Part shown: positions 1 to 64,000 of the stretch, one piece after another
How positions within the stretch are numbered: position 1 is the first letter of the stretch
How the letters are laid out: each line of letters starts with the position of its first letter
NCBI RefSeq assembly: GCF_002127965.1
Contig: NZ_CP018787.1
Location: forward strand, 186,001-250,000
Reading direction: 5' to 3'
Length of the DNA stretch: 64,000 nt
Source: Oxalobacter formigenes
Lineage (GTDB): Bacteria > Pseudomonadota > Gammaproteobacteria > Burkholderiales > Burkholderiaceae_D
The notes under the pieces: generated by a model
Seen by the model: only the letters and a program-made list of their open reading frames with translations
Told to the model about the DNA's origin: nothing
Databases searched by the model: none
Position numbers and translations under genes: made by a program

Positions 1-762
1 ACCAATACCCAGCGAACCACCGCTACGGGAATAAATGGCCGAATTGATACCCAGCAGATTGCCGCTGGTATCGATCAGTGCTCCCCCCGAATTACCGGGA
101 TTGATGGCGGCATCGGTCTGGATGAAGTTTTCATAAATGTTGATACCAAGCTGGCTTCGACCAAGGGCTGAAATGATCCCCATCGTCACGGTCTGGCCAA
201 CACCGAAAGGATTGCCGATTGCCAGAACCACATCACCCACCTTTGCCTTGTCGACGTCAGCGAAAGCAATGGCAGGCAGGTTGGGCATATCAATCTTGAT
301 GACGGCCAGATCCGTGTCCGGATCGGTACCGACCAGCTTGGCAGGCGCCTTTCTGCCATCTTCGAATGCCACCTCGATCTGGTCTGCCGTTTCAACGACG
401 TGATTGTTGGTCATGATATAACCGTCATGGCTCACCACGACACCGGAACCAAGGCTCATCTGTTTTTCCGTATCGCCAAACCGCTCCCCGAAAAAGCGTC
501 TCAGGAAAGGATCGTCCAGAAGCGGGCTCTGGGGTTGCCTGACTTCCTTGGTCGTGTAAATATTGACGACCGCAGGCATCGCGCGCGAAACCGCTTCACG
601 ATAGGATGATTGCGCAGGGACGACCTCGGAACTGGCTTTCAGATCAGGAGTCAATGCCTTGCGGTTCAGATCCAGCCAATCGGGTTTCAGTGTCGCCACA
701 ATAAACCAGAGGGCGAGACAAACTGTTATAGTTTGGGCAAACAACAGCCAGAGACGTCGCAT
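1..762 (-). CDS. HtrA/DegS-type periplasmic serine protease, partial (C-terminus beyond window)
   Basis: Membrane-anchored trypsin-like protease that degrades or senses misfolded envelope proteins. The visible 254 residues begin with an uncleaved-looking membrane anchor (about residues 4-24), then the protease domain. The catalytic triad is intact: His121 in TNNHVV, Asp151 in DTDLAV and Ser225 in NPGNSGG. The PDZ part lies beyond position 1. The single N-terminal anchor favours a DegS-like rather than a soluble DegP-like protein. Its ATG (760-762) is one base away from the ATG of the divergent nif3-like gene, so each promoter must lie inside the other's coding region or its 5' end. In Burkholderiales this protease gene usually sits beside nif3 and petABC-sspAB, which matches the context except for petABC. 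Confidence 0.9.
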   Translation of the reverse strand, partial: MRRLWLLFAQTITVCLALWFIVATLKPDWLDLNRKALTPDLKASSEVVPAQSSYREAVSRAMPAVVNIYTTKEVRQPQSPLLDDPFLRRFFGERFGDTEKQMSLGSGVVVSHDGYIMTNNHVVETADQIEVAFEDGRKAPAKLVGTDPDTDLAVIKIDMPNLPAIAFADVDKAKVGDVVLAIGNPFGVGQTVTMGIISALGRSQLGINIYENFIQTDAAINPGNSGGALIDTSGNLLGINSAIYSRSGGSLGIG

Positions 763-763
763 A

Positions 764-1546
764 ATGATGAATGAAAAAAAAGTTCAAAAAACGGTAGACA
801 GAAACGAGGTCCTTAAATTTCTGGCCGATGAATTAAAAATTTCACTTATTCGTGATTATTGTCCAAATGGCATGCAAGTGGAAGGCCAGCCCGACATTTC
901 TTCCATAGTCAGTGGCGTAACTGCAAGTTTGGCCCTGATTGAAGCGGCCATTGACCTGCATGCCGACACGCTTCTGGTGCATCACGGTTACTTCTGGCGA
1001 AATGAAAACGAATGTATCGTCGGTCCGAAACAAAAAAGGATCAGGTTGCTTCTGCAAAACAATATCAATTTGATAGCCTACCACCTTCCGCTCGATTGCC
1101 ACCCCGAATTGGGCAATAATGTTCAACTCGCAAAGGTTCTGGACTTCAGGCCAACCGGACGGTTCGGGGAAAACGATCTCGGATGGCTCGGTCAAATGAT
1201 GAATCCGGGCATCACCACTGTCGGCGAACTGGCGGACATGATTGAAAAACGCCTGAACAGGAAACCGCTTCTGGTCGGAAATCCGCAACAGAAACTGGAA
1301 ACGATCGGATGGTGCACCGGCGCGGCACAGGACTTGCTGCCGGATGCCGCCATGAATAATGCGAGCGTATTTTTGAGCGGGGAAGTGTCCGAGAGAACCG
1401 TACACGAGGCGCGTGAATATGGCATTGCCTATCTGGCGTGTGGTCACCATGCCACGGAACGTTATGGCATCAATGCACTTGGAACCCTGCTGGCTGAACG
1501 CTTTGGCATTCACCATCAATTCGTTGAAATCGACAATCCGGTCTGA
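764..1546 (+). CDS. Nif3-like dinuclear metal-centre protein
   Basis: Nif3/YbgI family protein of 260 residues. Members bind two metal ions and are often labelled GTP cyclohydrolase 1 type 2 homologues, but the cellular role is not settled. The metal-binding signatures are visible: HHGYF near residue 73 and CGHHATE near residue 225. An in-frame TTG at 659 would extend the protein into the divergent protease gene; the ATG at 764 (or 767) is chosen because it matches the family's usual N-terminus. The ribosome site is weak. The downstream neighbour in related genomes is petA, but here the next gene is sspA after a 211-base gap. Confidence 0.88.
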   Translation: MMNEKKVQKTVDRNEVLKFLADELKISLIRDYCPNGMQVEGQPDISSIVSGVTASLALIEAAIDLHADTLLVHHGYFWRNENECIVGPKQKRIRLLLQNNINLIAYHLPLDCHPELGNNVQLAKVLDFRPTGRFGENDLGWLGQMMNPGITTVGELADMIEKRLNRKPLLVGNPQQKLETIGWCTGAAQDLLPDAAMNNASVFLSGEVSERTVHEAREYGIAYLACGHHATERYGINALGTLLAERFGIHHQFVEIDNPV

Positions 1547-1595
1547 TTGGGCAGTCAAAAAAACGCCAAGGCTTTAAATGCGTGTTTCACTTCTT

Positions 1596-1601
1596 TATAA
1601 T
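1596..1601 (+). promoter_or_regulatory. Probable -10 box (TATAAT) for sspA-sspB
   Basis: A perfect TATAAT stands in the 211-base gap between nif3 and sspA, about 155 bases before the sspA start. No good -35 hexamer is seen at the expected distance (TTTAAA at 1573-1578 is the nearest). It implies a long leader on the sspA message. The gap otherwise shows no gene. Confidence 0.45.
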
Positions 1602-1757
1602 ACGCAGTTATTAGTCATTTTTGCGCACTGCCAATTTAGCCCTTTTTATCCGAAGATGTTTCCGGAACTGACGAACTCTTTATCCTAAAGGCTTCATTTG
1701 CACCCTTTAATGCATTCATTTACACGTTTTTTCTTCTGATTTAAAGGAACAACAACC

Positions 1758-2369
1758 ATGATGGTTCTCTATTCAGGAACAACTTGTCCTTTCTCGCAAC
1801 GTTGCCGGTTTGTCCTCTTCGAAAAGGGAATGGATTTTGAGATCAGGGATATCGACCTCTTCAACAAGCCAGAAGAAATATCGGCCATGAATCCATATGG
1901 ACAAGTCCCCATTCTGGTTGAACGGGAACTCATCCTCTATGAATCCAATATCATCAACGAATATATTGATGAACGCTTTCCTCATCCGCAGCTGATGCCT
2001 GCCGACCCATTGATGCGTGCCAGAGCCCGCCTGATGCTTTTCAACTGTGAAAAAGAATTGTTCGTTCACGTCAACACGCTGGAAAACGACAAATCCGACA
2101 ATGCGGCGGCCAATCATGAAAAAGCCCGTGTCCAGATCAGGGATTATCTGACAGCCCTGTCTCCATTGTTCCAGAAAAGCAAATATGTTCTCGGCGATGA
2201 ATTTTCGATGCTGGATGTCGCGCTGGCACCCTTGCTCTGGCGTCTGGACTACTACGGCATCGAGTTGTCGAAAACCGCCGCTCCATTGATGAAATACGCT
2301 GAACGCGTTTTCTCCCGTCCAGCCTACATTGAAGCGTTGACTCCTCCGGAAAAAGTCATGCGGAGATAA
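1758..2369 (+). CDS. sspA: Stringent starvation protein A
   Basis: RNA-polymerase-associated protein with a glutathione-S-transferase fold that helps reprogramme transcription during starvation and acid stress. The 203 residues show a thioredoxin-like N-terminal half beginning with CPFSQRC and the motif NPYGQVPIL, then an all-helical C-terminal half with the GST-typical FSMLDVALAPLLWRL. Length matches the family. The start ATG follows AAGGAA at a suitable distance. It is followed after 27 bases by sspB, the normal order, so the two form an operon. In Burkholderiales petABC normally precedes it. Confidence 0.95.
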   Translation: MMVLYSGTTCPFSQRCRFVLFEKGMDFEIRDIDLFNKPEEISAMNPYGQVPILVERELILYESNIINEYIDERFPHPQLMPADPLMRARARLMLFNCEKELFVHVNTLENDKSDNAAANHEKARVQIRDYLTALSPLFQKSKYVLGDEFSMLDVALAPLLWRLDYYGIELSKTAAPLMKYAERVFSRPAYIEALTPPEKVMRR

Positions 2370-2396
2370 GCTGTTCATACAAAAAAGGAGGGTACC

Positions 2397-2795
2397 ATGG
2401 CAGAAATTTCGACCAAGCCATACATGCTTCGGGCAATCCATGAATGGTGCATGGACAGTGGTTTCACACCCTACATTGCGGTGCAGGTTACCCCTTCGGT
2501 CAAGGTTCCGATACAGTTTGTCCGTGATGGCCAGATTGTACTGAATGTCAGTTACGAAGCGACGAATGGCCTGAAAATGGATAATACCGCTGTCCAGTTC
2601 AGGGCCCGTTTCGGCGGAGTGCCTCAGGATATCTATATCCCTGTCGCCAATGTCATCGCCATTTACGCCAGTGAAAATGGACAGGGAATGGCTTTTGAAA
2701 TGACACAAACGCAACCGGAATTCGAGACGCCCCCGGAAACGGATAAAGAACCAACAAAAAAACCGAAACAAGCTACCTTAACCAGAATTAAATAA
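2397..2795 (+). CDS. sspB: ClpXP protease specificity-enhancing factor SspB
   Basis: Adaptor that delivers ssrA-tagged proteins to the ClpXP protease. The 132-residue protein has the folded substrate-binding domain in residues 1-105, including the conserved YIPVANVIAIYA segment, then a charged flexible tail rich in Pro, Lys and Glu. In known SspB proteins the extreme C-terminus docks on ClpX; here it ends in a basic TLTRIK-type tail consistent with that. A strong ribosome site (AAGGAGG at 2386-2392) precedes the ATG. It is co-directional with sspA, and a tRNA gene follows 24 bases after the stop. Confidence 0.93.
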   Translation: MAEISTKPYMLRAIHEWCMDSGFTPYIAVQVTPSVKVPIQFVRDGQIVLNVSYEATNGLKMDNTAVQFRARFGGVPQDIYIPVANVIAIYASENGQGMAFEMTQTQPEFETPPETDKEPTKKPKQATLTRIK

Positions 2796-2818
2796 TGTAG
2801 AATAATCGTTTTTCAAGT

Positions 2819-2894
2819 GCCGGCTTAGCTCATCTGGTAGAGCACATGATTTGTAATCATGGGGTGGCGGGTTCAAGTCCTGCAGCCGGCACCA
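2819..2894 (+). tRNA. tRNA-Thr (anticodon TGT)
   Basis: The complete cloverleaf can be traced. The acceptor arms GCCGGCT (2819-2825) and AGCCGGC (2884-2890) pair perfectly. The anticodon stem CATGA/TCATG encloses a loop reading TTTGTAA, giving anticodon UGU (threonine, ACA). The T-arm carries GTTCAAGTC, and the CCA end is encoded (2892-2894). A -10-like TAGAAT lies at 2798-2803. Confidence 0.97.
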
Positions 2895-3309
2895 CTTTTC
2901 TGCAGTCCCAGCGGTACCGATTTGATATTGAAACGAGATATTACTTGCTACCAGATCAGCTGTTCTTTTATATTTCCTGAGAAGTATCAGACAACTAGAC
3001 CAATCATTTGAAGTTATAAGTGCCGTTTTATTTGTTGTGATAAAAAAATCATATTCCTATAGATTTTCTTATTGCTATATTATGTATTTTTAAAATCCGG
3101 TGTTATACTTCGGCGATTTCAGCTTCTGGAATTTTCACGTCGCTCATGCGATCAGGTTTGCCAGAAGTTCAGATGCTCGCGTTTACCTGGATTGACTGTT
3201 ATTGAATTAAGCAAAACCGACGACCTGAACGCCGCCGGTTTTCAAATCGAGGCCACGCCCTGAAATATCAGGGGTTTACAGAGTATTAATCTTATCTGAA
3301 CAAAGTGCC
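2895..3309. other. Intergenic stretch before the CoA-transferase gene
   Basis: About 415 AT-rich bases without a convincing gene. A 63-codon reading frame at 3072-3263 resembles nothing and overlaps the probable promoter. Two inverted repeats lie in the leader: AAAACCG (3213-3219) with CGGTTTT (about 3236-3242), and CCCTGA/TCAGGG (3258-3273). Neither is followed by a T-run, so they look like leader hairpins and not terminators. Confidence 0.5.
3101..3109 (+). promoter_or_regulatory. Probable extended -10 promoter element for the CoA-transferase
   Basis: TGTTATACT fits the extended -10 form TGnTATAAT with one mismatch. No consensus -35 stands upstream, as is common for extended -10 promoters. 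It would give a leader of about 195 bases that contains the two hairpins described for this gap. Confidence 0.4.
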
Positions 3310-4836
3310 ATGAATACTGATGTTTTGCAAAAACGCATTCGTTTGCCTGAATTAAGAGAAAAGGTGACAAGCCCGGAAGCCGCCGCTGAATATATCAAGG
3401 ACGGCATGAAGGTGGGTATGAGCGGTTTTACGCTAGCCGGTTCTGTAAAAAGCGTACCCCATGCCATCGTCAAACGAGCTGCGACACATCCTCTAAAAAT
3501 TTCGGTCGTCACAGGTGCATCACTGGGTAACGATGTTGACAGTGCCATGGCCAATGCCGGCATCATGTCCAAACGCGCACCGTTCCAGACTGATCGTACC
3601 TTGCGCAATGCCATCAACCGCGGTGAAGTCATGTATGTCGACAATCACCTGTCGGAAACCGGTGAACAGCTTCGCAAACAACAGGTTAAAAAAGTTGACG
3701 TTGCCATTCTCGAAGCCGTTTCCATTACAGAAAACGGCGAAATCATTCCAACTGCTTCCGTAGGCAACAATGAAATCTTTGCGGAAACAGCGGACAAGGT
3801 CATTATCGAGCTTAACCTCAGCTATCCTCTGGAAATGGAAGGTGCACACGACATATACTGTGCTACCCATTTTCCGACTGCCGTCCCTATCAATATCATG
3901 AAGCCAAGCGATCGGGCAGGCTCAATCGGCATTCGCATTCCACCTGAAAAAATCGCAGCCATCGTCATTACAGACGAAATGGATACACCATCCCAGAACT
4001 TGCCACCTGATGCTGAAACAGCGCAGATCGCAGGACATCTGATCGAATTTTTCAAGAATGAAATCAAACAGGGTCGCCTGACGGAAAGCCTGCGTCCATT
4101 GCAGGCTGGCATTGGCACTATCGCCAACGCTGTTATGTCCGGTCTGAAAACCGGGCCGTTCAAACATCTGACCATGTATTCGGAAGTCATGCAGGATTCG
4201 ACTTTCGAGTTGATCGATGCAGGCATGATGGATTTTGCGGCAGCAACCGCCATTACCCTGTCAGACCAGAAAAGCCGGGAAGTATTCGGAAATTTCGCAA
4301 AATACAAAGACCATATCCTGCTTCGTCCACAACGGATTTCGAACCACCCCGAAGTCGTTCAGCGTCTTGGCCTGATCACCATCAATACCGCGCTTGAAGT
4401 CGACATTTACGGTCACGTCAATTCGACCCATGTCATGGGAACGCACATGATGAACGGTATCGGTGGTTCCGGTGACTTTACCCACAATGCCCATACTGCT
4501 ATTTTCGTCACCAAATCAGTCGCCAAAGATGGTCTGATTTCCAGTATCGTGCCGATGGTACCGCATGTCGATCATACCGAACACGATGTGGACATTCTGG
4601 TTACCGAAGTCGGTCTCGCCGATTTGCGTGGACTGGCTCCACGTGAACGTGCCCAGGCAATTATCAATAATTGCGTACAGGGCGAGTACAAGACCATGCT
4701 GCAGGAATATGTAGCAGAAGCCAATCTGCGTGGCGGCCAGACACCCCACGTTCTGGAAAAAGCATTGTCATGGCACCAGCGTCTTTATGAAACCGGTTCC
4801 ATGAAAGACGAAGTCAAGCTTACTCAAGTTGCCTAA
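3310..4836 (+). CDS. Acetyl-CoA hydrolase/transferase family protein (succinyl-CoA:acetate CoA-transferase type)
   Basis: Class I CoA-transferase of 508 residues, the length of the Cat1/AarC/ScpC group, which move CoA between succinate, acetate or propionate. Recognised from the N-terminal ELREKVTSPEAAAEYIKDG, the glycine loop GIGTIANAV near residue 260, YSEVMQD holding the likely catalytic glutamate, and the late GIGGSGDF and GLADLRGL blocks. Substrate cannot be fixed from sequence: acetate, succinate and propionate are all possible. This is a different family from formyl-CoA:oxalate CoA-transferase (class III), so it is not the oxalate-activating enzyme. It is a single-gene unit with its own probable promoter and a terminator directly after the stop. 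Confidence 0.88.
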   Translation: MNTDVLQKRIRLPELREKVTSPEAAAEYIKDGMKVGMSGFTLAGSVKSVPHAIVKRAATHPLKISVVTGASLGNDVDSAMANAGIMSKRAPFQTDRTLRNAINRGEVMYVDNHLSETGEQLRKQQVKKVDVAILEAVSITENGEIIPTASVGNNEIFAETADKVIIELNLSYPLEMEGAHDIYCATHFPTAVPINIMKPSDRAGSIGIRIPPEKIAAIVITDEMDTPSQNLPPDAETAQIAGHLIEFFKNEIKQGRLTESLRPLQAGIGTIANAVMSGLKTGPFKHLTMYSEVMQDSTFELIDAGMMDFAAATAITLSDQKSREVFGNFAKYKDHILLRPQRISNHPEVVQRLGLITINTALEVDIYGHVNSTHVMGTHMMNGIGGSGDFTHNAHTAIFVTKSVAKDGLISSIVPMVPHVDHTEHDVDILVTEVGLADLRGLAPRERAQAIINNCVQGEYKTMLQEYVAEANLRGGQTPHVLEKALSWHQRLYETGSMKDEVKLTQVA

Positions 4837-4844
4837 GAGGGTCC

Positions 4845-4883
4845 GGGGTCATTCAGTTTGAAGAATGGCCCCGTGGCTTTTTT
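4845..4883 (+). terminator. Rho-independent terminator after the CoA-transferase
   Basis: GGGGTCATTC (4845-4854) pairs with GAATGGCCCC (4863-4872), with one G-T pair, and is followed shortly by six T (4878-4883). It lies right after the stop codon and between convergent genes. Confidence 0.85.
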
Positions 4884-4932
4884 CTCCTGTCGCCTTGTTC
4901 GGGCGACTATTTCATTTCAACATTTCCGCTTT

Positions 4933-7059
4933 TTATGACTTTGCAGGTCTGACAATTCTGTCGGACATGAATGTCTTTTCGAATGTTTTAACGTCAACTG
5001 GCCTGGAATAGTAATATCCCTGACCAAAATTACAGTTGAACTCCTTTAGCAGCAGATGCTGCTTTTCCGTTTCGATCCCTTCTGCCAAAGACGCAACTCT
5101 ATTCATTTCCCTGCAGATATTGATGGAATGTTTCAGTAAAATCCTCGATTTTTCATTATTTTCGATTTCATCGATCAATTGCTTGTCGATCTTGATCATG
5201 TCGAAATCGATTAGCGTCAGAATGGCAAAATCCGAATACTGGGAGCCAAAATCATCAAGTGACAAACTAAAACCAGCCGATTTAATCGATTTTGAGAGAG
5301 AGATCAATGTAGATGTCTCCATTTTGCTGATACTTTCGGTGACTTCTATGTCGATCAGACTATGAGGAATCTCGTATTTGTCGCAAACATTCACCAATTT
5401 TTCAACGATACCGTCTTCCATCAGGGTAATTCGGGAAAGATTGACTGAAATCGGTATGCATTCATATTCCCTGCTTTTCCATTCTGAAAGCAGCTTGCAG
5501 ACATTTTCAAGGACATACAGGTCAATATGCCGGATAATGCTTTCTTCTTCAAAAAATGGAATGAACCGGGATGGCATAATCAGTTTTCCGGTTGCATCCT
5601 GTCTGCGAACCAATGCTTCCGCTGCGCAAACTTCCATTGTTTTCAAATTGACCTTGGGTTGCAGATGAATCAGGTATTCGCCTTCTTTTATGGCTGCCAG
5701 CAATTTGACCGTCATATCCGCACGATAGGAAAGGTTCCCATGTTTGGTGGAACTGTAATAGGACTGCTTGTTGATATACATGAGCCTGTCGGCATAGGAA
5801 ATCAGGTCTCCCACATCGAAATCGTCCGATTTCCAGGTAGAACCGAAAGAAACATTACAGCTCTCTTCATCGTCAAACAGCCGGTGAAGCCTTCCAATGT
5901 CCCTGTCGAATGCCTCCCGAGCGATATCGAGTCCGAATGCAATAAATTCATCGCCACCGATCCGGAAAACATTGTCGTTAAAAACGGTATTGAGGATATC
6001 GGCCGTTTTCACGATCAACTGGTCGCCATAATCATGTCCGTACTTGTCATTGGCTTCTTTCAGGCCGTTTATATCGAGGAAAACGATGCCGACGGACTTC
6101 GGATGGCCCTCTTCCATTTTGTGAAGAAATTGGATGTATTTATTCCTGTTCCCAAGCCCCGTCAGGGCATCCGTATAACTGAGATGCTCAAGACGTTGCA
6201 AAATCTTTCTCTTCTTGACGTCGGTCTGGATAAAATACGTAATGGATTCCAGCAATGAAAAATCACTGGTATAGGCTTTTGGATTATCGATCCCCAAAAA
6301 GCCGATGATCTTTCCGTCATCGTACAGGGGAGTTGCCATCAGGCTATCGATATTCTGTGCTGCGAGCACGTCGTATTCGGGACCTCTCTTCTTGTCAGTG
6401 CCATCCAGAGACGATATATAGAAGTGACCGGTCGATTTGAATTGCCTGATCCAGTGGTCGATCAATTCAATAGGCACATTCTGGAGGTTATCCAACTGCG
6501 GCGTCACCGTGGACGAACACCACTCATACGTATTGTTGATGATGGCATTGCTGTAATCGAATTCAAAAATATAGGCCCGATCAGCACGATGAAATTCACC
6601 GATCGTTTGCAAAAGCTGATTGACGGCAACATCGATATTGGGTTCTGTCGATAAATCACGTATGCATTGAAGCAGAATTTCTTCAATCTGCAGTTTTCTT
6701 TCAATCGTCTTCGTCGCAAGCTGTTTATCCGTTATATCCGTACAAATTTCGATACGAACCGTACGGCCATTCCATAAGAGCAGCTTGTCTTTCAGAAGAT
6801 AATAACGATCGACGACCGGATTCATGAATTCCCAGATATAAAAGGAATCCATATTCAGACGAGAATTCGTACAGAAGGGACAAGGATCACTCCGGTTCTG
6901 GAGAGCTTCGTAACATTTCTTGTTCCTGAAATCCGTGATTCCAAACAGTCGGGACCCCTTTTCATTCATGTAGAGCAAATCATAAGTATTGACATCGGCT
7001 ACATAAATGAGATCCTCGATCTCATTCATGATCGTCAAGACCAATTCCTGGTTTAGCAT
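4933..7059 (-). CDS. PAS-GAF-GGDEF-EAL cyclic-di-GMP signalling protein
   Basis: Predicted cytoplasmic two-headed enzyme for making and breaking cyclic-di-GMP, 708 residues, no membrane segment. Order: PAS (about 1-115), GAF (about 150-285), GGDEF (about 300-455) and EAL (about 460-700). The cyclase motif IGGDEF is intact near residue 368, but the RxxD inhibitory site before it is absent (VFND instead). The EAL half keeps EALVR (481), SVNLS, IEVTES, DDFGS, KIDK, EGIET and GQGYYYSRP, so it should be an active phosphodiesterase. The PAS domain carries Cys49 and a CPFC pair (Cys60, Cys63), suggesting redox, metal or cofactor sensing. It diverges from kdpFABCDE and stands alone. Confidence 0.93.
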   Translation of the reverse strand: MLNQELVLTIMNEIEDLIYVADVNTYDLLYMNEKGSRLFGITDFRNKKCYEALQNRSDPCPFCTNSRLNMDSFYIWEFMNPVVDRYYLLKDKLLLWNGRTVRIEICTDITDKQLATKTIERKLQIEEILLQCIRDLSTEPNIDVAVNQLLQTIGEFHRADRAYIFEFDYSNAIINNTYEWCSSTVTPQLDNLQNVPIELIDHWIRQFKSTGHFYISSLDGTDKKRGPEYDVLAAQNIDSLMATPLYDDGKIIGFLGIDNPKAYTSDFSLLESITYFIQTDVKKRKILQRLEHLSYTDALTGLGNRNKYIQFLHKMEEGHPKSVGIVFLDINGLKEANDKYGHDYGDQLIVKTADILNTVFNDNVFRIGGDEFIAFGLDIAREAFDRDIGRLHRLFDDEESCNVSFGSTWKSDDFDVGDLISYADRLMYINKQSYYSSTKHGNLSYRADMTVKLLAAIKEGEYLIHLQPKVNLKTMEVCAAEALVRRQDATGKLIMPSRFIPFFEEESIIRHIDLYVLENVCKLLSEWKSREYECIPISVNLSRITLMEDGIVEKLVNVCDKYEIPHSLIDIEVTESISKMETSTLISLSKSIKSAGFSLSLDDFGSQYSDFAILTLIDFDMIKIDKQLIDEIENNEKSRILLKHSINICREMNRVASLAEGIETEKQHLLLKEFNCNFGQGYYYSRPVDVKTFEKTFMSDRIVRPAKS

Positions 7060-7219
7060 AAGATCGAACCTCTCGAATCCGGGGCGTCTCCGACTATGGG
7101 GGAAAAAATGAATTTTCCTGCCAGTTTATACAAACAATTCCAATTACCTGAGAGCAACATAGATGATACATGACCCGCTTGTCTTTTTCACAAAACATCC
7201 ACAAACTTTTTAATTACCA

Positions 7220-7271
7220 TTTCTTGATACTTTCTTGATCCTCCCTCCAGCAGTCTTTTCATTTTCTTGAT
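7220..7271 (+). promoter_or_regulatory. Three direct repeats TTTCTTGAT upstream of kdpF (candidate KdpE operator)
   Basis: The nonamer TTTCTTGAT occurs at 7220-7228, 7231-7239 and 7263-7271, that is 11 and then 32 bases apart, about one and three helical turns, so all copies face the same side of the DNA. OmpR-type regulators such as KdpE bind direct repeats with this spacing. The last copy ends about 80 bases before the kdpF start. A TTGATT at 7267-7272 overlaps it and could be a -35 with TATGAA (7288-7293), although the 15-base spacer is short. Binding by KdpE is an inference. Confidence 0.5.
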
Positions 7272-7351
7272 TCCCCCCCTCGTAGCATATGAACTGAAAT
7301 CATCGCTTCATATTTTTATTTTTTACGTCGCCAAGGAAAGAAGAGGGATAC

Positions 7352-7444
7352 ATGAACGGATTGATTGTTCTTGCGGCCATTCTGGCCGTCCTGTTGTTCA
7401 TTTACCTGATTGCCGTTCTGCTACGGCCGGAGGACTTTTCATGA
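7352..7444 (+). CDS. kdpF: KdpF, small subunit of the K+-transporting ATPase
   Basis: Thirty-residue single-span membrane peptide that stabilises the KdpABC complex. It reads MNGLIVLAAILAV at the start and ends RPEDFS, nearly all hydrophobic, and matches the known size (29 residues in E. coli). An AAGAGGG ribosome site lies just before the ATG at 7352. Its stop TGA (7442-7444) overlaps the kdpA ATG (7441-7443), the usual translational coupling. It is the first gene of the operon. Confidence 0.9.
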   Translation: MNGLIVLAAILAVLLFIYLIAVLLRPEDFS

Positions 7445-9234
7445 CATCTCAGGCCTGGATGCTGGTTGCATTCTTTACGCTTGCCCTGTTTGTTCTCGCC
7501 TGGCCAGTCGGCAAGGCGATCGATGTCGTCTTGAACGGCCGGTTCAGACTGGGCAATATTGTTGAAAAACCGTTTTACAGACTGATGGGGATTAACCCGC
7601 AGACTGAAACGGGTTGGGTTTCATATTGTATCGGGCTCGTGATTTTTAACCTGCTCGGACTTTTGCTGGTATTCGTCATCCAGAAATTCCAGTTTTATCT
7701 GCCTTTCAACCCACAGGAATTCTCCGGAGTTTCAACGGATTCATCGCTTAATACGGCCGTCAGTTTCGTCACCAATACCAACTGGCAGGGCTATAGTGGT
7801 GAATCGACGATGAGTTACTTCACCCAGATGATGGCTTTAACTGTCCAGAATTTTCTGTCGGCCGCCACCGGTATTGTTGTCGTGATCGTCATGATTCGCG
7901 GATTCGTCAGAAAATCTGTCAGAACAATCGGCAACGTCTGGGTTGATTTGACGAGAACGACACTCTGGATTCTGTTACCTCTCTCCATCATTTTTTCCGT
8001 TTTGTTTGCCGGACAGGGCGTCATACAAAACTTGTCACCCTACACGACTGTACAGACAGTAGAAACCCAAAACTGGCAGGAACCAGTCAAATCGGCGGAT
8101 GGAGAAACGGTTCTGGATACAAACGGAGCCCCGAAACTGGAAACTGTTCATTCGCAAACACAGACTCTGCCTATGGGCCCGGCGGCATCGCAGCTTTCCA
8201 TCAAATTGCTGGGAACCAACGGTGGCGGTTTTTTCAACGCCAATTCCGCACATCCATTCGAGAACCCGACCCCGTTATCAAACTTTTTGCAAATGATCTG
8301 CATTTTCCTGATACCGGCTGCCTTATGCCTCACATTCGGACGAATGGCAGGTGACATGCGACAGGGAATTGCCATCATGGTGGCGATGTACCTGATCTTC
8401 ATAGTATTCGCCATAGCCGCCATTTATTTTGAACAAATGGGCAATCCCGTCCTGTCGCACCTTGGAATCGACCAGATACCGGGCATTGCACAGGCAGGCG
8501 GAAACATGGAAGGCAAGGAAATCCGGCTCGGCATTGTCGGAACAGGCCTTTTCACTGCTGTCACGACAGGCGCTTCCTGTGGCGCGATCAACGGCATGAT
8601 GGATTCCCTGACCCCACTTGGAGGAGCCGTTCCCCTTGTCCTCATGCAACTGGGTGAAGTGGTATTCGGAGGCGTCGGTACCGGACTTTACAACATGCTT
8701 GTATTCGCCATTATGGCAGTCTTCATTGCAGGCCTCATGATCGGCAGAACACCGGAATATCTTGGCAAGAAAATCGAGTCATTCGATATGAAAATGGCCT
8801 GCATCTCCATTCTGGTTACCCCGCTTGTCGTACTGCTGGGAACGGCGGTGGCAACCATGACAAGTGCCGGAGTAGCGGGCGTCCTTAATCCGGGACCACA
8901 TGGATTCACTGAAATCCTGTACGCCTTTAGTTCCGCTGCCAATAACAACGGCAGTGCATTTGCAGGTTTGTCTGCCAACGCGCCTTTCTACAATTACATG
9001 CTGGCAGCCGCCATGTGGCTGGGCCGGTTCGGTGGAATCATCCCTGTTCTGGCTATCGCAGGCTCCATGGCTGCCAAAAAGAAAGTGGCCGTCACCAGCG
9101 GCACGCTTCCGACACATGGCCCGCTGTTCATCACTTTGCTGATCATGACGGTACTGCTGATCGGTTTATTGAATTACGTTCCATCGCTGGCTCTGGGCCC
9201 GGTTGTCGAACATCTGATGTTATGGGCTCATTAA
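7441..9234 (+). CDS. kdpA: K+-transporting ATPase subunit A (channel-like subunit)
   Basis: Potassium-translocating membrane subunit of the high-affinity KdpFABC pump, 597 residues, about ten membrane spans. Family signatures include YSGESTMSYFTQMM, LLGTNGGGFFNANSAHPFEN in a selectivity-filter region, TTGASCGAINGM and SSAANNNGSAFAG. The ATG at 7441 overlaps the kdpF stop; a longer in-frame start at 7267 would run through kdpF in another frame and is rejected. A hydrophilic insert near residues 205-235 makes it a little longer than the E. coli protein (557). Confidence 0.97.
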   Translation: MTSQAWMLVAFFTLALFVLAWPVGKAIDVVLNGRFRLGNIVEKPFYRLMGINPQTETGWVSYCIGLVIFNLLGLLLVFVIQKFQFYLPFNPQEFSGVSTDSSLNTAVSFVTNTNWQGYSGESTMSYFTQMMALTVQNFLSAATGIVVVIVMIRGFVRKSVRTIGNVWVDLTRTTLWILLPLSIIFSVLFAGQGVIQNLSPYTTVQTVETQNWQEPVKSADGETVLDTNGAPKLETVHSQTQTLPMGPAASQLSIKLLGTNGGGFFNANSAHPFENPTPLSNFLQMICIFLIPAALCLTFGRMAGDMRQGIAIMVAMYLIFIVFAIAAIYFEQMGNPVLSHLGIDQIPGIAQAGGNMEGKEIRLGIVGTGLFTAVTTGASCGAINGMMDSLTPLGGAVPLVLMQLGEVVFGGVGTGLYNMLVFAIMAVFIAGLMIGRTPEYLGKKIESFDMKMACISILVTPLVVLLGTAVATMTSAGVAGVLNPGPHGFTEILYAFSSAANNNGSAFAGLSANAPFYNYMLAAAMWLGRFGGIIPVLAIAGSMAAKKKVAVTSGTLPTHGPLFITLLIMTVLLIGLLNYVPSLALGPVVEHLMLWAH

Positions 9235-9246
9235 GGAGTGAAAATC

Positions 9247-11313
9247 ATGACTCGCAAAACTTTGGCTTTATTTGATTCAGCTCTTTTATGGCCGGCAATT
9301 GCCGAGGCTTTCAAAAAACTGGATCCACGCGTCCAGTTACGCAACCCGGTCATGTTCGTCGTTTACATCGGCAGCATTTTCACTGTCGTGCTGACTTGTC
9401 TTCAATTCAACTTTTTGACGCTGGGTATTTCCCTGTGGCTATGGTTCACCGTTCTATTTGCCAACTTTGCCGAAGCGCTGGCGGAAGGCCGCAGCAAGGC
9501 TCAGGCAGCCAGCTTGCGCAGCCTGAAAAAGACAATCTGGGCAAAACATATACTGGGGATTTTTACACCCGGTGCTGCCTTGAATGCGGTGCCATACCAG
9601 CTCGTTGAATCCGGCAATCTGCGAAAAAACGATCTGGTTCTTGTTCCGGCAGGAGATTTCATTCCTGCCGACGGTGAAATCGTGGATGGATCGGCCTCAG
9701 TCGATGAAAGTGCCATCACCGGCGAATCGGCTCCTGTCATCCGGGAATCGGGCGGCGACTTTTCAGCTGTGACGGGCGGCACGAAAGTATTGTCCGATTG
9801 CATCGTTGTCAGAGTCACGGTCAATCCCGGCGAAACCTTCGTCGACCGGATGATCGCCATGGTCGAAAACGCAAAACGCCAGAAAACGCCGAATGAAATC
9901 GCCCTGACGATTCTTCTGGTTGCCCTGACGATTGTGTTTCTGGGCGTTGTCGTCACACTGCTGCCTTTTTCGGAATTTTCCGTGCTTCAATCCGGCATGG
10001 GACATCCTGTCAGTCTCATCGTGCTGGTTGCATTGCTGGTCTGCCTGATTCCAACGACAATTGCCGGGCTGCTTTCGGCGATCGGTGTCGCGGGCATGAG
10101 CCGCCTGATGCAAGCAAACGTGATTGCCACCTCAGGACGTGCCGTGGAAGCGGCAGGGGATGTCGATGTCCTCTTGCTGGATAAAACCGGGACGATCACT
10201 CTCGGCAGTCGACAAGCCAGCTGTTTCATTCCTGCTTCAGGCGTAAGCGAAATCGAACTGGCCGATGCAGCCCGTCTGGCATCGCTTGCCGATGAAACAC
10301 CGGAAGGCCGAAGCATCGTCGCACTGGCCAAAGAAAAATACCGGTTGATCGATAAAAAGGAAGTGGATCAGGGAACTGAATTCATTCCGTTTTCAGCGCA
10401 GACAAGAATGAGCGGCGTCGATCTTGCCGATGGCCGGAAAATCAGAAAAGGGGCCTCTGACGCAATCAAAAAATATACAGAAGCGCTTGGTAACCCGTTT
10501 CCCCATTCGCTCCAGTCGATTGTCGATGAAGTCGCCCTTTCAGGGAGCACCCCGCTGGTCGTTACCGAAAACGGCAAGCCTCTGGGTGTCGTCGAGTTGA
10601 AAGACGTCGTCAAGACCGGAATCAGGGAAAGGTTTGCCGAATTGCGTCAAATGGGCATCAAAACCGTCATGATCACCGGTGACAACCGCCTGACCGCAGC
10701 GGCTATCGCGGCAGAAGCCGGGGTTGACGACTTTCTGGCTGAAGCCACACCTGAAACCAAACTGCAACTGATACGCGATTATCAGGCTGAAGGGCGTCTG
10801 GTCGCCATGACAGGCGATGGCACGAATGACGCGCCTGCGCTGGCACAGGCGGATGTGGCCGTTGCCATGAATTCAGGTACTCAGGCCGCCAAGGAAGCGG
10901 GCAATATGGTCGATCTGGACAGCAACCCGACCAAACTGATTGAAATTGTCGAAACCGGCAAGCAAATGCTGATTACCCGCGGCTCGCTGACCACATTCAG
11001 CATTGCGAACGATATCGCCAAGTATTTCGCCATCGTTCCCGCTGCTTTCGTGGCAACGTACCCCCAGCTGGAAGCCTTGAATCTGATGAGGCTGTCAAGC
11101 CCGGCTTCCGCCATTTTGAGCGCCGTCATTTTCAACGCGATCATCATTATCTTTTTGATTCCGCTTGCACTTAAAGGCGTCAAATACCGCCCGGCAGGCG
11201 CTGCTGCGCTGTTACGCCGCAATCTGCTGGTTTACGGACTGGGCGGGATCATCACCCCGTTTATCGGCATCAAACTGATCGATTTGTTCCTTTCCTTTGC
11301 CCATCTGGTATGA
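9247..11313 (+). CDS. kdpB: K+-transporting P-type ATPase subunit B
   Basis: ATP-hydrolysing subunit of KdpFABC, 688 residues. All P-type ATPase landmarks are present: TGES in the actuator domain, the phosphorylated Asp312 in DKTGT, the nucleotide-binding region, TGDNRLTA and [10 protein letters not shown]. The ATG at 9247 is preferred over an in-frame GTG at 9238 because AAGGAG at 9233-9238 sits at ideal distance from it. The start lies 12 bases after the kdpA stop, and the end overlaps possible upstream starts of kdpC. Confidence 0.97.
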
Positions 11314-11330
11314 AGACAGGAGATACTATT

Positions 11331-11978
11331 ATGGAAAACATGGCTTTTAAAACATTCTCTTTCTTGATGAAAACGCTTTATCCCGCTGTGATTCTGATCA
11401 CCATGCTGACCCTTGTAACCGGACTGCTCTATCCTTCCCTGATAACTGGCATCGCCCAATCCGTTTTTCCGGAAAAAGCGAACGGAAGCCTGATCATGAA
11501 AAACGGGCAGGCCGTCGGTTCACGTCTGATCGGACAGAACTTTACCGAACCGGAATATTTCTGGGGAAGACCTTCCGCTACGGCAACACATCCATACAAT
11601 GCCGAGGCGTCCGGCGGTTCCAATCTGGGTCCTGCCAATCCGGAACTCGCGAACAACGTAAAAAAACGCATTGCGAAACTGAAAGCAGCCGATCCAGACA
11701 ACGGAGATCCGATTCCTGTCGATCTGGTCACCAGTTCCGCCAGTGGGCTCGACCCGCATATCAGCAAGGCAGCAGCCGATTATCAGGTCAAACGGATTGC
11801 ACGACTCCGCAATATCCCGGAAATAAAAGTCCAGAATCTGGTCGAAAATCATGCAAAAGGAATCCAGATGGGATTTCTGGGTGAACCGATGGTCAATGTG
11901 CTTGAATTAAATCTTGCGCTTGACGATATGGATACTGGTAATATTTCCGTAGCGGGCATTCCAGGTAATGGAAAGTGA
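11331..11978 (+). CDS. kdpC: K+-transporting ATPase subunit C
   Basis: Periplasm-exposed, single-span subunit that assists KdpAB, 215 residues. It has an N-terminal membrane helix (about 17-40), then the conserved GSx[28 protein letters not shown] and [10 protein letters not shown] blocks. The ATG at 11331 follows an AGGAG ribosome site; an earlier in-frame ATG at 11310 overlaps the kdpB stop and would add seven residues. C-terminal residues [10 protein letters not shown] are typical. Confidence 0.96.
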
Positions 11979-12016
11979 GAAACGGTGATATTACTTAACA
12001 GGGGTATGACTGGCTT

Positions 12017-14704
12017 ATGAGCGATCAACGTCCCGATCCCGACCTGCTTTTGAAGCAGGTCAATGCGGATGAAGCGCAATCGAAAAAAGGGCGCCTGAAA
12101 ATATTTTTCGGCGCTTCGGCGGGCGTTGGCAAAACCTATGCCATGCTTTCCGCCGCTCATGAGGCATTGAAACAGAATGTGCCGCTTGTCATCGGCATTG
12201 TCGAAACACATGGCCGCTCGGAAACGGCCATGTTAACCGAAGGCCTGCCACACCAGCCACTGAAAAAAATCCAGTACCGTGACCGTGAACTGGAAGAATT
12301 CGATATCGATCAGGCACTGGAATTCGGTAAAACCCATCCGAACGCCCTTATTCTTCTGGATGAACTGGCGCATACCAATGTACCCGGTTCGCGCCATCCG
12401 AAACGCTGGCAGGATGTCGAAGAGCTACTCGTAGCGGGCATTGATGTCTGGACAACGATGAATGTCCAGCATCTCGAAAGCTTAAACGACATCGTCACCC
12501 GTATTACCGGCATTCCCATACGTGAAACAGTCCCCGACCGGATTTTCGACCATGCAGAAGAAGTCATCGTCGTCGATCTGCCGCCTGACGAACTGATTCT
12601 GAGGCTGAAGCAGGGCAAAATGTATTTGCCTGAACAGGCAAAACTGGCTTCCAGGAATTTTTTCAGAAAAGGCAATCTCCTCGCCCTGCGTGAATTGACC
12701 TTGCGACGGACAGCCGACCGCATCGACGGGGAGATGCAGGCATATCGCCTGAAAAACGCGAGCACGACGGTGTGGCCGAACCGTGAATCGCTTCTGGCCT
12801 GTGTCAAACCTGACCAGTCCGGCGAGAAAGTCATTCGCAATTGCGCCCGGCTGGCAGCCCAGCTTGGCGTTCCCTGGCATGCCATCTTCGTAGAAGTCCC
12901 GTCGGAGTCGAGTGACGACAGCACCCTTTATGATCGGGCAGCGCGTGTTCTCAAACTGGCGGCGAATCTCGGGGCAACGATAGCGACCCAATCGGCAACG
13001 GACGTGGCTTCAGCCCTGATCCGATACGCAAGAGACCATAATCTGTCCAGACTCGTTCTGGGACGAAGCAAGAAACGCTGGTTTTTTCCATGGAAAAAAA
13101 CGATTGCACAGAAAATCGGGCAGACAGCGGACGATCTCGATATCCTGCAGGTTTCGGTATCGGAATCATCATTGTTCACCATTCCAAAACCGCATTTCAG
13201 TTTCGAACCCGACAAGATCGAGTGGAAAAATTATCTGGCCACTTTCCTGATCTGTTCACTGACGACATTATGTGCTGTGCCCCTGATCGGCTTGCTGGAC
13301 CTGATCAACATCGTCATGCTGTTTCTTCTGGCGGTAGCCGGGATCGCCTTGCGATACGGAAGAGGGCCGGCGATTTTGGCGGCTTTCATCAATGTGCTCT
13401 TTTTCGATTTTTTCTTTGTCCCCCCGCGCATTTCGATTGCAGTCAGTGACGCCCAGTTCATCATCACCTTCATCGTCATGCTGTTCGTCGCTCTCGTTAT
13501 CGGACAATTGACGGCCAACCTGAAAATGCAGGGCAATGCGGCAACCGAGCGTGAACGACGGGTACGCAGCCTGTATGAAATGTCCCGTGACCTTTCCGGC
13601 GTTTTAATGATCGAACAGATCGCCGAAATCGCGGCACGCTTTCTCCACACGGAATTCGGTGCAAAAAGCGCCCTCTTCATCGTCGATGAGAAGGATCATC
13701 TGAAAAAAATGGACAAGGCGACCGCCAGCCCGAATATGGCACTTGTGCAATGGGCATTCGAGCATGGTACGACGGCAGGTCTCGGCACCGACACTTTGCC
13801 GGCCAGTCCCTGTCTGGTAATTCCCCTGAAAGCGACCATGCGATTGCGAGGCATTCTGGCCGTCGAACCGGATGAAGGCACTTTTCTGGGACCGGAACAG
13901 AGAAGATTGCTTGATATTTGCGCATCATTGCTCGCCATCTCCATCGAACGCATTCACTATCTGGACGTTGCACAGAAAACCGTCGTCCAGATGGAATCGG
14001 AAAAACTGCGCAATTCCCTGCTTTCAGCCATCTCCCATGACCTCCGCACGCCTCTGGCCGCTCTTGTGGGTCTGGCTGACACGCTGAAACTGACCAGTCC
14101 CGATGCAAAGGCAAGTGAAAAAGAGATTATCGATTCCATACATCACTCTGCCATGCGAATGAACGACCTTGTCAACAATTTGCTCGACATGGCCCGTCTC
14201 GAATCCGGGACGGTACAATTGAACCGGCAATGGCAACCTCTGGAAGAAGTCATCGGGAGCGCCCTCTCATCATGCTCATCCTTGTTGAAAGAACGCCCGA
14301 TAAACGTACAACTGGATGACAGTCTTCCACTGGTGAATATTGACGCCGTGCTGATTGAACGCGTACTCGCCAATATCCTTGAAAATGCAAGCAAATATAC
14401 ACCTGCTCATTCATCCATTGAAATCAATGGATTCCGGCAAGACGGGAACATCATCATTACCATTGATGATCATGGCCCGGGGCTTCCGCCGGGAAGAGAA
14501 AACACCATTTTCGAAAAATTCGAAAGAGGCAGCAAGGAAAACGCAACGCCCGGAGTCGGCCTTGGACTCGCCATTTCCAAAGCTGTCATGAAAGCTCACG
14601 GCGGTTCCATTGAAGGCGAAAGCCGATACAACGGGGGTGCCCGTTTTACATTGAGGCTGCCGTTTTCCTCTCCCCCGGATATTTCCGGCAATCTTCTGGA
14701 TTAA
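12017..14704 (+). CDS. kdpD: KdpD sensor histidine kinase
   Basis: Membrane sensor kinase controlling kdp expression in response to potassium limitation, 895 residues. Order: N-terminal KdpD domain with Walker A GASAGVGKTYAML (about 33-45) and the LLDELAHTNVPGSRH block, universal-stress-like domain (about 250-370), four clustered membrane spans (about 400-495), GAF-like region, HisKA with the phospho-acceptor His674 in SAISHDLRTP, and an HATPase domain with NILENASKYTP and GVGLGLAI. Length equals the classic KdpD. It starts 38 bases after kdpC and the regulator kdpE follows after 6 bases. Confidence 0.97.
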   Translation: MSDQRPDPDLLLKQVNADEAQSKKGRLKIFFGASAGVGKTYAMLSAAHEALKQNVPLVIGIVETHGRSETAMLTEGLPHQPLKKIQYRDRELEEFDIDQALEFGKTHPNALILLDELAHTNVPGSRHPKRWQDVEELLVAGIDVWTTMNVQHLESLNDIVTRITGIPIRETVPDRIFDHAEEVIVVDLPPDELILRLKQGKMYLPEQAKLASRNFFRKGNLLALRELTLRRTADRIDGEMQAYRLKNASTTVWPNRESLLACVKPDQSGEKVIRNCARLAAQLGVPWHAIFVEVPSESSDDSTLYDRAARVLKLAANLGATIATQSATDVASALIRYARDHNLSRLVLGRSKKRWFFPWKKTIAQKIGQTADDLDILQVSVSESSLFTIPKPHFSFEPDKIEWKNYLATFLICSLTTLCAVPLIGLLDLINIVMLFLLAVAGIALRYGRGPAILAAFINVLFFDFFFVPPRISIAVSDAQFIITFIVMLFVALVIGQLTANLKMQGNAATERERRVRSLYEMSRDLSGVLMIEQIAEIAARFLHTEFGAKSALFIVDEKDHLKKMDKATASPNMALVQWAFEHGTTAGLGTDTLPASPCLVIPLKATMRLRGILAVEPDEGTFLGPEQRRLLDICASLLAISIERIHYLDVAQKTVVQMESEKLRNSLLSAISHDLRTPLAALVGLADTLKLTSPDAKASEKEIIDSIHHSAMRMNDLVNNLLDMARLESGTVQLNRQWQPLEEVIGSALSSCSSLLKERPINVQLDDSLPLVNIDAVLIERVLANILENASKYTPAHSSIEINGFRQDGNIIITIDDHGPGLPPGRENTIFEKFERGSKENATPGVGLGLAISKAVMKAHGGSIEGESRYNGGARFTLRLPFSSPPDISGNLLD

Positions 14705-14710
14705 TGAAGA

Positions 14711-15403
14711 ATGGACAACAAGCTCCGGATCCTGACTATCGAAGATGAATCCAACATCCGCCGGTTCGTCAAGCTTGCCCTTGAAACGGAAGGATATGAA
14801 GTATTTGAGGCAGATGGGCTCAAGCGTGGCCTGATAGAAGCAGGAACACGCCGCCCCGATCTGGTCGTCCTCGACCTGGGATTACCGGATGGCGATGGGC
14901 TCGATTTCATAACCGATTTGCGAAACTGGTCTGACATTCCTGTCATTGTCCTGTCGGCAAGGAACAGCGAGCACGACAAAATTTCGGCGCTTGATGCAGG
15001 AGCGGATGACTATCTGGAAAAACCGTTCGGAGCAGGGGAACTGCTCGCCCGTGTGCGCGCCCAGTTACGGCGCCAGCAACGTTCTGGCAACGACCCGACT
15101 ATCCGGTTTGCCGATGTTTGTATCGATCCTGTTCGCCGTCTCGTCGAAAAAAATGGCGAACCGGTTCACCTGACTCCCATTGAGTACCGGATACTGACCT
15201 TTCTGGCTTCACAACCGGACAGGGTCGTCACCCACCAGCAATTGCTGAAAGCGGTATGGGGGCCAGGCCATACCGAAGACATGCACTATATACGCGTGCA
15301 TATGGCCAACTTGCGGAAAAAAGTGGAGAAAAATGCCTCGATGCCAAAACATCTGGTGACGGAAGCGGGAATCGGTTACCGTTTTGTCCCCGATTCGAAG
15401 TAG
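14711..15403 (+). CDS. kdpE: KdpE response regulator (OmpR family)
   Basis: DNA-binding partner of KdpD, 230 residues. The receiver domain holds the acidic pair near residues 9-10, the phospho-acceptor Asp55 in VVLDLGLPDGDG and the Lys of YLEKPF; the C-terminal winged helix contains VHLTPIEYRILTFLA and the final GIGYRFV. It is the last gene of kdpFABCDE and is presumed to act on the repeats ahead of kdpF. The next gene is convergent, 39 bases away. Confidence 0.97.
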   Translation: MDNKLRILTIEDESNIRRFVKLALETEGYEVFEADGLKRGLIEAGTRRPDLVVLDLGLPDGDGLDFITDLRNWSDIPVIVLSARNSEHDKISALDAGADDYLEKPFGAGELLARVRAQLRRQQRSGNDPTIRFADVCIDPVRRLVEKNGEPVHLTPIEYRILTFLASQPDRVVTHQQLLKAVWGPGHTEDMHYIRVHMANLRKKVEKNASMPKHLVTEAGIGYRFVPDSK

Positions 15404-15442
15404 TGGGGCAAACCTGATGTACATACAGGAATGCCGGCTGTT

Positions 15443-16765
15443 TTACAGGTTCTGAAGCAAAACCACAAAAATCATGATCGGTGCGATGATTCGCAGGAAC
15501 CATTTCAGCAAGGGCAGCCACCAGGGATGTTTGCCTTTGCTGGCCAGTCTCTCCGAAACCAGAGTCCACGATTTCCATCCCACCAGCACGGCAACCATAA
15601 TGCCTCCAAAAGGCATGATCAGATTGGAACTGACGTAGTCGAGAATGTCGAAAAAGTTCTTGCCAAAAAACTTGTAGTCATTCCAGACCCCCAATGACAG
15701 AGAAGCCGCAATCCCCAAAACGAACATCAAGATGGACATGACGATCGTCGTGGGAGTTCGTCGACAGTTAAACTCATCGATGAAAAAGCTCACCACCACT
15801 TCCATCAGCGAAACGGACGAGGTAAGCGCGGCGACAAACAGCAGGAAAAAGAAAAGAACACCGAAGAACTGACCTCCGCCCATCTGTGAGAACACGGCAG
15901 GCATCGTAATAAACGTCAGGCCGGGACCGGCAGACGGATCGAAACCGAATACGAAAACGGCAGGGAATACCATCAGCCCCGACAGAAAACAGATCAGCGT
16001 CGTCAGCGTAATGACGCTTCCGGCAGAATGGGGAACATAAGTATCGTCCGAGGCATAGGAACCATAGGTAATCATGCAACCCATACCCAGAGACATGGAG
16101 AAAAAGGCAAGCCCCATCGCTTCAATGACCATCCTGGCATTGACCTTGGAAAAATCAGGGTTCAAAAAGGTAAGGACGCCATCGATGGCTCCGGGCAAGG
16201 TAATTGCCCTGCCGATCAGGACAAGAATCAGCAGAAACAACATGATCATCAGGTATTTGCTGACCTGTTCAATGCCTTTCTGGACACCTGCCAGAATAAC
16301 GCCAGCGGTTACCCCCATGAACAGGGCATGGTACCAGAGAGGTTCCACCGGATCGGCGATAAACGTGCTGAAAATACCGGATAAGACCTTGGGATCGGCA
16401 GTCAGGATGGCACCATCGACCGACTTGACGATATAGGCAATCGTCCAGCCACCCACGACGCTGTAAAAAGACAGGATCAGAAAACCGCACAGAACACCGA
16501 TATAACCCACAAGAGACCATGTGCGGCCGCCAAGCTTCCTGTATGCGCCTACCGGACTCTTTTTGGTCACGGAACCGACAAGCATTTCGGCAATCATCAA
16601 CGAAATGCCAAGTGTAAAAACCAGCAACAGAAAAATAAGAAGGAAAGCGCCGCCACCATTTTGGGCGGTAATGTAAGGGAATTTCCAGATCGCCCCCAAA
16701 CCAATGGCTGAGCCAGCGGCTGCAAGCACGAAACCAAGACGTGAGCCCCATTCTGCACGCGCCAT
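15443..16765 (-). CDS. Sodium-dependent transporter, neurotransmitter:sodium symporter (NSS) family
   Basis: LeuT-fold secondary transporter of 440 residues with about eleven membrane spans, expected to import an amino acid or related solute with Na+. The first helix reads GSAIGLGAIWKFPY followed by NGGGAF, the hallmark of the bacterial YocR/YhdH subgroup. Compared with LeuT the Na1-site asparagine is Ala and the gating arginine is Lys; both are usual for this subgroup. Substrate unknown. A good ribosome site (AAGGGAT) precedes the ATG. It diverges from ddh. Confidence 0.9.
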   Translation of the reverse strand: MARAEWGSRLGFVLAAAGSAIGLGAIWKFPYITAQNGGGAFLLIFLLLVFTLGISLMIAEMLVGSVTKKSPVGAYRKLGGRTWSLVGYIGVLCGFLILSFYSVVGGWTIAYIVKSVDGAILTADPKVLSGIFSTFIADPVEPLWYHALFMGVTAGVILAGVQKGIEQVSKYLMIMLFLLILVLIGRAITLPGAIDGVLTFLNPDFSKVNARMVIEAMGLAFFSMSLGMGCMITYGSYASDDTYVPHSAGSVITLTTLICFLSGLMVFPAVFVFGFDPSAGPGLTFITMPAVFSQMGGGQFFGVLFFFLLFVAALTSSVSLMEVVVSFFIDEFNCRRTPTTIVMSILMFVLGIAASLSLGVWNDYKFFGKNFFDILDYVSSNLIMPFGGIMVAVLVGWKSWTLVSERLASKGKHPWWLPLLKWFLRIIAPIMIFVVLLQNL

Positions 16766-16882
16766 AAAAATATCCCTTACCAGTAAAAGTCAGTTATTTT
16801 GAAAAATATCGAAAAACACAATCAGGACAAGACTGTATTGAACAGTTTTTTTCAAGTGTCCGAAAGTGCATTTCCTTAAAAT

Positions 16883-16909
16883 AATCGTGCATTATACTTT
16901 AGTACGATT
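16883..16909. promoter_or_regulatory. Inverted repeat around a -10-like box between the NSS transporter and ddh
   Basis: AATCGT (16883-16888) and ACGATT (16904-16909) form an inverted repeat with a 15-base spacer that contains TATACT (16893-16898), a -10-like box for ddh about 110 bases before its start. One further C-G pair extends the arms across a mismatch. This layout suits a dimeric repressor. The rest of the 243-base gap shows nothing clear. Confidence 0.35.
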
Positions 16910-17008
16910 TTTTCTTGCTTGCCTAAAGCAACTGCGCCTATACTCGTCAGTTACTGGCAACATTTATCCAAATTCAACATCACCCGTTTTACAGAGGAAC
17001 ATTAAAGT

Positions 17009-17932
17009 ATGACGACTATCAAAGCAGCTGTTCATGGCCTTGGAAATATCGGTCGGCACGTCATTGACTGCCTGACCTGCGCGCCTGATTTTGAATGTCT
17101 CGGTGTCATTCGCAGGGAATCGTCTCTCGGCACACAGACACTGGAACGCAGAAATATCCCCGATTATGCATCCATCGACAAACTGATCGCGGAAAAAGGC
17201 AAGCCTGACGTCGTCATCCTGTGTGGTCCATCCCGTTCAGTCCCGGAAGATGCAAAATTCTATCTTTCCAGAGGTATCCGAACCGTGGACAGTTTCGATA
17301 TTCATACCGATATTGCCGAACTGGTAGAGAAACTGGACGTAGTTGCAAAAGAAAACAATAGCGCCTGCATTACAGCTGCAGGCTGGGACCCGGGTACCGA
17401 TTCGGTCTTCCGCACGCTGTTTGAAGCAATGGCGCCAACCGGCACGACATTTACCAATTTCGGTCGTGGCCGTTCTATGGGACATTCAGTCGCCGCACGC
17501 GCCATCAAGGGTGTCGCCGACGCGACTTCCATCACTATTCCAATCGGTGGCGGACGCCATGCCAGACTTGTTTATGTTCTGGCGGAAAAGGGCGCTTCTT
17601 TTGAACAGATCAAAAAAGATCTCGCAAGCGACCCTTATTTCAGTCACGACCCACTGGATGTCCGCGAAGTGAAAACGCCGGAAGAAATGGAAGCTGTCGC
17701 CGACAATTCTCATGGGGTATTGATGGAAAGAATCGGAGCGTCAGGACGCACGTCCAACCAGAACCTCACCTTCACAATGAAGATTGACAATCCGGCATTG
17801 ACCTCACAGGTACTGGTCTCGTGCGCACGCGCTGTTACCCGTATGGGCGCAGGGTGCCATACATTGATCGATGTACCGCCTGTCATGTTGCTCGCAGGTG
17901 AGCGGATGCAGCACATCGCAAGACTGGTTTAA
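17009..17932 (+). CDS. ddh: meso-Diaminopimelate D-dehydrogenase
   Basis: NADP-dependent enzyme that interconverts tetrahydrodipicolinate plus ammonia and meso-diaminopimelate in a single step, bypassing the usual four-enzyme succinylase branch of the lysine and cell-wall pathway. The 307 residues begin with a Rossmann fold (VHGLGNIGRHV), followed by CGPSRS, DSFDIHTDI, AAGWDPGTDSVFR and GRGRSMGHS, all characteristic of this family. In one-gene context, it probably has its own promoter; a terminator overlaps the stop. This single-step route is less common in proteobacteria. Confidence 0.93.
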   Translation: MTTIKAAVHGLGNIGRHVIDCLTCAPDFECLGVIRRESSLGTQTLERRNIPDYASIDKLIAEKGKPDVVILCGPSRSVPEDAKFYLSRGIRTVDSFDIHTDIAELVEKLDVVAKENNSACITAAGWDPGTDSVFRTLFEAMAPTGTTFTNFGRGRSMGHSVAARAIKGVADATSITIPIGGGRHARLVYVLAEKGASFEQIKKDLASDPYFSHDPLDVREVKTPEEMEAVADNSHGVLMERIGASGRTSNQNLTFTMKIDNPALTSQVLVSCARAVTRMGAGCHTLIDVPPVMLLAGERMQHIARLV

Positions 17933-17944
17933 GCCAGTCTTTCT
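17921..17944 (+). terminator. Short terminator overlapping the ddh stop codon
   Basis: AGACTGG (17921-17927) pairs with CCAGTCT (17934-17940) and the hairpin is followed by TTCT. The TAA stop of ddh lies in the loop. The T-tail is short, so strength is uncertain. Confidence 0.5.
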
Positions 17945-17954
17945 ATGGAACGGG

Positions 17955-18143
17955 TCAGCCGAAGGACTCGTCATGTCCGAGTGATCTGTCCCGTTCCAGT
18001 CTTTGAAACATTTCGGAAAAAGAATCCTCTTCATCCAGATACGTTTCCTCAAGAGGCTCGAACTCTATATCGGAGCCCAATAATTCATACCGATCCAAAT
18101 CAGATAAGCCGGACCTTTTTGGACGTCTGTTTTTCGTTGCCAT
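17955..18143 (-). CDS. Small acidic protein of unknown function
   Basis: 62-residue protein, not recognised. It begins with a basic patch (KNRRPKR), then a long acidic stretch (EFEPLEETYLDEEDSF) and has no membrane segment or cysteine. A GGAG ribosome site stands a suitable distance before the ATG, which favours a real gene. It is convergent with ddh, 22 bases from its stop, and diverges from the PerM-like gene. The basic-head, acidic-body layout resembles small proteins that bind nucleic acid or a partner protein, but this is only an impression. Confidence 0.55.
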   Translation of the reverse strand: MATKNRRPKRSGLSDLDRYELLGSDIEFEPLEETYLDEEDSFSEMFQRLERDRSLGHDESFG

Positions 18144-18376
18144 ATTCGTCTCCAGAAGACATCAAAACACCAGGGTTTCGAATATAGTGTGCGGCGAGCA
18201 AAGCAAAACGATTTGATGGCCGTCAAAAAACCGGAATGAATTTGTCCGGGTTTTATTATCCAGACTCATGGTATGGACGGCTTATGTGTCTCATCATGAT
18301 TCATCGTTTAAGGCATGATGTACTATACACAGACAGAATTTGGCATCCCCCTAACCGACATGTCAGAAAGTGTTTT

Positions 18377-19480
18377 ATGAATCAGTCCGATTTGCACGGA
18401 AAAGTGTTCCTCTTTTTCTTATTGATAGTGACACTGGCTTTTTTCTCGATATTGCTTCCTTTTTATGGAGGAATATTCTGGGGATTCGTTCTTGCCATTC
18501 TTTTCATGCCGCTAAATGATTTTTTTCTGCGCAAAATGCCTGCAAAAAAAAATCTGGCAGCACTCCTGACACTGGCCATTTGCCTGCTGATCGTCATTAT
18601 TCCCCTGATCGTCGTAGCCGGCTCACTCGTTGAAGAAAGTTCAGTGCTTTACCAGAAAATACTGAATCAGAAGATTGATTCGGATGCGTCTTTTCATCAC
18701 TTTATCAGCCAGCTTCCCGACTGGGCTGTCGACGTGCTGAATCATTTCGGTATTTCCACATTTGCAGAACTGCAAAAAGAAGCAACCCGGCTCATTCTTG
18801 TGACCGGCCAGTATCTCGGCAGCCGGGTTTTCATCATCGGCCAGAACGTGCTCGATTTCACTGTCGGCTTCTTTGTCATGCTCTATCTTCTTTTCTTTTT
18901 GCTAAGGGATGGACATGATCTGGCCGATAAAATCAGAAGCAAGATTCCCCTCGCCGATAATCAGAAAACCAGACTTCTGACAAAATTCATGGGGGTCATA
19001 CGGGCGACCGTCAAGGGAAATCTGGTCGTCGCCCTGGTTCAGGGCGGGCTCGGTGGACTGATATTCTGGTTCCTCGGAATAGAAGCGGCTCTGTTATGGG
19101 GCGCCATCATGTCGGTCCTGTCCCTGCTTCCAGCCGGTTCCGGTGTCGTATGGGCTCCTGTCGCCATTTATTTTCTGTTGACCGGTTCCATCCTGAAAGG
19201 CGTCATTTTATTGGCTTTCGGCATTCTCGTTATAGGCCTTATCGACAATTTTCTGCGTCCATTACTGGTCGGCAAGGATACCCAGATGCCTGACTATCTC
19301 GTGCTCATATCGACCATTGGAGGGATGGCCCTGTTCGGCCTGAACGGCTTTATTATCGGGCCGATGATTGCAGCACTCTTCTTAACGGCATGGGATTTGT
19401 TTTCGGCACTGACCCTTTTCAAACCAGCCCAAAGTCCCGATTCCGAAAAAGGAAAAGATAACAGGGACGATTCGCAATAG
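18377..19480 (+). CDS. AI-2E family transporter / PerM-like membrane protein
   Basis: Polytopic inner-membrane protein of 367 residues with paired helices at the N-terminus, a central soluble part, and a cluster of spans in the second half ending in FGLNGFIIGPMIAALFL, the family signature. Members (PerM, TqsA, YdiK) have been linked to autoinducer or proton/sodium exchange; the substrate here is unknown. An in-frame start at 18236 would add 47 poor-quality residues, so the ATG at 18377 is chosen although its ribosome site is weak. It is convergent with ubiX, 16 bases away. Confidence 0.85.
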   Translation: MNQSDLHGKVFLFFLLIVTLAFFSILLPFYGGIFWGFVLAILFMPLNDFFLRKMPAKKNLAALLTLAICLLIVIIPLIVVAGSLVEESSVLYQKILNQKIDSDASFHHFISQLPDWAVDVLNHFGISTFAELQKEATRLILVTGQYLGSRVFIIGQNVLDFTVGFFVMLYLLFFLLRDGHDLADKIRSKIPLADNQKTRLLTKFMGVIRATVKGNLVVALVQGGLGGLIFWFLGIEAALLWGAIMSVLSLLPAGSGVVWAPVAIYFLLTGSILKGVILLAFGILVIGLIDNFLRPLLVGKDTQMPDYLVLISTIGGMALFGLNGFIIGPMIAALFLTAWDLFSALTLFKPAQSPDSEKGKDNRDDSQ

Positions 19481-19496
19481 CCACTGGCAGGCAATT

Positions 19497-20075
19497 TTAA
19501 ACCATGCCTGACCACCGGCTTGTCTGATCGTCTGCCATGTCGAACAAGTCAAGTACCCGTCTGAGAGTCTGGTCGACCATTTCATCTATGGAAAGAGGAT
19601 GGCAGTAAAAAGCCGGCAGGGGCGGGTAAATGATTCCGCCCATTTCCGTCACCGCTTCCATATTCCGGATGTGAGCCAGATTCAGTGGCGTTTCCCTCAC
19701 CATCAAGACCAGCCTGCGCCTTTCCTTCAAAACGACATCCGCCGCACGCGTGATCAGATTGTCGCAATATCCATGCGCGATCGCGGACAAGGTTTTCATC
19801 GAACAGGGCGCCACAATCATGCCTGCATTTTTAAAAGAACCGCTGGCTACGGCAGCGCCCACCTCATTCACGTCGTAGCAATGGTCTGCAAGCAGGGAAA
19901 GTTCCCTGGCTTTCATCCCCTGTTCATGTTCCAGAGTCAATTCTCCTGCACCGGAAATGATGAGATGTGTTTCAACACTGTCGATATTTTTCAGCAGTCG
20001 CAAAAGCCGGACACCATAAATGGCACCACTGGCTCCGGTAATGCCAACAATCAGTCGTTTCGGTTGTGCAATCAT
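19497..20075 (-). CDS. ubiX: Flavin prenyltransferase UbiX
   Basis: Makes prenylated FMN, the cofactor of UbiD-type decarboxylases. The 192 residues show the FMN-binding GITGASGAIYGVRLL, the conserved APCSMKTLSAIAHG with the key serine, and RETPLNLAHIRNM near the C-terminal third. Length is typical. It lies 62 bases behind tex on the same strand and may share its transcript. Partner UbiD is not in this window; ubiA lies about 15 kb away. Confidence 0.95.
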   Translation of the reverse strand: MIAQPKRLIVGITGASGAIYGVRLLRLLKNIDSVETHLIISGAGELTLEHEQGMKARELSLLADHCYDVNEVGAAVASGSFKNAGMIVAPCSMKTLSAIAHGYCDNLITRAADVVLKERRRLVLMVRETPLNLAHIRNMEAVTEMGGIIYPPLPAFYCHPLSIDEMVDQTLRRVLDLFDMADDQTSRWSGMV

Positions 20076-20137
20076 AATCCGTCCAAATACAGGCTATCCA
20101 TTTTTATGATGATAACGTCATAAACACCATACCGGCA

Positions 20138-22477
20138 TCAAATTCTTTTTCCCAGTTTTGCAAATGCTTCTGCCATGGCATTGTTCCCGTTCTGATTATC
20201 CGGCCTTTCCCTTTTTCTGGCTGCCGTGCCGGAACTCCGGCCTGCACCAGTTTGAGGCAGACGTTCCACTTTCTCCGCCAGATTCATCGTCAGGGCGATA
20301 CGGCGACGCTGGAGATCGACTTCCACGACCTTGACCCTGACGACCTGACCGGTACTCACGACTTGATGAGGGTCTTTCACAAACTTGTCTGACAAGGCCG
20401 AGATATGGACAAGGCCATCCTGATGGACGCCGATATCGACAAAAGCGCCAAATGCCGTCACGTTTGTGACAACCCCTTCCAGAATCATATCCGGACGCAA
20501 ATCCTTTATATCTTCAACGCCCTCCCTGAAGTGAGCGCTCACAAATTCCGGTCTCGGGTCTCTTCCCGGCTTTTCCAGTTCTTTCAGGATATCGACGATC
20601 GTCGGAATGCCGAAACGGTCGCTGACATACTTTTCGGGCTTGACTGTTTTGAGCAAACTTTCATTGCCAATCACATTTTTGATATCGGTACGGCTATCCT
20701 GCAATATCTTTTCGACCAGTTCATAGGATTCGGGATGAACCGCCGAGGCATCCAGTGGATTGTCGCCATCCGGAATTCTCAAAAAGCCGGCAGCCAGTTC
20801 GAAAGTCTTGTCGCCCAGACGTGGAATGGCGCGCAAATCGGCACGGCTGGCAAAACGTCCGTGTTTGTTTCTGAACTGGACGATATTTTCCGCGACGGTT
20901 TCAGTCAATCCGGAAACCCGGGTCAAAAGCGGAACGGACGCCGTATTGACATCGACACCCACGGCATTCACGCAATCCTCAACGGTTGCATCCAGCGACC
21001 TTGCCAGTTTTGTTTGTGCAACGTCGTGCTGGTACTGGCCCACACCGATCGATTTCGGATCGATCTTGACCAATTCCGCCAAAGGGTCCTGCAAGCGGCG
21101 GGCGATCGACACGGCACCACGCAAGGATACATCCATATCAGGCAATTCATGCGACGCGTATTCCGAAGCGGAATAAACGGAAGCACCCGCTTCGGAAACG
21201 ACGATCTTGTCGATTTTCCTGCCGTTGACCATTTTGAGGAGATCCCCTGCCAACCGGTCTGTTTCACGTGAAGCAGTCCCGTTTCCGATAGCGATCAATT
21301 CGATACCGTATTTCTGTACCAGACTGTAAAGCGTTTTAAGCGAACCGTCCCAATCGTTTCTGGGCTGGTGCGGATAGATGGTTGCCGTATCCAGAACCTT
21401 TCCTGTCCTGTCGACAACGGCAACCTTCACGCCTGTACGAATGCCGGGATCAAGCCCCAGTGTCACTTTAGGCCCTGCGGGCGCAGCCAGTAACAGGGCT
21501 TTCAGATTTCTGGCAAAAACCGAAATGGCCTCTGCCTCTGCATTCTCCCTCAAACCGGTCATCAATTCGGTTTCAAGATGGGTGGACAGACGCACACGCC
21601 ATGCCCACCGGACACACTCCAGCAACCATTTATCGGCTGACCGGTTCCGGTTCTGGATATTGAAAGCCGCCGCTATTCTCGCTTCGCAGGCATTGAACGG
21701 ATCGTCCCATCTCGGACGCTGTTCTTCAGAATCGAGCCTGATTTTCAAATTCAGGATTTCTTCACGTCGCCCCCTGAGCAAAGCAAGCAATCGGTGGGAA
21801 GCGATCGTTTTGATCGTTTCCTGATAATCGAAATAATCCGAAAAACGGATGCCTTCCTGTTCTTTTCCTTCAGTTACTTTCGATTCGATGACACCATGTT
21901 CCTGAAGATAGGTTCTCAAGGCATTGATCAGGGAAGCCTCTTCCGAGAATTTTTCGATCAGAATCTGGCGTGCGCCATCCAGTGCCGCCTTCACGTCGGC
22001 AACCCCCGGATTGTCTCCATCCTCCGTACTGAAAGCGGCTCGCAGGTATTTCGCTGCTTCGGTTTCAGGATCAAGCTCAGGGTTTTCCAGCAAATCATTG
22101 GCAAGTATGTCCAGTCCGGCTTCCGCTGCCATTTTCGCCTTGGTTCGGCGTTTTGGCCGATAAGGCAAATAAATGTCCTCAAGTTGCGACTTGTCTTCTG
22201 CACCAGAAATCGCCTCAAGCAGAAGAGGAGTCATTTTTCCCTGATTTTCAATCGATTCGATAATGGCTGCACGACGCTGCTCGAGTTCGCGGAGATACAC
22301 GAGGCGCTCCTGCAACTGGCGCAGTTGCACATCGTCCAGGCCACCTGTCGCTTCCTTGCGATAGCGTGCGATAAAAGGCACTGTCGCCCCCTCGTCCATC
22401 AGGGCGATAGCCGCCTGAACCTGATGGACTGACACGGCCAGCTCACCGGCCAGACGTTGTTCAATTGATGCAAGCAT
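20138..22477 (-). CDS. tex: Tex, S1 RNA-binding transcription accessory protein
   Basis: Conserved nucleic-acid-binding protein of 779 residues that influences transcription and RNA turnover. It holds the Tex N-terminal helical domain with VPFIARYRKEATGGLDD, a YqgF-like RNase-H fold (about 330-450, LGLDPGIRTG), helix-hairpin-helix modules (LTRVSGLTETVAENIV) and a C-terminal S1 domain near residue 650 (VTAFGAFVDIGVHQDGLVH). The ATG at 22477 matches the family's N-terminus; an earlier start at 22546 adds unlikely residues. It diverges from the SNF2 helicase gene. Confidence 0.95.
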   Translation of the reverse strand: MLASIEQRLAGELAVSVHQVQAAIALMDEGATVPFIARYRKEATGGLDDVQLRQLQERLVYLRELEQRRAAIIESIENQGKMTPLLLEAISGAEDKSQLEDIYLPYRPKRRTKAKMAAEAGLDILANDLLENPELDPETEAAKYLRAAFSTEDGDNPGVADVKAALDGARQILIEKFSEEASLINALRTYLQEHGVIESKVTEGKEQEGIRFSDYFDYQETIKTIASHRLLALLRGRREEILNLKIRLDSEEQRPRWDDPFNACEARIAAAFNIQNRNRSADKWLLECVRWAWRVRLSTHLETELMTGLRENAEAEAISVFARNLKALLLAAPAGPKVTLGLDPGIRTGVKVAVVDRTGKVLDTATIYPHQPRNDWDGSLKTLYSLVQKYGIELIAIGNGTASRETDRLAGDLLKMVNGRKIDKIVVSEAGASVYSASEYASHELPDMDVSLRGAVSIARRLQDPLAELVKIDPKSIGVGQYQHDVAQTKLARSLDATVEDCVNAVGVDVNTASVPLLTRVSGLTETVAENIVQFRNKHGRFASRADLRAIPRLGDKTFELAAGFLRIPDGDNPLDASAVHPESYELVEKILQDSRTDIKNVIGNESLLKTVKPEKYVSDRFGIPTIVDILKELEKPGRDPRPEFVSAHFREGVEDIKDLRPDMILEGVVTNVTAFGAFVDIGVHQDGLVHISALSDKFVKDPHQVVSTGQVVRVKVVEVDLQRRRIALTMNLAEKVERLPQTGAGRSSGTAARKRERPDNQNGNNAMAEAFAKLGKRI

Positions 22478-22737
22478 AGCTGTTCTACACACAAAATAAA
22501 AACCGTGATGATACTCACTTCTGCCGGATTCGCCATACGCCAACACAAATTGGTATCTTTTTATTCCGGAAAAACAGGCCTAAATCAATTGTTTTTACCG
22601 GATTACCCTTTAAATTAAAAAGCTGTCCTGTTGAAATGGATCAGTTTCTTAACTAAAAAGGCTTCTTTTTTTTTATTTATAGAAGATAATGTACCTCTTT
22701 GGCAGAAGGTAAATGCGATTTTTGAGTGGCAATTGGT

Positions 22738-25700
22738 ATGATGAATTTCACGCTGAAAGACATTAAAAAACAGTTTGGGGAAAAGACGTATTCTCTCGGA
22801 ATCGAATACGTTCAGAAAAAACGCGTCCAGCAGATACAGCGTTCCGGGAACCTGATCCGTTCACAAGTCAAGGATGCTTCCGGCCAGACATACCAGCAAA
22901 ATACTTTTATCAAATCCACGACTGAAGGCATTCAATTCCAGGGAACCTGTTCGTGCCCGTTAATACTGAATTGCCATCATGTGGCAGCCGTGCTGATGAC
23001 GATTGTCCAGAAGAACAATATCGTCGGTAAAAATAAAAATGCCTCGACAGAAACGCCACTGTCGAACTGGGTACAAAAACTGTACTCCACGGTTTACCCG
23101 GCATCTCCCGATGCATCCGCCAAAACGGAAACACCGGAACCATCGCAGTATCGACTGCTTTTCATCCTGTCACCGGACCAGTCCGACAAGCGTTTGTTTC
23201 TTTCCATCTGCAAAGTTCGTTACAAACCGACAGGCGGCATTTCGGCGATTACATCCATTACCGATATCGACAGCCTGCTGACAGAACGGCCCAATTATTT
23301 TACAAAAGACGATGAAGAACCGATCCGGCTTTTCATCGCCATGCGAGCCGGATCGAACCTGCCAGTCCCCGGCACAATCGAGCCAAAGGGCAGTATTGGC
23401 GCCCGGCTGTTGAAAATACTCGTTACCCAAAAACAGCTTTACTGGACAAACGCCTTGTCCGATATCGCAAAAGGACTGGTTTTCCCACTGAAGGGCGCCT
23501 CTGCACGAGAAGCGAAACTCGACTGGGTTGAATCGGGTTCTTCAATGAAATTAAGATGGCAGTTTGTGCCTTCGGCAGACAAGACCCGAAAATCTTCCCC
23601 GACAATCGACTACATCCTGCCAACCGAGCCTGCCTGGTACATGGAAAACCTGAGTTGCGGTGAATTGATCCTGCCATCCGATTTTCCTGTTTTTTCGATC
23701 AGCGAGATTCAGGATCTGATCGCCCAGTCTCCGGCCATATCGGTTAAGGACAAAAAAACAGTCGCACGACTTCTGGCAGAAAAAGGCATTGAAGACATCG
23801 TGCCCCAGCCGGAACAGCTCAAGGAAAACGTACTGGAAAACATCACTCCACAGCCGATTCTTTATCTAGGCAGCAAACCTCATTTTTACAGTGAAACGGA
23901 AGCTCCCGTCTGGTTCGATTATGCCCAGCTGAAATTCGATTATGACGGACAGATTGTATTTCTCGACTCCTCCCTGCCGATCATCAGGCAAATCAGTGAA
24001 AATGAAATCGAGCGCATCATCCGGGACACTGAAGATGAAACAGCAACATTCAAACTGCTGAAGTCCTTCGGCTTCCATTCTGAAAATGGTTCATCCACTC
24101 CGCTGGCGAATATTCCAGGTGCCATCAGCATGGACTCGTCAACAGACTGGCTGCATTTCACACAGGATGAAATGCCGGTACTGGAGGAAAACGGCTGGAA
24201 AATCGAAAAATCGACCGATTACCGTTACGATTTGCAAAACATCGAAAAGTGGTACGCCAGCATTACGGAAAACGATGAGGATCTCGACAGGGACTGGTTC
24301 AATCTGGAACTGGGTATTGTCGTCAATCACAAGCATTTTTCAGTATTTCCATTGCTGCTTCCCCTCATTCAGAAGTATCCGGATACGTTCGATTATAAAA
24401 AACTGGATGAGCAGCCGGATACCGACTCGGTACTGGCGACATTGCCCAACAACAACAGGGTTGCTCTTCCCTGGAAAATGATCCGCCCGATCCTGCGTAT
24501 TCTGGGTGAGCTTTATTATCTGGAGCAGTCGAAACCGGCCATTTCACTCCATCGTCTGGATTCAGCCCGTCTCGCCGAACTGGACAAGAATTTGCCTCTC
24601 CAGTGGATCAATGGTGCTGCATTGCTGGAAATGGGGAAAAAACTGCTCGCTTTCAACGGCGTCAAAATCGTCGCCCCGCCAAAAACATTGAAAGCGACCT
24701 TGCGCGATTATCAGACCGAAGGCCTTTCGTGGATGCAATTTTTGCGCGAGTATCATCTGGCCGGCATTCTGGCCGACGACATGGGTCTTGGAAAAACGCT
24801 TCAGACTCTCTCCCACATCCTTCTGGAAAAAGAAGCCGGGCGCCTGACAAAACCGGCACTGATCGTCGCCCCGACCAGTCTGATGAGTAACTGGCAGGAT
24901 GAAGCCAGACGGTTCACACCTGAGCTGAAAGTCCTTCTGCTTCAGGGAAAAGAAAGGGCGAAATATTTTGCCGAGATCAAAAACGCCGATATCGTCCTGA
25001 CAACGTATGCCTTGTTACCAAGAGACGAAGAAATTCTCCTGAGGCATGAATTTCACCTGCTGATTCTGGATGAATCGCAGTACATCAAGAATATCCGCTC
25101 AAAAGCGACACAGATCGCTTCCGTGTTGAAAGCGCACCATAAACTGTGCCTGACCGGAACACCTCTGGAAAATCACCTGGGAGAACTGTGGTCCCAGTTC
25201 CATTTCCTGCTGCCCGGACTTTTGGGGAATGAAAAAACGTTCAATAGCGAATTCAGGCATTCCATTGAAAGAAATGGCGATCAGGGAAAGCAGGAATTGC
25301 TGAACCGGCGCATCAAACCGTTCCTGTTGAGGAGAACGAAAGACAAGGTCGCCCGCGAATTGCCGATGAAAACGGAAATGGTCAGATATGTCGAACTGAC
25401 GAATGCGCAACGGCAGACCTATGAATCCGTGCGCGAGCTGATGGATAAAAAGGTTCAGGAAGAAATCGCCAAACTGGGTATCGCGCACTGCCAGATTATT
25501 ATCCTCGAAGCCCTGCTGAAATTGCGGCAGGTTTGCTGCGACCCCCGTCTTTTGAGGGGATCGGCCAAGAAAGCCAATACTTCTTCAGCCAAACTGAATG
25601 AATTGATGGAAATGCTGGACGAACTCCTTCTTGAAAAAAGGCATATTCTCGTTTTCTCCCAGTTCACAAGTATGCTGAGTCTCATCGAAACCGAATTGAA

Positions 25701-26118
25701 AAACCGAAGCATTCCTTATGAAATTCTGACAGGAGACACGACAGACCGCGCTTCCGCCATACGCAACTTCCAGGATGGAAAAGTATCTGTTTTTCTGATC
25801 AGCCTGAAAGCGGGCGGTGTAGGCCTTAACCTGACTGCAGCCGATACCGTCATTCACTACGACCCCTGGTGGAATCCGGCAGTGGAAAATCAGGCAACCG
25901 ACCGGGCATGGCGCATCGGGCAGGACAAACCGGTTTTCGTTTACAAACTGATCGCAAAAGGCACGCTGGAAGAAAAGATCCAGGAGCTTCAGCAGCGAAA
26001 AGCGGATCTTGCGACGGCCATGCTGTCGTCCGGACAGGCGCAGCATGTACAGATCACACCGGAAGACCTTCAATCGATTTTCCGTCCACTGGAAGAAGTC
26101 GATATTTCCGAAGAATAG
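22738..26118 (+). CDS. SWIM zinc-finger, SNF2-family helicase
   Basis: Large DNA-translocating ATPase of 1126 residues, of the bacterial SNF2/RapA-like group that remodels protein-DNA or polymerase complexes. A SWIM zinc finger lies at the N-terminus (Cys71, Cys73, Cys79, His81), followed by a bacterial SNF2-associated region, the helicase core with Walker A DDMGLGKT near residue 681, DESQ near 777, and the C-terminal helicase half ending in TDRAWRIGQ near 1056. Start is uncertain: GTG 22726, ATG 22738 and ATG 22741 are all in frame. Gene stands alone between tex and a bidirectional terminator. No linked defence genes are seen. Confidence 0.9.
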   Translation: MMNFTLKDIKKQFGEKTYSLGIEYVQKKRVQQIQRSGNLIRSQVKDASGQTYQQNTFIKSTTEGIQFQGTCSCPLILNCHHVAAVLMTIVQKNNIVGKNKNASTETPLSNWVQKLYSTVYPASPDASAKTETPEPSQYRLLFILSPDQSDKRLFLSICKVRYKPTGGISAITSITDIDSLLTERPNYFTKDDEEPIRLFIAMRAGSNLPVPGTIEPKGSIGARLLKILVTQKQLYWTNALSDIAKGLVFPLKGASAREAKLDWVESGSSMKLRWQFVPSADKTRKSSPTIDYILPTEPAWYMENLSCGELILPSDFPVFSISEIQDLIAQSPAISVKDKKTVARLLAEKGIEDIVPQPEQLKENVLENITPQPILYLGSKPHFYSETEAPVWFDYAQLKFDYDGQIVFLDSSLPIIRQISENEIERIIRDTEDETATFKLLKSFGFHSENGSSTPLANIPGAISMDSSTDWLHFTQDEMPVLEENGWKIEKSTDYRYDLQNIEKWYASITENDEDLDRDWFNLELGIVVNHKHFSVFPLLLPLIQKYPDTFDYKKLDEQPDTDSVLATLPNNNRVALPWKMIRPILRILGELYYLEQSKPAISLHRLDSARLAELDKNLPLQWINGAALLEMGKKLLAFNGVKIVAPPKTLKATLRDYQTEGLSWMQFLREYHLAGILADDMGLGKTLQTLSHILLEKEAGRLTKPALIVAPTSLMSNWQDEARRFTPELKVLLLQGKERAKYFAEIKNADIVLTTYALLPRDEEILLRHEFHLLILDESQYIKNIRSKATQIASVLKAHHKLCLTGTPLENHLGELWSQFHFLLPGLLGNEKTFNSEFRHSIERNGDQGKQELLNRRIKPFLLRRTKDKVARELPMKTEMVRYVELTNAQRQTYESVRELMDKKVQEEIAKLGIAHCQIIILEALLKLRQVCCDPRLLRGSAKKANTSSAKLNELMEMLDELLLEKRHILVFSQFTSMLSLIETELKNRSIPYEILTGDTTDRASAIRNFQDGKVSVFLISLKAGGVGLNLTAADTVIHYDPWWNPAVENQATDRAWRIGQDKPVFVYKLIAKGTLEEKIQELQQRKADLATAMLSSGQAQHVQITPEDLQSIFRPLEEVDISEE

Positions 26119-26127
26119 ACAAAGAAA

Positions 26128-26164
26128 AACGCCTTGCCATTCTGGAATGGCAAGGCGTTCTTTT
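26128..26164. terminator. Strong bidirectional terminator between the SNF2 gene and dps
   Basis: A perfect 14-base stem, AACGCCTTGCCATT (26128-26141) with its complement at 26146-26159 and a CTGG loop. CTTTTCTC follows on the plus strand and a T-rich stretch follows on the minus strand, so it can stop both convergent genes. Confidence 0.92.
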
Positions 26165-26177
26165 CTCTTGACGCAAA

Positions 26178-26702
26178 TTACTTCTTCTTGCGTTTTGCGG
26201 CAGCAGTAACGACTGGCGCACTTCCGTTTTCCAGCAGGCTTCTCAGCATCCATGCATTTTTTTCATGAATCTGCAAACGCTGGGTCAACAGATCCAGTGT
26301 CGGCTGGTCATTGGCCTTGTCGGCAATTTCCAGAACTTCACGGGCTGTACGGGTGACTGTCTGCGAACCGATAATGACATCACGGATCATGTCTTCCGCA
26401 GCAGGAACACCTTCCGTTTCCTTGATGGAAGAGAGTTTCGCAAAATCTTTCATCGTGCCCGGAGCAGGGAAACCGAGCGAGCGGATACGTTCTGCGATCT
26501 CATCCAGCGCATTCCACAATTCGGTATATTGATCCATGAACATGACGTGCAAGGTCTGGAACATGGGACCGGTGACGTTCCAGTGGTAGTTATGGGTTTT
26601 CAGATACAGGAAAAAACTGTCAGCCAGCATACGGGACAAACCGTTACTGATGGCTTCTCTGTCTTTGTCACTGATTCCGATTTCAATTCCAGGGATATTC
26701 AT
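26178..26702 (-). CDS. dps: Dps, DNA-binding ferritin-like protein
   Basis: Dodecameric iron-storing, DNA-protecting protein of 174 residues. The ferroxidase residues are visible in [10 protein letters not shown] and in [19 protein letters not shown]-type helix (His, Asp and Glu ligands). The C-terminus ends in KRKKK, a basic tail suited to DNA binding. AAGGAG lies at good distance before the ATG. It is preceded by a 474-base AT-rich intergenic region and stops against the bidirectional terminator. Expected to be induced by oxidative or starvation stress, though no operator was identified. Confidence 0.95.
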
Positions 26703-27176
26703 TATCTTTCTCCTTCGTTATCAGATTGATTTCCGGGAAATCACATTTTTCGGGACTGAATATATCAGCGTGACAAGTCGCTTTGTTTCGGAAAGCAGCA
26801 ATATCATTTTGATTTTGAAATATTGTAACGTTATTTCTGAAATTGTTCTGTCCGGCAACTTTTTTCCGACCATTGGAAATGGACTTTCATGACTTCTCAA
26901 CCGACGGCAAGAAAACAATAATAAACCATTGTTATCAATGATTTAAACGAATTCAGCATCACAACAGATCGATTATTCTATACCAGAGCCAAACTCCGCA
27001 AAAAATAATTTTCAAAAAAAATTTCATTTTTCTTTTCAATTAGCCAGTGAATTTACGAAAATTTACCGATTTTCACCTTATACTTATTCTTGATACTTAA
27101 ATATATTTGTTTTTCCATCTTAAAGGCCATATAAAACCAGCCTGTTTGGTGACGACTTGTTTAAAAGGGAAAGAAC
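26703..27176. other. AT-rich divergent intergenic region between dps and the ketopantoate-reductase-like gene
   Basis: 474 bases with no convincing gene. The stretch 27000-27060 holds successive A- and T-tracts (A at 27000-27005 and 27014-27021; T at 27027-27031 and 27033-27036; A at 27058-27062), which suggests bent DNA or UP-element-like sequence upstream of the gene at 27177. Several -10-like hexamers occur near 27080-27110, but no single promoter stands out. Confidence 0.5.
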
Positions 27177-28184
27177 ATGAAAATTGCGATCATAGGAGCC
27201 GGAGCGATAGGAGGCTACGTAGGAGTGAAACTGGCGTTAGCGGGAGAAGACGTCACCTTCATCGTGAGGGGAGCCAACCTCGAGGCCATCAAGAACAACG
27301 GCATGAAGCTGATAATGGAAGATGGAACCGAGCACGTCGCAAAAAACGTCAAAGCCACGAACAGCTACGATGAAGCGGGTCCGCAAGACATGGTCATTCT
27401 GGCCTTGAAAGCCCATCAGGTAGACGCGGTAGCGGAAGACGTGCCCAAACTGTTCGGGCCGGACACCGTCGTCGTCACCATGCAAAACGGCATTCCGTTC
27501 TGGTACTTCCACAAACACGGAGGTCCACACGAAGGCAAGCGCGTCCAGAGCGTCGATCCGACAGGACTCATCAGCGCCAAAATTCCGGCAGACCGCATAT
27601 TGGGTTGCGTCGTCTACCCGGCTTCCGCATTGATCGCTCCTGGCGTCGTCCAGCACATCGAGGGAGACCGTTTCCCGATCGGCGAACTCGACGGAAGCAT
27701 CACCGAGCGGGCCCAGAAAGTGTCCGAAGCCTTCATCAACGCCGGCTTCAAATCGCCGATTCTGGAAAACATCCGTTCGGAAATCTGGTTAAAGCTGTGG
27801 GGCAACCTCACCTTCAACCCCATCAGCTCCCTGTCGCACTCCACATTGGTCGACATCTGCCAATTCCCGTTATCGAGAGAGCTGGCAGGAGACATGATGA
27901 TAGAAGCCCAGAGAATCGCCAACAAACTCGGCATCGAATTCCGTGTTCCACTGGAAAAGAGAATCCGTGGAGCTGAAAAAGTCGGCAAACACAAAACCTC
28001 CATGCTGCAAGACGTAGAAGCGGGAAGAGCGCCGGAAATCGACGCCCTCGTTGGATCCGTTGTTGAACTGGGACGCATCACCAACACAGCCACCCCGCAC
28101 ATCAACACCGTCTATGCGTTGGTCAAACTGCTGGCCAAAACCATGGAAGAAGAAAACGGCAAAGTCAAACTGGAATCCTGTTGA
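27177..28184 (+). CDS. 2-Dehydropantoate 2-reductase family oxidoreductase
   Basis: NADPH-dependent reductase of the ApbA/PanE fold, 335 residues. The nucleotide-binding loop GAGAIGGYVG starts the protein, followed by MQNGIP, the catalytic-lysine segment WLKLWGNLTFNP, and the C-terminal helical domain with SMLQDVEAGRAPEIDAL. PanE makes pantoate for CoA synthesis; longer members like this one also reduce other 2-keto acids, so the substrate is open. Its pairing with the glyoxylate aminotransferase 180 bases downstream hints at keto-acid metabolism. Codon use is unusual: many GGA codons near the start and mostly C-ending codons thereafter. Ribosome site AAGGGAAAG. Confidence 0.85.
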   Translation: MKIAIIGAGAIGGYVGVKLALAGEDVTFIVRGANLEAIKNNGMKLIMEDGTEHVAKNVKATNSYDEAGPQDMVILALKAHQVDAVAEDVPKLFGPDTVVVTMQNGIPFWYFHKHGGPHEGKRVQSVDPTGLISAKIPADRILGCVVYPASALIAPGVVQHIEGDRFPIGELDGSITERAQKVSEAFINAGFKSPILENIRSEIWLKLWGNLTFNPISSLSHSTLVDICQFPLSRELAGDMMIEAQRIANKLGIEFRVPLEKRIRGAEKVGKHKTSMLQDVEAGRAPEIDALVGSVVELGRITNTATPHINTVYALVKLLAKTMEEENGKVKLESC

Positions 28185-28213
28185 ATCGGCGATAAAAAAA
28201 AACGACACAAACC

Positions 28214-28244
28214 CCTGTCCTGTCCCAACAAACAGGACAGGACA
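28214..28244 (+). repeat. Hairpin with two alternative pairing registers between the reductase and aminotransferase genes
   Basis: CCTGTCCTGT (28214-28223) pairs with ACAGGACAGG (28232-28241), and, shifted by three bases, TGTCCTGTCC (28217-28226) pairs with GGACAGGACA (28235-28244). Each gives a perfect ten-base stem with an eight-base loop. No T-run follows, so it is not an ordinary terminator. It may protect the upstream message's 3' end or tune read-through. Confidence 0.7.
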
Positions 28245-28363
28245 ACCAGAAAGCATCCCAAGAGACCCAAAATGGGGGAAAATAATGCCCTAGGACATTA
28301 ATTCTCGTTAGGCCCCAAAAAGAAACCTGACAAACCCTTTATTTCCTATAGAGACATAAAATC

Positions 28364-29593
28364 ATGGCAGCAAAAAAAATCAGCTCATTCCATCCACCAC
28401 AACGCGTCCTGATGGGCCCGGGCCCCTCCAACATCAACCCGCGCGTATTGGCCGCAATGAGCCTCCCCGTCATCGGATACATGGATCCGGCCTTCGTCGA
28501 CATGATGGCCGAACTCAAAACCCTGTTACGTTATGCCTTCCAGACAGACAACCAGCTGACCTACCCGATCTCCGGGCCCGGTTCCGTTGGCATGGAAAGC
28601 TGCTTCGTCAACATGGTCGCTCCTGGCGACAAAGTCGTCGTCTGCAGAAACGGCGTCTTTGGCGGTCGCATGATCGAAAACGTCGAACGCTGCAAAGGCA
28701 CCCCGATCATCGTCGAAGGCACGTGGGGAGAACCCGTTGACCCGAACGCTGTGGAAGACGCATTGAAGAAAAACCCCGACGCCAGAATCGTCGCGTTCGT
28801 TCATGCCGAAACCTCCACCGGTTGCGTTTCCGACGCCAAAACCCTGGCAGAGGTCGCTCACAAACACGACTGTCTGACCATCGTCGACGCCGTCACCTCC
28901 CTGGCAGGCTGTCCGTTGAAAGTCAAGGAATGGGATCTGGACGCCGTCTACTCCGCCAGCCAGAAATGTCTGTCGTGCACTCCGGGCCTGTCCCCGGTCA
29001 CCTACTCCGACCGCGTCATCGACTATGTTACGGGAAGAAAAGACAAGGTCCAGAGCTGGTTCATGGATTTGAATCTCATCCTGAACTACTGGGGTCACAC
29101 CGTTCGTACCTATCACCATACTGCACCGATCAACGGCCTGTTCGCCCTGCACGAAGCCCTGTTGCTGCTGAAAGAAGAAGGCATCGAAAACACCTGGGCA
29201 AGACACCAGAGACACTATCAGGCCCTGAAAGCCGGCTTTGAAGCCATGGGTCTGAAATTTCTGGTCAAGGAAGAAAAAGACAGGTTGCCGCAGATCAGTA
29301 CCATCATGGTACCGGAAGGGATTGACGAAGCGGAAGTCAGATCGAAATTGTTGTCTGAATTCAACGTTGAAATCGGTGCCGGATTGGGACCGTTGGCAGG
29401 CAAGGTCTGGCGTTTCGGTCTGATGGGATATACGGCGAACTCGGCCAATGTGATGTTGTGTCTGTCGGCTCTGGGTTCGATTCTCTCGAAGATGGGGTAT
29501 CCGGTCAAGGTCGGTGAGGCTGAGGCTGCCGCTCATCAGTCTTATGCCAATCAGCATACGTCCATGGCTCAGAAGGCTCGCTCCCGCTCCTGA
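28364..29593 (+). CDS. Alanine/serine-glyoxylate aminotransferase (class V PLP enzyme)
   Basis: Transfers an amino group from alanine or serine to glyoxylate, giving glycine. Class V aminotransferase of 409 residues: MGPGPSNINPRVL near the N-terminus, the cofactor-contact block GPGSVGMES, VDAVTSLAG with the PLP-ring aspartate, and Lys201 in SASQKC as the Schiff-base lysine. WRFGLMGY near the end is typical of AGXT/SgaA. In an oxalate degrader glyoxylate is an expected intermediate. Codon use is strongly biased to C-ending and GAA/AAA codons for about three quarters of the gene, then shifts near 29280 to GAG, AAG, CAT and TAT codons. A terminator follows. Confidence 0.9.
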   Translation: MAAKKISSFHPPQRVLMGPGPSNINPRVLAAMSLPVIGYMDPAFVDMMAELKTLLRYAFQTDNQLTYPISGPGSVGMESCFVNMVAPGDKVVVCRNGVFGGRMIENVERCKGTPIIVEGTWGEPVDPNAVEDALKKNPDARIVAFVHAETSTGCVSDAKTLAEVAHKHDCLTIVDAVTSLAGCPLKVKEWDLDAVYSASQKCLSCTPGLSPVTYSDRVIDYVTGRKDKVQSWFMDLNLILNYWGHTVRTYHHTAPINGLFALHEALLLLKEEGIENTWARHQRHYQALKAGFEAMGLKFLVKEEKDRLPQISTIMVPEGIDEAEVRSKLLSEFNVEIGAGLGPLAGKVWRFGLMGYTANSANVMLCLSALGSILSKMGYPVKVGEAEAAAHQSYANQHTSMAQKARSRS

Positions 29594-29619
29594 TTCCTCT
29601 CTTCTATCCCTTTATTCAT

Positions 29620-29643
29620 ACGCCCGCTTAACGCGGGCGTTTG
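29620..29643 (+). terminator. Terminator after the glyoxylate aminotransferase
   Basis: ACGCCCGC (29620-29627) pairs with GCGGGCGT (29633-29640), and TTTGTGT follows. The stem is GC-rich; the T-tail is interrupted. Confidence 0.75.
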
Positions 29644-29826
29644 TGTCTGAAAGCGAGCTCCAGTAATATACGTACCTCGCATCACTTTTATTAAGCAGTG
29701 CGATACGTCGTTATACCTGTTCTGCCGGATCGTCATTAAGGAATAATCAATGCCGACCGGAGCGACTCTGATAGACTCGTCAAAACACAACCGGACAAGT
29801 CATCGAATTGATGTAAAGGATAAACC

Positions 29827-30372
29827 GTGCTGTACAGTATTCTGAAAATGATCATTGATGCCGCCACAACCATATTGGGTGGCGCTTTTCTGCTGAGATT
29901 TTTGATTCAGGTCGTCCGGGCCAGACCCCCGATGCGAATTGCCAATCTGATTTTCCAGTTGACCGACTGGGCAATCAAGCCTTTGCGCAAGGCTATTCCC
30001 GGTAAAGGCGGCTATGACTGGGCATCCATCGTTGCAGCCGTTTTGATGGCGGTAATTTCAGCCCTGTTCGACACCTGGCTGATCAATTATTTTGCCGTAA
30101 AAGTCATCGTTTTCCTGACAGCCCTGTCCCTTTTGCACTGGATTATCTATGGTTTCATGGGTCTGCTCGTAATCGAAGCCGTGTTCAGCTGGGTCAATCC
30201 TTTTGCGCCGGTCGCGTCGTTCGTCCGTGAACTGAATGCACCTTTGCTGAATCCGATCCGGCGATTCATTCCGACGCTGGGCGGTTTCGACTTTTCAACC
30301 CTGATCGCTTTTTTCCTGCTTCAAATCATTTCGCGAGTCGTCACCAACCTTATCCTGTCCAATCTGATATGA
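29827..30372 (+). CDS. YggT family membrane protein
   Basis: Integral membrane protein of 181 residues made of two YggT repeats, each with a pair of membrane helices and an arginine-containing turn (FLLRFLIQ, then NPIRRFIPTLGGFDFS). The family is widespread and is implicated in membrane or division functions, without a defined activity. The GTG start at 29827 follows AAAGGA. The stop overlaps the start of the next gene by four bases (ATGA), so the two are translationally coupled. The usual partner yggS lies 2 kb away instead of next to it. Confidence 0.88.
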   Translation: MLYSILKMIIDAATTILGGAFLLRFLIQVVRARPPMRIANLIFQLTDWAIKPLRKAIPGKGGYDWASIVAAVLMAVISALFDTWLINYFAVKVIVFLTALSLLHWIIYGFMGLLVIEAVFSWVNPFAPVASFVRELNAPLLNPIRRFIPTLGGFDFSTLIAFFLLQIISRVVTNLILSNLI

Positions 30373-30671
30373 CGAAGGAATGGTTATCCAGAACTAACGC
30401 AGGATACCGGATTGCCGTACAGGTCAGCCCGAATGCGAAAAAAACGGAAATTGTTTCGTCTGACGGTGAAGCCTTGCGCATCAGATTACAGGCACCACCT
30501 GTTGACGGCAAAGCCAATGAAGCGCTGGTTCAATTCATTGCGAAAAAACTTCGAACCCCAAAGAGGAACGTTAGCATAACGCACGGTCTTTCCGCAAAAC
30601 ACAAACTGCTTGAAATCGGTTTGCCCGACATCCCGGAAGAAGAGCTCGAAAAACAACTGCTTTCTTCCTGA
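30369..30671 (+). CDS. YggU/DUF167 family protein
   Basis: Small conserved protein of 100 residues. The family pattern is clear: IAVQVSPNAKKTEI, then LRIRLQAPPVDGKANEAL and a closing SAKHKLLEI. Function is unknown; structures of homologues show a compact alpha/beta fold. It overlaps the yggT stop by four bases, forming a two-gene unit, and ends five bases before the convergent ampD stop. Confidence 0.9.
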   Translation: MTKEWLSRTNAGYRIAVQVSPNAKKTEIVSSDGEALRIRLQAPPVDGKANEALVQFIAKKLRTPKRNVSITHGLSAKHKLLEIGLPDIPEEELEKQLLSS

Positions 30672-30675
30672 ACGT

Positions 30676-31263
30676 TTATTCAATCCAGAAATCAGGCAAG
30701 GCATTTCCTGTTTCAGATGTACTGGTTTCTCCCAGCATTTTTTTATAAAGCTGCCAATCGAAAAACGGGCCCGGATCGGTCTTTCTGACCGGAGCGATAT
30801 GCTGATGACCAGTAATGGTTTTCAGGGAATAACGCCGACGCAACGCATCCGTCAGGGACACAAGCGTCTCATACTGCTCGGGCTCGAATGAAACAAAATC
30901 CGTCCCTTCCAGTTCGACTCCGACAGAAAAATCATTACATCCTTCCCGCCCCTTGAAAGATGAAACACCGGCATGCCATGCACGTTTATCGGCCGATACG
31001 AACTGGAACAGGCTGCCATCACGTCGTATGAAAAAATGGGAAGACACTTTCAGTGCGCGTAACTGGTCAAAGAAGGGATGCGCATTACAATCCAGTCGAT
31101 TAAGAAACAGATCGGCGATACAATGGCCACCAAACTGTCCGGGAGGCAAGCTGATATTGTGTATAACCAGCAGATCGATTCCCTGATTGTCGGGACGATC
31201 GTTCTGGTTGGGCGAAGCCAGACGTGTCGCTTGCAGGCACCAGCCTTCTTTGTCGATATCCAT
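30676..31263 (-). CDS. ampD: 1,6-anhydro-N-acetylmuramyl-L-alanine amidase AmpD
   Basis: Cytoplasmic zinc amidase that trims recycled cell-wall muropeptides, 195 residues. The zinc ligands fit the family: His in LLVIHNISLPPG, then His and Asp in the GHQHIAPVRKTDPGP region. No signal peptide is present, which agrees with a cytosolic recycling role. The start at 31263 (MDIDKEGW) is preferred to an in-frame TTG at 31296. It diverges from the acetyltransferase gene. Confidence 0.93.
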   Translation of the reverse strand: MDIDKEGWCLQATRLASPNQNDRPDNQGIDLLVIHNISLPPGQFGGHCIADLFLNRLDCNAHPFFDQLRALKVSSHFFIRRDGSLFQFVSADKRAWHAGVSSFKGREGCNDFSVGVELEGTDFVSFEPEQYETLVSLTDALRRRYSLKTITGHQHIAPVRKTDPGPFFDWQLYKKMLGETSTSETGNALPDFWIE

Positions 31264-31324
31264 GGGCAGTAGTAACTCGAGTGAAAGTATTTTCAATTAA
31301 AAACCATTATTGCCTTTCTTTCAA

Positions 31325-31876
31325 ATGCTTTTGGAAACAGAACGCCTTGTCCTGCGCAAAATCACCCGAAAAGATTTTCCCGATCTTTGCAAAATGCTTC
31401 AGGACGCTGATGTCATGTGGGCATACGAACATGCCTTTACCGATCTTGAAGTGACTGTCTGGCTGGAACGACAACTGGAACGCTACCGGGAAAACGGTTT
31501 CGGCCTGATGGCCGTCATATTGAAAGCGACAAATGAACTGATCGGGCAAACGGGCATCACTCTGCAGGACTGGAATGGCCGTCATGTTCCTGAGATAGGC
31601 TACATCTTCAACAAGGCACACTGGCATATGGGTTATGCAATCGAAGCCGCTTCAGCCTGTAAACAATATGCCTTTGAGACACTCGGGTTCAATGAAGTGT
31701 ATTCCATCATACGGGACAATAATATCCCGTCCCAAAAAGTGGCCACCAGAAACGGCATGGAAAAGATCGGCGAGACAATCAAGTTTTACTATAACGTATA
31801 CATGCCTCACACCATTTACCGGATCACCCGGGACGAATACCGGAACAGCAATCAGGATTTCCTGGATGAGAAATAA
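31325..31876 (+). CDS. GNAT family N-acetyltransferase (RimJ/RimL-like)
   Basis: Acetyl-CoA-dependent acetyltransferase of 183 residues resembling the ribosomal-protein or amino-acid-modifying RimJ group. It opens with LETERLVLRKIT, contains EIGYIFNKAHWHMGYAIEA in the acetyl-CoA loop region and NxxSQKVATRNGMEKIG near the C-terminus. Target unknown. An in-frame TTG at 31310 is possible, but the ATG at 31325 fits the family. Its last 25 bases overlap the convergent zinc-ribbon gene. Confidence 0.85.
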   Translation: MLLETERLVLRKITRKDFPDLCKMLQDADVMWAYEHAFTDLEVTVWLERQLERYRENGFGLMAVILKATNELIGQTGITLQDWNGRHVPEIGYIFNKAHWHMGYAIEAASACKQYAFETLGFNEVYSIIRDNNIPSQKVATRNGMEKIGETIKFYYNVYMPHTIYRITRDEYRNSNQDFLDEK

Positions 31877-32148
31877 GCGGCACTGTGTTCCCGGCAACAG
31901 AAAATTTTTCCGGAATGTTCCAATGCTTCCGAATCCGGGATATAAATTCCACATTCTTCACAACAGACCATCTGTTCCACTTCACCCCGCCTCTGAATAT
32001 GGGGACGTGGAGGAGGGGAGGCATTCCGGAATGGATTTTCACCGTGCTGAAAATTCTGTCTGATGATGAAAATACGGGAACTGCGCCGCAATTTGGCAAT
32101 AATTGCAGCGATGACCAAAGCGATAATCAGTAACCACATCCATCCCAT
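31852..32148 (-). CDS. PP0621 family membrane-anchored zinc-ribbon protein
   Basis: Small protein of 98 residues: one N-terminal membrane helix (WMWLLIIALVIAAIIAKL), a basic linker, then a cysteine cluster (VCCEECGIYIPDSEAL and FCCREH) that forms a likely zinc ribbon. Such proteins are common in beta- and gammaproteobacteria and have no assigned function. The ATG at 32148 has GGAG at good distance. The 3' end overlaps the acetyltransferase gene tail-to-tail. Confidence 0.8.
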   Translation of the reverse strand: MGWMWLLIIALVIAAIIAKLRRSSRIFIIRQNFQHGENPFRNASPPPRPHIQRRGEVEQMVCCEECGIYIPDSEALEHSGKIFCCREHSAAYFSSRKS

Positions 32149-32281
32149 TTCCAGTCTCCCGTACAAAGTCGCCTGTCCAGTAAAGCGGCTTTAACATCAT
32201 TTACGACAATGATTAATTTTCTCTTCGTCTTTATAATGAAAACGAAACAATATTGAGTCTATCACATTGACGTTCTCAATC

Positions 32282-32992
32282 ATGACCGACATTACAAACC
32301 ATTTACAAACTATTACCAAAAACATTGAGGCAGCCGCCAGCAAAGCCAATCGTGGTCCCCATACGGTTCATTTGCTCGCCGTTTCCAAAACCCGGCCGCC
32401 AGAAGATATTCTTGAAGCAGCCGAAGCGGGGCAACTCGCTTTCGGTGAAAACTATGAACAGGAAGCCGTCTCCAAAATCGAGTCTATCCGCCAATCCCGG
32501 CCGGATCTGAAACTGGAATGGCATTTTATCGGCCCCATCCAGAGCAACAAGACCCGTTCCATTGCCGAGCACTTCGACTGGGTGCATTCAGTGGATCGGG
32601 AAAAAATCGCACGACGCCTTTCCGAACAACGACCGGAAAATCTTCCGCCGCTGAATGTCTGCCTTCAGGTCAATATCAGCAAGGAAAAAACCAAAAGCGG
32701 CGTATTGCCCGAAGAAGTGTCCGTTTTGGCAAAAGCGGTTTCGGCAATGCCGAATCTGCGATTGCGTGGTCTGATGGCTATCCCGGAACCGGAAAGCGAT
32801 CCGGTGAAACAGCGCGAGCCTTTTTCTGCAATGAAAACCCTGTTCGACCAGCTGGTTCAGTCAGGATACGATCTGGATACCTTGTCCATGGGCATGTCGG
32901 ACGATATGGAAACCGCCATACAGGAAGGCGCGACAACCGTGCGTATCGGCACAGCCATCTTTGGCAAACGGAGTTATCCGGACAAACAGTGA
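32282..32992 (+). CDS. YggS family pyridoxal-phosphate homeostasis protein
   Basis: PLP-binding, barrel-fold protein of 236 residues (PLPBP/PROSC family) that buffers the vitamin B6 cofactor; it is not known to have catalytic activity. Lys36 in LAVSKTRP is the PLP lysine; FGENYEQEAVSK, WHFIGPIQSNK and the late SMGMSDDMETAI complete the family pattern. The ATG at 32282 is chosen over an in-frame TTG at 32267. In many genomes it is next to proC and yggT; here it stands alone. Confidence 0.94.
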   Translation: MTDITNHLQTITKNIEAAASKANRGPHTVHLLAVSKTRPPEDILEAAEAGQLAFGENYEQEAVSKIESIRQSRPDLKLEWHFIGPIQSNKTRSIAEHFDWVHSVDREKIARRLSEQRPENLPPLNVCLQVNISKEKTKSGVLPEEVSVLAKAVSAMPNLRLRGLMAIPEPESDPVKQREPFSAMKTLFDQLVQSGYDLDTLSMGMSDDMETAIQEGATTVRIGTAIFGKRSYPDKQ

Positions 32993-33021
32993 ACGGACAA
33001 ATTTTTTAAGCCAGCCGGAAA

Positions 33022-33348
33022 TTATTTTTTTCGTCTGGCAAGAAACCCCAGCACGAATGACAGAACCGGTTTGAACCGGCGCCATGTTTTGAACAGGACT
33101 GTTGCCGATACAGCCCATGAAATGATGCGGCGTGGGCGCAACGCCAGCAATGTCAGAATAACAGGTGCGACAACAAGAGGATTTTTCTTGATCTTGTTAA
33201 AGCCGCTCAGGAACCCGAGACCTTTCGACACAATATCCGGCATCTGAAACAGTGAAAGCGCCTCGACCGCCAGTTTCTCGCGCAAAAGAGCGCTCTGAAC
33301 CAGTAGTTCCGCCTTTCGTTTCGTCATTTTGTTGGATGAGTCAGCCAT
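33022..33348 (-). CDS. YqjK-like protein
   Basis: Basic protein of 108 residues with a helical N-terminal half and one or two short hydrophobic stretches (VVAPVILTLLAL, then SFVLGFLARRKK). It matches the third gene of the yqjD-yqjE-yqjK cluster in position and character. It starts 21 bases after the yqjE stop and is the last gene of the unit. Function unknown. Confidence 0.7.
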   Translation of the reverse strand: MADSSNKMTKRKAELLVQSALLREKLAVEALSLFQMPDIVSKGLGFLSGFNKIKKNPLVVAPVILTLLALRPRRIISWAVSATVLFKTWRRFKPVLSFVLGFLARRKK

Positions 33349-33369
33349 CGGGTATAGATTTATTTATGC

Positions 33370-33729
33370 TCAGGATGTCAGACGATCGATATCTTTTGCT
33401 ATTTCCTGACATGTCAGGGCCAGCATCTTCGGTTTTCTGGCAAAGCTTCTCTTCACTCCGATAGCGATTCCCAGCGTGACCAGTCCGAAAAAGACAATCA
33501 GCCCGATCATGGCAGGTATCCGGTAGGATTCCCAGCAAAGGACGATGATCAGGATAACGGCAAGCAATATCGTCAGCGCAAGGCAAAAGAGACCCGCGAG
33601 CGATAACAAAAGATAAGCGAGAAGACGAGTCCATTCCTCTTCCACTTCTATTGAAATCAGCTCGAAACGTGTCTTCAGGATGGCAAGTACCGTACCCGCC
33701 ACCCTGACAAAAGAATCGCCCAATGCCAT
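33370..33729 (-). CDS. YqjE / holin-superfamily III inner-membrane protein
   Basis: Membrane protein of 119 residues with two long hydrophobic helices (about 37-65 and 70-92) after an amphipathic N-terminus (LKTRFELISIEVEEE). The family is labelled phage holin superfamily III but is chromosomal and part of the yqjD-yqjE-yqjK stress cluster, so no prophage is implied. Its start lies 16 bases after the yqjD-like stop. Confidence 0.82.
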   Translation of the reverse strand: MALGDSFVRVAGTVLAILKTRFELISIEVEEEWTRLLAYLLLSLAGLFCLALTILLAVILIIVLCWESYRIPAMIGLIVFFGLVTLGIAIGVKRSFARKPKMLALTCQEIAKDIDRLTS

Positions 33730-33745
33730 AAGCTATCCGTAAACT

Positions 33746-34066
33746 TTATTTTTTACGAGCAATCAGGATGCCGACGAGAACACCGACGGCGGCAACGATA
33801 CCGGCTGCTTTCCAGGGATTTTCCTTGACATATTCCGCTGTACAGACTGCCGCATCTTTTGCTTTTGTAACAACGATGTCTTCCAGTTCGCCCAAAGCGA
33901 ATTTGGCGTCGACGAGCGTCGATTCCAGTTTCTTCTTGGCATTCTGGTAGGTTTCGCTTCCCTGATGCGTACTGTTTTCCAGTACTTTTTCAGCGTCGTT
34001 GATGATCGATTTCAGGCTTCCCATCAGTTTGTTACCGGATTGTCCTGCATTTTCCAGAATTTCCAT
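33746..34066 (-). CDS. YqjD/ElaB (DUF883) family membrane-anchored protein
   Basis: 106-residue protein with a long helical N-terminal part and a C-terminal membrane span (NPWKAAGIVAAVGVLVGILIARKK-type tail). In E. coli, YqjD and ElaB attach ribosomes to the membrane in stationary phase. First gene of a three-gene unit with YqjE- and YqjK-like proteins, with AGGGAGGAAAG-like ribosome site ahead of its ATG. The motif NPWKA-x-G is diagnostic. Confidence 0.9.
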   Translation of the reverse strand: MEILENAGQSGNKLMGSLKSIINDAEKVLENSTHQGSETYQNAKKKLESTLVDAKFALGELEDIVVTKAKDAAVCTAEYVKENPWKAAGIVAAVGVLVGILIARKK

Positions 34067-34176
34067 ATTCTTTCCTCCCTTTTAACTTATGTAAAAAGTG
34101 TATTTCGACAATGAATAATTTAACAGACAAGCACGACAATTGCCAAAAACTTTATGCGTTTTTCATAGGATAAACC

Positions 34177-35055
34177 TTAACGTAACGCATAGTCCAGTGC
34201 AATGCCGAGGAATATAAACGCACCCAGCCAGTTATTGTGACGAAAAGCGAAAAAACAAGCGTTTCTGTCACGATTTCTGATCAGTCTGTAATGATAAGCT
34301 GCACACAAGACAGCCAGTGACCAGCCCATGACAAACCATTTTCCCAAACCGGTGAAAATTCCTGCAAACAACACGATGATGAGCATCATGAAATAGCAGG
34401 CCATCACCGCCAGCACATCATAACGGCCGAAGGTAATGGCCGACGTGAAAATCCCGATTTTCAAATCGTCGTCACGGTCCACCATAGCGTATTCAGTATC
34501 GTATGCCAGCGCCCAGAAGATATTAGCCAATAACAAAAACCATGCGATCCAGGGCACATTATTTTGTACCGCTGCAAACGCCATCGGAATGCCGAACCCG
34601 AAGGCGATACCGAGATAAGCCTGAGGCAAGGCAAAAAAGCGCTTGAACAGTGGATAAGTGGCCGCCACGACAAGGGCAATGACGGACAAACCGACAGTCA
34701 GCCAATTCAGGGACAACACCAGCAAAAAGGACAAAAACGCCAATGAGCAGGCGACCCAGACAGCTTCGAGCGGCCTCAGTTTTCCGGACGTGAGCGGTCG
34801 ATCGGCGGTTCTTTTGACATGCCTGTCAAAGTCCCTGTCGGCAAAATCGTTGATAGCACACCCGGCCGAACGCATCAAGACCGTCCCGAGAACAAAAACG
34901 AGGACCAGATACCAGTCGGGCTTGCCATCAGAAGCGATCCACAGGGCACATAAAGTCGGCCATAACAGCAAAAGGGAACCGATCGGCTTGTCGAGACGCA
35001 CAAGTCGCAAATACAGCATAAACCGGTTTTCCATTACATCAGATTGTGTGGTCAT
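34177..35055 (-). CDS. ubiA: 4-Hydroxybenzoate polyprenyltransferase UbiA
   Basis: Integral membrane prenyltransferase of 292 residues with about eight membrane helices that attaches the polyprenyl tail to 4-hydroxybenzoate for ubiquinone. The two Mg-pyrophosphate-binding motifs are present: NDFADRD and DRDDD after YDTEYAMV. The N-terminal [16 protein letters not shown] is typical. Its presence implies that quinone synthesis persists although bc1 genes are missing near sspA. Start chosen at the ATG 35055; recG ends 40 bases upstream in the same orientation (35095). Confidence 0.94.
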
Positions 35056-35094
35056 TCCAAGGCAAAACAATTGAATTGATAAATTAAAACCCGA

Positions 35095-37137
35095 TCAGAC
35101 GTTCAGGTATTCTTCCCTGTAATCCAGCCATCGCGCAAGATGTTTTGACATAATCGTATCGCTGTCCGGCAATTTGCCGTTTAACAGGTCTTCGGCAAGC
35201 GACGCCGCTTTTCCGATCAGGTCAACATCTTTTTCCAGATCGGCAAAACGCAGCATGGCCTGTCCGGACTGGCGGGCGCCCAGAAATTCTCCGGGCCCCC
35301 GGATTTCCAGATCGCGCTGGGATATGACAAACCCGTCATTCGTTTCCCGCATCGTCATCAGCCTTTTCTTCGCCGTGTCTCCCAGAGGTTTCTGATACAT
35401 CAAAAGACAAACACTGTCGATGCTTCCCCGACCGACACGTCCCCGTAACTGGTGAAGCTGCGACAAACCGAAGCGTTCCGCATGCTCGATAATCATCAGG
35501 GACGCGTTCGGGACATCCACGCCGACTTCAATAACCGTGGTTGCAACAAGCACATGAATCCGCTTTTCCAGAAAATCCGTCATGACCGCCTGCTTTTCCG
35601 CCGCTTTCATGCGCCCGTGTATCAACCCGACAGACAATTCATTCAGTGCTTCCGTCAGAATCGCATGCGTTTCGACCGCTGTCTGCAACTGCAAGGCTTC
35701 TGACTCTTCGATCAGCGGGCAAACCCAGTAAACCTGCCGTCCGCCCAGTGTCGCCGCATGAATCCGTTCGATGACCTCATCACGACGTTTTTGATCGATC
35801 AGTCGCGTCACAACCGGTTTTCTGCCCGGAGGAAGCTTTGCAATAACGGAAACGTCCAGATCGGCATAAAAAGTCATCGCCAGCGTTCTGGGAATCGGGG
35901 TGGCACTCATCATCAGCTGGTGCGGAATGATTGACTCGGCATTTCCTCCCTTGTTTCTCAACACAAGCCGTTGGCCGACGCCGAAACGATGCTGCTCGTC
36001 GATAATAGCCAGCCCCAGATTGGCGAAACGGACGCTCTCCTGAATCAGGGCATGTGTTCCGACAATGAATTGCGCCTCTCCGGACCCGATCAGGGACAAT
36101 ACCTCTTCCTTTGCCTTCTTTTTCATGCTGCCGTTCAGCCAGACAACAGAAATACCCAAAGGCGCCATCCATTCATTCAATCGCTGAAAATGCTGCTCGG
36201 CCAGAATTTCAGTCGGAGCCATCATCGCTACCTGAAAACCATTATCGATGGCTTGACAGGCAGCAATGGCGGCCACCACCGTCTTGCCACTGCCGACGTC
36301 GCCCTGAAGCAATCGCTGCATCGGCCAGGCCTTCACAAGGTCTTCGCGGATTTCGGCAACTACTTTCTCCTGTTCGTCCGTCAGGGTAAAAGGCAAACTC
36401 CGGATGAATGCTTTTGTCAGTGAACCCGGCGCTTTCAGGACATTCGATTTTTGACGGCGCCGCGCGATCTGGGCGCGCCTCATCGACAGTTGCTGCGCCA
36501 GAAGTTCGTCAAACTTCATGCGTTCCCAGGCCGGATGAGTACGGTCAAGCAAGGCATTTTCATCCGCATTGGCCGGGGGATTGTGCAAATAACGAATGGA
36601 CTTTTCAAACCCGGGTAAATCCAGTTTGTTCAAAAGCGCATCAGGCAATGTATCCGAAAGATCGATTCTCTCCAGCGCCTCATTGATCGCCTTGCGCAAA
36701 AAATTCTGGGAAACTCCTTCGCTCGTGGGATAAACAGGGGTCAATGCATCGGGAAGAGGCGTGTTTTCATCGACGATTTTATAGACCGGATGAACCATTT
36801 CCATGCCGTTGAACCCCTGCCTCAGCTCACCGCGCGCCCGAACCCGCTTCCCGAGCGCCAGCTGCTTTTGCTGGCTGGCGTAAAAATGCAGAAAACGCAA
36901 AACAAGCTGGTTTGCACCATCTGAAAGGAAAACGACGAGTTGCCGCCGTGGCCGGTACTGGATTTCGGATAAAGTGATGACTCCCTCGGTCTGTATATGG
37001 CCGATCCGGCGGAACATGGCCTCGGCAAGACTGGTCAATTTCGTCTCATCCTCATAACGGGACGGCAAATGCAGCACCAGCTCCATATCCGTGTGGATAC
37101 CGAGACGTTCCAGCTTGCCTGTATTCGTTTTATTCAA
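35095..37137 (-). CDS. recG: ATP-dependent DNA helicase RecG
   Basis: Branch-migrating helicase that remodels stalled replication forks and Holliday junctions, 680 residues. It has the N-terminal wedge (OB) domain with LHLPSRYEDET, Walker A GDVGSGKT near residue 280, the DEQH box in AIIDEQHRFGVGQR, and TTVIEVGVDVPNA and QLRGRVGRG in the second helicase half. Only a TTG start (37137) is available in frame; the true start may be just this codon since no ATG occurs before a stop. It diverges from malQ. Confidence 0.95.
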   Translation of the reverse strand: MNKTNTGKLERLGIHTDMELVLHLPSRYEDETKLTSLAEAMFRRIGHIQTEGVITLSEIQYRPRRQLVVFLSDGANQLVLRFLHFYASQQKQLALGKRVRARGELRQGFNGMEMVHPVYKIVDENTPLPDALTPVYPTSEGVSQNFLRKAINEALERIDLSDTLPDALLNKLDLPGFEKSIRYLHNPPANADENALLDRTHPAWERMKFDELLAQQLSMRRAQIARRRQKSNVLKAPGSLTKAFIRSLPFTLTDEQEKVVAEIREDLVKAWPMQRLLQGDVGSGKTVVAAIAACQAIDNGFQVAMMAPTEILAEQHFQRLNEWMAPLGISVVWLNGSMKKKAKEEVLSLIGSGEAQFIVGTHALIQESVRFANLGLAIIDEQHRFGVGQRLVLRNKGGNAESIIPHQLMMSATPIPRTLAMTFYADLDVSVIAKLPPGRKPVVTRLIDQKRRDEVIERIHAATLGGRQVYWVCPLIEESEALQLQTAVETHAILTEALNELSVGLIHGRMKAAEKQAVMTDFLEKRIHVLVATTVIEVGVDVPNASLMIIEHAERFGLSQLHQLRGRVGRGSIDSVCLLMYQKPLGDTAKKRLMTMRETNDGFVISQRDLEIRGPGEFLGARQSGQAMLRFADLEKDVDLIGKAASLAEDLLNGKLPDSDTIMSKHLARWLDYREEYLNV

Positions 37138-37277
37138 ATCGTCTGTCCGGAGAGATGGTTAATTTATCCAATTTTCACAAGACCGTATTTCAAAATCCGT
37201 ATGAGAATAGTTTAATCCGTTATCATAGGCCTTGATTTTATATTGACCCCGAACGGATTCAAAAATTTTATCCATTT

Positions 37278-38786
37278 ATGAAACTGACACGGAAAAGCGG
37301 CATACTTCTTCATCCTACCTCATTACCGGGCCCATACGGTTGCGGAGATCTGGGAACCGAGGCTTATAACTTCGTCAACTGGCTGGTATCCGCACGTCAG
37401 TCTTTATGGCAAATGTTGCCGTTGGGCGATATCGGTGCTGGTAACTCCCCCTATATGAGCCCTTCTGCATTCGGCGGAAACGTCCTGCTGATCAGCCTTG
37501 AAAAATGCCGGGATGCAGGATGGCTGAAAAGTGAAGAACTGATTCCGGATTCCGCTTTCGAAACGGCTCGTGTCAATTATCCGGCCGTTTCGCGATACAG
37601 GATTGAACGCCTGAAACTGGCGTCAAAGCGATTTTTTGACTCGACAGAAAAAAATCCGCTGAAATCCTTTCTCGATTTTTGCCAAACAGCGGCTTTCTGG
37701 CTCGATAATTACGCTCTTTTCAAATCCATCACTGACATTTACAAGACTGAAGAATCCGGCTGGCAAACATGGCCAAAGCCTCTCGCGCAACGCGACAAAA
37801 AGGCCCTGTCAGAGTTTTCCGACAATCATGCCGAAGAAATACGCTTCTGGAAATTCTGCCAATGGTGCTTTCACGAACAATGGACGGATTTACACGCTTA
37901 TTGCCATTCAAGAGATATCGATATTATTGGCGACGTGCCTATTTTCGTTTCATTGAACAGTGCTGATGTCTGGGCCAATCCGGAACTGTTTGAACTGGAT
38001 GAAACCGGTTTTCCGACTGCCGTTGCCGGTGTTCCTCCTGACAAATTCAGCGATACCGGCCAGCATTGGGGCAATCCCCTCTATCGCTGGAAAATGCATG
38101 CCAATACCGGTTATGACTGGTGGGCCCGTCGCATGAAATACATGCTGCAACTGTACGACACTGTCCGGATCGACCATTTCCGCGGTTTTCAGGCTTACTG
38201 GGCCATTGCTGCCGATGCAAAAAAACCGTCAGAAGGCCAATGGATGCCGGGGCCGGGGGATTCTTTTTTCGATGCCCTGAAAAAAGAACTCGGTTCGCTC
38301 GGTTTCATAGCGGAAGACCTCGGCGTCATCACACCGGCAGTCAATGAACTGAGAAAGAAGTACGAATTGCCCGGGATGCGTATTCTGCAATTTGCATTCG
38401 ACCATAACCCCGACAACCCCTATCTCCCTCACAATTACAAACCGGATACCGTCGTCTATACTGGTACGCACGATAACGATACGACCCGTGGCTGGTGGAG
38501 CTCGCTTTCCGAATGGGACAGGGACTTTACGCGCCGTTACCTGAGTATTAACGGCGAGTGGATCCAATGGGACATGATCCGTTCAGCCTGGTCGTCAACA
38601 GCGGCGTTTTCATTGACGCCTTATCAGGATGTCCTTGGCCTTGGTTCAGAGGCAAGGATGAATACTCCGGGTAACAGCACCGGCGCGTGGGGCTGGCGTT
38701 TTTCGTGGGATCAGGTTGAAGGCTGGTATTCCGATTTCCTTGCCCAAATGACAGAAATATACGGACGCACTTATTCTCGCCATTAA
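37278..38786 (+). CDS. malQ: 4-alpha-glucanotransferase (amylomaltase) MalQ
   Basis: GH77 enzyme of 502 residues that shuffles alpha-1,4-glucan chains in maltodextrin or glycogen metabolism. Family markers: GILLHPTSLPGPYGCGDLG, LPLGDIGAGNSPYMSPSAF, the nucleophile Asp in VRIDHFRGF, the acid/base Glu in AEDLGVI, and the third carboxylate in YTGTHDNDT. No other glycogen or maltose genes are nearby. A weak ribosome site precedes the ATG. Confidence 0.94.
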   Translation: MKLTRKSGILLHPTSLPGPYGCGDLGTEAYNFVNWLVSARQSLWQMLPLGDIGAGNSPYMSPSAFGGNVLLISLEKCRDAGWLKSEELIPDSAFETARVNYPAVSRYRIERLKLASKRFFDSTEKNPLKSFLDFCQTAAFWLDNYALFKSITDIYKTEESGWQTWPKPLAQRDKKALSEFSDNHAEEIRFWKFCQWCFHEQWTDLHAYCHSRDIDIIGDVPIFVSLNSADVWANPELFELDETGFPTAVAGVPPDKFSDTGQHWGNPLYRWKMHANTGYDWWARRMKYMLQLYDTVRIDHFRGFQAYWAIAADAKKPSEGQWMPGPGDSFFDALKKELGSLGFIAEDLGVITPAVNELRKKYELPGMRILQFAFDHNPDNPYLPHNYKPDTVVYTGTHDNDTTRGWWSSLSEWDRDFTRRYLSINGEWIQWDMIRSAWSSTAAFSLTPYQDVLGLGSEARMNTPGNSTGAWGWRFSWDQVEGWYSDFLAQMTEIYGRTYSRH

Positions 38787-38869
38787 ACACGGATATACTG
38801 TCGATTTCCTGAAAACTATTTGTTTTTTATTCATTTAGGCTATTGAAGTAAAGAATGGCCTGTTTTGGC

Positions 38870-39901
38870 ATGTATACACTTTCCGATTTCGATTTTGATT
38901 TACCAGAGGAATTGATCGCCCAATTCCCTTTACCTGAACGCAGCGCTTCACGCCTGTTGCTTGTTGACGAAAAAAAGATCGCCGATTCCCGTTTTTACCA
39001 CCTGATCGACCATCTGTCCGAAGGCGACCTGCTTGTTTTCAACAATACCAAAGTCTTGAAAGCCCGCTTTTTCGGTTCCAAGGCTTCCGGCGGTAAAATC
39101 GAAATCCTGATCGAACGTATTCTCGATAACCGGAATGCATTGGCCAAAATCAGGGCTTCCAAATCCCCGAAAGCCGGCAGCATCATCCGTATCGACGATG
39201 AAATCGACGTGTCCGTTACGGGTAGGGATGGAGAATTCTTTATCCTGCAATTTCCTTCCGATATCTTCAAGATACTGGAGGAACACGGCCATCTTCCCTT
39301 GCCTCCCTATATTGAAAGGGCGGCCGACTCATTCGATGAAAAACGATATCAGACTGTTTTTGCCAGGGAATTGGGAGCGGTCGCCGCACCGACTGCCGGC
39401 TTGCATTTCGATGACGAATTGATGGAAAAACTCCGGCAAAAAGGCATCAGTTTCGCCTATCTGACGCTTCATGTCGGCGCAGGCACGTTCCAGCCCGTCC
39501 GCAGTGAAAACCTGTCAGAACACCAGATGCATACCGAGTGGTACACCATTCCCGAAGAAACCGTCGAAGCCGTCAAAACCGCGCAGCAGGGCAAACACAA
39601 GGTCGTCGGCGTCGGCACGACCAGCCTTCGTGCGCTGGAATCCGCTTCTCAAACCGGTAAACTGAAAGCCGGCAGTAACGAAACGTCGCTTTTCATCACT
39701 CCGGGTTATCAGTTCCAGACAGTCGATCACCTGATCACGAATTTCCATTTGCCGAAATCGACCCTGCTTATGCTGGTTTCCGCTTTTGCAGGATACAACC
39801 TGATCAAAAAAGCGTATGCGCATGCCATTGCCGAAAAATACCGTTTCTTCAGCTATGGTGACGCCATGTTGCTGAAATGCATTTCCCATAAAAACGGCTG
39901 A
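38870..39901 (+). CDS. queA: S-adenosylmethionine:tRNA ribosyltransferase-isomerase QueA
   Basis: Converts preQ1 in tRNA to epoxyqueuosine using the ribosyl part of SAM; 343 residues from [18 protein letters not shown]. Conserved blocks include [25 protein letters not shown] and [12 protein letters not shown] second in-frame ATG at 38855 has a slightly better ribosome-binding context and cannot be excluded (348 residues). It is followed after 36 bases by tgt, the usual queuosine pair. Confidence 0.95.
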
Positions 39902-39913
39902 GCCGATTATTGA

Positions 39914-41065
<1,152 letters not shown>

Positions 41066-41209
41066 GCGATCTCTTTAATATTGACGGGTTGTCATTGCCC
41101 TGTTTTATTGAAATGACATCATTTCGCTTTCAATATTCAATGGATTTGGCCAAAAAAAACGTTATATTTTCCTGCAAACCGCATAAATGCATGAAAACAC
41201 AGCGCATAG

Positions 41210-41218
41210 TGCTAGAAT
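41210..41218 (+). promoter_or_regulatory. Probable extended -10 promoter for yajC-secD-secF
   Basis: TGCTAGAAT fits the extended -10 TGnTATAAT with one mismatch and lies 35 bases before the yajC ATG, within the 187-base gap after tgt. No -35 of note. It would let the Sec genes be expressed apart from queA-tgt. Confidence 0.4.
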
Positions 41219-41252
41219 CCTGTGTTAAACAAAAATCCAAACTGGAGATGTT

Positions 41253-41579
41253 ATGTTCATTACCAACGCATACGCCCAAACCGCTGCATCCGGTTTCAGC
41301 TTCGATAGCATGGGAAGTTTTCTTCCACTCGTACTGATGTTTGCCGTCCTGTACTTCCTGATGATTCGCCCCCAGCAGAAAAAACAGAAAGAACAGCGCG
41401 AAATGATCAGTGCCTTGACGGTTGGCGACGAAGTGTTGACTTCCGGCGGGATCGTCGGAAAAATCACGAAAGTTTCCGACAACTTTCTGACATTGCAGAT
41501 CGCAGAAGGCACGGAAATCCTCATTCAGAGAGCATCCATTGTTTCAATGCTCCCGAACGGCACCATCGAAACGCTGTAA
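41253..41579 (+). CDS. yajC: Preprotein translocase accessory subunit YajC
   Basis: Small single-span membrane protein of 108 residues that associates with SecDF-YidC. The membrane segment (LVLMFAVLYFLMIRPQQKKQKE) lies at about residues 26-48, and the soluble tail contains TVGDEVLTSGGIVGKI, the family hallmark. First of the yajC-secD-secF unit. Confidence 0.96.
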   Translation: MFITNAYAQTAASGFSFDSMGSFLPLVLMFAVLYFLMIRPQQKKQKEQREMISALTVGDEVLTSGGIVGKITKVSDNFLTLQIAEGTEILIQRASIVSMLPNGTIETL

Positions 41580-41647
41580 CAGACCCAGAATATTGCGACT
41601 GGATTGCCAGTTCAGAATGAACCGGCATTTTCAAACCCTGAATCATT

Positions 41648-43519
41648 ATGAATCGTTACCCACTCTGGAAATACCTCGTCATTGCCGTAGCTATCGTTTT
41701 CGGCATTATTTACACACTTCCGAACTTTTTCGGTGAATCACCTGCCGTCCAGATCAGCAGTGTCCGGTCGACCGTCAAAATCGATACTCCCATGATGGGG
41801 CAGGTCGAAAGCATATTGAAAGACAACAATATCGAGACTGACGGCATCTTCTTCGACAACAGCGGCATGCATTCGACCATCAAGGTCCGTTTTACCAACA
41901 CCGAAGTCCAGTTCAGGGCAAAAGAAGTGCTCGAAAGCAAACTGAATGCCGATCCGGCTGACCCGACCTACAGTATCGCTTTCAATCTCTTGCCGAATAC
42001 GCCGCAATGGCTCCAGAGCCTGCATGCCTTGCCGATGTATCTCGGTCTTGACCTTCGTGGCGGTGTTCATTTCCTGATGCAGGTTGACGTTGATGCGGCT
42101 TTGAATTCCAGAATCGCGGGTATGCAGACTTCAGCACGCAATCTCTTGCGTGAAAAGAACATCCGTTATTCCGGCCTGATCCGTGTCCGCGATACGATCG
42201 AAATGCAGTTTACCGATGCCCAGACTCGCCAGCAGGCTGAAAAAATCTTCAAGGGCCAGATGTCCGATGTCACGCTGCGTGAAGATGGCGGCAACAAACT
42301 GATCCTTTCCTTAAGCCCTGAAGCCGTCAAACAGGTCAAGGAAAACAGTGTCAAACAGAATATCGCCACCCTGTCCAAACGGGTCAACGAACTCGGCGTT
42401 AACGAACCGGTCATCCAGCAACAGGGGGCAGACCGTATCGTTGTCCAGTTGCCGGGCGTTCAGGACGTTTCGCGCGCCAAAGACATTATCGGCCGTACCG
42501 CCACACTCGAAGTCCGCATGGTGGATGAATCGGTTACCCGCGGCACCGAGGAATCCGTTGCCGTACCGCTGGGTTCTGAACTCTTCCGCCTCGGCAAGGG
42601 TGCACCAGTCGTCCTGTATAAAGACCCGGTCATTACCGGCGATTACATTTCCAATGCCTCCGCAAGCTTCGACCAGTACCAGCAACCAGCCGTCAGTATC
42701 GACCTGAACGGCGATGGCGGTCGCAAGATGCGTCAGGCAACACGCGGCAAAATCGGCAAGCTGATGGCCATCGTCCTGTTTGAAAAAGGCAAGGGCGAAG
42801 TCCTGACTGTCGCCTCCATCCGTGACGAACTGGGTTCCAAATTCCAGATCACCGGCATGAACACACCTGAAGCGGCGACCGATCTGGCCCTGCTCTTGCG
42901 CGCCGGTTCACTGGCCGCCCCGATGCAGATTATCGAGGAACGGACGATCGGACCTCAACTCGGCGCAGAAAACATCACGAAAGGTTTCCTGTCCACCCTG
43001 TACGGGTTTGCCGTCGTTTCCATCTTCATGATTCTGTACTACATGGTTTTCGGTCTCTTCAGCGTCATTGCCCTGTCGGTGAATCTTCTGCTGCTGATCG
43101 CCATTCTGTCTCTCATGCAGATTACGCTGACACTGCCGGGTATTGCCGCTATTGCGCTGGCTCTCGGTATGGCGATCGACTCGAACGTCCTGATCAATGA
43201 ACGTATCCGTGAAGAACTCCGGATGGACCATTCCCCGCAAACGGCTATTTCAAACGGGTTCGCACATGCATGGGCAACCATTCTCGATTCGAACGTGACG
43301 ACTTTGATCGCCGGCCTGGCACTATTGATATTCGGTTCCGGACCGATTCGCGGCTTCGCGGTCGTTCACGTCATCGGTATTCTGACGTCGCTTTTCTCTG
43401 CCGTCTTCGTTTCCAGAGGCATCGCCAATCTCTGGTATGGACGAAGAAAGAAACTCACGTCACTTTCGATCGGTCAGGTATGGAGAGGCCATACCCCGTC
43501 GGATTACACAAAAAATTAA
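41648..43519 (+). CDS. secD: Protein translocase subunit SecD
   Basis: Proton-driven accessory subunit of the Sec translocon, 623 residues. It has one N-terminal span, a large periplasmic domain (GLDLRGGVHFLMQVD, RVNELGVNEPVIQQQG), and five C-terminal spans with ALALGMAIDSNVLINERI and SNVTTLIAGLALLIFGSGPIRGFA. Periplasmic part and length are standard. Follows yajC by 68 bases; secF follows by 30. Confidence 0.97.
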   Translation: MNRYPLWKYLVIAVAIVFGIIYTLPNFFGESPAVQISSVRSTVKIDTPMMGQVESILKDNNIETDGIFFDNSGMHSTIKVRFTNTEVQFRAKEVLESKLNADPADPTYSIAFNLLPNTPQWLQSLHALPMYLGLDLRGGVHFLMQVDVDAALNSRIAGMQTSARNLLREKNIRYSGLIRVRDTIEMQFTDAQTRQQAEKIFKGQMSDVTLREDGGNKLILSLSPEAVKQVKENSVKQNIATLSKRVNELGVNEPVIQQQGADRIVVQLPGVQDVSRAKDIIGRTATLEVRMVDESVTRGTEESVAVPLGSELFRLGKGAPVVLYKDPVITGDYISNASASFDQYQQPAVSIDLNGDGGRKMRQATRGKIGKLMAIVLFEKGKGEVLTVASIRDELGSKFQITGMNTPEAATDLALLLRAGSLAAPMQIIEERTIGPQLGAENITKGFLSTLYGFAVVSIFMILYYMVFGLFSVIALSVNLLLLIAILSLMQITLTLPGIAAIALALGMAIDSNVLINERIREELRMDHSPQTAISNGFAHAWATILDSNVTTLIAGLALLIFGSGPIRGFAVVHVIGILTSLFSAVFVSRGIANLWYGRRKKLTSLSIGQVWRGHTPSDYTKN

Positions 43520-43549
43520 TTTATATACGGATAATTAACAGGACCGATT

Positions 43550-44491
43550 ATGGAATTCTTTAGAATCAAAAAAGATATTCCCTTCATGCGCCATGCGCTG
43601 ATATTCAATATCATTTCACTGATCACTTTTCTGGCTGCCGTCTTTTTCCTGTGGCACAAGGGATTGCATCTTTCCGTCGAGTTTACCGGCGGTACAGTCA
43701 TGGAAGTCAATTACCAGAAAGCCGCTGATCTGGAAGGCATTCGTGGCACGATCAGGGAACTGGGATTCGGTGACGATTTTCAGGTTCAGAATTTCGGTCG
43801 TGCACAGGATGTCATGATCAACCTGCCCCTGCAGAAAGATGTGACCTCCGCAGAACAAAGCGCCAGGGTAATGGCTGCGCTGACCCAGCAGAATCCTGAT
43901 GTCCATTTGCAACGGGTCGAATTCGTCGGGCCGCAGGTCGGGGATGAACTGACCCATAACGGATTGATGGCACTGGGAATGGTGGTCATCGGCATCATCA
44001 TTTATCTGGCATTCCGGTTCGAGTGGAAATACGCCATATCGGCGATTATCGCGAACCTTCACGATATCGTGATCATTCTCGGGTTCTTTGCATTCTTCCA
44101 GTGGGAATTTTCGCTTTCAGTTCTGGCGGCCGTACTGGCGATTCTGGGGTATTCGGTGAATGAATCGGTCATTATTTTCGACCGGATTCGCGAAAACTTC
44201 CGCAAGATGCGCAAAGCGTCCGTCAAGGAAATCGTGAACCACGCCATTACCAGCACGATTTCAAGAACAGTCATCACCCACGGCTGTACCCAGATCATGG
44301 TTTTATCGATGCTGATTTTCGGTGGCCCGACCCTGCACAACTTTGCCATTGCACTGACCATCGGTATCTGTTTCGGCATTTATTCTTCCGTTTTCGTTGC
44401 TGCCGCCATCGCTATCTGGCTTGGCATCAAACGTGAAGATCTGGTCAAGCCGGTCAAGGAAAAAGGCAACGCCGACGGCGCTGTTGTCTGA
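43550..44491 (+). CDS. secF: Protein translocase subunit SecF
   Basis: Partner of SecD, 313 residues with six spans. Signatures: GLHLSVEFTGGTVMEV near the N-terminus, the fourth-span ALGMVVIGIIIYLAFRFEWKYA, and GYSVNESVIIFDRIREN. Same strand, 30 bases after secD. The SecDF heterodimer uses proton motive force to pull exported proteins across. Confidence 0.97.
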   Translation: MEFFRIKKDIPFMRHALIFNIISLITFLAAVFFLWHKGLHLSVEFTGGTVMEVNYQKAADLEGIRGTIRELGFGDDFQVQNFGRAQDVMINLPLQKDVTSAEQSARVMAALTQQNPDVHLQRVEFVGPQVGDELTHNGLMALGMVVIGIIIYLAFRFEWKYAISAIIANLHDIVIILGFFAFFQWEFSLSVLAAVLAILGYSVNESVIIFDRIRENFRKMRKASVKEIVNHAITSTISRTVITHGCTQIMVLSMLIFGGPTLHNFAIALTIGICFGIYSSVFVAAAIAIWLGIKREDLVKPVKEKGNADGAVV

Positions 44492-44548
44492 TCCGTGTTT
44501 ATGAATGGTTTTGCTTTATTGTTTTAAAAGATTATTCCGGAGCTTCTG

Positions 44549-45802
44549 ATGTATCAACATATTCAAGTACCCCAGTCCGGTGACAAAATCACGGTCAATC
44601 CCGATTTTTCACTGAACGTACCCGACCGTCCAATCATTCCTTTCATCGAAGGCGATGGCATCGGTATCGATGTAACGCCAGTCATGCGCAAGGTTATCGA
44701 CGCTGCCATTGAAAAAGCCTACGGTGGCAAGCGCAAGATCGAATGGATGGAAGTTTATGCAGGCGAAAAATCCTTGAAAGTTTATGGTGAAAACGTCTGG
44801 CTTCCTGACGAAACCCTCGAAGCAATGAAAGACTTCGTCATTTCCATCAAGGGACCGTTGACGACCCCGATCGGTGGCGGCATCCGCTCACTGAACGTCG
44901 CGATGAGACAGCGCCTTGACCTTTATGTCTGCCTGCGTCCTGTCCGTTATTTTCAGGGAGTCCCATCACCGTTGCGTGAACCGGAAAAAACCGATATGGT
45001 CATTTTCCGTGAAAATACCGAAGACATTTACGCCGGCATCGAATGGGCTGAAGGCTCCCCGGAAGCCAAAAAAGTCATCGATTTCCTGACAAAGGAAATG
45101 GGCGTCAGCCAGATCCGTTTCCCGCAAACTTCCGGCATCGGCATCAAGCCGGTTTCCCGTGAAGGTACGGAACGTCTGGTTCGCAAGGCCATTCAATACG
45201 CCATCGACAATGACCGTCCATCCGTCACGCTTGTTCACAAGGGCAACATCATGAAATTCACGGAAGGCAGCTTCCGTGACTGGGGTTATGCTCTGGCAAA
45301 ACGTGAATTCGGCGCCGAACTCATCGGCAAAGGCCCATGGTGCACATTCAAAAATCCGAAAACCGGCAAGGAAATTGTCGTCAAGGACGTGCTGGCTGAC
45401 GCATTCCTGCAGGAAATCCTGCTGCGCCCTGCCGAATTCAGCGTGCTGGCAACACTGAATCTGAACGGCGATTACGTTTCCGACGCACTGGCTGCACAGG
45501 TTGGCGGTATCGGTATCGCACCGGGTGCCAACATTTCCGATTCCGTCGCCATTTTCGAGGCGACTCACGGTACAGCGCCAACGATGGCCGGGCAGAATAA
45601 CGTCAATCCGGGTTCGCTGATCCTTTCCGCAGAAATGATGCTGCGTCACATCGGCTGGACAGAAGCCGCCGATCTGGTCGTTAACTCTATGCAGAAAGCC
45701 ATTTCTTCCAGACAGGTCACCATCGATTTCGCCCGCCTGATGAACGATGCCAAACAGGTATCGACTTCTGAATTCGGCGATATCATGATTTCCTTCATGT
45801 AA
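44549..45802 (+). CDS. icd: NADP-dependent isocitrate dehydrogenase
   Basis: Converts isocitrate to 2-oxoglutarate with NADP, 417 residues, E. coli type. [14 protein letters not shown] opens the protein; [13 protein letters not shown] holds the substrate-binding serine that is the regulatory phosphorylation site in E. coli; [17 protein letters not shown] and EATHGTAP follow. In an anaerobe with a partial cycle it would feed glutamate synthesis. Single gene with a strong terminator. Confidence 0.97.
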
Positions 45803-45813
45803 TGAAATCAACC

Positions 45814-45845
45814 GGCCGGAAGGTATTATCCTTCCGGCCTTTTTT
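45814..45845 (+). terminator. Terminator after icd
   Basis: Perfect ten-base stem GGCCGGAAGG (45814-45823) with CCTTCCGGCC (45830-45839), six-base loop, then TTTTTT. Placed directly after the stop codon. Confidence 0.95.
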
Positions 45846-45955
45846 ATTTCTGTTGCTCTTTTGCGATTTCAGGACTGGCAGACATATTCACTTTCAGTCG
45901 CAAAAATAAAAAACTGGTTCATTGTTTATACCAATTTTGAAGCAGTTCGGTTATG

Positions 45956-45973
45956 ATGGTTTTTCTAAACCAT
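45956..45973. promoter_or_regulatory. Palindromic operator candidate upstream of the FAH-family gene
   Basis: ATGGTTT (45956-45962) and AAACCAT (45967-45973) form a perfect inverted repeat with a TTCT centre, about 115 bases before the gene start. A second overlapping palindrome, AACCA-T-TGGTT, reads through 45968-45978. A -10-like TATGAT (45952-45957) abuts the first arm. The nested design suggests a repressor or activator site. The remaining 287-base gap contains nothing else clear. Confidence 0.4.
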
Positions 45974-46089
45974 TGGTTAATTTAAAACAATAGTCTGGCA
46001 AATAACCGGGCGAAGTTGTTCCTGTTTAAGGAATACCATTTTCAGGATGCTGCAAAAAAGCTTCCTGCAATGTTTTTTAAGGAGAGAAG

Positions 46090-46863
46090 ATGAAAACTTG
46101 GGTCCGTTTCCAACAAGGCGATGCAGTCAAATTCGGTACACTGGAAGGAGATACCATCAGCGTTTACAGTGGTAACATGTTTGACAATCCAAAAGCTACC
46201 GGCGAAACCGTAAAGCGTGCAGATGTCAAACTGATGACGCCTTGTTCACCCAGCAAGATGATCCTGTTGTGGAACAACTTTTACGCCCTTTCAAGCAAAC
46301 TGGGCGTTGCCATTCCGGAAGAACCTCTTTATCTCCTGAAACCGAGTACTTCCTATATCGCTGACGGCGAAATCGTCAGGAAACCGAATTCCTACGACGG
46401 CAAAGTCGTTTACGAAGGCGAACTTGGCATCGTTATCGGCAAACGCTGCAAGGAAGTTTCCGAAGAACAAGCCAAAGACTATATCTTCGGCTATACCTGT
46501 TCCAATGACGTTACTGCCGGCCAGCTGATCCAGAAAGATCCTACCTTTGCACAGTGGACCCGCGCAAAAGGCTTCGACACCTTCGGTTCATTCGGCCCCG
46601 GCATTGTTTCCGGTATCGATGATCCGGACAAACTGGTTATCAAAACCATTCTGAACGATCAGGAACGCCAGAATTATCCTGTTGCCGACATGATTTTCCG
46701 TCCATTCAAACTGGTCAGCATGATCTCCCATGACATGACCCTTGAACCAGGCGACATCATCTCCTGCGGTACTTCCGTCGGCGTCGGTTCCATGAAACCG
46801 GGCAGCACAGTTGAAGTTGTTATCGATGGTGTTGGACATCTCGTCAACAAATACGAAGCCTGA
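46090..46863 (+). CDS. Fumarylacetoacetate hydrolase (FAH) family protein
   Basis: Metal-dependent hydrolase/decarboxylase/tautomerase of the FAH fold, 257 residues. The metal-ligand region reads VVYEGELGIVIGK (two glutamates) followed by YTCSNDVTAGQ (aspartate), with the C-terminal block GDIISCGTSVGVG. Family members act on acylpyruvates or oxaloacetate, and some are oxaloacetate tautomerases, so the reaction here is open. AAGGAGAGAAG ribosome site. It forms a single-gene unit between the palindrome upstream and a strong terminator. Confidence 0.88.
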   Translation: MKTWVRFQQGDAVKFGTLEGDTISVYSGNMFDNPKATGETVKRADVKLMTPCSPSKMILLWNNFYALSSKLGVAIPEEPLYLLKPSTSYIADGEIVRKPNSYDGKVVYEGELGIVIGKRCKEVSEEQAKDYIFGYTCSNDVTAGQLIQKDPTFAQWTRAKGFDTFGSFGPGIVSGIDDPDKLVIKTILNDQERQNYPVADMIFRPFKLVSMISHDMTLEPGDIISCGTSVGVGSMKPGSTVEVVIDGVGHLVNKYEA

Positions 46864-46884
46864 TCCCCGTATTACGTTCAAACG

Positions 46885-46918
46885 AACGGCAAACAGTAAC
46901 AAACTGTTTGCCGTTTTT
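46885..46918 (+). terminator. Terminator after the FAH-family gene
   Basis: Perfect 13-base stem AACGGCAAACAGT (46885-46897) with its complement at 46903-46915, five-base loop, then TTTGTTTTT. Confidence 0.95.
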
Positions 46919-47108
46919 GTTTTTCCTCTTGCACCCCGGCTTCTTCCTCTTTCTTCCCGCTATCTCACGCCATCTTTCATTAATTTGATCAAAATCAGTC
47001 GAAACAAACTGTTACATATTCATTTGCTCAAAACCTTACGCTTAAAAGCATGGCAACGTATACTTCTTCACGTGCACAATTCGTTTAATTCATCCGAAAG
47101 GAAAAAGA

Positions 47109-47654
47109 ATGAAAATCTTGAACAAATGCCTGATTGCCGGAATCGCAGCAATCGGATTAAGTGGGGCCATTCTTGGTACATCCGCCATCGCGGCTCCTGC
47201 AGACAGTGGCTATGACGGCTGTCCGATGAATATGGGCGGCCCCGGTCCGGGTAACTGCTACGTTGATCAGGATAACCGTGGCTACCATATGGAACGCTGG
47301 CATCATTACAGGCAGCAACGCCAGACGGCCCTTCACGATCAGCTGAAATTGAATGCGGATCAGGAAAAGGCATGGAAAAATTATCTGGCTGTCGTCGACG
47401 CCAACTACAATTCATGGAAGCCCATTTCACGCGCTGACATTGAAAAAATGACGGCACCCCAACGCATGCAAACCATGCTGGACCGCATGAAAGAACGTGA
47501 AGGCAAAATGGCCAACCAACTGGCTGCCCTCAAAACGTTCTATAACAAACTGACTCCGGAACAACAGAAAACCTTCGACAACGAGTCCCTGTTCAATCGT
47601 GGTTACCACAGGGGTGGCGGTTACGGTCACAGAGGTGGCCCGGGCCCAAGATAA
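47109..47654 (+). CDS. Spy/CpxP family periplasmic protein
   Basis: Secreted 181-residue protein. A signal peptide with cleavage near AIAA-AP (about residue 28) is followed by a helical charged body carrying the LTPEQQKTFD motif typical of the LTXXQ Spy family, then a Gly/His/Arg-rich tail (YHRGGGYGHRGG). Spy and CpxP are chaperones induced by envelope stress. The His/Gly tail could also bind metal. Strong AAAGGAAAA ribosome site. Confidence 0.86.
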   Translation: MKILNKCLIAGIAAIGLSGAILGTSAIAAPADSGYDGCPMNMGGPGPGNCYVDQDNRGYHMERWHHYRQQRQTALHDQLKLNADQEKAWKNYLAVVDANYNSWKPISRADIEKMTAPQRMQTMLDRMKEREGKMANQLAALKTFYNKLTPEQQKTFDNESLFNRGYHRGGGYGHRGGPGPR

Positions 47655-47684
47655 GCAATCGTATTCATTACTCTCCTTCCTGTA

Positions 47685-47714
47685 ACGCCTGACAAGACTG
47701 TCAGGCGTTTTTTT
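47685..47714 (+). terminator. Terminator after the Spy-like gene
   Basis: ACGCCTGACA (47685-47694) pairs with TGTCAGGCGT (47699-47708) around AGAC; seven T follow. Confidence 0.95.
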
Positions 47715-47746
47715 ATGGAATAAGGCCCGCAAATCCCCTTTAATTT

Positions 47747-47777
47747 TGCCGAAACAGTATAATTTCTATTTTCGGCA
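47747..47777. promoter_or_regulatory. Promoter core inside an inverted repeat before argS
   Basis: TGCCGAAA (47747-47754) and TTTCGGCA (47770-47777) are perfect inverted arms around a 15-base spacer that holds TATAAT (47758-47763). The predicted start of transcription falls in the right arm, about 50 bases before argS. A dimeric regulator here would block RNA polymerase for argS and the genes behind it. Confidence 0.45.
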
Positions 47778-47826
47778 GAATAAGGCCGAAGCCGTCTTTT
47801 ACTGATTACAGATTTTCGCCATTTCC

Positions 47827-49542
47827 ATGCTTGCACAACAGAAACAACTCATCTCGGGTTTATTACAGGATGCCGTCAATGCCATCATTGATGGACAAAG
47901 TCTCGAAAAACAACCAGTCGTTGCGCTGGAAAGACCACGGGATGCCTCTCACGGAGACATTGCCTGCAATATTGCCATGCAGTTGTCGAAACCCCTGAAA
48001 AAAAATCCGCGGGAGATTGCCCAGACAATCCTTTCTTCCTTGATGACCAACCCTCTGCATCAGGGTCTGATTGAATCGGGTGAAATAGCCGGTCCCGGTT
48101 TCATCAACCTGCGACTCACTGCATCGGCCAAACAGGATGTCGTGAAAGCGGTTATGGATCAAAAAGACAAATACGGATACAGCAATACCGGTACCGGCAG
48201 GAAAGTCATGGTCGAATTCGTTTCTGCCAACCCGACCGGTCCCCTTCATGTCGGCCATGGACGGCAGGGCGCACTGGGTGATTCCATCTCGGCACTCTTT
48301 GCTTCACAGGGCTACGATGTCACGCGTGAGTTTTACTATAACGATGCCGGTGTCCAGATCGATAACCTGACCTTGTCGGTTCAGGCCCGTGCAAAAGGAT
48401 TGAAACCGGGTGAAGAAGGCTGGCCGGAAAGCGCCTATAACGGCGATTACATCGCCGACATTGCCACTGACTTTCTTGCCAAAAAAACGGTCGCGGCCCG
48501 CAACTGCGAAACCGTTACGGCATCCGGCGATCCGGACGACCTGAAATCGATCCGTGAATTCGCTGTGGCTTATTTGCGCAACGAACAGGATAACGATCTG
48601 AATGCATTCGGCATCCATTTTGACAATTTCTTCCTTGAATCGTCCCTGTATCGCGATGGCAAGGTCAAGGATGCGGTCGATACCCTGACCAAAGAGGGAA
48701 AAACATTTGAAAGCGAAGGCGCTCTCTGGTTGAGAACGACCGAATACGGCGACGACAAGGATCGTGTGATGCGCAAAACCGACGGTACTTATACGTATTT
48801 TGTGCCGGATGTCGCCTATCACATCAACAAGTTCTCGCGCGGTTTCGACAAGGTCATCAATATTCAGGGCAGCGACCATCACGGTACGGTAGCGCGCGTT
48901 CGCGCCGGTTTGCAGGGTGTCAACAAGGGAATACCTAAAGCTTTCCCGGATTATGTCCTGCATAAAATGGTGACCGTCATGAAGGACGGCGCTGAAGTGA
49001 AAATTTCCAAACGTGCCGGCTCCTACGTTACCGTTCGTGATCTGATCGAATGGTCCGGTGCAGGTGATGTCGTCCGTGGAAGGGATGCCGTCCGTTTCTT
49101 CCTGATATCCCGTAAGGCAGATACGGAATTCGTTTTCGACGTCGATCTGGCACTATCCCAGTCGGATGAAAATCCCGTATATTACGTTCAGTATGCCCAT
49201 GCACGCATCTGTTCCGTATTTTCGCAATGGGGTGGCGATGAATCCGCTCTCGACAACGTCGATCTGTCGCCGCTGACATCGCCTCATGAATATGCGCTCT
49301 TGTCCAAGCTGTCGGATTATCCGGACATCCTGACCAGAGCACAGGAAGAATTAAGTCCTCATCTGGTCGCTTTCTATCTGCGTGAACTGGCTGGTGAACT
49401 TCACGGGTATTACAATGCAGAGCGTTTTCTGGTAGAAGACGAAACAGTCAAACTGGCGCGTCTTGCACTTTTGAAAGCAACCCGACAGGTTTTGCGTAAC
49501 GGTCTGGCCTTGCTGGGCGTTTCCGCACCAACCAAAATGTGA
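47827..49542 (+). CDS. argS: Arginyl-tRNA synthetase
   Basis: Class I synthetase of 571 residues charging tRNA-Arg. The HIGH motif appears as HVGHGR near residue 140 within [12 protein letters not shown], and the KMSKS-equivalent is KISKRAG. The C-terminal DALR anticodon-binding domain includes [11 protein letters not shown]. Followed by the SPOR protein after 7 bases, the normal Burkholderiales order. Confidence 0.97.
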
Positions 49543-49549
49543 TTTCACT

Positions 49550-50158
49550 ATGATGAACTTGAAAAATCAAAAAGGCGGTACATTCCTTGGATTTATCATT
49601 GGCCTGATTACCGGACTGGTTATTGCCGTCATCGTGGCCTTGTTGATAACCAGAACACCGATCCCCTTTGCCGGGCGTCAGGATAAACCTGAAAGCGCAC
49701 CGGTACCTGCGACGGCCACCACACCGGCCACTGACCCGAATCAGGCCCTGTATGGTAAAGATGCCAAACCAGCGACCGATGCAGCGACAGCTCCAGTCAC
49801 TACGGGTATGAACGGTGCGACGGTGACAACACCGGCGAATAACACTGGCTCTGCTGCTGTGTCGACAGAGGAAAAAGATCCTATCGCTGCCGCCATCAAA
49901 CAGAAAGAAACGGCGAAAGCGGAAGACAAGTCGGTTTACTGGCTGCAGGCAGGCGCTTTCAAAAACAGAACGGATGCTGAAAACATGCGGGGCAATCTGG
50001 CATTGCTCGGGTTTGAATCGTCCATATCTGAAGCGACATCAAACAATGGAAAAGTTTATCGTGTACGCTTGGGACCTTACAAGAGCAGTAATGTAAACAG
50101 CGCTCACAGCAAACTGACGCAAAACGGTATTAAAACGACGATAACCCGAACCAAATAA
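49550..50158 (+). CDS. SPOR-domain protein, FtsN-like
   Basis: Inner-membrane protein of 202 residues with one span (about 11-34, LGFIIGLITGLVIAVIVALLI-type), a Pro/Ala/Thr-rich periplasmic linker, and a C-terminal SPOR domain (about 125-202) that binds denuded peptidoglycan at the division septum. Position between argS and dsbA matches the FtsN-like gene of related genomes. The start lies 7 bases after argS. Confidence 0.87.
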   Translation: MMNLKNQKGGTFLGFIIGLITGLVIAVIVALLITRTPIPFAGRQDKPESAPVPATATTPATDPNQALYGKDAKPATDAATAPVTTGMNGATVTTPANNTGSAAVSTEEKDPIAAAIKQKETAKAEDKSVYWLQAGAFKNRTDAENMRGNLALLGFESSISEATSNNGKVYRVRLGPYKSSNVNSAHSKLTQNGIKTTITRTK

Positions 50159-50163
50159 ATAAA

Positions 50164-50871
50164 ATGATCAGATTATTTTATCGACTAATCGCCGCCGTAC
50201 TGGTCGGCATGATGGCAACGGCAGCATTCGCTTCTCCCGCCAATCCACAAAAAAACGTTGATTATCAGGTTCTGAAAGTACCTCAACCAACCAATACCGG
50301 CAATAAAATCGAGGTCATCGAATTCTTCGGTTATTTCTGCCCTCATTGCTACGCATTCGATACGACGCTGACCAACTGGGCCCGGAAGCAGAAAAAGAAC
50401 ATTGTTTTCAAACGCGTTGCCGTCAAATTCAGTGAATCGATGGAACCGCACCAGAGAATGTTTTATACCCTGTCGGCCATGGACGAACTGACCAACGAAC
50501 TTCACCACAAGATTTTTGAAGCGGTACAGGTGCAGCGAGTCAATCTGAGAACGGATGAACAGATTTTCGATTTCGTCGAAAAGCACGGCATCGACCGCAA
50601 GAAATTCGCTGAAATGTACAAGTCTTTTTACGTCAAGATGCTGGGCAACAAGGCCGTGGAAATGCAATCCACTTACGAAATCGAAGGCGTTCCCATGATT
50701 ATTATCGACGGGAAATACCTCACTTCTCCCGCCATCGTCAGCTCCGGAAACCAGATGGACCTGACCGAACAGGAAATGCATGTCCAGACCCTGAAGGTAA
50801 TGGATGCCCTCGTCGCCAAAGCCCAAAAGGAAAAAGCGGTATCCAGAAAAGGATCCAAAAAAGCGAAGTAA
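50164..50871 (+). CDS. dsbA: Thiol:disulfide interchange protein DsbA
   Basis: Periplasmic oxidant that introduces disulfide bonds, 235 residues. A signal peptide ends near AFA-SPA (about residue 23). The catalytic pair is Cys59-Pro-His-Cys62 and the cis-proline loop is GVPMIII. The remaining helical insert and length fit DsbA. It starts six bases after the SPOR gene, so argS-SPOR-dsbA is one operon. Confidence 0.94.
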   Translation: MIRLFYRLIAAVLVGMMATAAFASPANPQKNVDYQVLKVPQPTNTGNKIEVIEFFGYFCPHCYAFDTTLTNWARKQKKNIVFKRVAVKFSESMEPHQRMFYTLSAMDELTNELHHKIFEAVQVQRVNLRTDEQIFDFVEKHGIDRKKFAEMYKSFYVKMLGNKAVEMQSTYEIEGVPMIIIDGKYLTSPAIVSSGNQMDLTEQEMHVQTLKVMDALVAKAQKEKAVSRKGSKKAK

Positions 50872-50895
50872 TAAATACCTGAACCGAACAGGATG

Positions 50896-50939
50896 AACGG
50901 CTCTTGCATTGTCAAAGGGCCGTTTTTTTATAGCCGTTT
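50896..50939 (+). terminator. Terminator after dsbA
   Basis: AACGGC (50896-50901) pairs with GCCGTT (50929-50934), with further partial pairing inside a long loop; the hairpin is followed by a seven-T run that begins inside the stem (50933-50939). Confidence 0.65.
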
Positions 50940-51103
50940 CGTGCCCGGTAACCCATCAGGGATTCGTGTCCGATGCAAATCCGTTTTTCTTTCATCAATG
51001 TTTAGTACAATCGACGTTTATATATTGTTTTTTGAGTACTCAACCGATTAAACTTGTGGTTTCGACCAGTTCGTCCAACTTTCTTTTTTTATGAGATAAA
51101 TCG

Positions 51104-52672
51104 ATGGAAAACACAGACAACAAACCGGTAACTTCTCTTTTCCATACTGGCATTCTTGAGAACGAATTAAATTCTCCGTCCAGCGTGCCTCCTTCAAAAA
51201 CGGTTCTGGAAGCATGGATAAAAGGGCTTGATGAACTCAGGAAAAAAGACAGCTCCGCCCAATGTTCGGCATTCGCTTTTAGCATTCTCGAAAAACTGCT
51301 GGGATATGACGCCAGTACACTTGAACTGAACACGTCGCCTGACCGTTTTTTCGATATATTCATTAAAAATACCGCCAAAGATGAAACAGGCGCTGCCGTG
51401 AAGATCATTGACGGTTTCGGCATCTCTTCCGCACAGGAAAAGACTTTCCTTGAAAAAGCATGGAAAAACGAGGAAGTCTCAAAAAGCGGGTTTTATCTGA
51501 TGACCAACCTGAACGAAATCCGTCTTTATCCCGCTTCCCGCAAAGAAAAAAGCTTTGAACGTTTCAACCTCACCGACCTTTTGGAAGACGATGCCGCGTT
51601 CAAACGTTTCTACCTGCTGATGAATGCCGACAATCTTATGTCGGGCAAAACGGCAAAATGGCTTCATGAAAGTGCCGTAAAGTTGCTGCAGGAAAAATTG
51701 ACAGGGACTTATCCGACCCTGAAAGAAATGTACGGCCCTGTTTATCAGGGTATTACCACCGGGCTGGACGAAGCTTTCATTGTCGATGAAGCGACCAAAA
51801 CAAAACTGGTTGAAGAAGATCCCCGTTCTGCCGATATCCTGAAACCATTTGCAGATAAACAGGATATCGAAAAATGGGCAACGGAAAGCCGCTCGCTCTG
51901 GCTGATCTATACCCCCGCAAATCTATACAATATCGACGACTATCCGGCCATCAAAAAACATCTGGAATCATTCAGGGATAAACTGGAAAAACGCTCTGGT
52001 ACCCAGAAATGGTATGAGCTTCAGCATGCCGGCGCCCATCCGGAAAAAATGTTCGGCCAAAAGCTCGGTTTTGCGAAAGAATCGGTCAATTCGACTTTTT
52101 CTGTCGATAAATCCGGAGACGTTTTCGGACAGGGCGGTTTTTACACGACCGAATCCGATTACTATCTCGTCGCCTTGTTGAACTCATCCCTGTTCTGGTA
52201 TCTGATCAGGCAGAGCTCAGCCAAAAAAGAAGATGGCGTCTATGAATTGACCGCCACACAGATTGAAAACCTGCCGATTCCGGATGCGCCCGGCCTGATC
52301 CGCGGAAGAATGGGACAGCTCTCCGATTACTGCCAGGACACGGTTCTGACCCGCAACGATCTGGTCAAACATTTCCGGGGCATGACGGCATATAACCTGT
52401 TGCCGGATGGCCTGTCTTCCAAACTGACCCAGAAACTTCATAACTGGTTCGCGCATGAATTCGATGCCTTCCGCTCCGAAATCAACACATCCTTCAATAC
52501 GGATATTGCGGCAGACGATTTGCAGTTATGGAACGATTATTTTTATCAGGAAAGAAAAAAAGTATTCGACCTGAATGCCGACATCGCTCATGCCGAATAT
52601 GAAATCGACCACGTCGTTTACGAACTTTTCGGCGTCACAAGAGATGAGATCGACCTGATCGAAAGACTCTGA
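51104..52672 (+). CDS. Type IIG restriction-modification-like protein lacking the methyltransferase domain
   Basis: 522 residues. The part from about 208 to 410 (GPVYQGITTGLDEAFIVDE, then NSSLFWYLI and TATQIENLPIP) matches the TaqI-type target-recognition domain, and the C-terminal helices end with the usual EIDHVVYELFGVTRDEI. Residues about 30-200 resemble the N-terminal nuclease module of type IIG enzymes (KLLGYD, PDRFFDIF, GFYLMTNLNEIRLYP), but the expected IEAK-type catalytic core reads VKIIDGF, so it looks inactive. The methyltransferase between them, with NPPY and the SAM motif, is absent. The reading frame is intact and codon use looks like its neighbours. It stands alone between dsbA and lipA; its role is unknown. 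Confidence 0.7.
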   Translation: MENTDNKPVTSLFHTGILENELNSPSSVPPSKTVLEAWIKGLDELRKKDSSAQCSAFAFSILEKLLGYDASTLELNTSPDRFFDIFIKNTAKDETGAAVKIIDGFGISSAQEKTFLEKAWKNEEVSKSGFYLMTNLNEIRLYPASRKEKSFERFNLTDLLEDDAAFKRFYLLMNADNLMSGKTAKWLHESAVKLLQEKLTGTYPTLKEMYGPVYQGITTGLDEAFIVDEATKTKLVEEDPRSADILKPFADKQDIEKWATESRSLWLIYTPANLYNIDDYPAIKKHLESFRDKLEKRSGTQKWYELQHAGAHPEKMFGQKLGFAKESVNSTFSVDKSGDVFGQGGFYTTESDYYLVALLNSSLFWYLIRQSSAKKEDGVYELTATQIENLPIPDAPGLIRGRMGQLSDYCQDTVLTRNDLVKHFRGMTAYNLLPDGLSSKLTQKLHNWFAHEFDAFRSEINTSFNTDIAADDLQLWNDYFYQERKKVFDLNADIAHAEYEIDHVVYELFGVTRDEIDLIERL

Positions 52673-52699
52673 TATCAATGGACCGTTGGAGTGAGGGTT

Positions 52700-53674
52700 T
52701 TACTTCACTTCAACGCCTCTGGCCTGCAAATCTGCATGGTAACTCGAGCGAACCATCGGACCGATGGCGGCATGTACAAAACCCATCCTTGTGGCAAGCT
52801 GCCGCCATTTGTCAAACGTCGAAAGATCGACATACCGCAAAACCGGCAAATGGCTGGAAGAGGGCATCAGATACTGTCCAATCGTCAGCATGGAAACCCC
52901 GTGTTTTCTCAGGTCTTCCATGACCTCGATAATTTCCTCATCCGTTTCTCCAAGTCCGACCATCAGCCCTGACTTTGTCGGGACATTGGGGCACCTTTCA
53001 CCAAAGGCTTTCAGCAGATTCAGGGACATCGAATAATCGGCCCCGGGTCGAGCCTGCAGGTACAAACGCGGAACCGTTTCAAGATTATGGTTGAAAACAT
53101 CAGGCGGGTTCTGGCAAAGCGCGTCAAGTGCCCTGTCCACTTTCCCCCGGAAATCTGGCGTCAGTATTTCAACCCGGGTATTCGGGGAATGCAGTTTGAT
53201 TGCCCTGATGCATTCCCCGAAATGGGAAGCCCCTCCATCGCGCAAATCATCCCGGTTGACTGAAGTGACAACGACGTAAGACAGGCCCAGAGCCGATATG
53301 GTTTTGGCGAGTCGCAGAGGTTCTTTTTCATCGAGCGGATCAGGACGGCCATGTGCAACGTCACAAAAAGGACAGCGACGTGTACACCTGTCGCCCATCA
53401 CCATGAAAGCGGCTGTCCCGTTCCCGTAACATTCTCCCCGGTTCGGACAACTCGCTTCATCACAAACCGTTACGAGTTCCTGTTCCTTCAACAGGTTTTT
53501 AACTTCATGAAAATGGGATGAATACGAACCGGCCTTTACCCGAATCCATCCCGGTTTGGGCAATTTTTCAGCGGGCTGGATCTTTATGGGAATGCGCGCT
53601 GTTTTCAGCGCTCCTTTTTGTCTGTGAATGTCGCCATTCGACGGGACTTTCGTTCCTGAATCTTTTTCAGACAT
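52700..53674 (-). CDS. lipA: Lipoyl synthase
   Basis: Radical-SAM enzyme inserting sulfur into octanoyl-proteins to make lipoate; 324 residues. It shows the auxiliary cluster cysteines in [12 protein letters not shown] and the radical-SAM CxxxCxxC in [17 protein letters not shown]-like [12 protein letters not shown] and GETDEEI follow, and the end SSYHAD is standard. Immediately downstream (22 bases) of lipB in the lipB-lipA order. Confidence 0.96.
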
Positions 53675-53695
53675 TATCCTGACTCCATCCGTTTT

Positions 53696-54391
53696 TTATT
53701 GTTCCCGCGTCAAATCCAGCCTGGTGGCCAAGGCATCGACCAGTTCGGACTGAATGTCTTCAAGACAGCAATCGATACCAAGCGATTTCATATCAGTGAC
53801 GCTCAATCCCGCATATCCGCACGGATCGATCCATGTAAAGGGTTCAAGATCCATGGCAACATTCAATGCCATTCCATGATAAACGGTCCCGTTGCTTTTG
53901 ACCTTCAGGCCCAGCGCCGCAATCTTGGCGCCCTGATGGATGCCATACTCCGGCAGCTGCGGAATGTAAATGCCCGGCGCTCCGGCACGTCGTTCACCAA
54001 TGATATTATGGCTAGCCAGTACATCGATGATGGCCGCTTCAATTCTGAAAACCAGCTCGCGCACGAGCAATTTATCTTTAAAGCGCCGGCGCAAATCAAT
54101 GAGGGGATAAACAACCGCCTGCCCCGGACCGTGATAAGTGACTTCACCACCCCGGTCTGTCTGGACAACAGGTAACTGATGGGCATTCAGGATATGGGAC
54201 ATGTCGGCCGCCTGACCGAGGGTAAAAACAGGCTCATGCTCCACAACCCATATTTCATCCGGTGTTTGCCTGTTACGACACACGGTAAACTCGCGCATTT
54301 TCTGAAAAACAGCTTCATACGCCATGCGACCGAGCCGTTTGACAATCAACGGGACAGCGGCAGTCTTATCGTTCACACAGGCGTTTTCCAT
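53696..54391 (-). CDS. lipB: Octanoyltransferase LipB
   Basis: Transfers octanoate from ACP to lipoyl-dependent proteins, 231 residues. Signatures: DRGGEVTYHGPGQ, the lysine in AALGLKVK, HGMALNVAMDLEPF, and the catalytic cysteine in WIDPCGYAG. Follows DUF493 by 20 bases; the three genes form one unit with the DacA-like gene upstream. Confidence 0.95.
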   Translation of the reverse strand: MENACVNDKTAAVPLIVKRLGRMAYEAVFQKMREFTVCRNRQTPDEIWVVEHEPVFTLGQAADMSHILNAHQLPVVQTDRGGEVTYHGPGQAVVYPLIDLRRRFKDKLLVRELVFRIEAAIIDVLASHNIIGERRAGAPGIYIPQLPEYGIHQGAKIAALGLKVKSNGTVYHGMALNVAMDLEPFTWIDPCGYAGLSVTDMKSLGIDCCLEDIQSELVDALATRLDLTREQ

Positions 54392-54411
54392 GAATGCCCG
54401 AACCTTGTCAC

Positions 54412-54684
54412 TTAAAGGACAATCTTCACCATCGGATGGGAAGACAAGGCTCTGTACAGGTTATCGAGTTGCTCCCGGCTGGTTGCCTTGACCGTCGCCG
54501 TCAGGGAAAGATAGTTACCCTGCGAAGACAAACGCATACCAAGCGTGGTGGCATCGAAAAGAGGATCGTGCAAACGAATGACGTCTGTCATTGTCTGGGC
54601 AAAATCGTCTCTTTTTTCTCCCATGATCTTGATCGGGAAATCACAGGGATATTGGATGGGATCTTCATTGCAACCGCAGCTCAT
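54412..54684 (-). CDS. DUF493 (YbeD-like) protein
   Basis: Small ferredoxin-fold regulator-like protein of 90 residues found between dacA and lipB in many proteobacteria. It contains YPCDFPIKIMG and ends in SSHPMVKIVL, both family features. A cysteine-rich start (MSCGCNE) is present. Function not established. Confidence 0.92.
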   Translation of the reverse strand: MSCGCNEDPIQYPCDFPIKIMGEKRDDFAQTMTDVIRLHDPLFDATTLGMRLSSQGNYLSLTATVKATSREQLDNLYRALSSHPMVKIVL

Positions 54685-54696
54685 AATGGACTCCTT

Positions 54697-55842
54697 CTAT
54701 TTAAACCATAACCGGATAGTATCCCAGATTATGCCCAGAAAACTGGCTACATTGATCTGCTCCAGCGCAAGCACAGGCAGCTCGGCAATGACTTTATCAC
54801 CAACGAGTATCTTCAGTACACCCACCTGTGATCCTTCATTAATTGGGGCGATCAGTGGATCGTTTCGTTCCAGCACCGTTTTAAGCCGGGATATTTCCCC
54901 TTTCGGGACCGATACATAGGTATCGACATTAAACCCGATATCGACATCCCCGCTTGATCCTTTCCATACTTCTGGCGATGCGACAACCTGATTTTTTTCA
55001 TACAACCTGATCGTATCGAAGTTCTGGAATCCCCAGTTCAACAGCTTCAGACTTTCCTGCGCCCGGGCCTGATCAGATACGGCACCGACGACAACGGACA
55101 GCATACGGCGTTCCCCCAGAATACTGTCGCGTCGGGCAGAAACGACCATACTATCCCTCACACCGGCAGAAGCCACAAGGCCATCTACCGTTGGATCGAC
55201 CCACAAAAGCCGGTTGGGATTGCGCTGGGTGATTTTGTTATAAGTGAATTCCCGCGTGGAAAAACCGGAATAATAATCAGGGTAGTCACGCATCAGATTG
55301 ACTGCCAGTACCGACAAGTCATTCGGTGTTGAATAGCTGTCCTTATCGGCCGTTTCGTATGGATGCGTAAAATTTGTCGATTTCATCCCCAGACGAACCG
55401 CTTCCCGATTCATCAGGTCAACGAATGACTTTTCGTCTCCGGAAACGGCCAATGCGAGTGTCAGCGCAGCATCCTCGCTCCCCTGAACAATCAGCCCGTC
55501 AAGCAGTTGCTGTATCGTCACTGAACTGCCCGGCTGAAGGAACATTCTGGGACCGCCCGATTCCATTGCACCGATTTCATCACTGACAGAAACAGTCTTG
55601 TCCAGATTCAGCTTTCCATCCTTTATCGCGCCAAAAACAAGATAAGCCGTCATCAGGCGGGCAGGCGTCCCGGCCCTGATACGTTCCTGACTGTTACTGG
55701 ACGCCAGAACCTGATTGCTGACGACATCGATCAGCAGCCACGATCTCGATGTGAGTGTCGGGGCAGCTACACCGGCGGCATGGACGTTAAAGAGAAAACA
55801 CCAGAAAAACAGGAATAAAACGACGAACTTGCTTTTTTTCAT
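54697..55842 (-). CDS. DacA/PBP5-family protein with all three catalytic motifs replaced (probable pseudoenzyme)
   Basis: Exported protein of 381 residues built like D-alanyl-D-alanine carboxypeptidase PBP5, with a signal peptide (about 1-24), a transpeptidase-like domain, a C-terminal PBP5_C domain and an amphipathic C-terminal helix (FLGIIWDTIRLWF) that anchors it to the membrane. The active-site motifs are changed: SxxK, usually in PASLTK, reads AGTPAR (Thr59, Arg62); SxN, usually QSGNDA, reads QGSEDA (121-123); and KTG, usually VDGLKTG, reads VDGLVAS (223-225). Flanking sequence is well kept (LMTAYLVF, FTYNKITQ, RLLWVDPTVDG, SQKLLNWGF-like, EVWKGS). It should not bind penicillin covalently or cleave peptide. 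The frame is intact and it heads the dacA-DUF493-lipB-lipA unit. Start at 55842 is chosen over 55890 to keep the signal peptide. Confidence 0.88.
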   Translation of the reverse strand: MKKSKFVVLFLFFWCFLFNVHAAGVAAPTLTSRSWLLIDVVSNQVLASSNSQERIRAGTPARLMTAYLVFGAIKDGKLNLDKTVSVSDEIGAMESGGPRMFLQPGSSVTIQQLLDGLIVQGSEDAALTLALAVSGDEKSFVDLMNREAVRLGMKSTNFTHPYETADKDSYSTPNDLSVLAVNLMRDYPDYYSGFSTREFTYNKITQRNPNRLLWVDPTVDGLVASAGVRDSMVVSARRDSILGERRMLSVVVGAVSDQARAQESLKLLNWGFQNFDTIRLYEKNQVVASPEVWKGSSGDVDIGFNVDTYVSVPKGEISRLKTVLERNDPLIAPINEGSQVGVLKILVGDKVIAELPVLALEQINVASFLGIIWDTIRLWFK

Positions 55843-55886
55843 GAAAATATAGTGAGAATCGGTACCCGATCCTTGCAGCTTTCGGC

Positions 55887-56510
55887 TCAATGATGGAAAA
55901 CGGTGGTGATGATATTACGAATATGGTGCAGTTTATGATTGAAAAGATGATCGGCACCAGCCACAACCACAACGGACAAATCCTGCGGTCGCGCCCAGTT
56001 GAACACATCCGGCAAGGGAACGACTTCATCCAGTTCGCCATGAATCAGCAATGTATCGGCAGGAACGGAATCGACGGCCCACTTTCCGGCTGTGGCACTT
56101 ACAAATACCATTCGTTCCGGTGGTTGGCCTTCCGCTGCGAGTTTCTGTCGCAATCTGGACTGGACGTAAGTTCCAAATGAAAAACCGCCAAGAACGACAG
56201 GCAAGCCGGGATATTGTTTTTTGATATGGTCGAGAAGAACGGCCATATCGTCGGTTTCACCATTCCCGAAATCGTGCGAGCCTTCAGAAGCGCCAACTCC
56301 CCGGAAATTCATGCGTACAGCGATATAGCCCAGCGCGACAAACGTTCTCGCAATCATCTGGACCACTTTATTGCTCATTGTTCCGCCATAAAGCGGATGA
56401 GGGTGAGCGATCAAGACAATGCCCGACGGATCTGCTTTTGGCAAATCCAGCGCACACTCCAGTTTTCCGGCTGCTCCGGTAACAAAAAATAATTGAGTGT
56501 CTGCATTCAT
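55887..56510 (-). CDS. Alpha/beta hydrolase (dienelactone-hydrolase-like)
   Basis: Cytoplasmic serine hydrolase of 207 residues. It shows the oxyanion region AHPHPLYGGTMSNKVV, MNFRGVGASEG, the nucleophile serine in GGFSFG, and a catalytic Asp and His at GELDEVVP and GADHLF. The fold is common and the substrate unknown. It precedes the DacA-like gene on the same strand, 44 bases away, and is followed upstream by a palindrome. Confidence 0.85.
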   Translation of the reverse strand: MNADTQLFFVTGAAGKLECALDLPKADPSGIVLIAHPHPLYGGTMSNKVVQMIARTFVALGYIAVRMNFRGVGASEGSHDFGNGETDDMAVLLDHIKKQYPGLPVVLGGFSFGTYVQSRLRQKLAAEGQPPERMVFVSATAGKWAVDSVPADTLLIHGELDEVVPLPDVFNWARPQDLSVVVVAGADHLFNHKLHHIRNIITTVFHH

Positions 56511-56545
56511 AAAATCACCTCGGTCAGCTTGATTTGCACATTGAA

Positions 56546-56573
56546 CGACTTTTCCTTAAATAAGGAAAAGTCG
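56546..56573. repeat. Perfect 13-base inverted repeat between the lipoprotein gene and the hydrolase gene
   Basis: CGACTTTTCCTTA (56546-56558) and TAAGGAAAAGTCG (56561-56573) with only AA between. It lies about 36 bases upstream of the hydrolase ATG. No T-run follows on either strand, so it is more likely an operator or a transcript hairpin than a classical terminator. Confidence 0.65.
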
Positions 56574-56671
56574 CCTCATGTTAATAATTACTGTCTGTCT
56601 TGTAAACAGAACCAGACAGGCAGACTGACAAACAATTGAAATTCACCCCGGCAGCATTTTGTCGGGTGGCA

Positions 56672-57274
56672 CTATCTGGAAGCCACCATCCAGTTCAGGA
56701 TATCGCCGATAACGGCATCGGTCGCCTGAGCCATGGCACGGACTCCACCGGCAGCATCTGCCGTCGTTGCCGGAATGTCGCGTGTAAAACTTTTTTGCGC
56801 GATCAGGTCTTTTCCCCTGAACAGGGACGCTCTCAGGGAGACATGACCGACACTGGCAGAAGGACTCGTAAAATGCTGGCCGAAATCCTCGATATAAACC
56901 CGAACGGTCAGGGTAGGCGACGTGGTTCTGAATCCCGTAACGGTACTGCCGGCTGAAGCAAGATAGGAATCGAGCCGGTTCTTGAAGAGTTTCGCAGGAT
57001 TGGTATTCCAGCTGCTTTCCGTGTAAAACCGTACCTGTTGGTCGTTAACGTAATTCAGGCGGTAATACATCAGATTTTCGCTCATCCATTCCGGCGAATG
57101 GACTCTCGTCCTGATCACAGGCATGTCATCCGGCAATTGAACAAGGCCATTCGTTTTCAACGGTCCGAAATCGTACAGGGTTGCAGGCGGTCTGCCATCG
57201 CCGAGAGCGCATGCACCCAGCAGGAAGACACTTAATATGGCGGCGACGAAAAGTCTGAACTGTTTTGACATCAC
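56672..57274 (-). CDS. ABC-transport auxiliary lipoprotein (PqiC/LptO-like)
   Basis: Outer- or inner-membrane lipoprotein of 200 residues; lipobox LLGAC at the signal peptide end (Cys about residue 22). The body matches the PqiC-type auxiliary lipoproteins that accompany MCE transporters. It is the last gene of a four-gene cluster with the permease, ATPase and MCE protein and starts 25 bases after the MCE gene. Confidence 0.85.
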   Translation of the reverse strand: MMSKQFRLFVAAILSVFLLGACALGDGRPPATLYDFGPLKTNGLVQLPDDMPVIRTRVHSPEWMSENLMYYRLNYVNDQQVRFYTESSWNTNPAKLFKNRLDSYLASAGSTVTGFRTTSPTLTVRVYIEDFGQHFTSPSASVGHVSLRASLFRGKDLIAQKSFTRDIPATTADAAGGVRAMAQATDAVIGDILNWMVASR

Positions 57275-57298
57275 GAGTCCCTTACTCAGGTAAATATA

Positions 57299-58180
57299 CT
57301 AATTTCCGCTAGCGCTGAATCCGGGTTCACCTGGTCCCGGAGCAGGTCCCCTGGCGCCGAATAACAAGCCTGACGGTCTTTGTTTATATTGCTGCAAAAC
57401 CTTATTGACGTTATAGAGCGTCGTTTTGGCATCTTCCGCAAGTGAATCCAGACGCTGTACCGTATCGCTGTCGACGTCACTTTCCATCAAAGCATTCGCT
57501 TTCTGTGTCAACGCTTTTACATCCTGAGATGCTTCGTTAATGGAAATAATCGTTTTTCTGGCCTCCATCGCGGTTTCAGGAAGCTGGCTGACTGTCGGTT
57601 CAAGCTGCTTTCCGACTTTTTCCCATGCCGCCGCGGCCTTGCTGATATTTTCAAACGTCCGGACCATCGTTTCCCGATTCTTTTCATCGAACAGGACGGT
57701 CAACTGGGTTGAAACACTCTGAACCTGTTTCAGGATATCCAGACCTCTCTGCTGCAATTCATTCAGCAAACTGGAGCGCATCTCGACGTGCGCAGGATTT
57801 TCTGCCGATGTCACCAGCCGTTTGTCGCTGGTCTCGTCATCATTCAGTTCAATGGAAGCGATACCCGTTACCCCCTGATAACTCAGGGTAGCAAAGGTCG
57901 ATTCCGTCATTGGCGTATCTTCCTTGACTTCGAAATAAATCAGGATTTCACCGGGATCATCTTTGTTAAAACCGATATTGGTGACTTTACCGACATCCAG
58001 ACCGCGAAACCGGACGGTTGCCTGCGGGTTCAATCCCGGGATCGACAAATTGGTCGCAATCATATATGGCTGCTTGACCGTTCTGTCCATATTGAGAAAC
58101 CAGACGATCAACAAGGCTGCCGCTACCAGGCAAACTGTAAATAATCCTGCTATAAACGCATGAGATTTATTTTCCATCAT
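57299..58180 (-). CDS. MCE (MlaD-like) substrate-binding protein
   Basis: Periplasmic, membrane-anchored MCE protein of 293 residues. One span (about 9-29), a single MCE domain (about 40-118, PGLNPQATVRFRGLDVGKV and YQGVTGIASIEL), then a long helical region rich in coiled-coil heptads and a Pro/Gly-rich end. Such proteins carry lipid between the membranes. The start overlaps the ATPase stop by 14 bases. Confidence 0.92.
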   Translation of the reverse strand: MMENKSHAFIAGLFTVCLVAAALLIVWFLNMDRTVKQPYMIATNLSIPGLNPQATVRFRGLDVGKVTNIGFNKDDPGEILIYFEVKEDTPMTESTFATLSYQGVTGIASIELNDDETSDKRLVTSAENPAHVEMRSSLLNELQQRGLDILKQVQSVSTQLTVLFDEKNRETMVRTFENISKAAAAWEKVGKQLEPTVSQLPETAMEARKTIISINEASQDVKALTQKANALMESDVDSDTVQRLDSLAEDAKTTLYNVNKVLQQYKQRPSGLLFGARGPAPGPGEPGFSASGN

Positions 58181-58985
58181 TCCCTCTTATACCAATTTCG
58201 GCACTCAATTCCGGCAATGCCTCTATAACCTTGCTGCCCCGTTTACCCAAAAAGAAATCCTCGATAAACGGATGTCTGACTTTCAATACCTCTTCAGGAG
58301 GCCCGCTTGCGACGACCTTTTTATCGGCCAATACCGCTATTTGAGTAGATAACTCCAAAATAGTGTCCAGATCATGCGAAACCATGACGACGGTCAGCCC
58401 CAACTCATCATGCAAACCCTGGATGAGTTCCACAAAACTGTCGGACAGGGCCGGATCCAGTCCAGCCGTCGGTTCATCAAGAAAAAGCAGATCCGGTTCC
58501 AGCGACAGGGCACGGGCCAGTGCAACCCTTTTGACCATTCCCCCGGACAAGTCTGACGGCATCTTGATGGCGTCATTCGGAGTCAAGCCTGCCATCTGGA
58601 GCTTCAATAACACTGCCTCTTCAATCAATGATTCAGGCAACCCCCTCAATTCGCGCAATGGCAAAGCCACATTGTCGAAAACGGACAGGGCGGAAAATAA
58701 AGCTCCCTGCTGAAACAGGACACCCCATTTGTCATCAAGCTTTCTCATGGTGGCAGCGTCCGCTTTTTCGATATCGATGCCCAATACTTTCACCGTCCCG
58801 CGTGCCGGTTTCTGGAGACCGAGTATTTCCCGCAAAAGCGTCGTTTTTCCTGACCCCGACCCTCCCACAATGGAAACGATTTCACCTCGCCTGATCGTCA
58901 AATCCAGATCCTTGTGAACGACATGACTTCCGAACTGTGTCCACAATCCACGAATCTCGATGGCGATTTCTTCTTTTGTCTTCAT
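58167..58985 (-). CDS. MlaF-type ABC transporter ATPase
   Basis: ATP-binding subunit of the MCE lipid transporter, 272 residues. Walker A GGSGSGKTTLL, signature LSGGMVKRVALARAL, Walker B LLFLDEPTAGLDP and H-loop VSHD are all present. The start ATG overlaps the permease stop by one base (TGATG). Partner genes upstream and downstream form the complete transporter. Confidence 0.95.
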   Translation of the reverse strand: MKTKEEIAIEIRGLWTQFGSHVVHKDLDLTIRRGEIVSIVGGSGSGKTTLLREILGLQKPARGTVKVLGIDIEKADAATMRKLDDKWGVLFQQGALFSALSVFDNVALPLRELRGLPESLIEEAVLLKLQMAGLTPNDAIKMPSDLSGGMVKRVALARALSLEPDLLFLDEPTAGLDPALSDSFVELIQGLHDELGLTVVMVSHDLDTILELSTQIAVLADKKVVASGPPEEVLKVRHPFIEDFFLGKRGSKVIEALPELSAEIGIRGNDGK

Positions 58986-60109
58986 CAGAATCCCACTCCC
59001 TGAAGAACAATGGCGAAAATGGCATCGGCCAGAATGACAACGGTAATGGAAGTCACCACGGAACGAGTCGTGCCTTCACCCAGACTTTCAGTATTGGGCT
59101 TGATTTTCAGGCCATAATAACAAGCGATCAACGCTATCAGAATACCGAACACATAACCTTTTCCAACCCCTATCCAGAAATTGGCGATCGGAACCGCATC
59201 TGGCAAAGAAGCCAGAAAATATGACATGGACAAGCCGATCTCGTAACTGCCTGCCAGCATCCCACCCAAAAGGGCAATCACGTCCGTCCAGATAACCAGA
59301 AGCGGCATGACAATAGACAGGGCGATGACTTTAGGCATGATCAGGCGGAATCCCTGCGGCAACCCCATGACCTGCATGGCACTCAACTCTTCTGTCACTC
59401 GCATGACCCCAAGCTGGGCCGTCATGGAAGACCCGGACCGACCAGCTACCAGGATGGCCGCGAGCAATGGTCCCAGTTCACGAAGAACGCTGATCCCCAA
59501 TAAATTGACCAGAAAAACGTCACCGCCGAACATATGCAGCTGCTGTGCCGAAAGATAGGATAAAACGACACCGATCAGGAAACCGACTACGGCGGTAATT
59601 CCCAGAGCCTGTGCACCGGCGTGATAAATATTGGCGGAAATTTCCGTCCAGGGGCCCCGGCGGGGCGCTTTGGCAAAATTGACAATATCGATCATCAACT
59701 GTCCGACGAGCGCGACCATACCGGAAAAATGTTCTGAAACCTTGTGGACAATATTGCGGAAACGTTGCCATGGCCAGAGAAAAGGTTTGGTCGTGTCCGG
59801 CAGTTTCAGTTGGCCTGCCTGTTCCAGACGGGCAAAAAACCTTCCCTGTTCTTCGGTAAGGGCCAGATTGGCAGGCCTTTTTTCGCCCCAGCTTTCCCAT
59901 AAGAACTGGGCGCTGATGTAATCCAGCTCCCGTATACGGGTCAGATCCCAGACAATACCGGTTTTGCCTGAATAGCTATGGATTGTCGATTTCAGGCGAT
60001 TGATCGTTCCTGCCGATGCCAAAACCTCGACACGCCAACAGCCCCTAGCAACCACTTTGCTAGCGTCAATCAGGTCCAGTCTGGGAGAATTGTCCTTATC
60101 AGTCGGCAT
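58985..60109 (-). CDS. MlaE-family ABC permease with N-terminal STAS-like domain
   Basis: Membrane subunit of the MCE transporter, 374 residues. The first 110 residues form a STAS-like domain (IVWDLTRIRELDYISAQFLW), then the MlaE permease with RELGPLLAAILVAGRSGSSMTAQLG and GFRLIMPKVIAL-type segments, about five spans. First gene of the four-gene operon. Fusing STAS to the permease replaces the separate MlaB protein. Confidence 0.92.
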   Translation of the reverse strand: MPTDKDNSPRLDLIDASKVVARGCWRVEVLASAGTINRLKSTIHSYSGKTGIVWDLTRIRELDYISAQFLWESWGEKRPANLALTEEQGRFFARLEQAGQLKLPDTTKPFLWPWQRFRNIVHKVSEHFSGMVALVGQLMIDIVNFAKAPRRGPWTEISANIYHAGAQALGITAVVGFLIGVVLSYLSAQQLHMFGGDVFLVNLLGISVLRELGPLLAAILVAGRSGSSMTAQLGVMRVTEELSAMQVMGLPQGFRLIMPKVIALSIVMPLLVIWTDVIALLGGMLAGSYEIGLSMSYFLASLPDAVPIANFWIGVGKGYVFGILIALIACYYGLKIKPNTESLGEGTTRSVVTSITVVILADAIFAIVLQGVGF

Positions 60110-60310
60110 TGAAATAAATTATGAGATTAAATGTCCGGCAGAAGATTTTAACTTAAGCAAGTTGCACAGATCATTTATTAATAAATAACATAATAACTTT
60201 ATTAAACACGAATAAGGTTAAAACAAGAATAACGTTCACATCGTACTATGTTATTTATCATATTTTTAACACTATACCGTTCCTTGGCATTGCACGAAAG
60301 AAACATTTGA

Positions 60311-60669
60311 CCCTGTTTGCATTCTTTCAAATTTGAAAACAACAATTCATCGACTCCGATTCACAGAAAATCCGCAATGGATTCGATTCCTTTACTACAG
60401 GCTTCCTGTATACAAGCTGCCACGAGAAAATGCAAAGCAAATGCGAGGACTTCTTTTCCTGATTCATTCATGAGCTTTTCGCTGGTATTGCACCTTCCAT
60501 TACCAGAATATCAAGACAAAACAATATCCCGGTTTTGTTAAAATGGCTGAACGATGTTTTAAAGGATAATAAAAACTGGCTGGAAAATTGTCTGACACGG
60601 ATCGGTCGGACTTTCTCGTTGACGGCAGATGGCTGTATTGCCATCGGAGCCGACAATCTTTCTTTATGA
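60311..60669 (+). pseudogene. birA: Decayed biotin-protein ligase (birA) remnant
   Basis: Directly before coaX, the normal site of birA in Burkholderiales. The pieces lie in two frames. Frame of 60317-60541 carries a degraded copy of the QTAGRGRxGR region (QAATRKCKANARTSFPD) followed by SFMSFSLVLHLPLP, matching the BirA FSL-WR-P segment. The other frame (60481-60669) carries IPVLLKWLNDVLKDNK, matching KWPNDVL, and a tail GRTFSLTADGCIAIGADNLSL like the BirA C-terminus. Large internal deletions, at least one frameshift and loss of the biotin-binding glycines are evident. A working ligase must exist elsewhere. Confidence 0.75.
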
Positions 60670-60691
60670 TTGAAAAAGGAATAACCCCGAA

Positions 60692-61462
60692 ATGCTGTTA
60701 GTCGATGCTGGAAATACTTTCATAAAATGGGCGATGACTCATCCTGACCAGTCATTTTCGGCTGAATCCATCAGCTGGAAAGAATTCGGTGCAGTTCGCC
60801 ATCATGAACTGTCGTCGCTGAAAGACACCTGGCAAGCCCTGCACCGCGAATCACCATTCGAACGCGTCATCATTTCCAATGTCGCAGGACAAAACCTGGG
60901 CAATACCCTTTTTGATTTTCTCAAAACACTGGAACCCAGACCGCAGAAAATCGACTGGTTTTATTCCGCACCTTCGCTGGCTGGCATCAAAAATACCTAT
61001 CTGGATTTTCGCAAACTCGGAAGCGACCGTTTTGCTTCCATGGTCGGTGCCAGAGCTTTACATCCCGATCAGCCGCTGATTGTCGTCACGGCAGGCACGG
61101 CCACCACCATCGACGCCATCTCACCTGACGGGACATTTATGGGAGGGATGATTTTGCCCGGTTTGAAACTGATGGCGGAATCGCTGGCACAAAACACGGC
61201 ACAGCTCCCCGAAGTCGCCCAGCACAACAGCAAAATAAGCCATTTTGCCAACGAAACGGGAAAAGCCATTTTGAGTGGCTGCATCAATGCCCAGGCCGGT
61301 GCGATCGAAAGAGCCGTCACAGATCACCAGAAACAGTATGACAACGTGCAATGTCTGTTATCAGGCGGAGCAGCCAGATATATCGCTCCCAATCTTTCAC
61401 TCCCGCACAGAATCATAGATAATCTGGTATTGATCGGCTTGCACAGATCATCCATACAATAA
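60692..61462 (+). CDS. coaX: Type III pantothenate kinase
   Basis: First step of CoA synthesis, ATP-dependent phosphorylation of pantothenate; 256 residues, ASKHA fold. Key motifs: DAGNT near residue 5, LGSDRFASMVGA with the catalytic aspartate, and TAGTATTIDAI followed by GGMILPGL. A ribosome site AAAAAGGAAT precedes the ATG. It overlaps the former birA operon position. Confidence 0.95.
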   Translation: MLLVDAGNTFIKWAMTHPDQSFSAESISWKEFGAVRHHELSSLKDTWQALHRESPFERVIISNVAGQNLGNTLFDFLKTLEPRPQKIDWFYSAPSLAGIKNTYLDFRKLGSDRFASMVGARALHPDQPLIVVTAGTATTIDAISPDGTFMGGMILPGLKLMAESLAQNTAQLPEVAQHNSKISHFANETGKAILSGCINAQAGAIERAVTDHQKQYDNVQCLLSGGAARYIAPNLSLPHRIIDNLVLIGLHRSSIQ

Positions 61463-61478
61463 GCTTTTTGAATAACTT

Positions 61479-62147
61479 ATGTTGAGACTGACTTTCTGGA
61501 TTCTTTTAGCGGCCAACGTCGTCATGTTTGCCGCGACACAAACTTATACCGACTTCCCCGAAAAAAAGGATGAGCCGCAACAGCTCCAGTCTGTCGAACC
61601 GGAAAAAATCCGTCTGTTGCCCTCCATACTGATAACGCCACAATCCGGACCAGTCCAGCAGGCGATCACAGCAGAACAGGCCAGTGAAACAACAAGCTGT
61701 CTTGAAATTGGTGAATTCGACACAACAGGTGCCAGACTCTTTGGAGAAAAGATAAAAAAATTACTGCCTTCCGATTCTGTACAAAAGCTTCAAACCCAAA
61801 ATCCATCGAGTTATATGGTTTATCTTCCTTCAGCCAAAAACAAAAAGGCAGCAGAAAACCGAATAGGTGAATTGCAGAAAAAAGGCATCGGCAACTACTT
61901 CCTCATTACAAACGGGACACAATTCAAAAATGCCATTTCACTCGGCATCTTCAAAAATGAAGAAGCCGCCAAAAATCTGGTCGCAGAACTGCAAAAACTC
62001 GGATTCGATGATGCGCAAACGCACGTTCGGAGCAAACCATCGTCAACGGCATCATTTTTGATACGAAATCCGGACAAGAGCCAGTTGCAACAGCTGGAGC
62101 TCATTCTTGCCGACTTTCCGCAAGTGTCGAAAAAAGACTGTCAATAG
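61479..62147 (+). CDS. SPOR-domain membrane protein
   Basis: 222-residue protein with an N-terminal membrane helix (LRLTFWILLAANVVMFAATQ) and a C-terminal SPOR-like domain (about 105-185) that probably binds septal peptidoglycan. It starts 16 bases after coaX, a usual neighbour in related genomes. Confidence 0.85.
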   Translation: MLRLTFWILLAANVVMFAATQTYTDFPEKKDEPQQLQSVEPEKIRLLPSILITPQSGPVQQAITAEQASETTSCLEIGEFDTTGARLFGEKIKKLLPSDSVQKLQTQNPSSYMVYLPSAKNKKAAENRIGELQKKGIGNYFLITNGTQFKNAISLGIFKNEEAAKNLVAELQKLGFDDAQTHVRSKPSSTASFLIRNPDKSQLQQLELILADFPQVSKKDCQ

Positions 62148-62335
62148 CAAAATAATTTTGCCAAAGACAATTAAATCCACACAAAAACATAAAGATACTG
62201 GAATTGATTTGTCTCAAATCGGTCAATTATGGCTATAATGTTCCGGTTTTGACCCGGGCAACGCTATTGAGTAGGGTATGACATCAGAGTCGTTGCTTCC
62301 GACTTACCGTTCAAACTTTTATAATGTGAGCAGCC

Positions 62336-62971
62336 ATGAAGTTTCAAATCATTCCTGTAACGCCATTTCAGCAAAACTGTACGCTGATGTGGGATGAAAA
62401 CACAAATAAAGCGGCCGTCGTCGATCCGGGCGGAGATATCAGCAAAATCAGTGATGCCTTAAAACAACGCGGCCTTACGCTTGAAAAGGTGTTCGTGACA
62501 CACGGTCATCTTGACCACTGTGGTGGCGCAAAAAAACTGGCCGAAGAATTCGATGTACCTATTGAAGGTCCCCATAAAGACGACGCTTATCTTCTCGAGC
62601 AACTTGGCTCGGAACAATCCCGCATGTGGGGCTTGCCAGCAGGCGAACCGTTTACGCCGACTCGCTGGCTGGATCAGGGCGATGAAGTCACTGTCGGAAA
62701 CGAAACGCTGAAGGTCTTTCATTGCCCGGGACATTCCCCTGGCCATATTATTTTCTTCCATGCCCCGTCAAAAGTCGCCATTTCCGGTGATGTGCTTTTT
62801 GCCGGTTCGGTTGGACGTACCGATCTTCCCAAAGGCAGCTTTACCCAGTTGTCCAAGTCGATCAAGGAAAACATGTACACGCTCGGTGATGACGTTCAAT
62901 TCATCCCGGGTCATGGCCCCGTTTCTTCCATCGGATACGAACGCAAGGGAAATGCATTCGTCAAGGGATAA
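62336..62971 (+). CDS. MBL-fold metallo-hydrolase (glyoxalase II-like, YcbL group)
   Basis: Metallo-beta-lactamase-fold hydrolase of 211 residues. The metal motif is THGHLDHCGG; further ligands come from CPGHSPGH, SGDVLFAGSVGRTD and IPGHGP. YcbL-type enzymes hydrolyse thioesters such as S-lactoylglutathione; the physiological substrate is unknown. A weak ribosome site lies before the ATG. Single gene upstream of the atp promoter. Confidence 0.93.
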   Translation: MKFQIIPVTPFQQNCTLMWDENTNKAAVVDPGGDISKISDALKQRGLTLEKVFVTHGHLDHCGGAKKLAEEFDVPIEGPHKDDAYLLEQLGSEQSRMWGLPAGEPFTPTRWLDQGDEVTVGNETLKVFHCPGHSPGHIIFFHAPSKVAISGDVLFAGSVGRTDLPKGSFTQLSKSIKENMYTLGDDVQFIPGHGPVSSIGYERKGNAFVKG

Positions 62972-63091
62972 AAACTGTTTTAATAATTTGCTTTAAAAAT
63001 ATTGCAAAGCCAACTAATTTTTAAAGAAAAAAACGGATTCAGCGAATTACCTAATAAGAAATATTTTGCATATTTATTGTGCAAAGTTTCG

Positions 63092-63121
63092 TTGACTGAC
63101 ACTCTTTAGCACAAGTATAAT
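63092..63121 (+). promoter_or_regulatory. Sigma-70 promoter for the atp operon
   Basis: TTGACT (63092-63097) and TATAAT (63116-63121) stand 18 bases apart, with AT-rich sequence ahead, about 105 bases before the atpI start. This is the best promoter in the window. The 255-base gap after the metallo-hydrolase holds nothing else. Confidence 0.75.
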
Positions 63122-63226
63122 TCGGGGGTTTGATGTTGATTAGCGCGCAAGATTTTTCTTTTGTTGAAAGATTGACCGTTCTGATTGCATGCTCCTGATC
63201 TGGACCAAAATTTTTTTGAGATCAAA

Positions 63227-63571
63227 ATGGGGCGCGTAGTTCTGTGGCAGCTGGTGGTAGCCGTGATAGTTGCCTTGATTGCGGTACCGATTGGAGGCAA
63301 TTCCGCCGGAATAGCTTCAATTCTTGCCGGATTGAGTTGTGTTATTCCCAATGGGATATTTTTTCTCGGTTTTTATATTGCTGAAAAAATTCTCCATAAA
63401 AATAGCCCTGCCACATTTTTTGTAATGGAATTTTTAAAGATTGCCATATCGATTGTTCTGGTAATCTTGATTTTCTGGTCATACCGGGAAATCAACTGGA
63501 TTGCTTTTTTAGTGAGCTACATCGTAGTTCTGAAAAGTTATATTTTATTATTGTCGAAATCGAAGAGTTGA
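63227..63571 (+). CDS. atpI: ATP synthase subunit I
   Basis: Assembly-assisting membrane protein encoded first in atp operons, 114 residues with four membrane helices (RVVLWQLVVAVIVALIAVP and three more). AtpI is nonessential and is thought to aid c-ring assembly. The ATG at 63227 is chosen because the N-terminus then matches the family; an in-frame TTG at 63185 exists. The stop TGA is two bases before the atpB ATG. Confidence 0.86.
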   Translation: MGRVVLWQLVVAVIVALIAVPIGGNSAGIASILAGLSCVIPNGIFFLGFYIAEKILHKNSPATFFVMEFLKIAISIVLVILIFWSYREINWIAFLVSYIVVLKSYILLLSKSKS

Positions 63572-63573
63572 TC

Positions 63574-64000
63574 ATGTCTGCAGATGCCCATGCGCCTTCA
63601 CTGGCAGAATACGTTACCCACCACCTTCAAAATTTCGGAACAAGTCATCAGGATAAGATCGTAGATTTTTCTATTATCAATCTTGATACTGTTTTCTGGT
63701 CCGTCTTTTGTGGAGCTCTCGCCTGTATCTTTATGTATATCGTTGCCCGCAAGGCAACGTCAGGCAAACCCAACCGTGTCCAGTCCATTCTGGAAATGCT
63801 GGTTGAAATGGCCGATACCCAGTCGAAAGCCCAGATCCATGGAGACCGCCGTTTCATTGCTCCTCTGGCTCTGACCATCTTCGTCTGGATTTCCCTGATG
63901 AACTGTCTGGACTTTTTGCCAGTCGATCTTTTCGGACAGGCATTCAAATGGCTCGGATTAAGCGACACCATTCCCTACCATCGTGTCGTTCCAACCGCTG
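63574..64000 (+). CDS. atpB: ATP synthase subunit a, partial (continues beyond window)
   Basis: Proton-channel subunit of the F1Fo ATP synthase. 142 residues are visible, including the first membrane helix (FWSVFCGALACIFMYIVARKA) and RRFIAPLALTIFVWISLMNCLDFLPVDLFG-type second helix with the conserved N-x-xD-LP. The essential arginine lies beyond the window edge. It follows atpI by two bases. Confidence 0.95.
   Translation, partial: MSADAHAPSLAEYVTHHLQNFGTSHQDKIVDFSIINLDTVFWSVFCGALACIFMYIVARKATSGKPNRVQSILEMLVEMADTQSKAQIHGDRRFIAPLALTIFVWISLMNCLDFLPVDLFGQAFKWLGLSDTIPYHRVVPTA

Follow-up and report, generated by a model that had tools for sequence, protein, structure and literature searches.

Does a penicillin-binding protein (PBP) that has lost its catalytic residues keep a job in the cell, and if so, which part of the protein does the work? 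DacA (PBP5), PBP6a (DacC), and PBP6b (DacD) are class C low-molecular-weight PBPs of peptidase family S11. The window, a stretch of 64,000 nucleotides from the genome of the gut bacterium Oxalobacter formigenes, encodes a DacA protein that raises this question; PBP5 is a textbook enzyme and the main trimmer of the cell wall. Annotation by homology only would label it an active D-Ala-D-Ala carboxypeptidase. The original prediction, made from the window's sequence, held that its three catalytic boxes are gone.

The dacA gene and its predicted protein

The window dacA gene is part of a block that also contains DUF493, lipB, and lipA (Table 1). Its upstream neighbour is presumably a hydrolase-like gene, and the names lipB and lipA are partly our own assumption. 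A 522-residue open frame (51104-52672, plus strand) lies between a DsbA-like gene and lipA, and we take it to resemble the C-terminal part of restriction-modification proteins.

Table 1. Features of the dacA locus, with coordinates numbered within the window
Feature	Coordinates	Strand	Basis or remark
dacA pseudoenzyme gene	54697..55842	-	381 aa; open frame; Pfam S11 and PBP5_C
Signal peptide, residues 1-23	55774..55842	-	by eye, hydrophobic stretch
Former SxxK box, now TPAR, residues 59-62	55657..55668	-	sequence and alignment
Former SxN box, now GSE, residues 121-123	55474..55482	-	sequence and alignment
Former KTG box, now VAS, residues 223-225	55168..55176	-	plus 2-residue loop deletion
PBP5_C domain, residues 275-363	54754..55020	-	Pfam; absolute omega unchanged in dead clade
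C-terminal amphipathic helix, presumed membrane anchor, residues 365-381	54700..54750	-	model helix 368-380 and hydrophobic moment
Hydrolase-like gene (presumed) upstream of dacA	55887..56510	-	same neighbour in G004-G006 and G049
DUF493 gene downstream of dacA	54412..54684	-	name from the original prediction
lipB	53696..54391	-	name from the original prediction and presumed
lipA	52700..53674	-	name from the original prediction and presumed

Translation and alignment with Oxalobacter relatives confirm the predicted reading of TPAR, GSE, and VAS in an uninterrupted frame of 381 residues. Thr59-Pro-Ala-Arg62, Gly121-Ser-Glu123, and Val223-Ala-Ser225 occupy the SxxK, SxN, and KTG positions, respectively, and the KTG loop is short by 2 residues, with a gap whose placement varies between alignments. 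In active enzymes, the KTG box holds the carboxylate of the substrate. None of the three motifs of an active DD-carboxypeptidase is present. Family knowledge supports the predicted inability to acylate, as no canonical chemistry would be left, and it is close to certain, judging from the motifs, that the protein is catalytically dead.

The same protein retains the marks of S11/PBP5 descent. Pfam matches cover Peptidase_S11 (156 bits, residues 24-254) and PBP5_C (77.5 bits, residues 275-363), and phmmer matches P. aeruginosa PBP5 (E 4e-64) with full-length homology. Its place in the gene block, its predicted fold, and its amphipathic C-terminal helix point the same way; the hydrophobic moment of this putative membrane anchor is reached by 1% of shuffles. 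An AlphaFold2 model built from 42 sequences has a mean pLDDT of 86 and a pTM of 0.83, with low confidence at residues 1-21. Besides the ends, its weakest ten-residue block is 221-230, the former KTG strand. The top three Foldseek matches are PBP5 of E. coli and P. aeruginosa and PBP6 of E. coli, with TM scores of 0.80-0.82 by query length. The window DacA is predicted to keep the PBP5/PBP6 fold, in a model that rests on an alignment of active relatives and says nothing on stability. Pfam, AlphaFold2, and the gene block together uphold the claim that fold (as a prediction), PBP5_C, anchor, and operon position are kept.

Distribution of box loss

Loss of catalytic boxes is rare among the wider relatives of the window DacA. 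Contigs were scanned with two peptide patterns that omit the catalytic residues, and in the DacA loci of the best 80 of 585 relatives, SxxK is kept in 79, SxN in 80, and KTG in 80. Burkholderia multivorans WS-FJ9 (L114) has ALTK for SLTK, with SGN and KTG intact; this is a single contig and perhaps an error. A contig labelled Alistipes senegalensis (L036, JAMPER010000001.1) carries an Oxalobacter dacA whose ends match G007, and the label is probably wrong.

Among the 13 Oxalobacter genomes surveyed, all boxes are present in the full DacA of five (G001, G007, G008, G011, and G012), where DUF493 adjoins dacA by coordinates, and both covered boxes are intact in a DacA fragment, all that is found in G009. 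All three boxes are gone in the window genome (G000), G002 (72% complete), and G003, with TASK/GAD/MAT in G002 and TASK/GGD/FAT in G003; the Lys of SxxK survives in these two and not in the window genome, which has Arg62. The frames of all three dead species are open, with no stop or frameshift. A further species, G010, has lost two boxes (GMAQ and TAT, with SGN intact). Three species (G004, G005, and G006; 91, 87, and 99% complete) have no dacA in its place: there the next gene after the hydrolase-like one is DUF493, and a PBP5_C search of their genomes gave no match.

DacA was also searched for in 294 genomes of the family, with boxes outside Oxalobacter read in the low-scoring tail and in two genomes of genus g38. 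The 22 genomes of that tail comprise 16 with a near full-length DacA, one with DacA split in two frames, one with a fragment, and four unmatched. Of the near full-length proteins, 15 of 16 have intact boxes; the last, from the g38 genome G049 (L161, 2125-3315), keeps SLTK and SGN and has ITA for KTG. Its gene sits in a full hydrolase-dacA-DUF493-lipB block, and by its motifs it is a possible intermediate of box loss. The DacA boxes of its g38 mates G071 and G089 are intact. In G055 (L156/L158), dacA is divided between two frames near query residue 263, which may reflect a frameshift or a fault in the assembly. Two family genomes that are 99% complete (G236 and G277) have no DacA match at 1e-30 and do have other S11 proteins.

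The shared changes fall largely at the former active site. Across 77 wide and 8 intact Oxalobacter rows, 96 columns are conserved, 22 of which are changed in the window DacA when its K, T, and G columns, gapped in that alignment, are scored as changed. In all three dead species, 17 of the 96 are changed: 12 of 15 in the motif segments versus 5 of 81 elsewhere (Fisher p = 4e-9, with segments drawn after the table was seen). The predicted concentration of change at the active site stands insofar as 12 of the 17 shared changes lie in motif segments; it does not stand for the rest of the catalytic domain, the whole of which is relaxed, as described below.

History of loss

The species tree rests on a concatenation, gaps included, of the proteins LipA, LipB, DUF493, ArgS, hydrolase-like, DsbA, and PbpG. 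It joins the three dead and the three dacA-less species in a single clade (100/99), while G010 groups with the intact Oxalobacter species (100/99) and G049 belongs to another genus. Within the six, support for the dead trio as a clade is 77/70 (88/85 in an earlier tree), and the dacA-less species may lie inside the trio.

At sites that are conserved elsewhere, the dead trio has derived residues in common (T59, P98, G121, P173, and I363), and an acidic residue replaces Asn123 in all three. By parsimony, these shared residues most likely place the box loss on the stem of the trio, as a single loss before its species split. Selection measured since then would accordingly act on a protein that was already dead.

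The losses outside this clade, in G010 and G049, likely have a separate origin. A single origin for all seven Oxalobacter losers is rejected (p-AU 0.00045) in a data set that adds g38 as a near outgroup, omits some far rows, and takes a longer contig for G010, and it is not rejected with farther outgroups (p-AU 0.072); the G010 branch in these tests is long and the outgroup rows contain many gaps. All box losses observed in Oxalobacter and g38 include KTG, and it is the only box lost in G049, which hints that it was the first to go in these genera. The ALTK protein of B. multivorans is an exception to this order outside the two genera.

The original prediction proposed testing whether the substitutions are conserved across the genus. 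They are not: only one clade shows complete loss, and the partial losses elsewhere are probably separate. Close relatives with intact motifs, named there as evidence against the reading, do occur outside the clade, and within it two other species lack the boxes and three lack the gene. A sequencing error or frameshift was likewise considered there and is contradicted by the same loss in two related species with open frames.

Selection on the dead protein

Selection was measured with a branch-class codon model in which DacA, in two parts, and seven other genes were fitted jointly with shared neutral branch lengths; a rerun converged on the same values. The rows left out were G009 (a fragment), G004-G006 (no gene), and G011 and L035-L037 (nearly the same as retained rows, judging by their ends, or from one lineage with them). 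Omega values, rough because synonymous sites are near saturation and the G010 branch is at the upper bound of the fit, are 0.027 on intact branches, 0.30 on the stem, and 0.131 in the dead crown (n = 3 sequences) for the catalytic part. The corresponding values are 0.069, 0.283, and 0.074 for the C-terminal part (PBP5_C and anchor), and 0.098, 0.155, and 0.055 for six pooled control genes. The fall in control omega from 0.098 to 0.055 shows that there is no lineage-wide relaxation.

Both parts of the dead protein are constrained. An omega of 1 in the crown is rejected with 2dlnL values of 411 (catalytic) and 252 (C-terminal), in line with the dN/dS constraint that the original prediction had proposed looking for. 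Crown and intact omega differ in the catalytic part (2dlnL 93) and not in the C-terminal part (2dlnL 0.1, p = 0.77), which was raised on the stem (p = 4e-6); the conditional tests fix branch lengths, so their significance is overstated. In absolute omega, the catalytic domain is relaxed about five-fold, and only on this absolute scale is the level of the C-terminal part unchanged. Set against the controls, the relaxation is about two-fold in the C-terminal part and about nine-fold in the catalytic part. The claim that the protein shows no general decay survives in absolute terms for the C-terminal part, at 0.069 to 0.074, and not for the catalytic part, at 0.027 to 0.131. The relaxation appears when neutral branch lengths are shared with the controls and the two domains are separated; a fit of DacA by itself rejects an omega of 1 and does not separate the branch classes (2dlnL 3.0, 3 extra parameters).

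Protein distances show the same partition. Dead pairs (n = 3) differ by 0.52-0.65 in the catalytic part versus 0.25-0.35 in the C-terminal part, and intact pairs (n = 5, with the G001-G007 pair outside the five) by 0.025-0.10 versus 0.08-0.28; in four of these five, the values are 0.09-0.10 versus 0.20-0.28. Relative to controls, C-terminal distance is 1.2-1.5 in dead pairs versus 0.5-1.0 in intact pairs. Identity within the dead trio is 72-79% in the PBP5_C base and anchor versus 50-65% in the head. That selection has retained the dead DacA is well supported by these codon and protein comparisons.

Other cell-wall enzymes

DacB, a family S13 enzyme, is present with STMK, SNN, and KTG in all three dead species, and its boxes are likewise intact in G049 and G010. 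The three dacA-less species (L033, L032, and L034 for G004-G006) gave no S13 match and retain only PbpG among the carboxypeptidase and endopeptidase classes searched. PbpG keeps SxxK, SEN, and KTG, in the dead species as well, and its KTG is also present in G004.

PbpG evolved faster on the stem that leads to the dead trio, and its rate afterwards fell back to the normal level (L001; L013, L014), with omega values of 0.044 on intact branches, 0.233 on the stem, and 0.044 in the crown. The omega of DsbA is raised on that stem too (0.33). Wall hydrolases may have been rewired at this point.

Several candidate substitutes or causes were rejected. The original prediction raised the possibility of a second intact dacA in the same genome, and none was found: the window DacA is the only PBP5_C match there, and the only other S11 match is PbpG-like, with SVTK, SEN, and KTG. 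A VanY-type carboxypeptidase is no substitute, with VanY domains in 0 of 13 Oxalobacter genomes. Loss of L,D-transpeptidases is no cause either; YkuD was found in one of the 13 genomes (G010) and is missing from the other 12, and because these include species with intact DacA, its absence does not track box loss.

Function of the dead protein

The best explanation is that the window protein is a DacA (PBP5) pseudoenzyme whose non-catalytic role is tied to its fold, base, and anchor, a reading that we favour with some reserve. DacB would take over the DD-carboxypeptidase work. The dead DacA would stay in the wall-synthesis machinery as a folded component that is anchored in the membrane and does no catalysis. 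Through its base, anchor, and overall fold it could, for instance, occupy or organise a partner close to the growing wall, and so serve as a scaffold or competitor near wall synthesis. The dead catalytic head would then be a structural domain and not a substrate-reading one. We infer this role from the pattern of constraint; the three clade species without dacA indicate that it is not indispensable there.

A broader version of this explanation is that the PBP5_C base and anchor do a catalysis-independent job in wall growth that is general to DacA proteins, which would make the clade a natural separation-of-function experiment. Chemistry would have been handed to DacB, leaving the second function alone under selection. 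Apart from carrying the catalytic head above the membrane, PBP5_C has no settled role, and we regard this generalisation as tentative.

The main rival holds that the protein is a relic on its way out. DacA would be dispensable in these species and kept by its embedding in the operon and by the cost of a misfolded secreted protein, with no positive function. Such a course fits the three clade species that lack dacA and DacB as well, the separate partial losses in G010 and G049, the relaxed catalytic domain, and the somewhat relaxed C-terminal part relative to control genes. It fits less well with frames that have stayed open in three species over deep divergence, at omega values of 0.13 and 0.07 that are far from 1. 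Moreover, if the only pressure were to avoid misfolding, it is not obvious why the C-terminal part would be spared and the head relaxed five-fold. We consider a relic possible but doubtful.

The original prediction also suggested that the pocket might bind pentapeptide without cutting it, so that the protein reads D-Ala-D-Ala stems as a sensor. A persisting predicted fold and the surviving SxxK Lys of G002 and G003 are compatible with this, but KTG is gone in all three dead species and the pocket itself is not conserved. Pocket segments, chosen with the changed columns in view, are 50-64% identical in the dead trio versus 94-100% in the intact quartet. Within the dead trio they vary no less than the remainder of the catalytic domain (57-65% identical). 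Their omega is 0.60 on the stem and 0.144 in the crown, compared with 0.24 and 0.128 for the rest of the domain. This variation makes conserved ligand reading unlikely. In E. coli, PBP5 S44G is reported to be more evenly dispersed and to lose its substrate-driven, septal localisation (PMC2909392). A pentapeptide sensor is therefore improbable.

An enzyme of altered activity whose site has been rebuilt, perhaps with Thr59 as nucleophile, is more improbable still. Thr59 and an acidic residue in place of the SxN Asn are common to all three dead proteins. However, the window protein has Arg in place of Lys62, KTG now reads V/M/F-A-S/T, one species has a shorter loop, and no new constellation of residues is conserved. 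A sequencing or assembly artefact or a plain pseudogene, with next to no probability, is rejected: the genome is a single contig, two further genomes show this loss with different codons, the frames of three species are free of stops and frameshifts, and omega is far below 1, with omega = 1 rejected.

The pseudoenzyme explanation implies that DacA/PBP5 chemistry has been switched off in nature while the protein was kept, with the strongest remaining constraint on PBP5_C and the anchor. Oxalobacter offers apparently active, dead, and absent DacA side by side for comparing peptidoglycan and cell shape.

Comparison with known systems

The window DacA resembles the S11 PBPs DacA/PBP5, PBP6a, and PBP6b in its full-length homology, predicted fold, PBP5_C domain, amphipathic C-terminal helix, and gene neighbours, and differs from them in lacking all three catalytic boxes. 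Its catalytic domain evolves faster than its C-terminal part in the dead species, the reverse of the pattern in intact Oxalobacter relatives.

Pseudoenzymes in general keep an enzyme fold under selection after catalysis is lost. Unlike these, the window protein is the sole DacA found in its genome and not a duplicated copy. It also differs in that the loss has probably recurred within its group and that three species of its clade lack the gene. A DacA pseudoenzyme as the only DacA of its genome, in a group with probably repeated box loss, is probably new. No naturally dead DacA was found in the open-access literature at the level of titles and the starts of abstracts, a scope that most subscription papers fall outside, nor among the matches listed for Oxalobacter peptidoglycan and carboxypeptidase at the same level. 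The word carboxypeptidase is absent from the available main text of an O. formigenes proteome paper (PMC4764995), as is the word peptidoglycan from the available part of a comparative Oxalobacter genome paper (PMC9812493). In the portions available, "catalytically inactive" refers to engineered or intended mutants in PMC13059705 and PMC12818604. A PDB entry titled as a YxkC-DacA model is, by that title, a lead that DacA proteins have partners.

The closest counterparts are engineered. E. coli PBP5(S44G) and PBP6b(S63A) are reported to be anchored, inactive DacA proteins, a description that also fits the window DacA by sequence (PMC2909392, PMC4916385). In an E. coli mutant without PBP4, PBP5, PBP7, and PBP6b, PBP5(S44G) worsened the shape defects, as did dead PBP6b, while dead PBP6a had no effect (PMC4916385). 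Dead E. coli PBP5 neither complements shape nor localises as the wild type does (PMC2909392, PMC4916385). Since dead PBP5(S44G) is not neutral in these accounts, a dead DacA can affect the cell without chemistry. The E. coli proteins are laboratory point mutants, whereas the natural protein also lacks SxN and KTG and, unlike them, had probably lost its activity before at least three species diverged.
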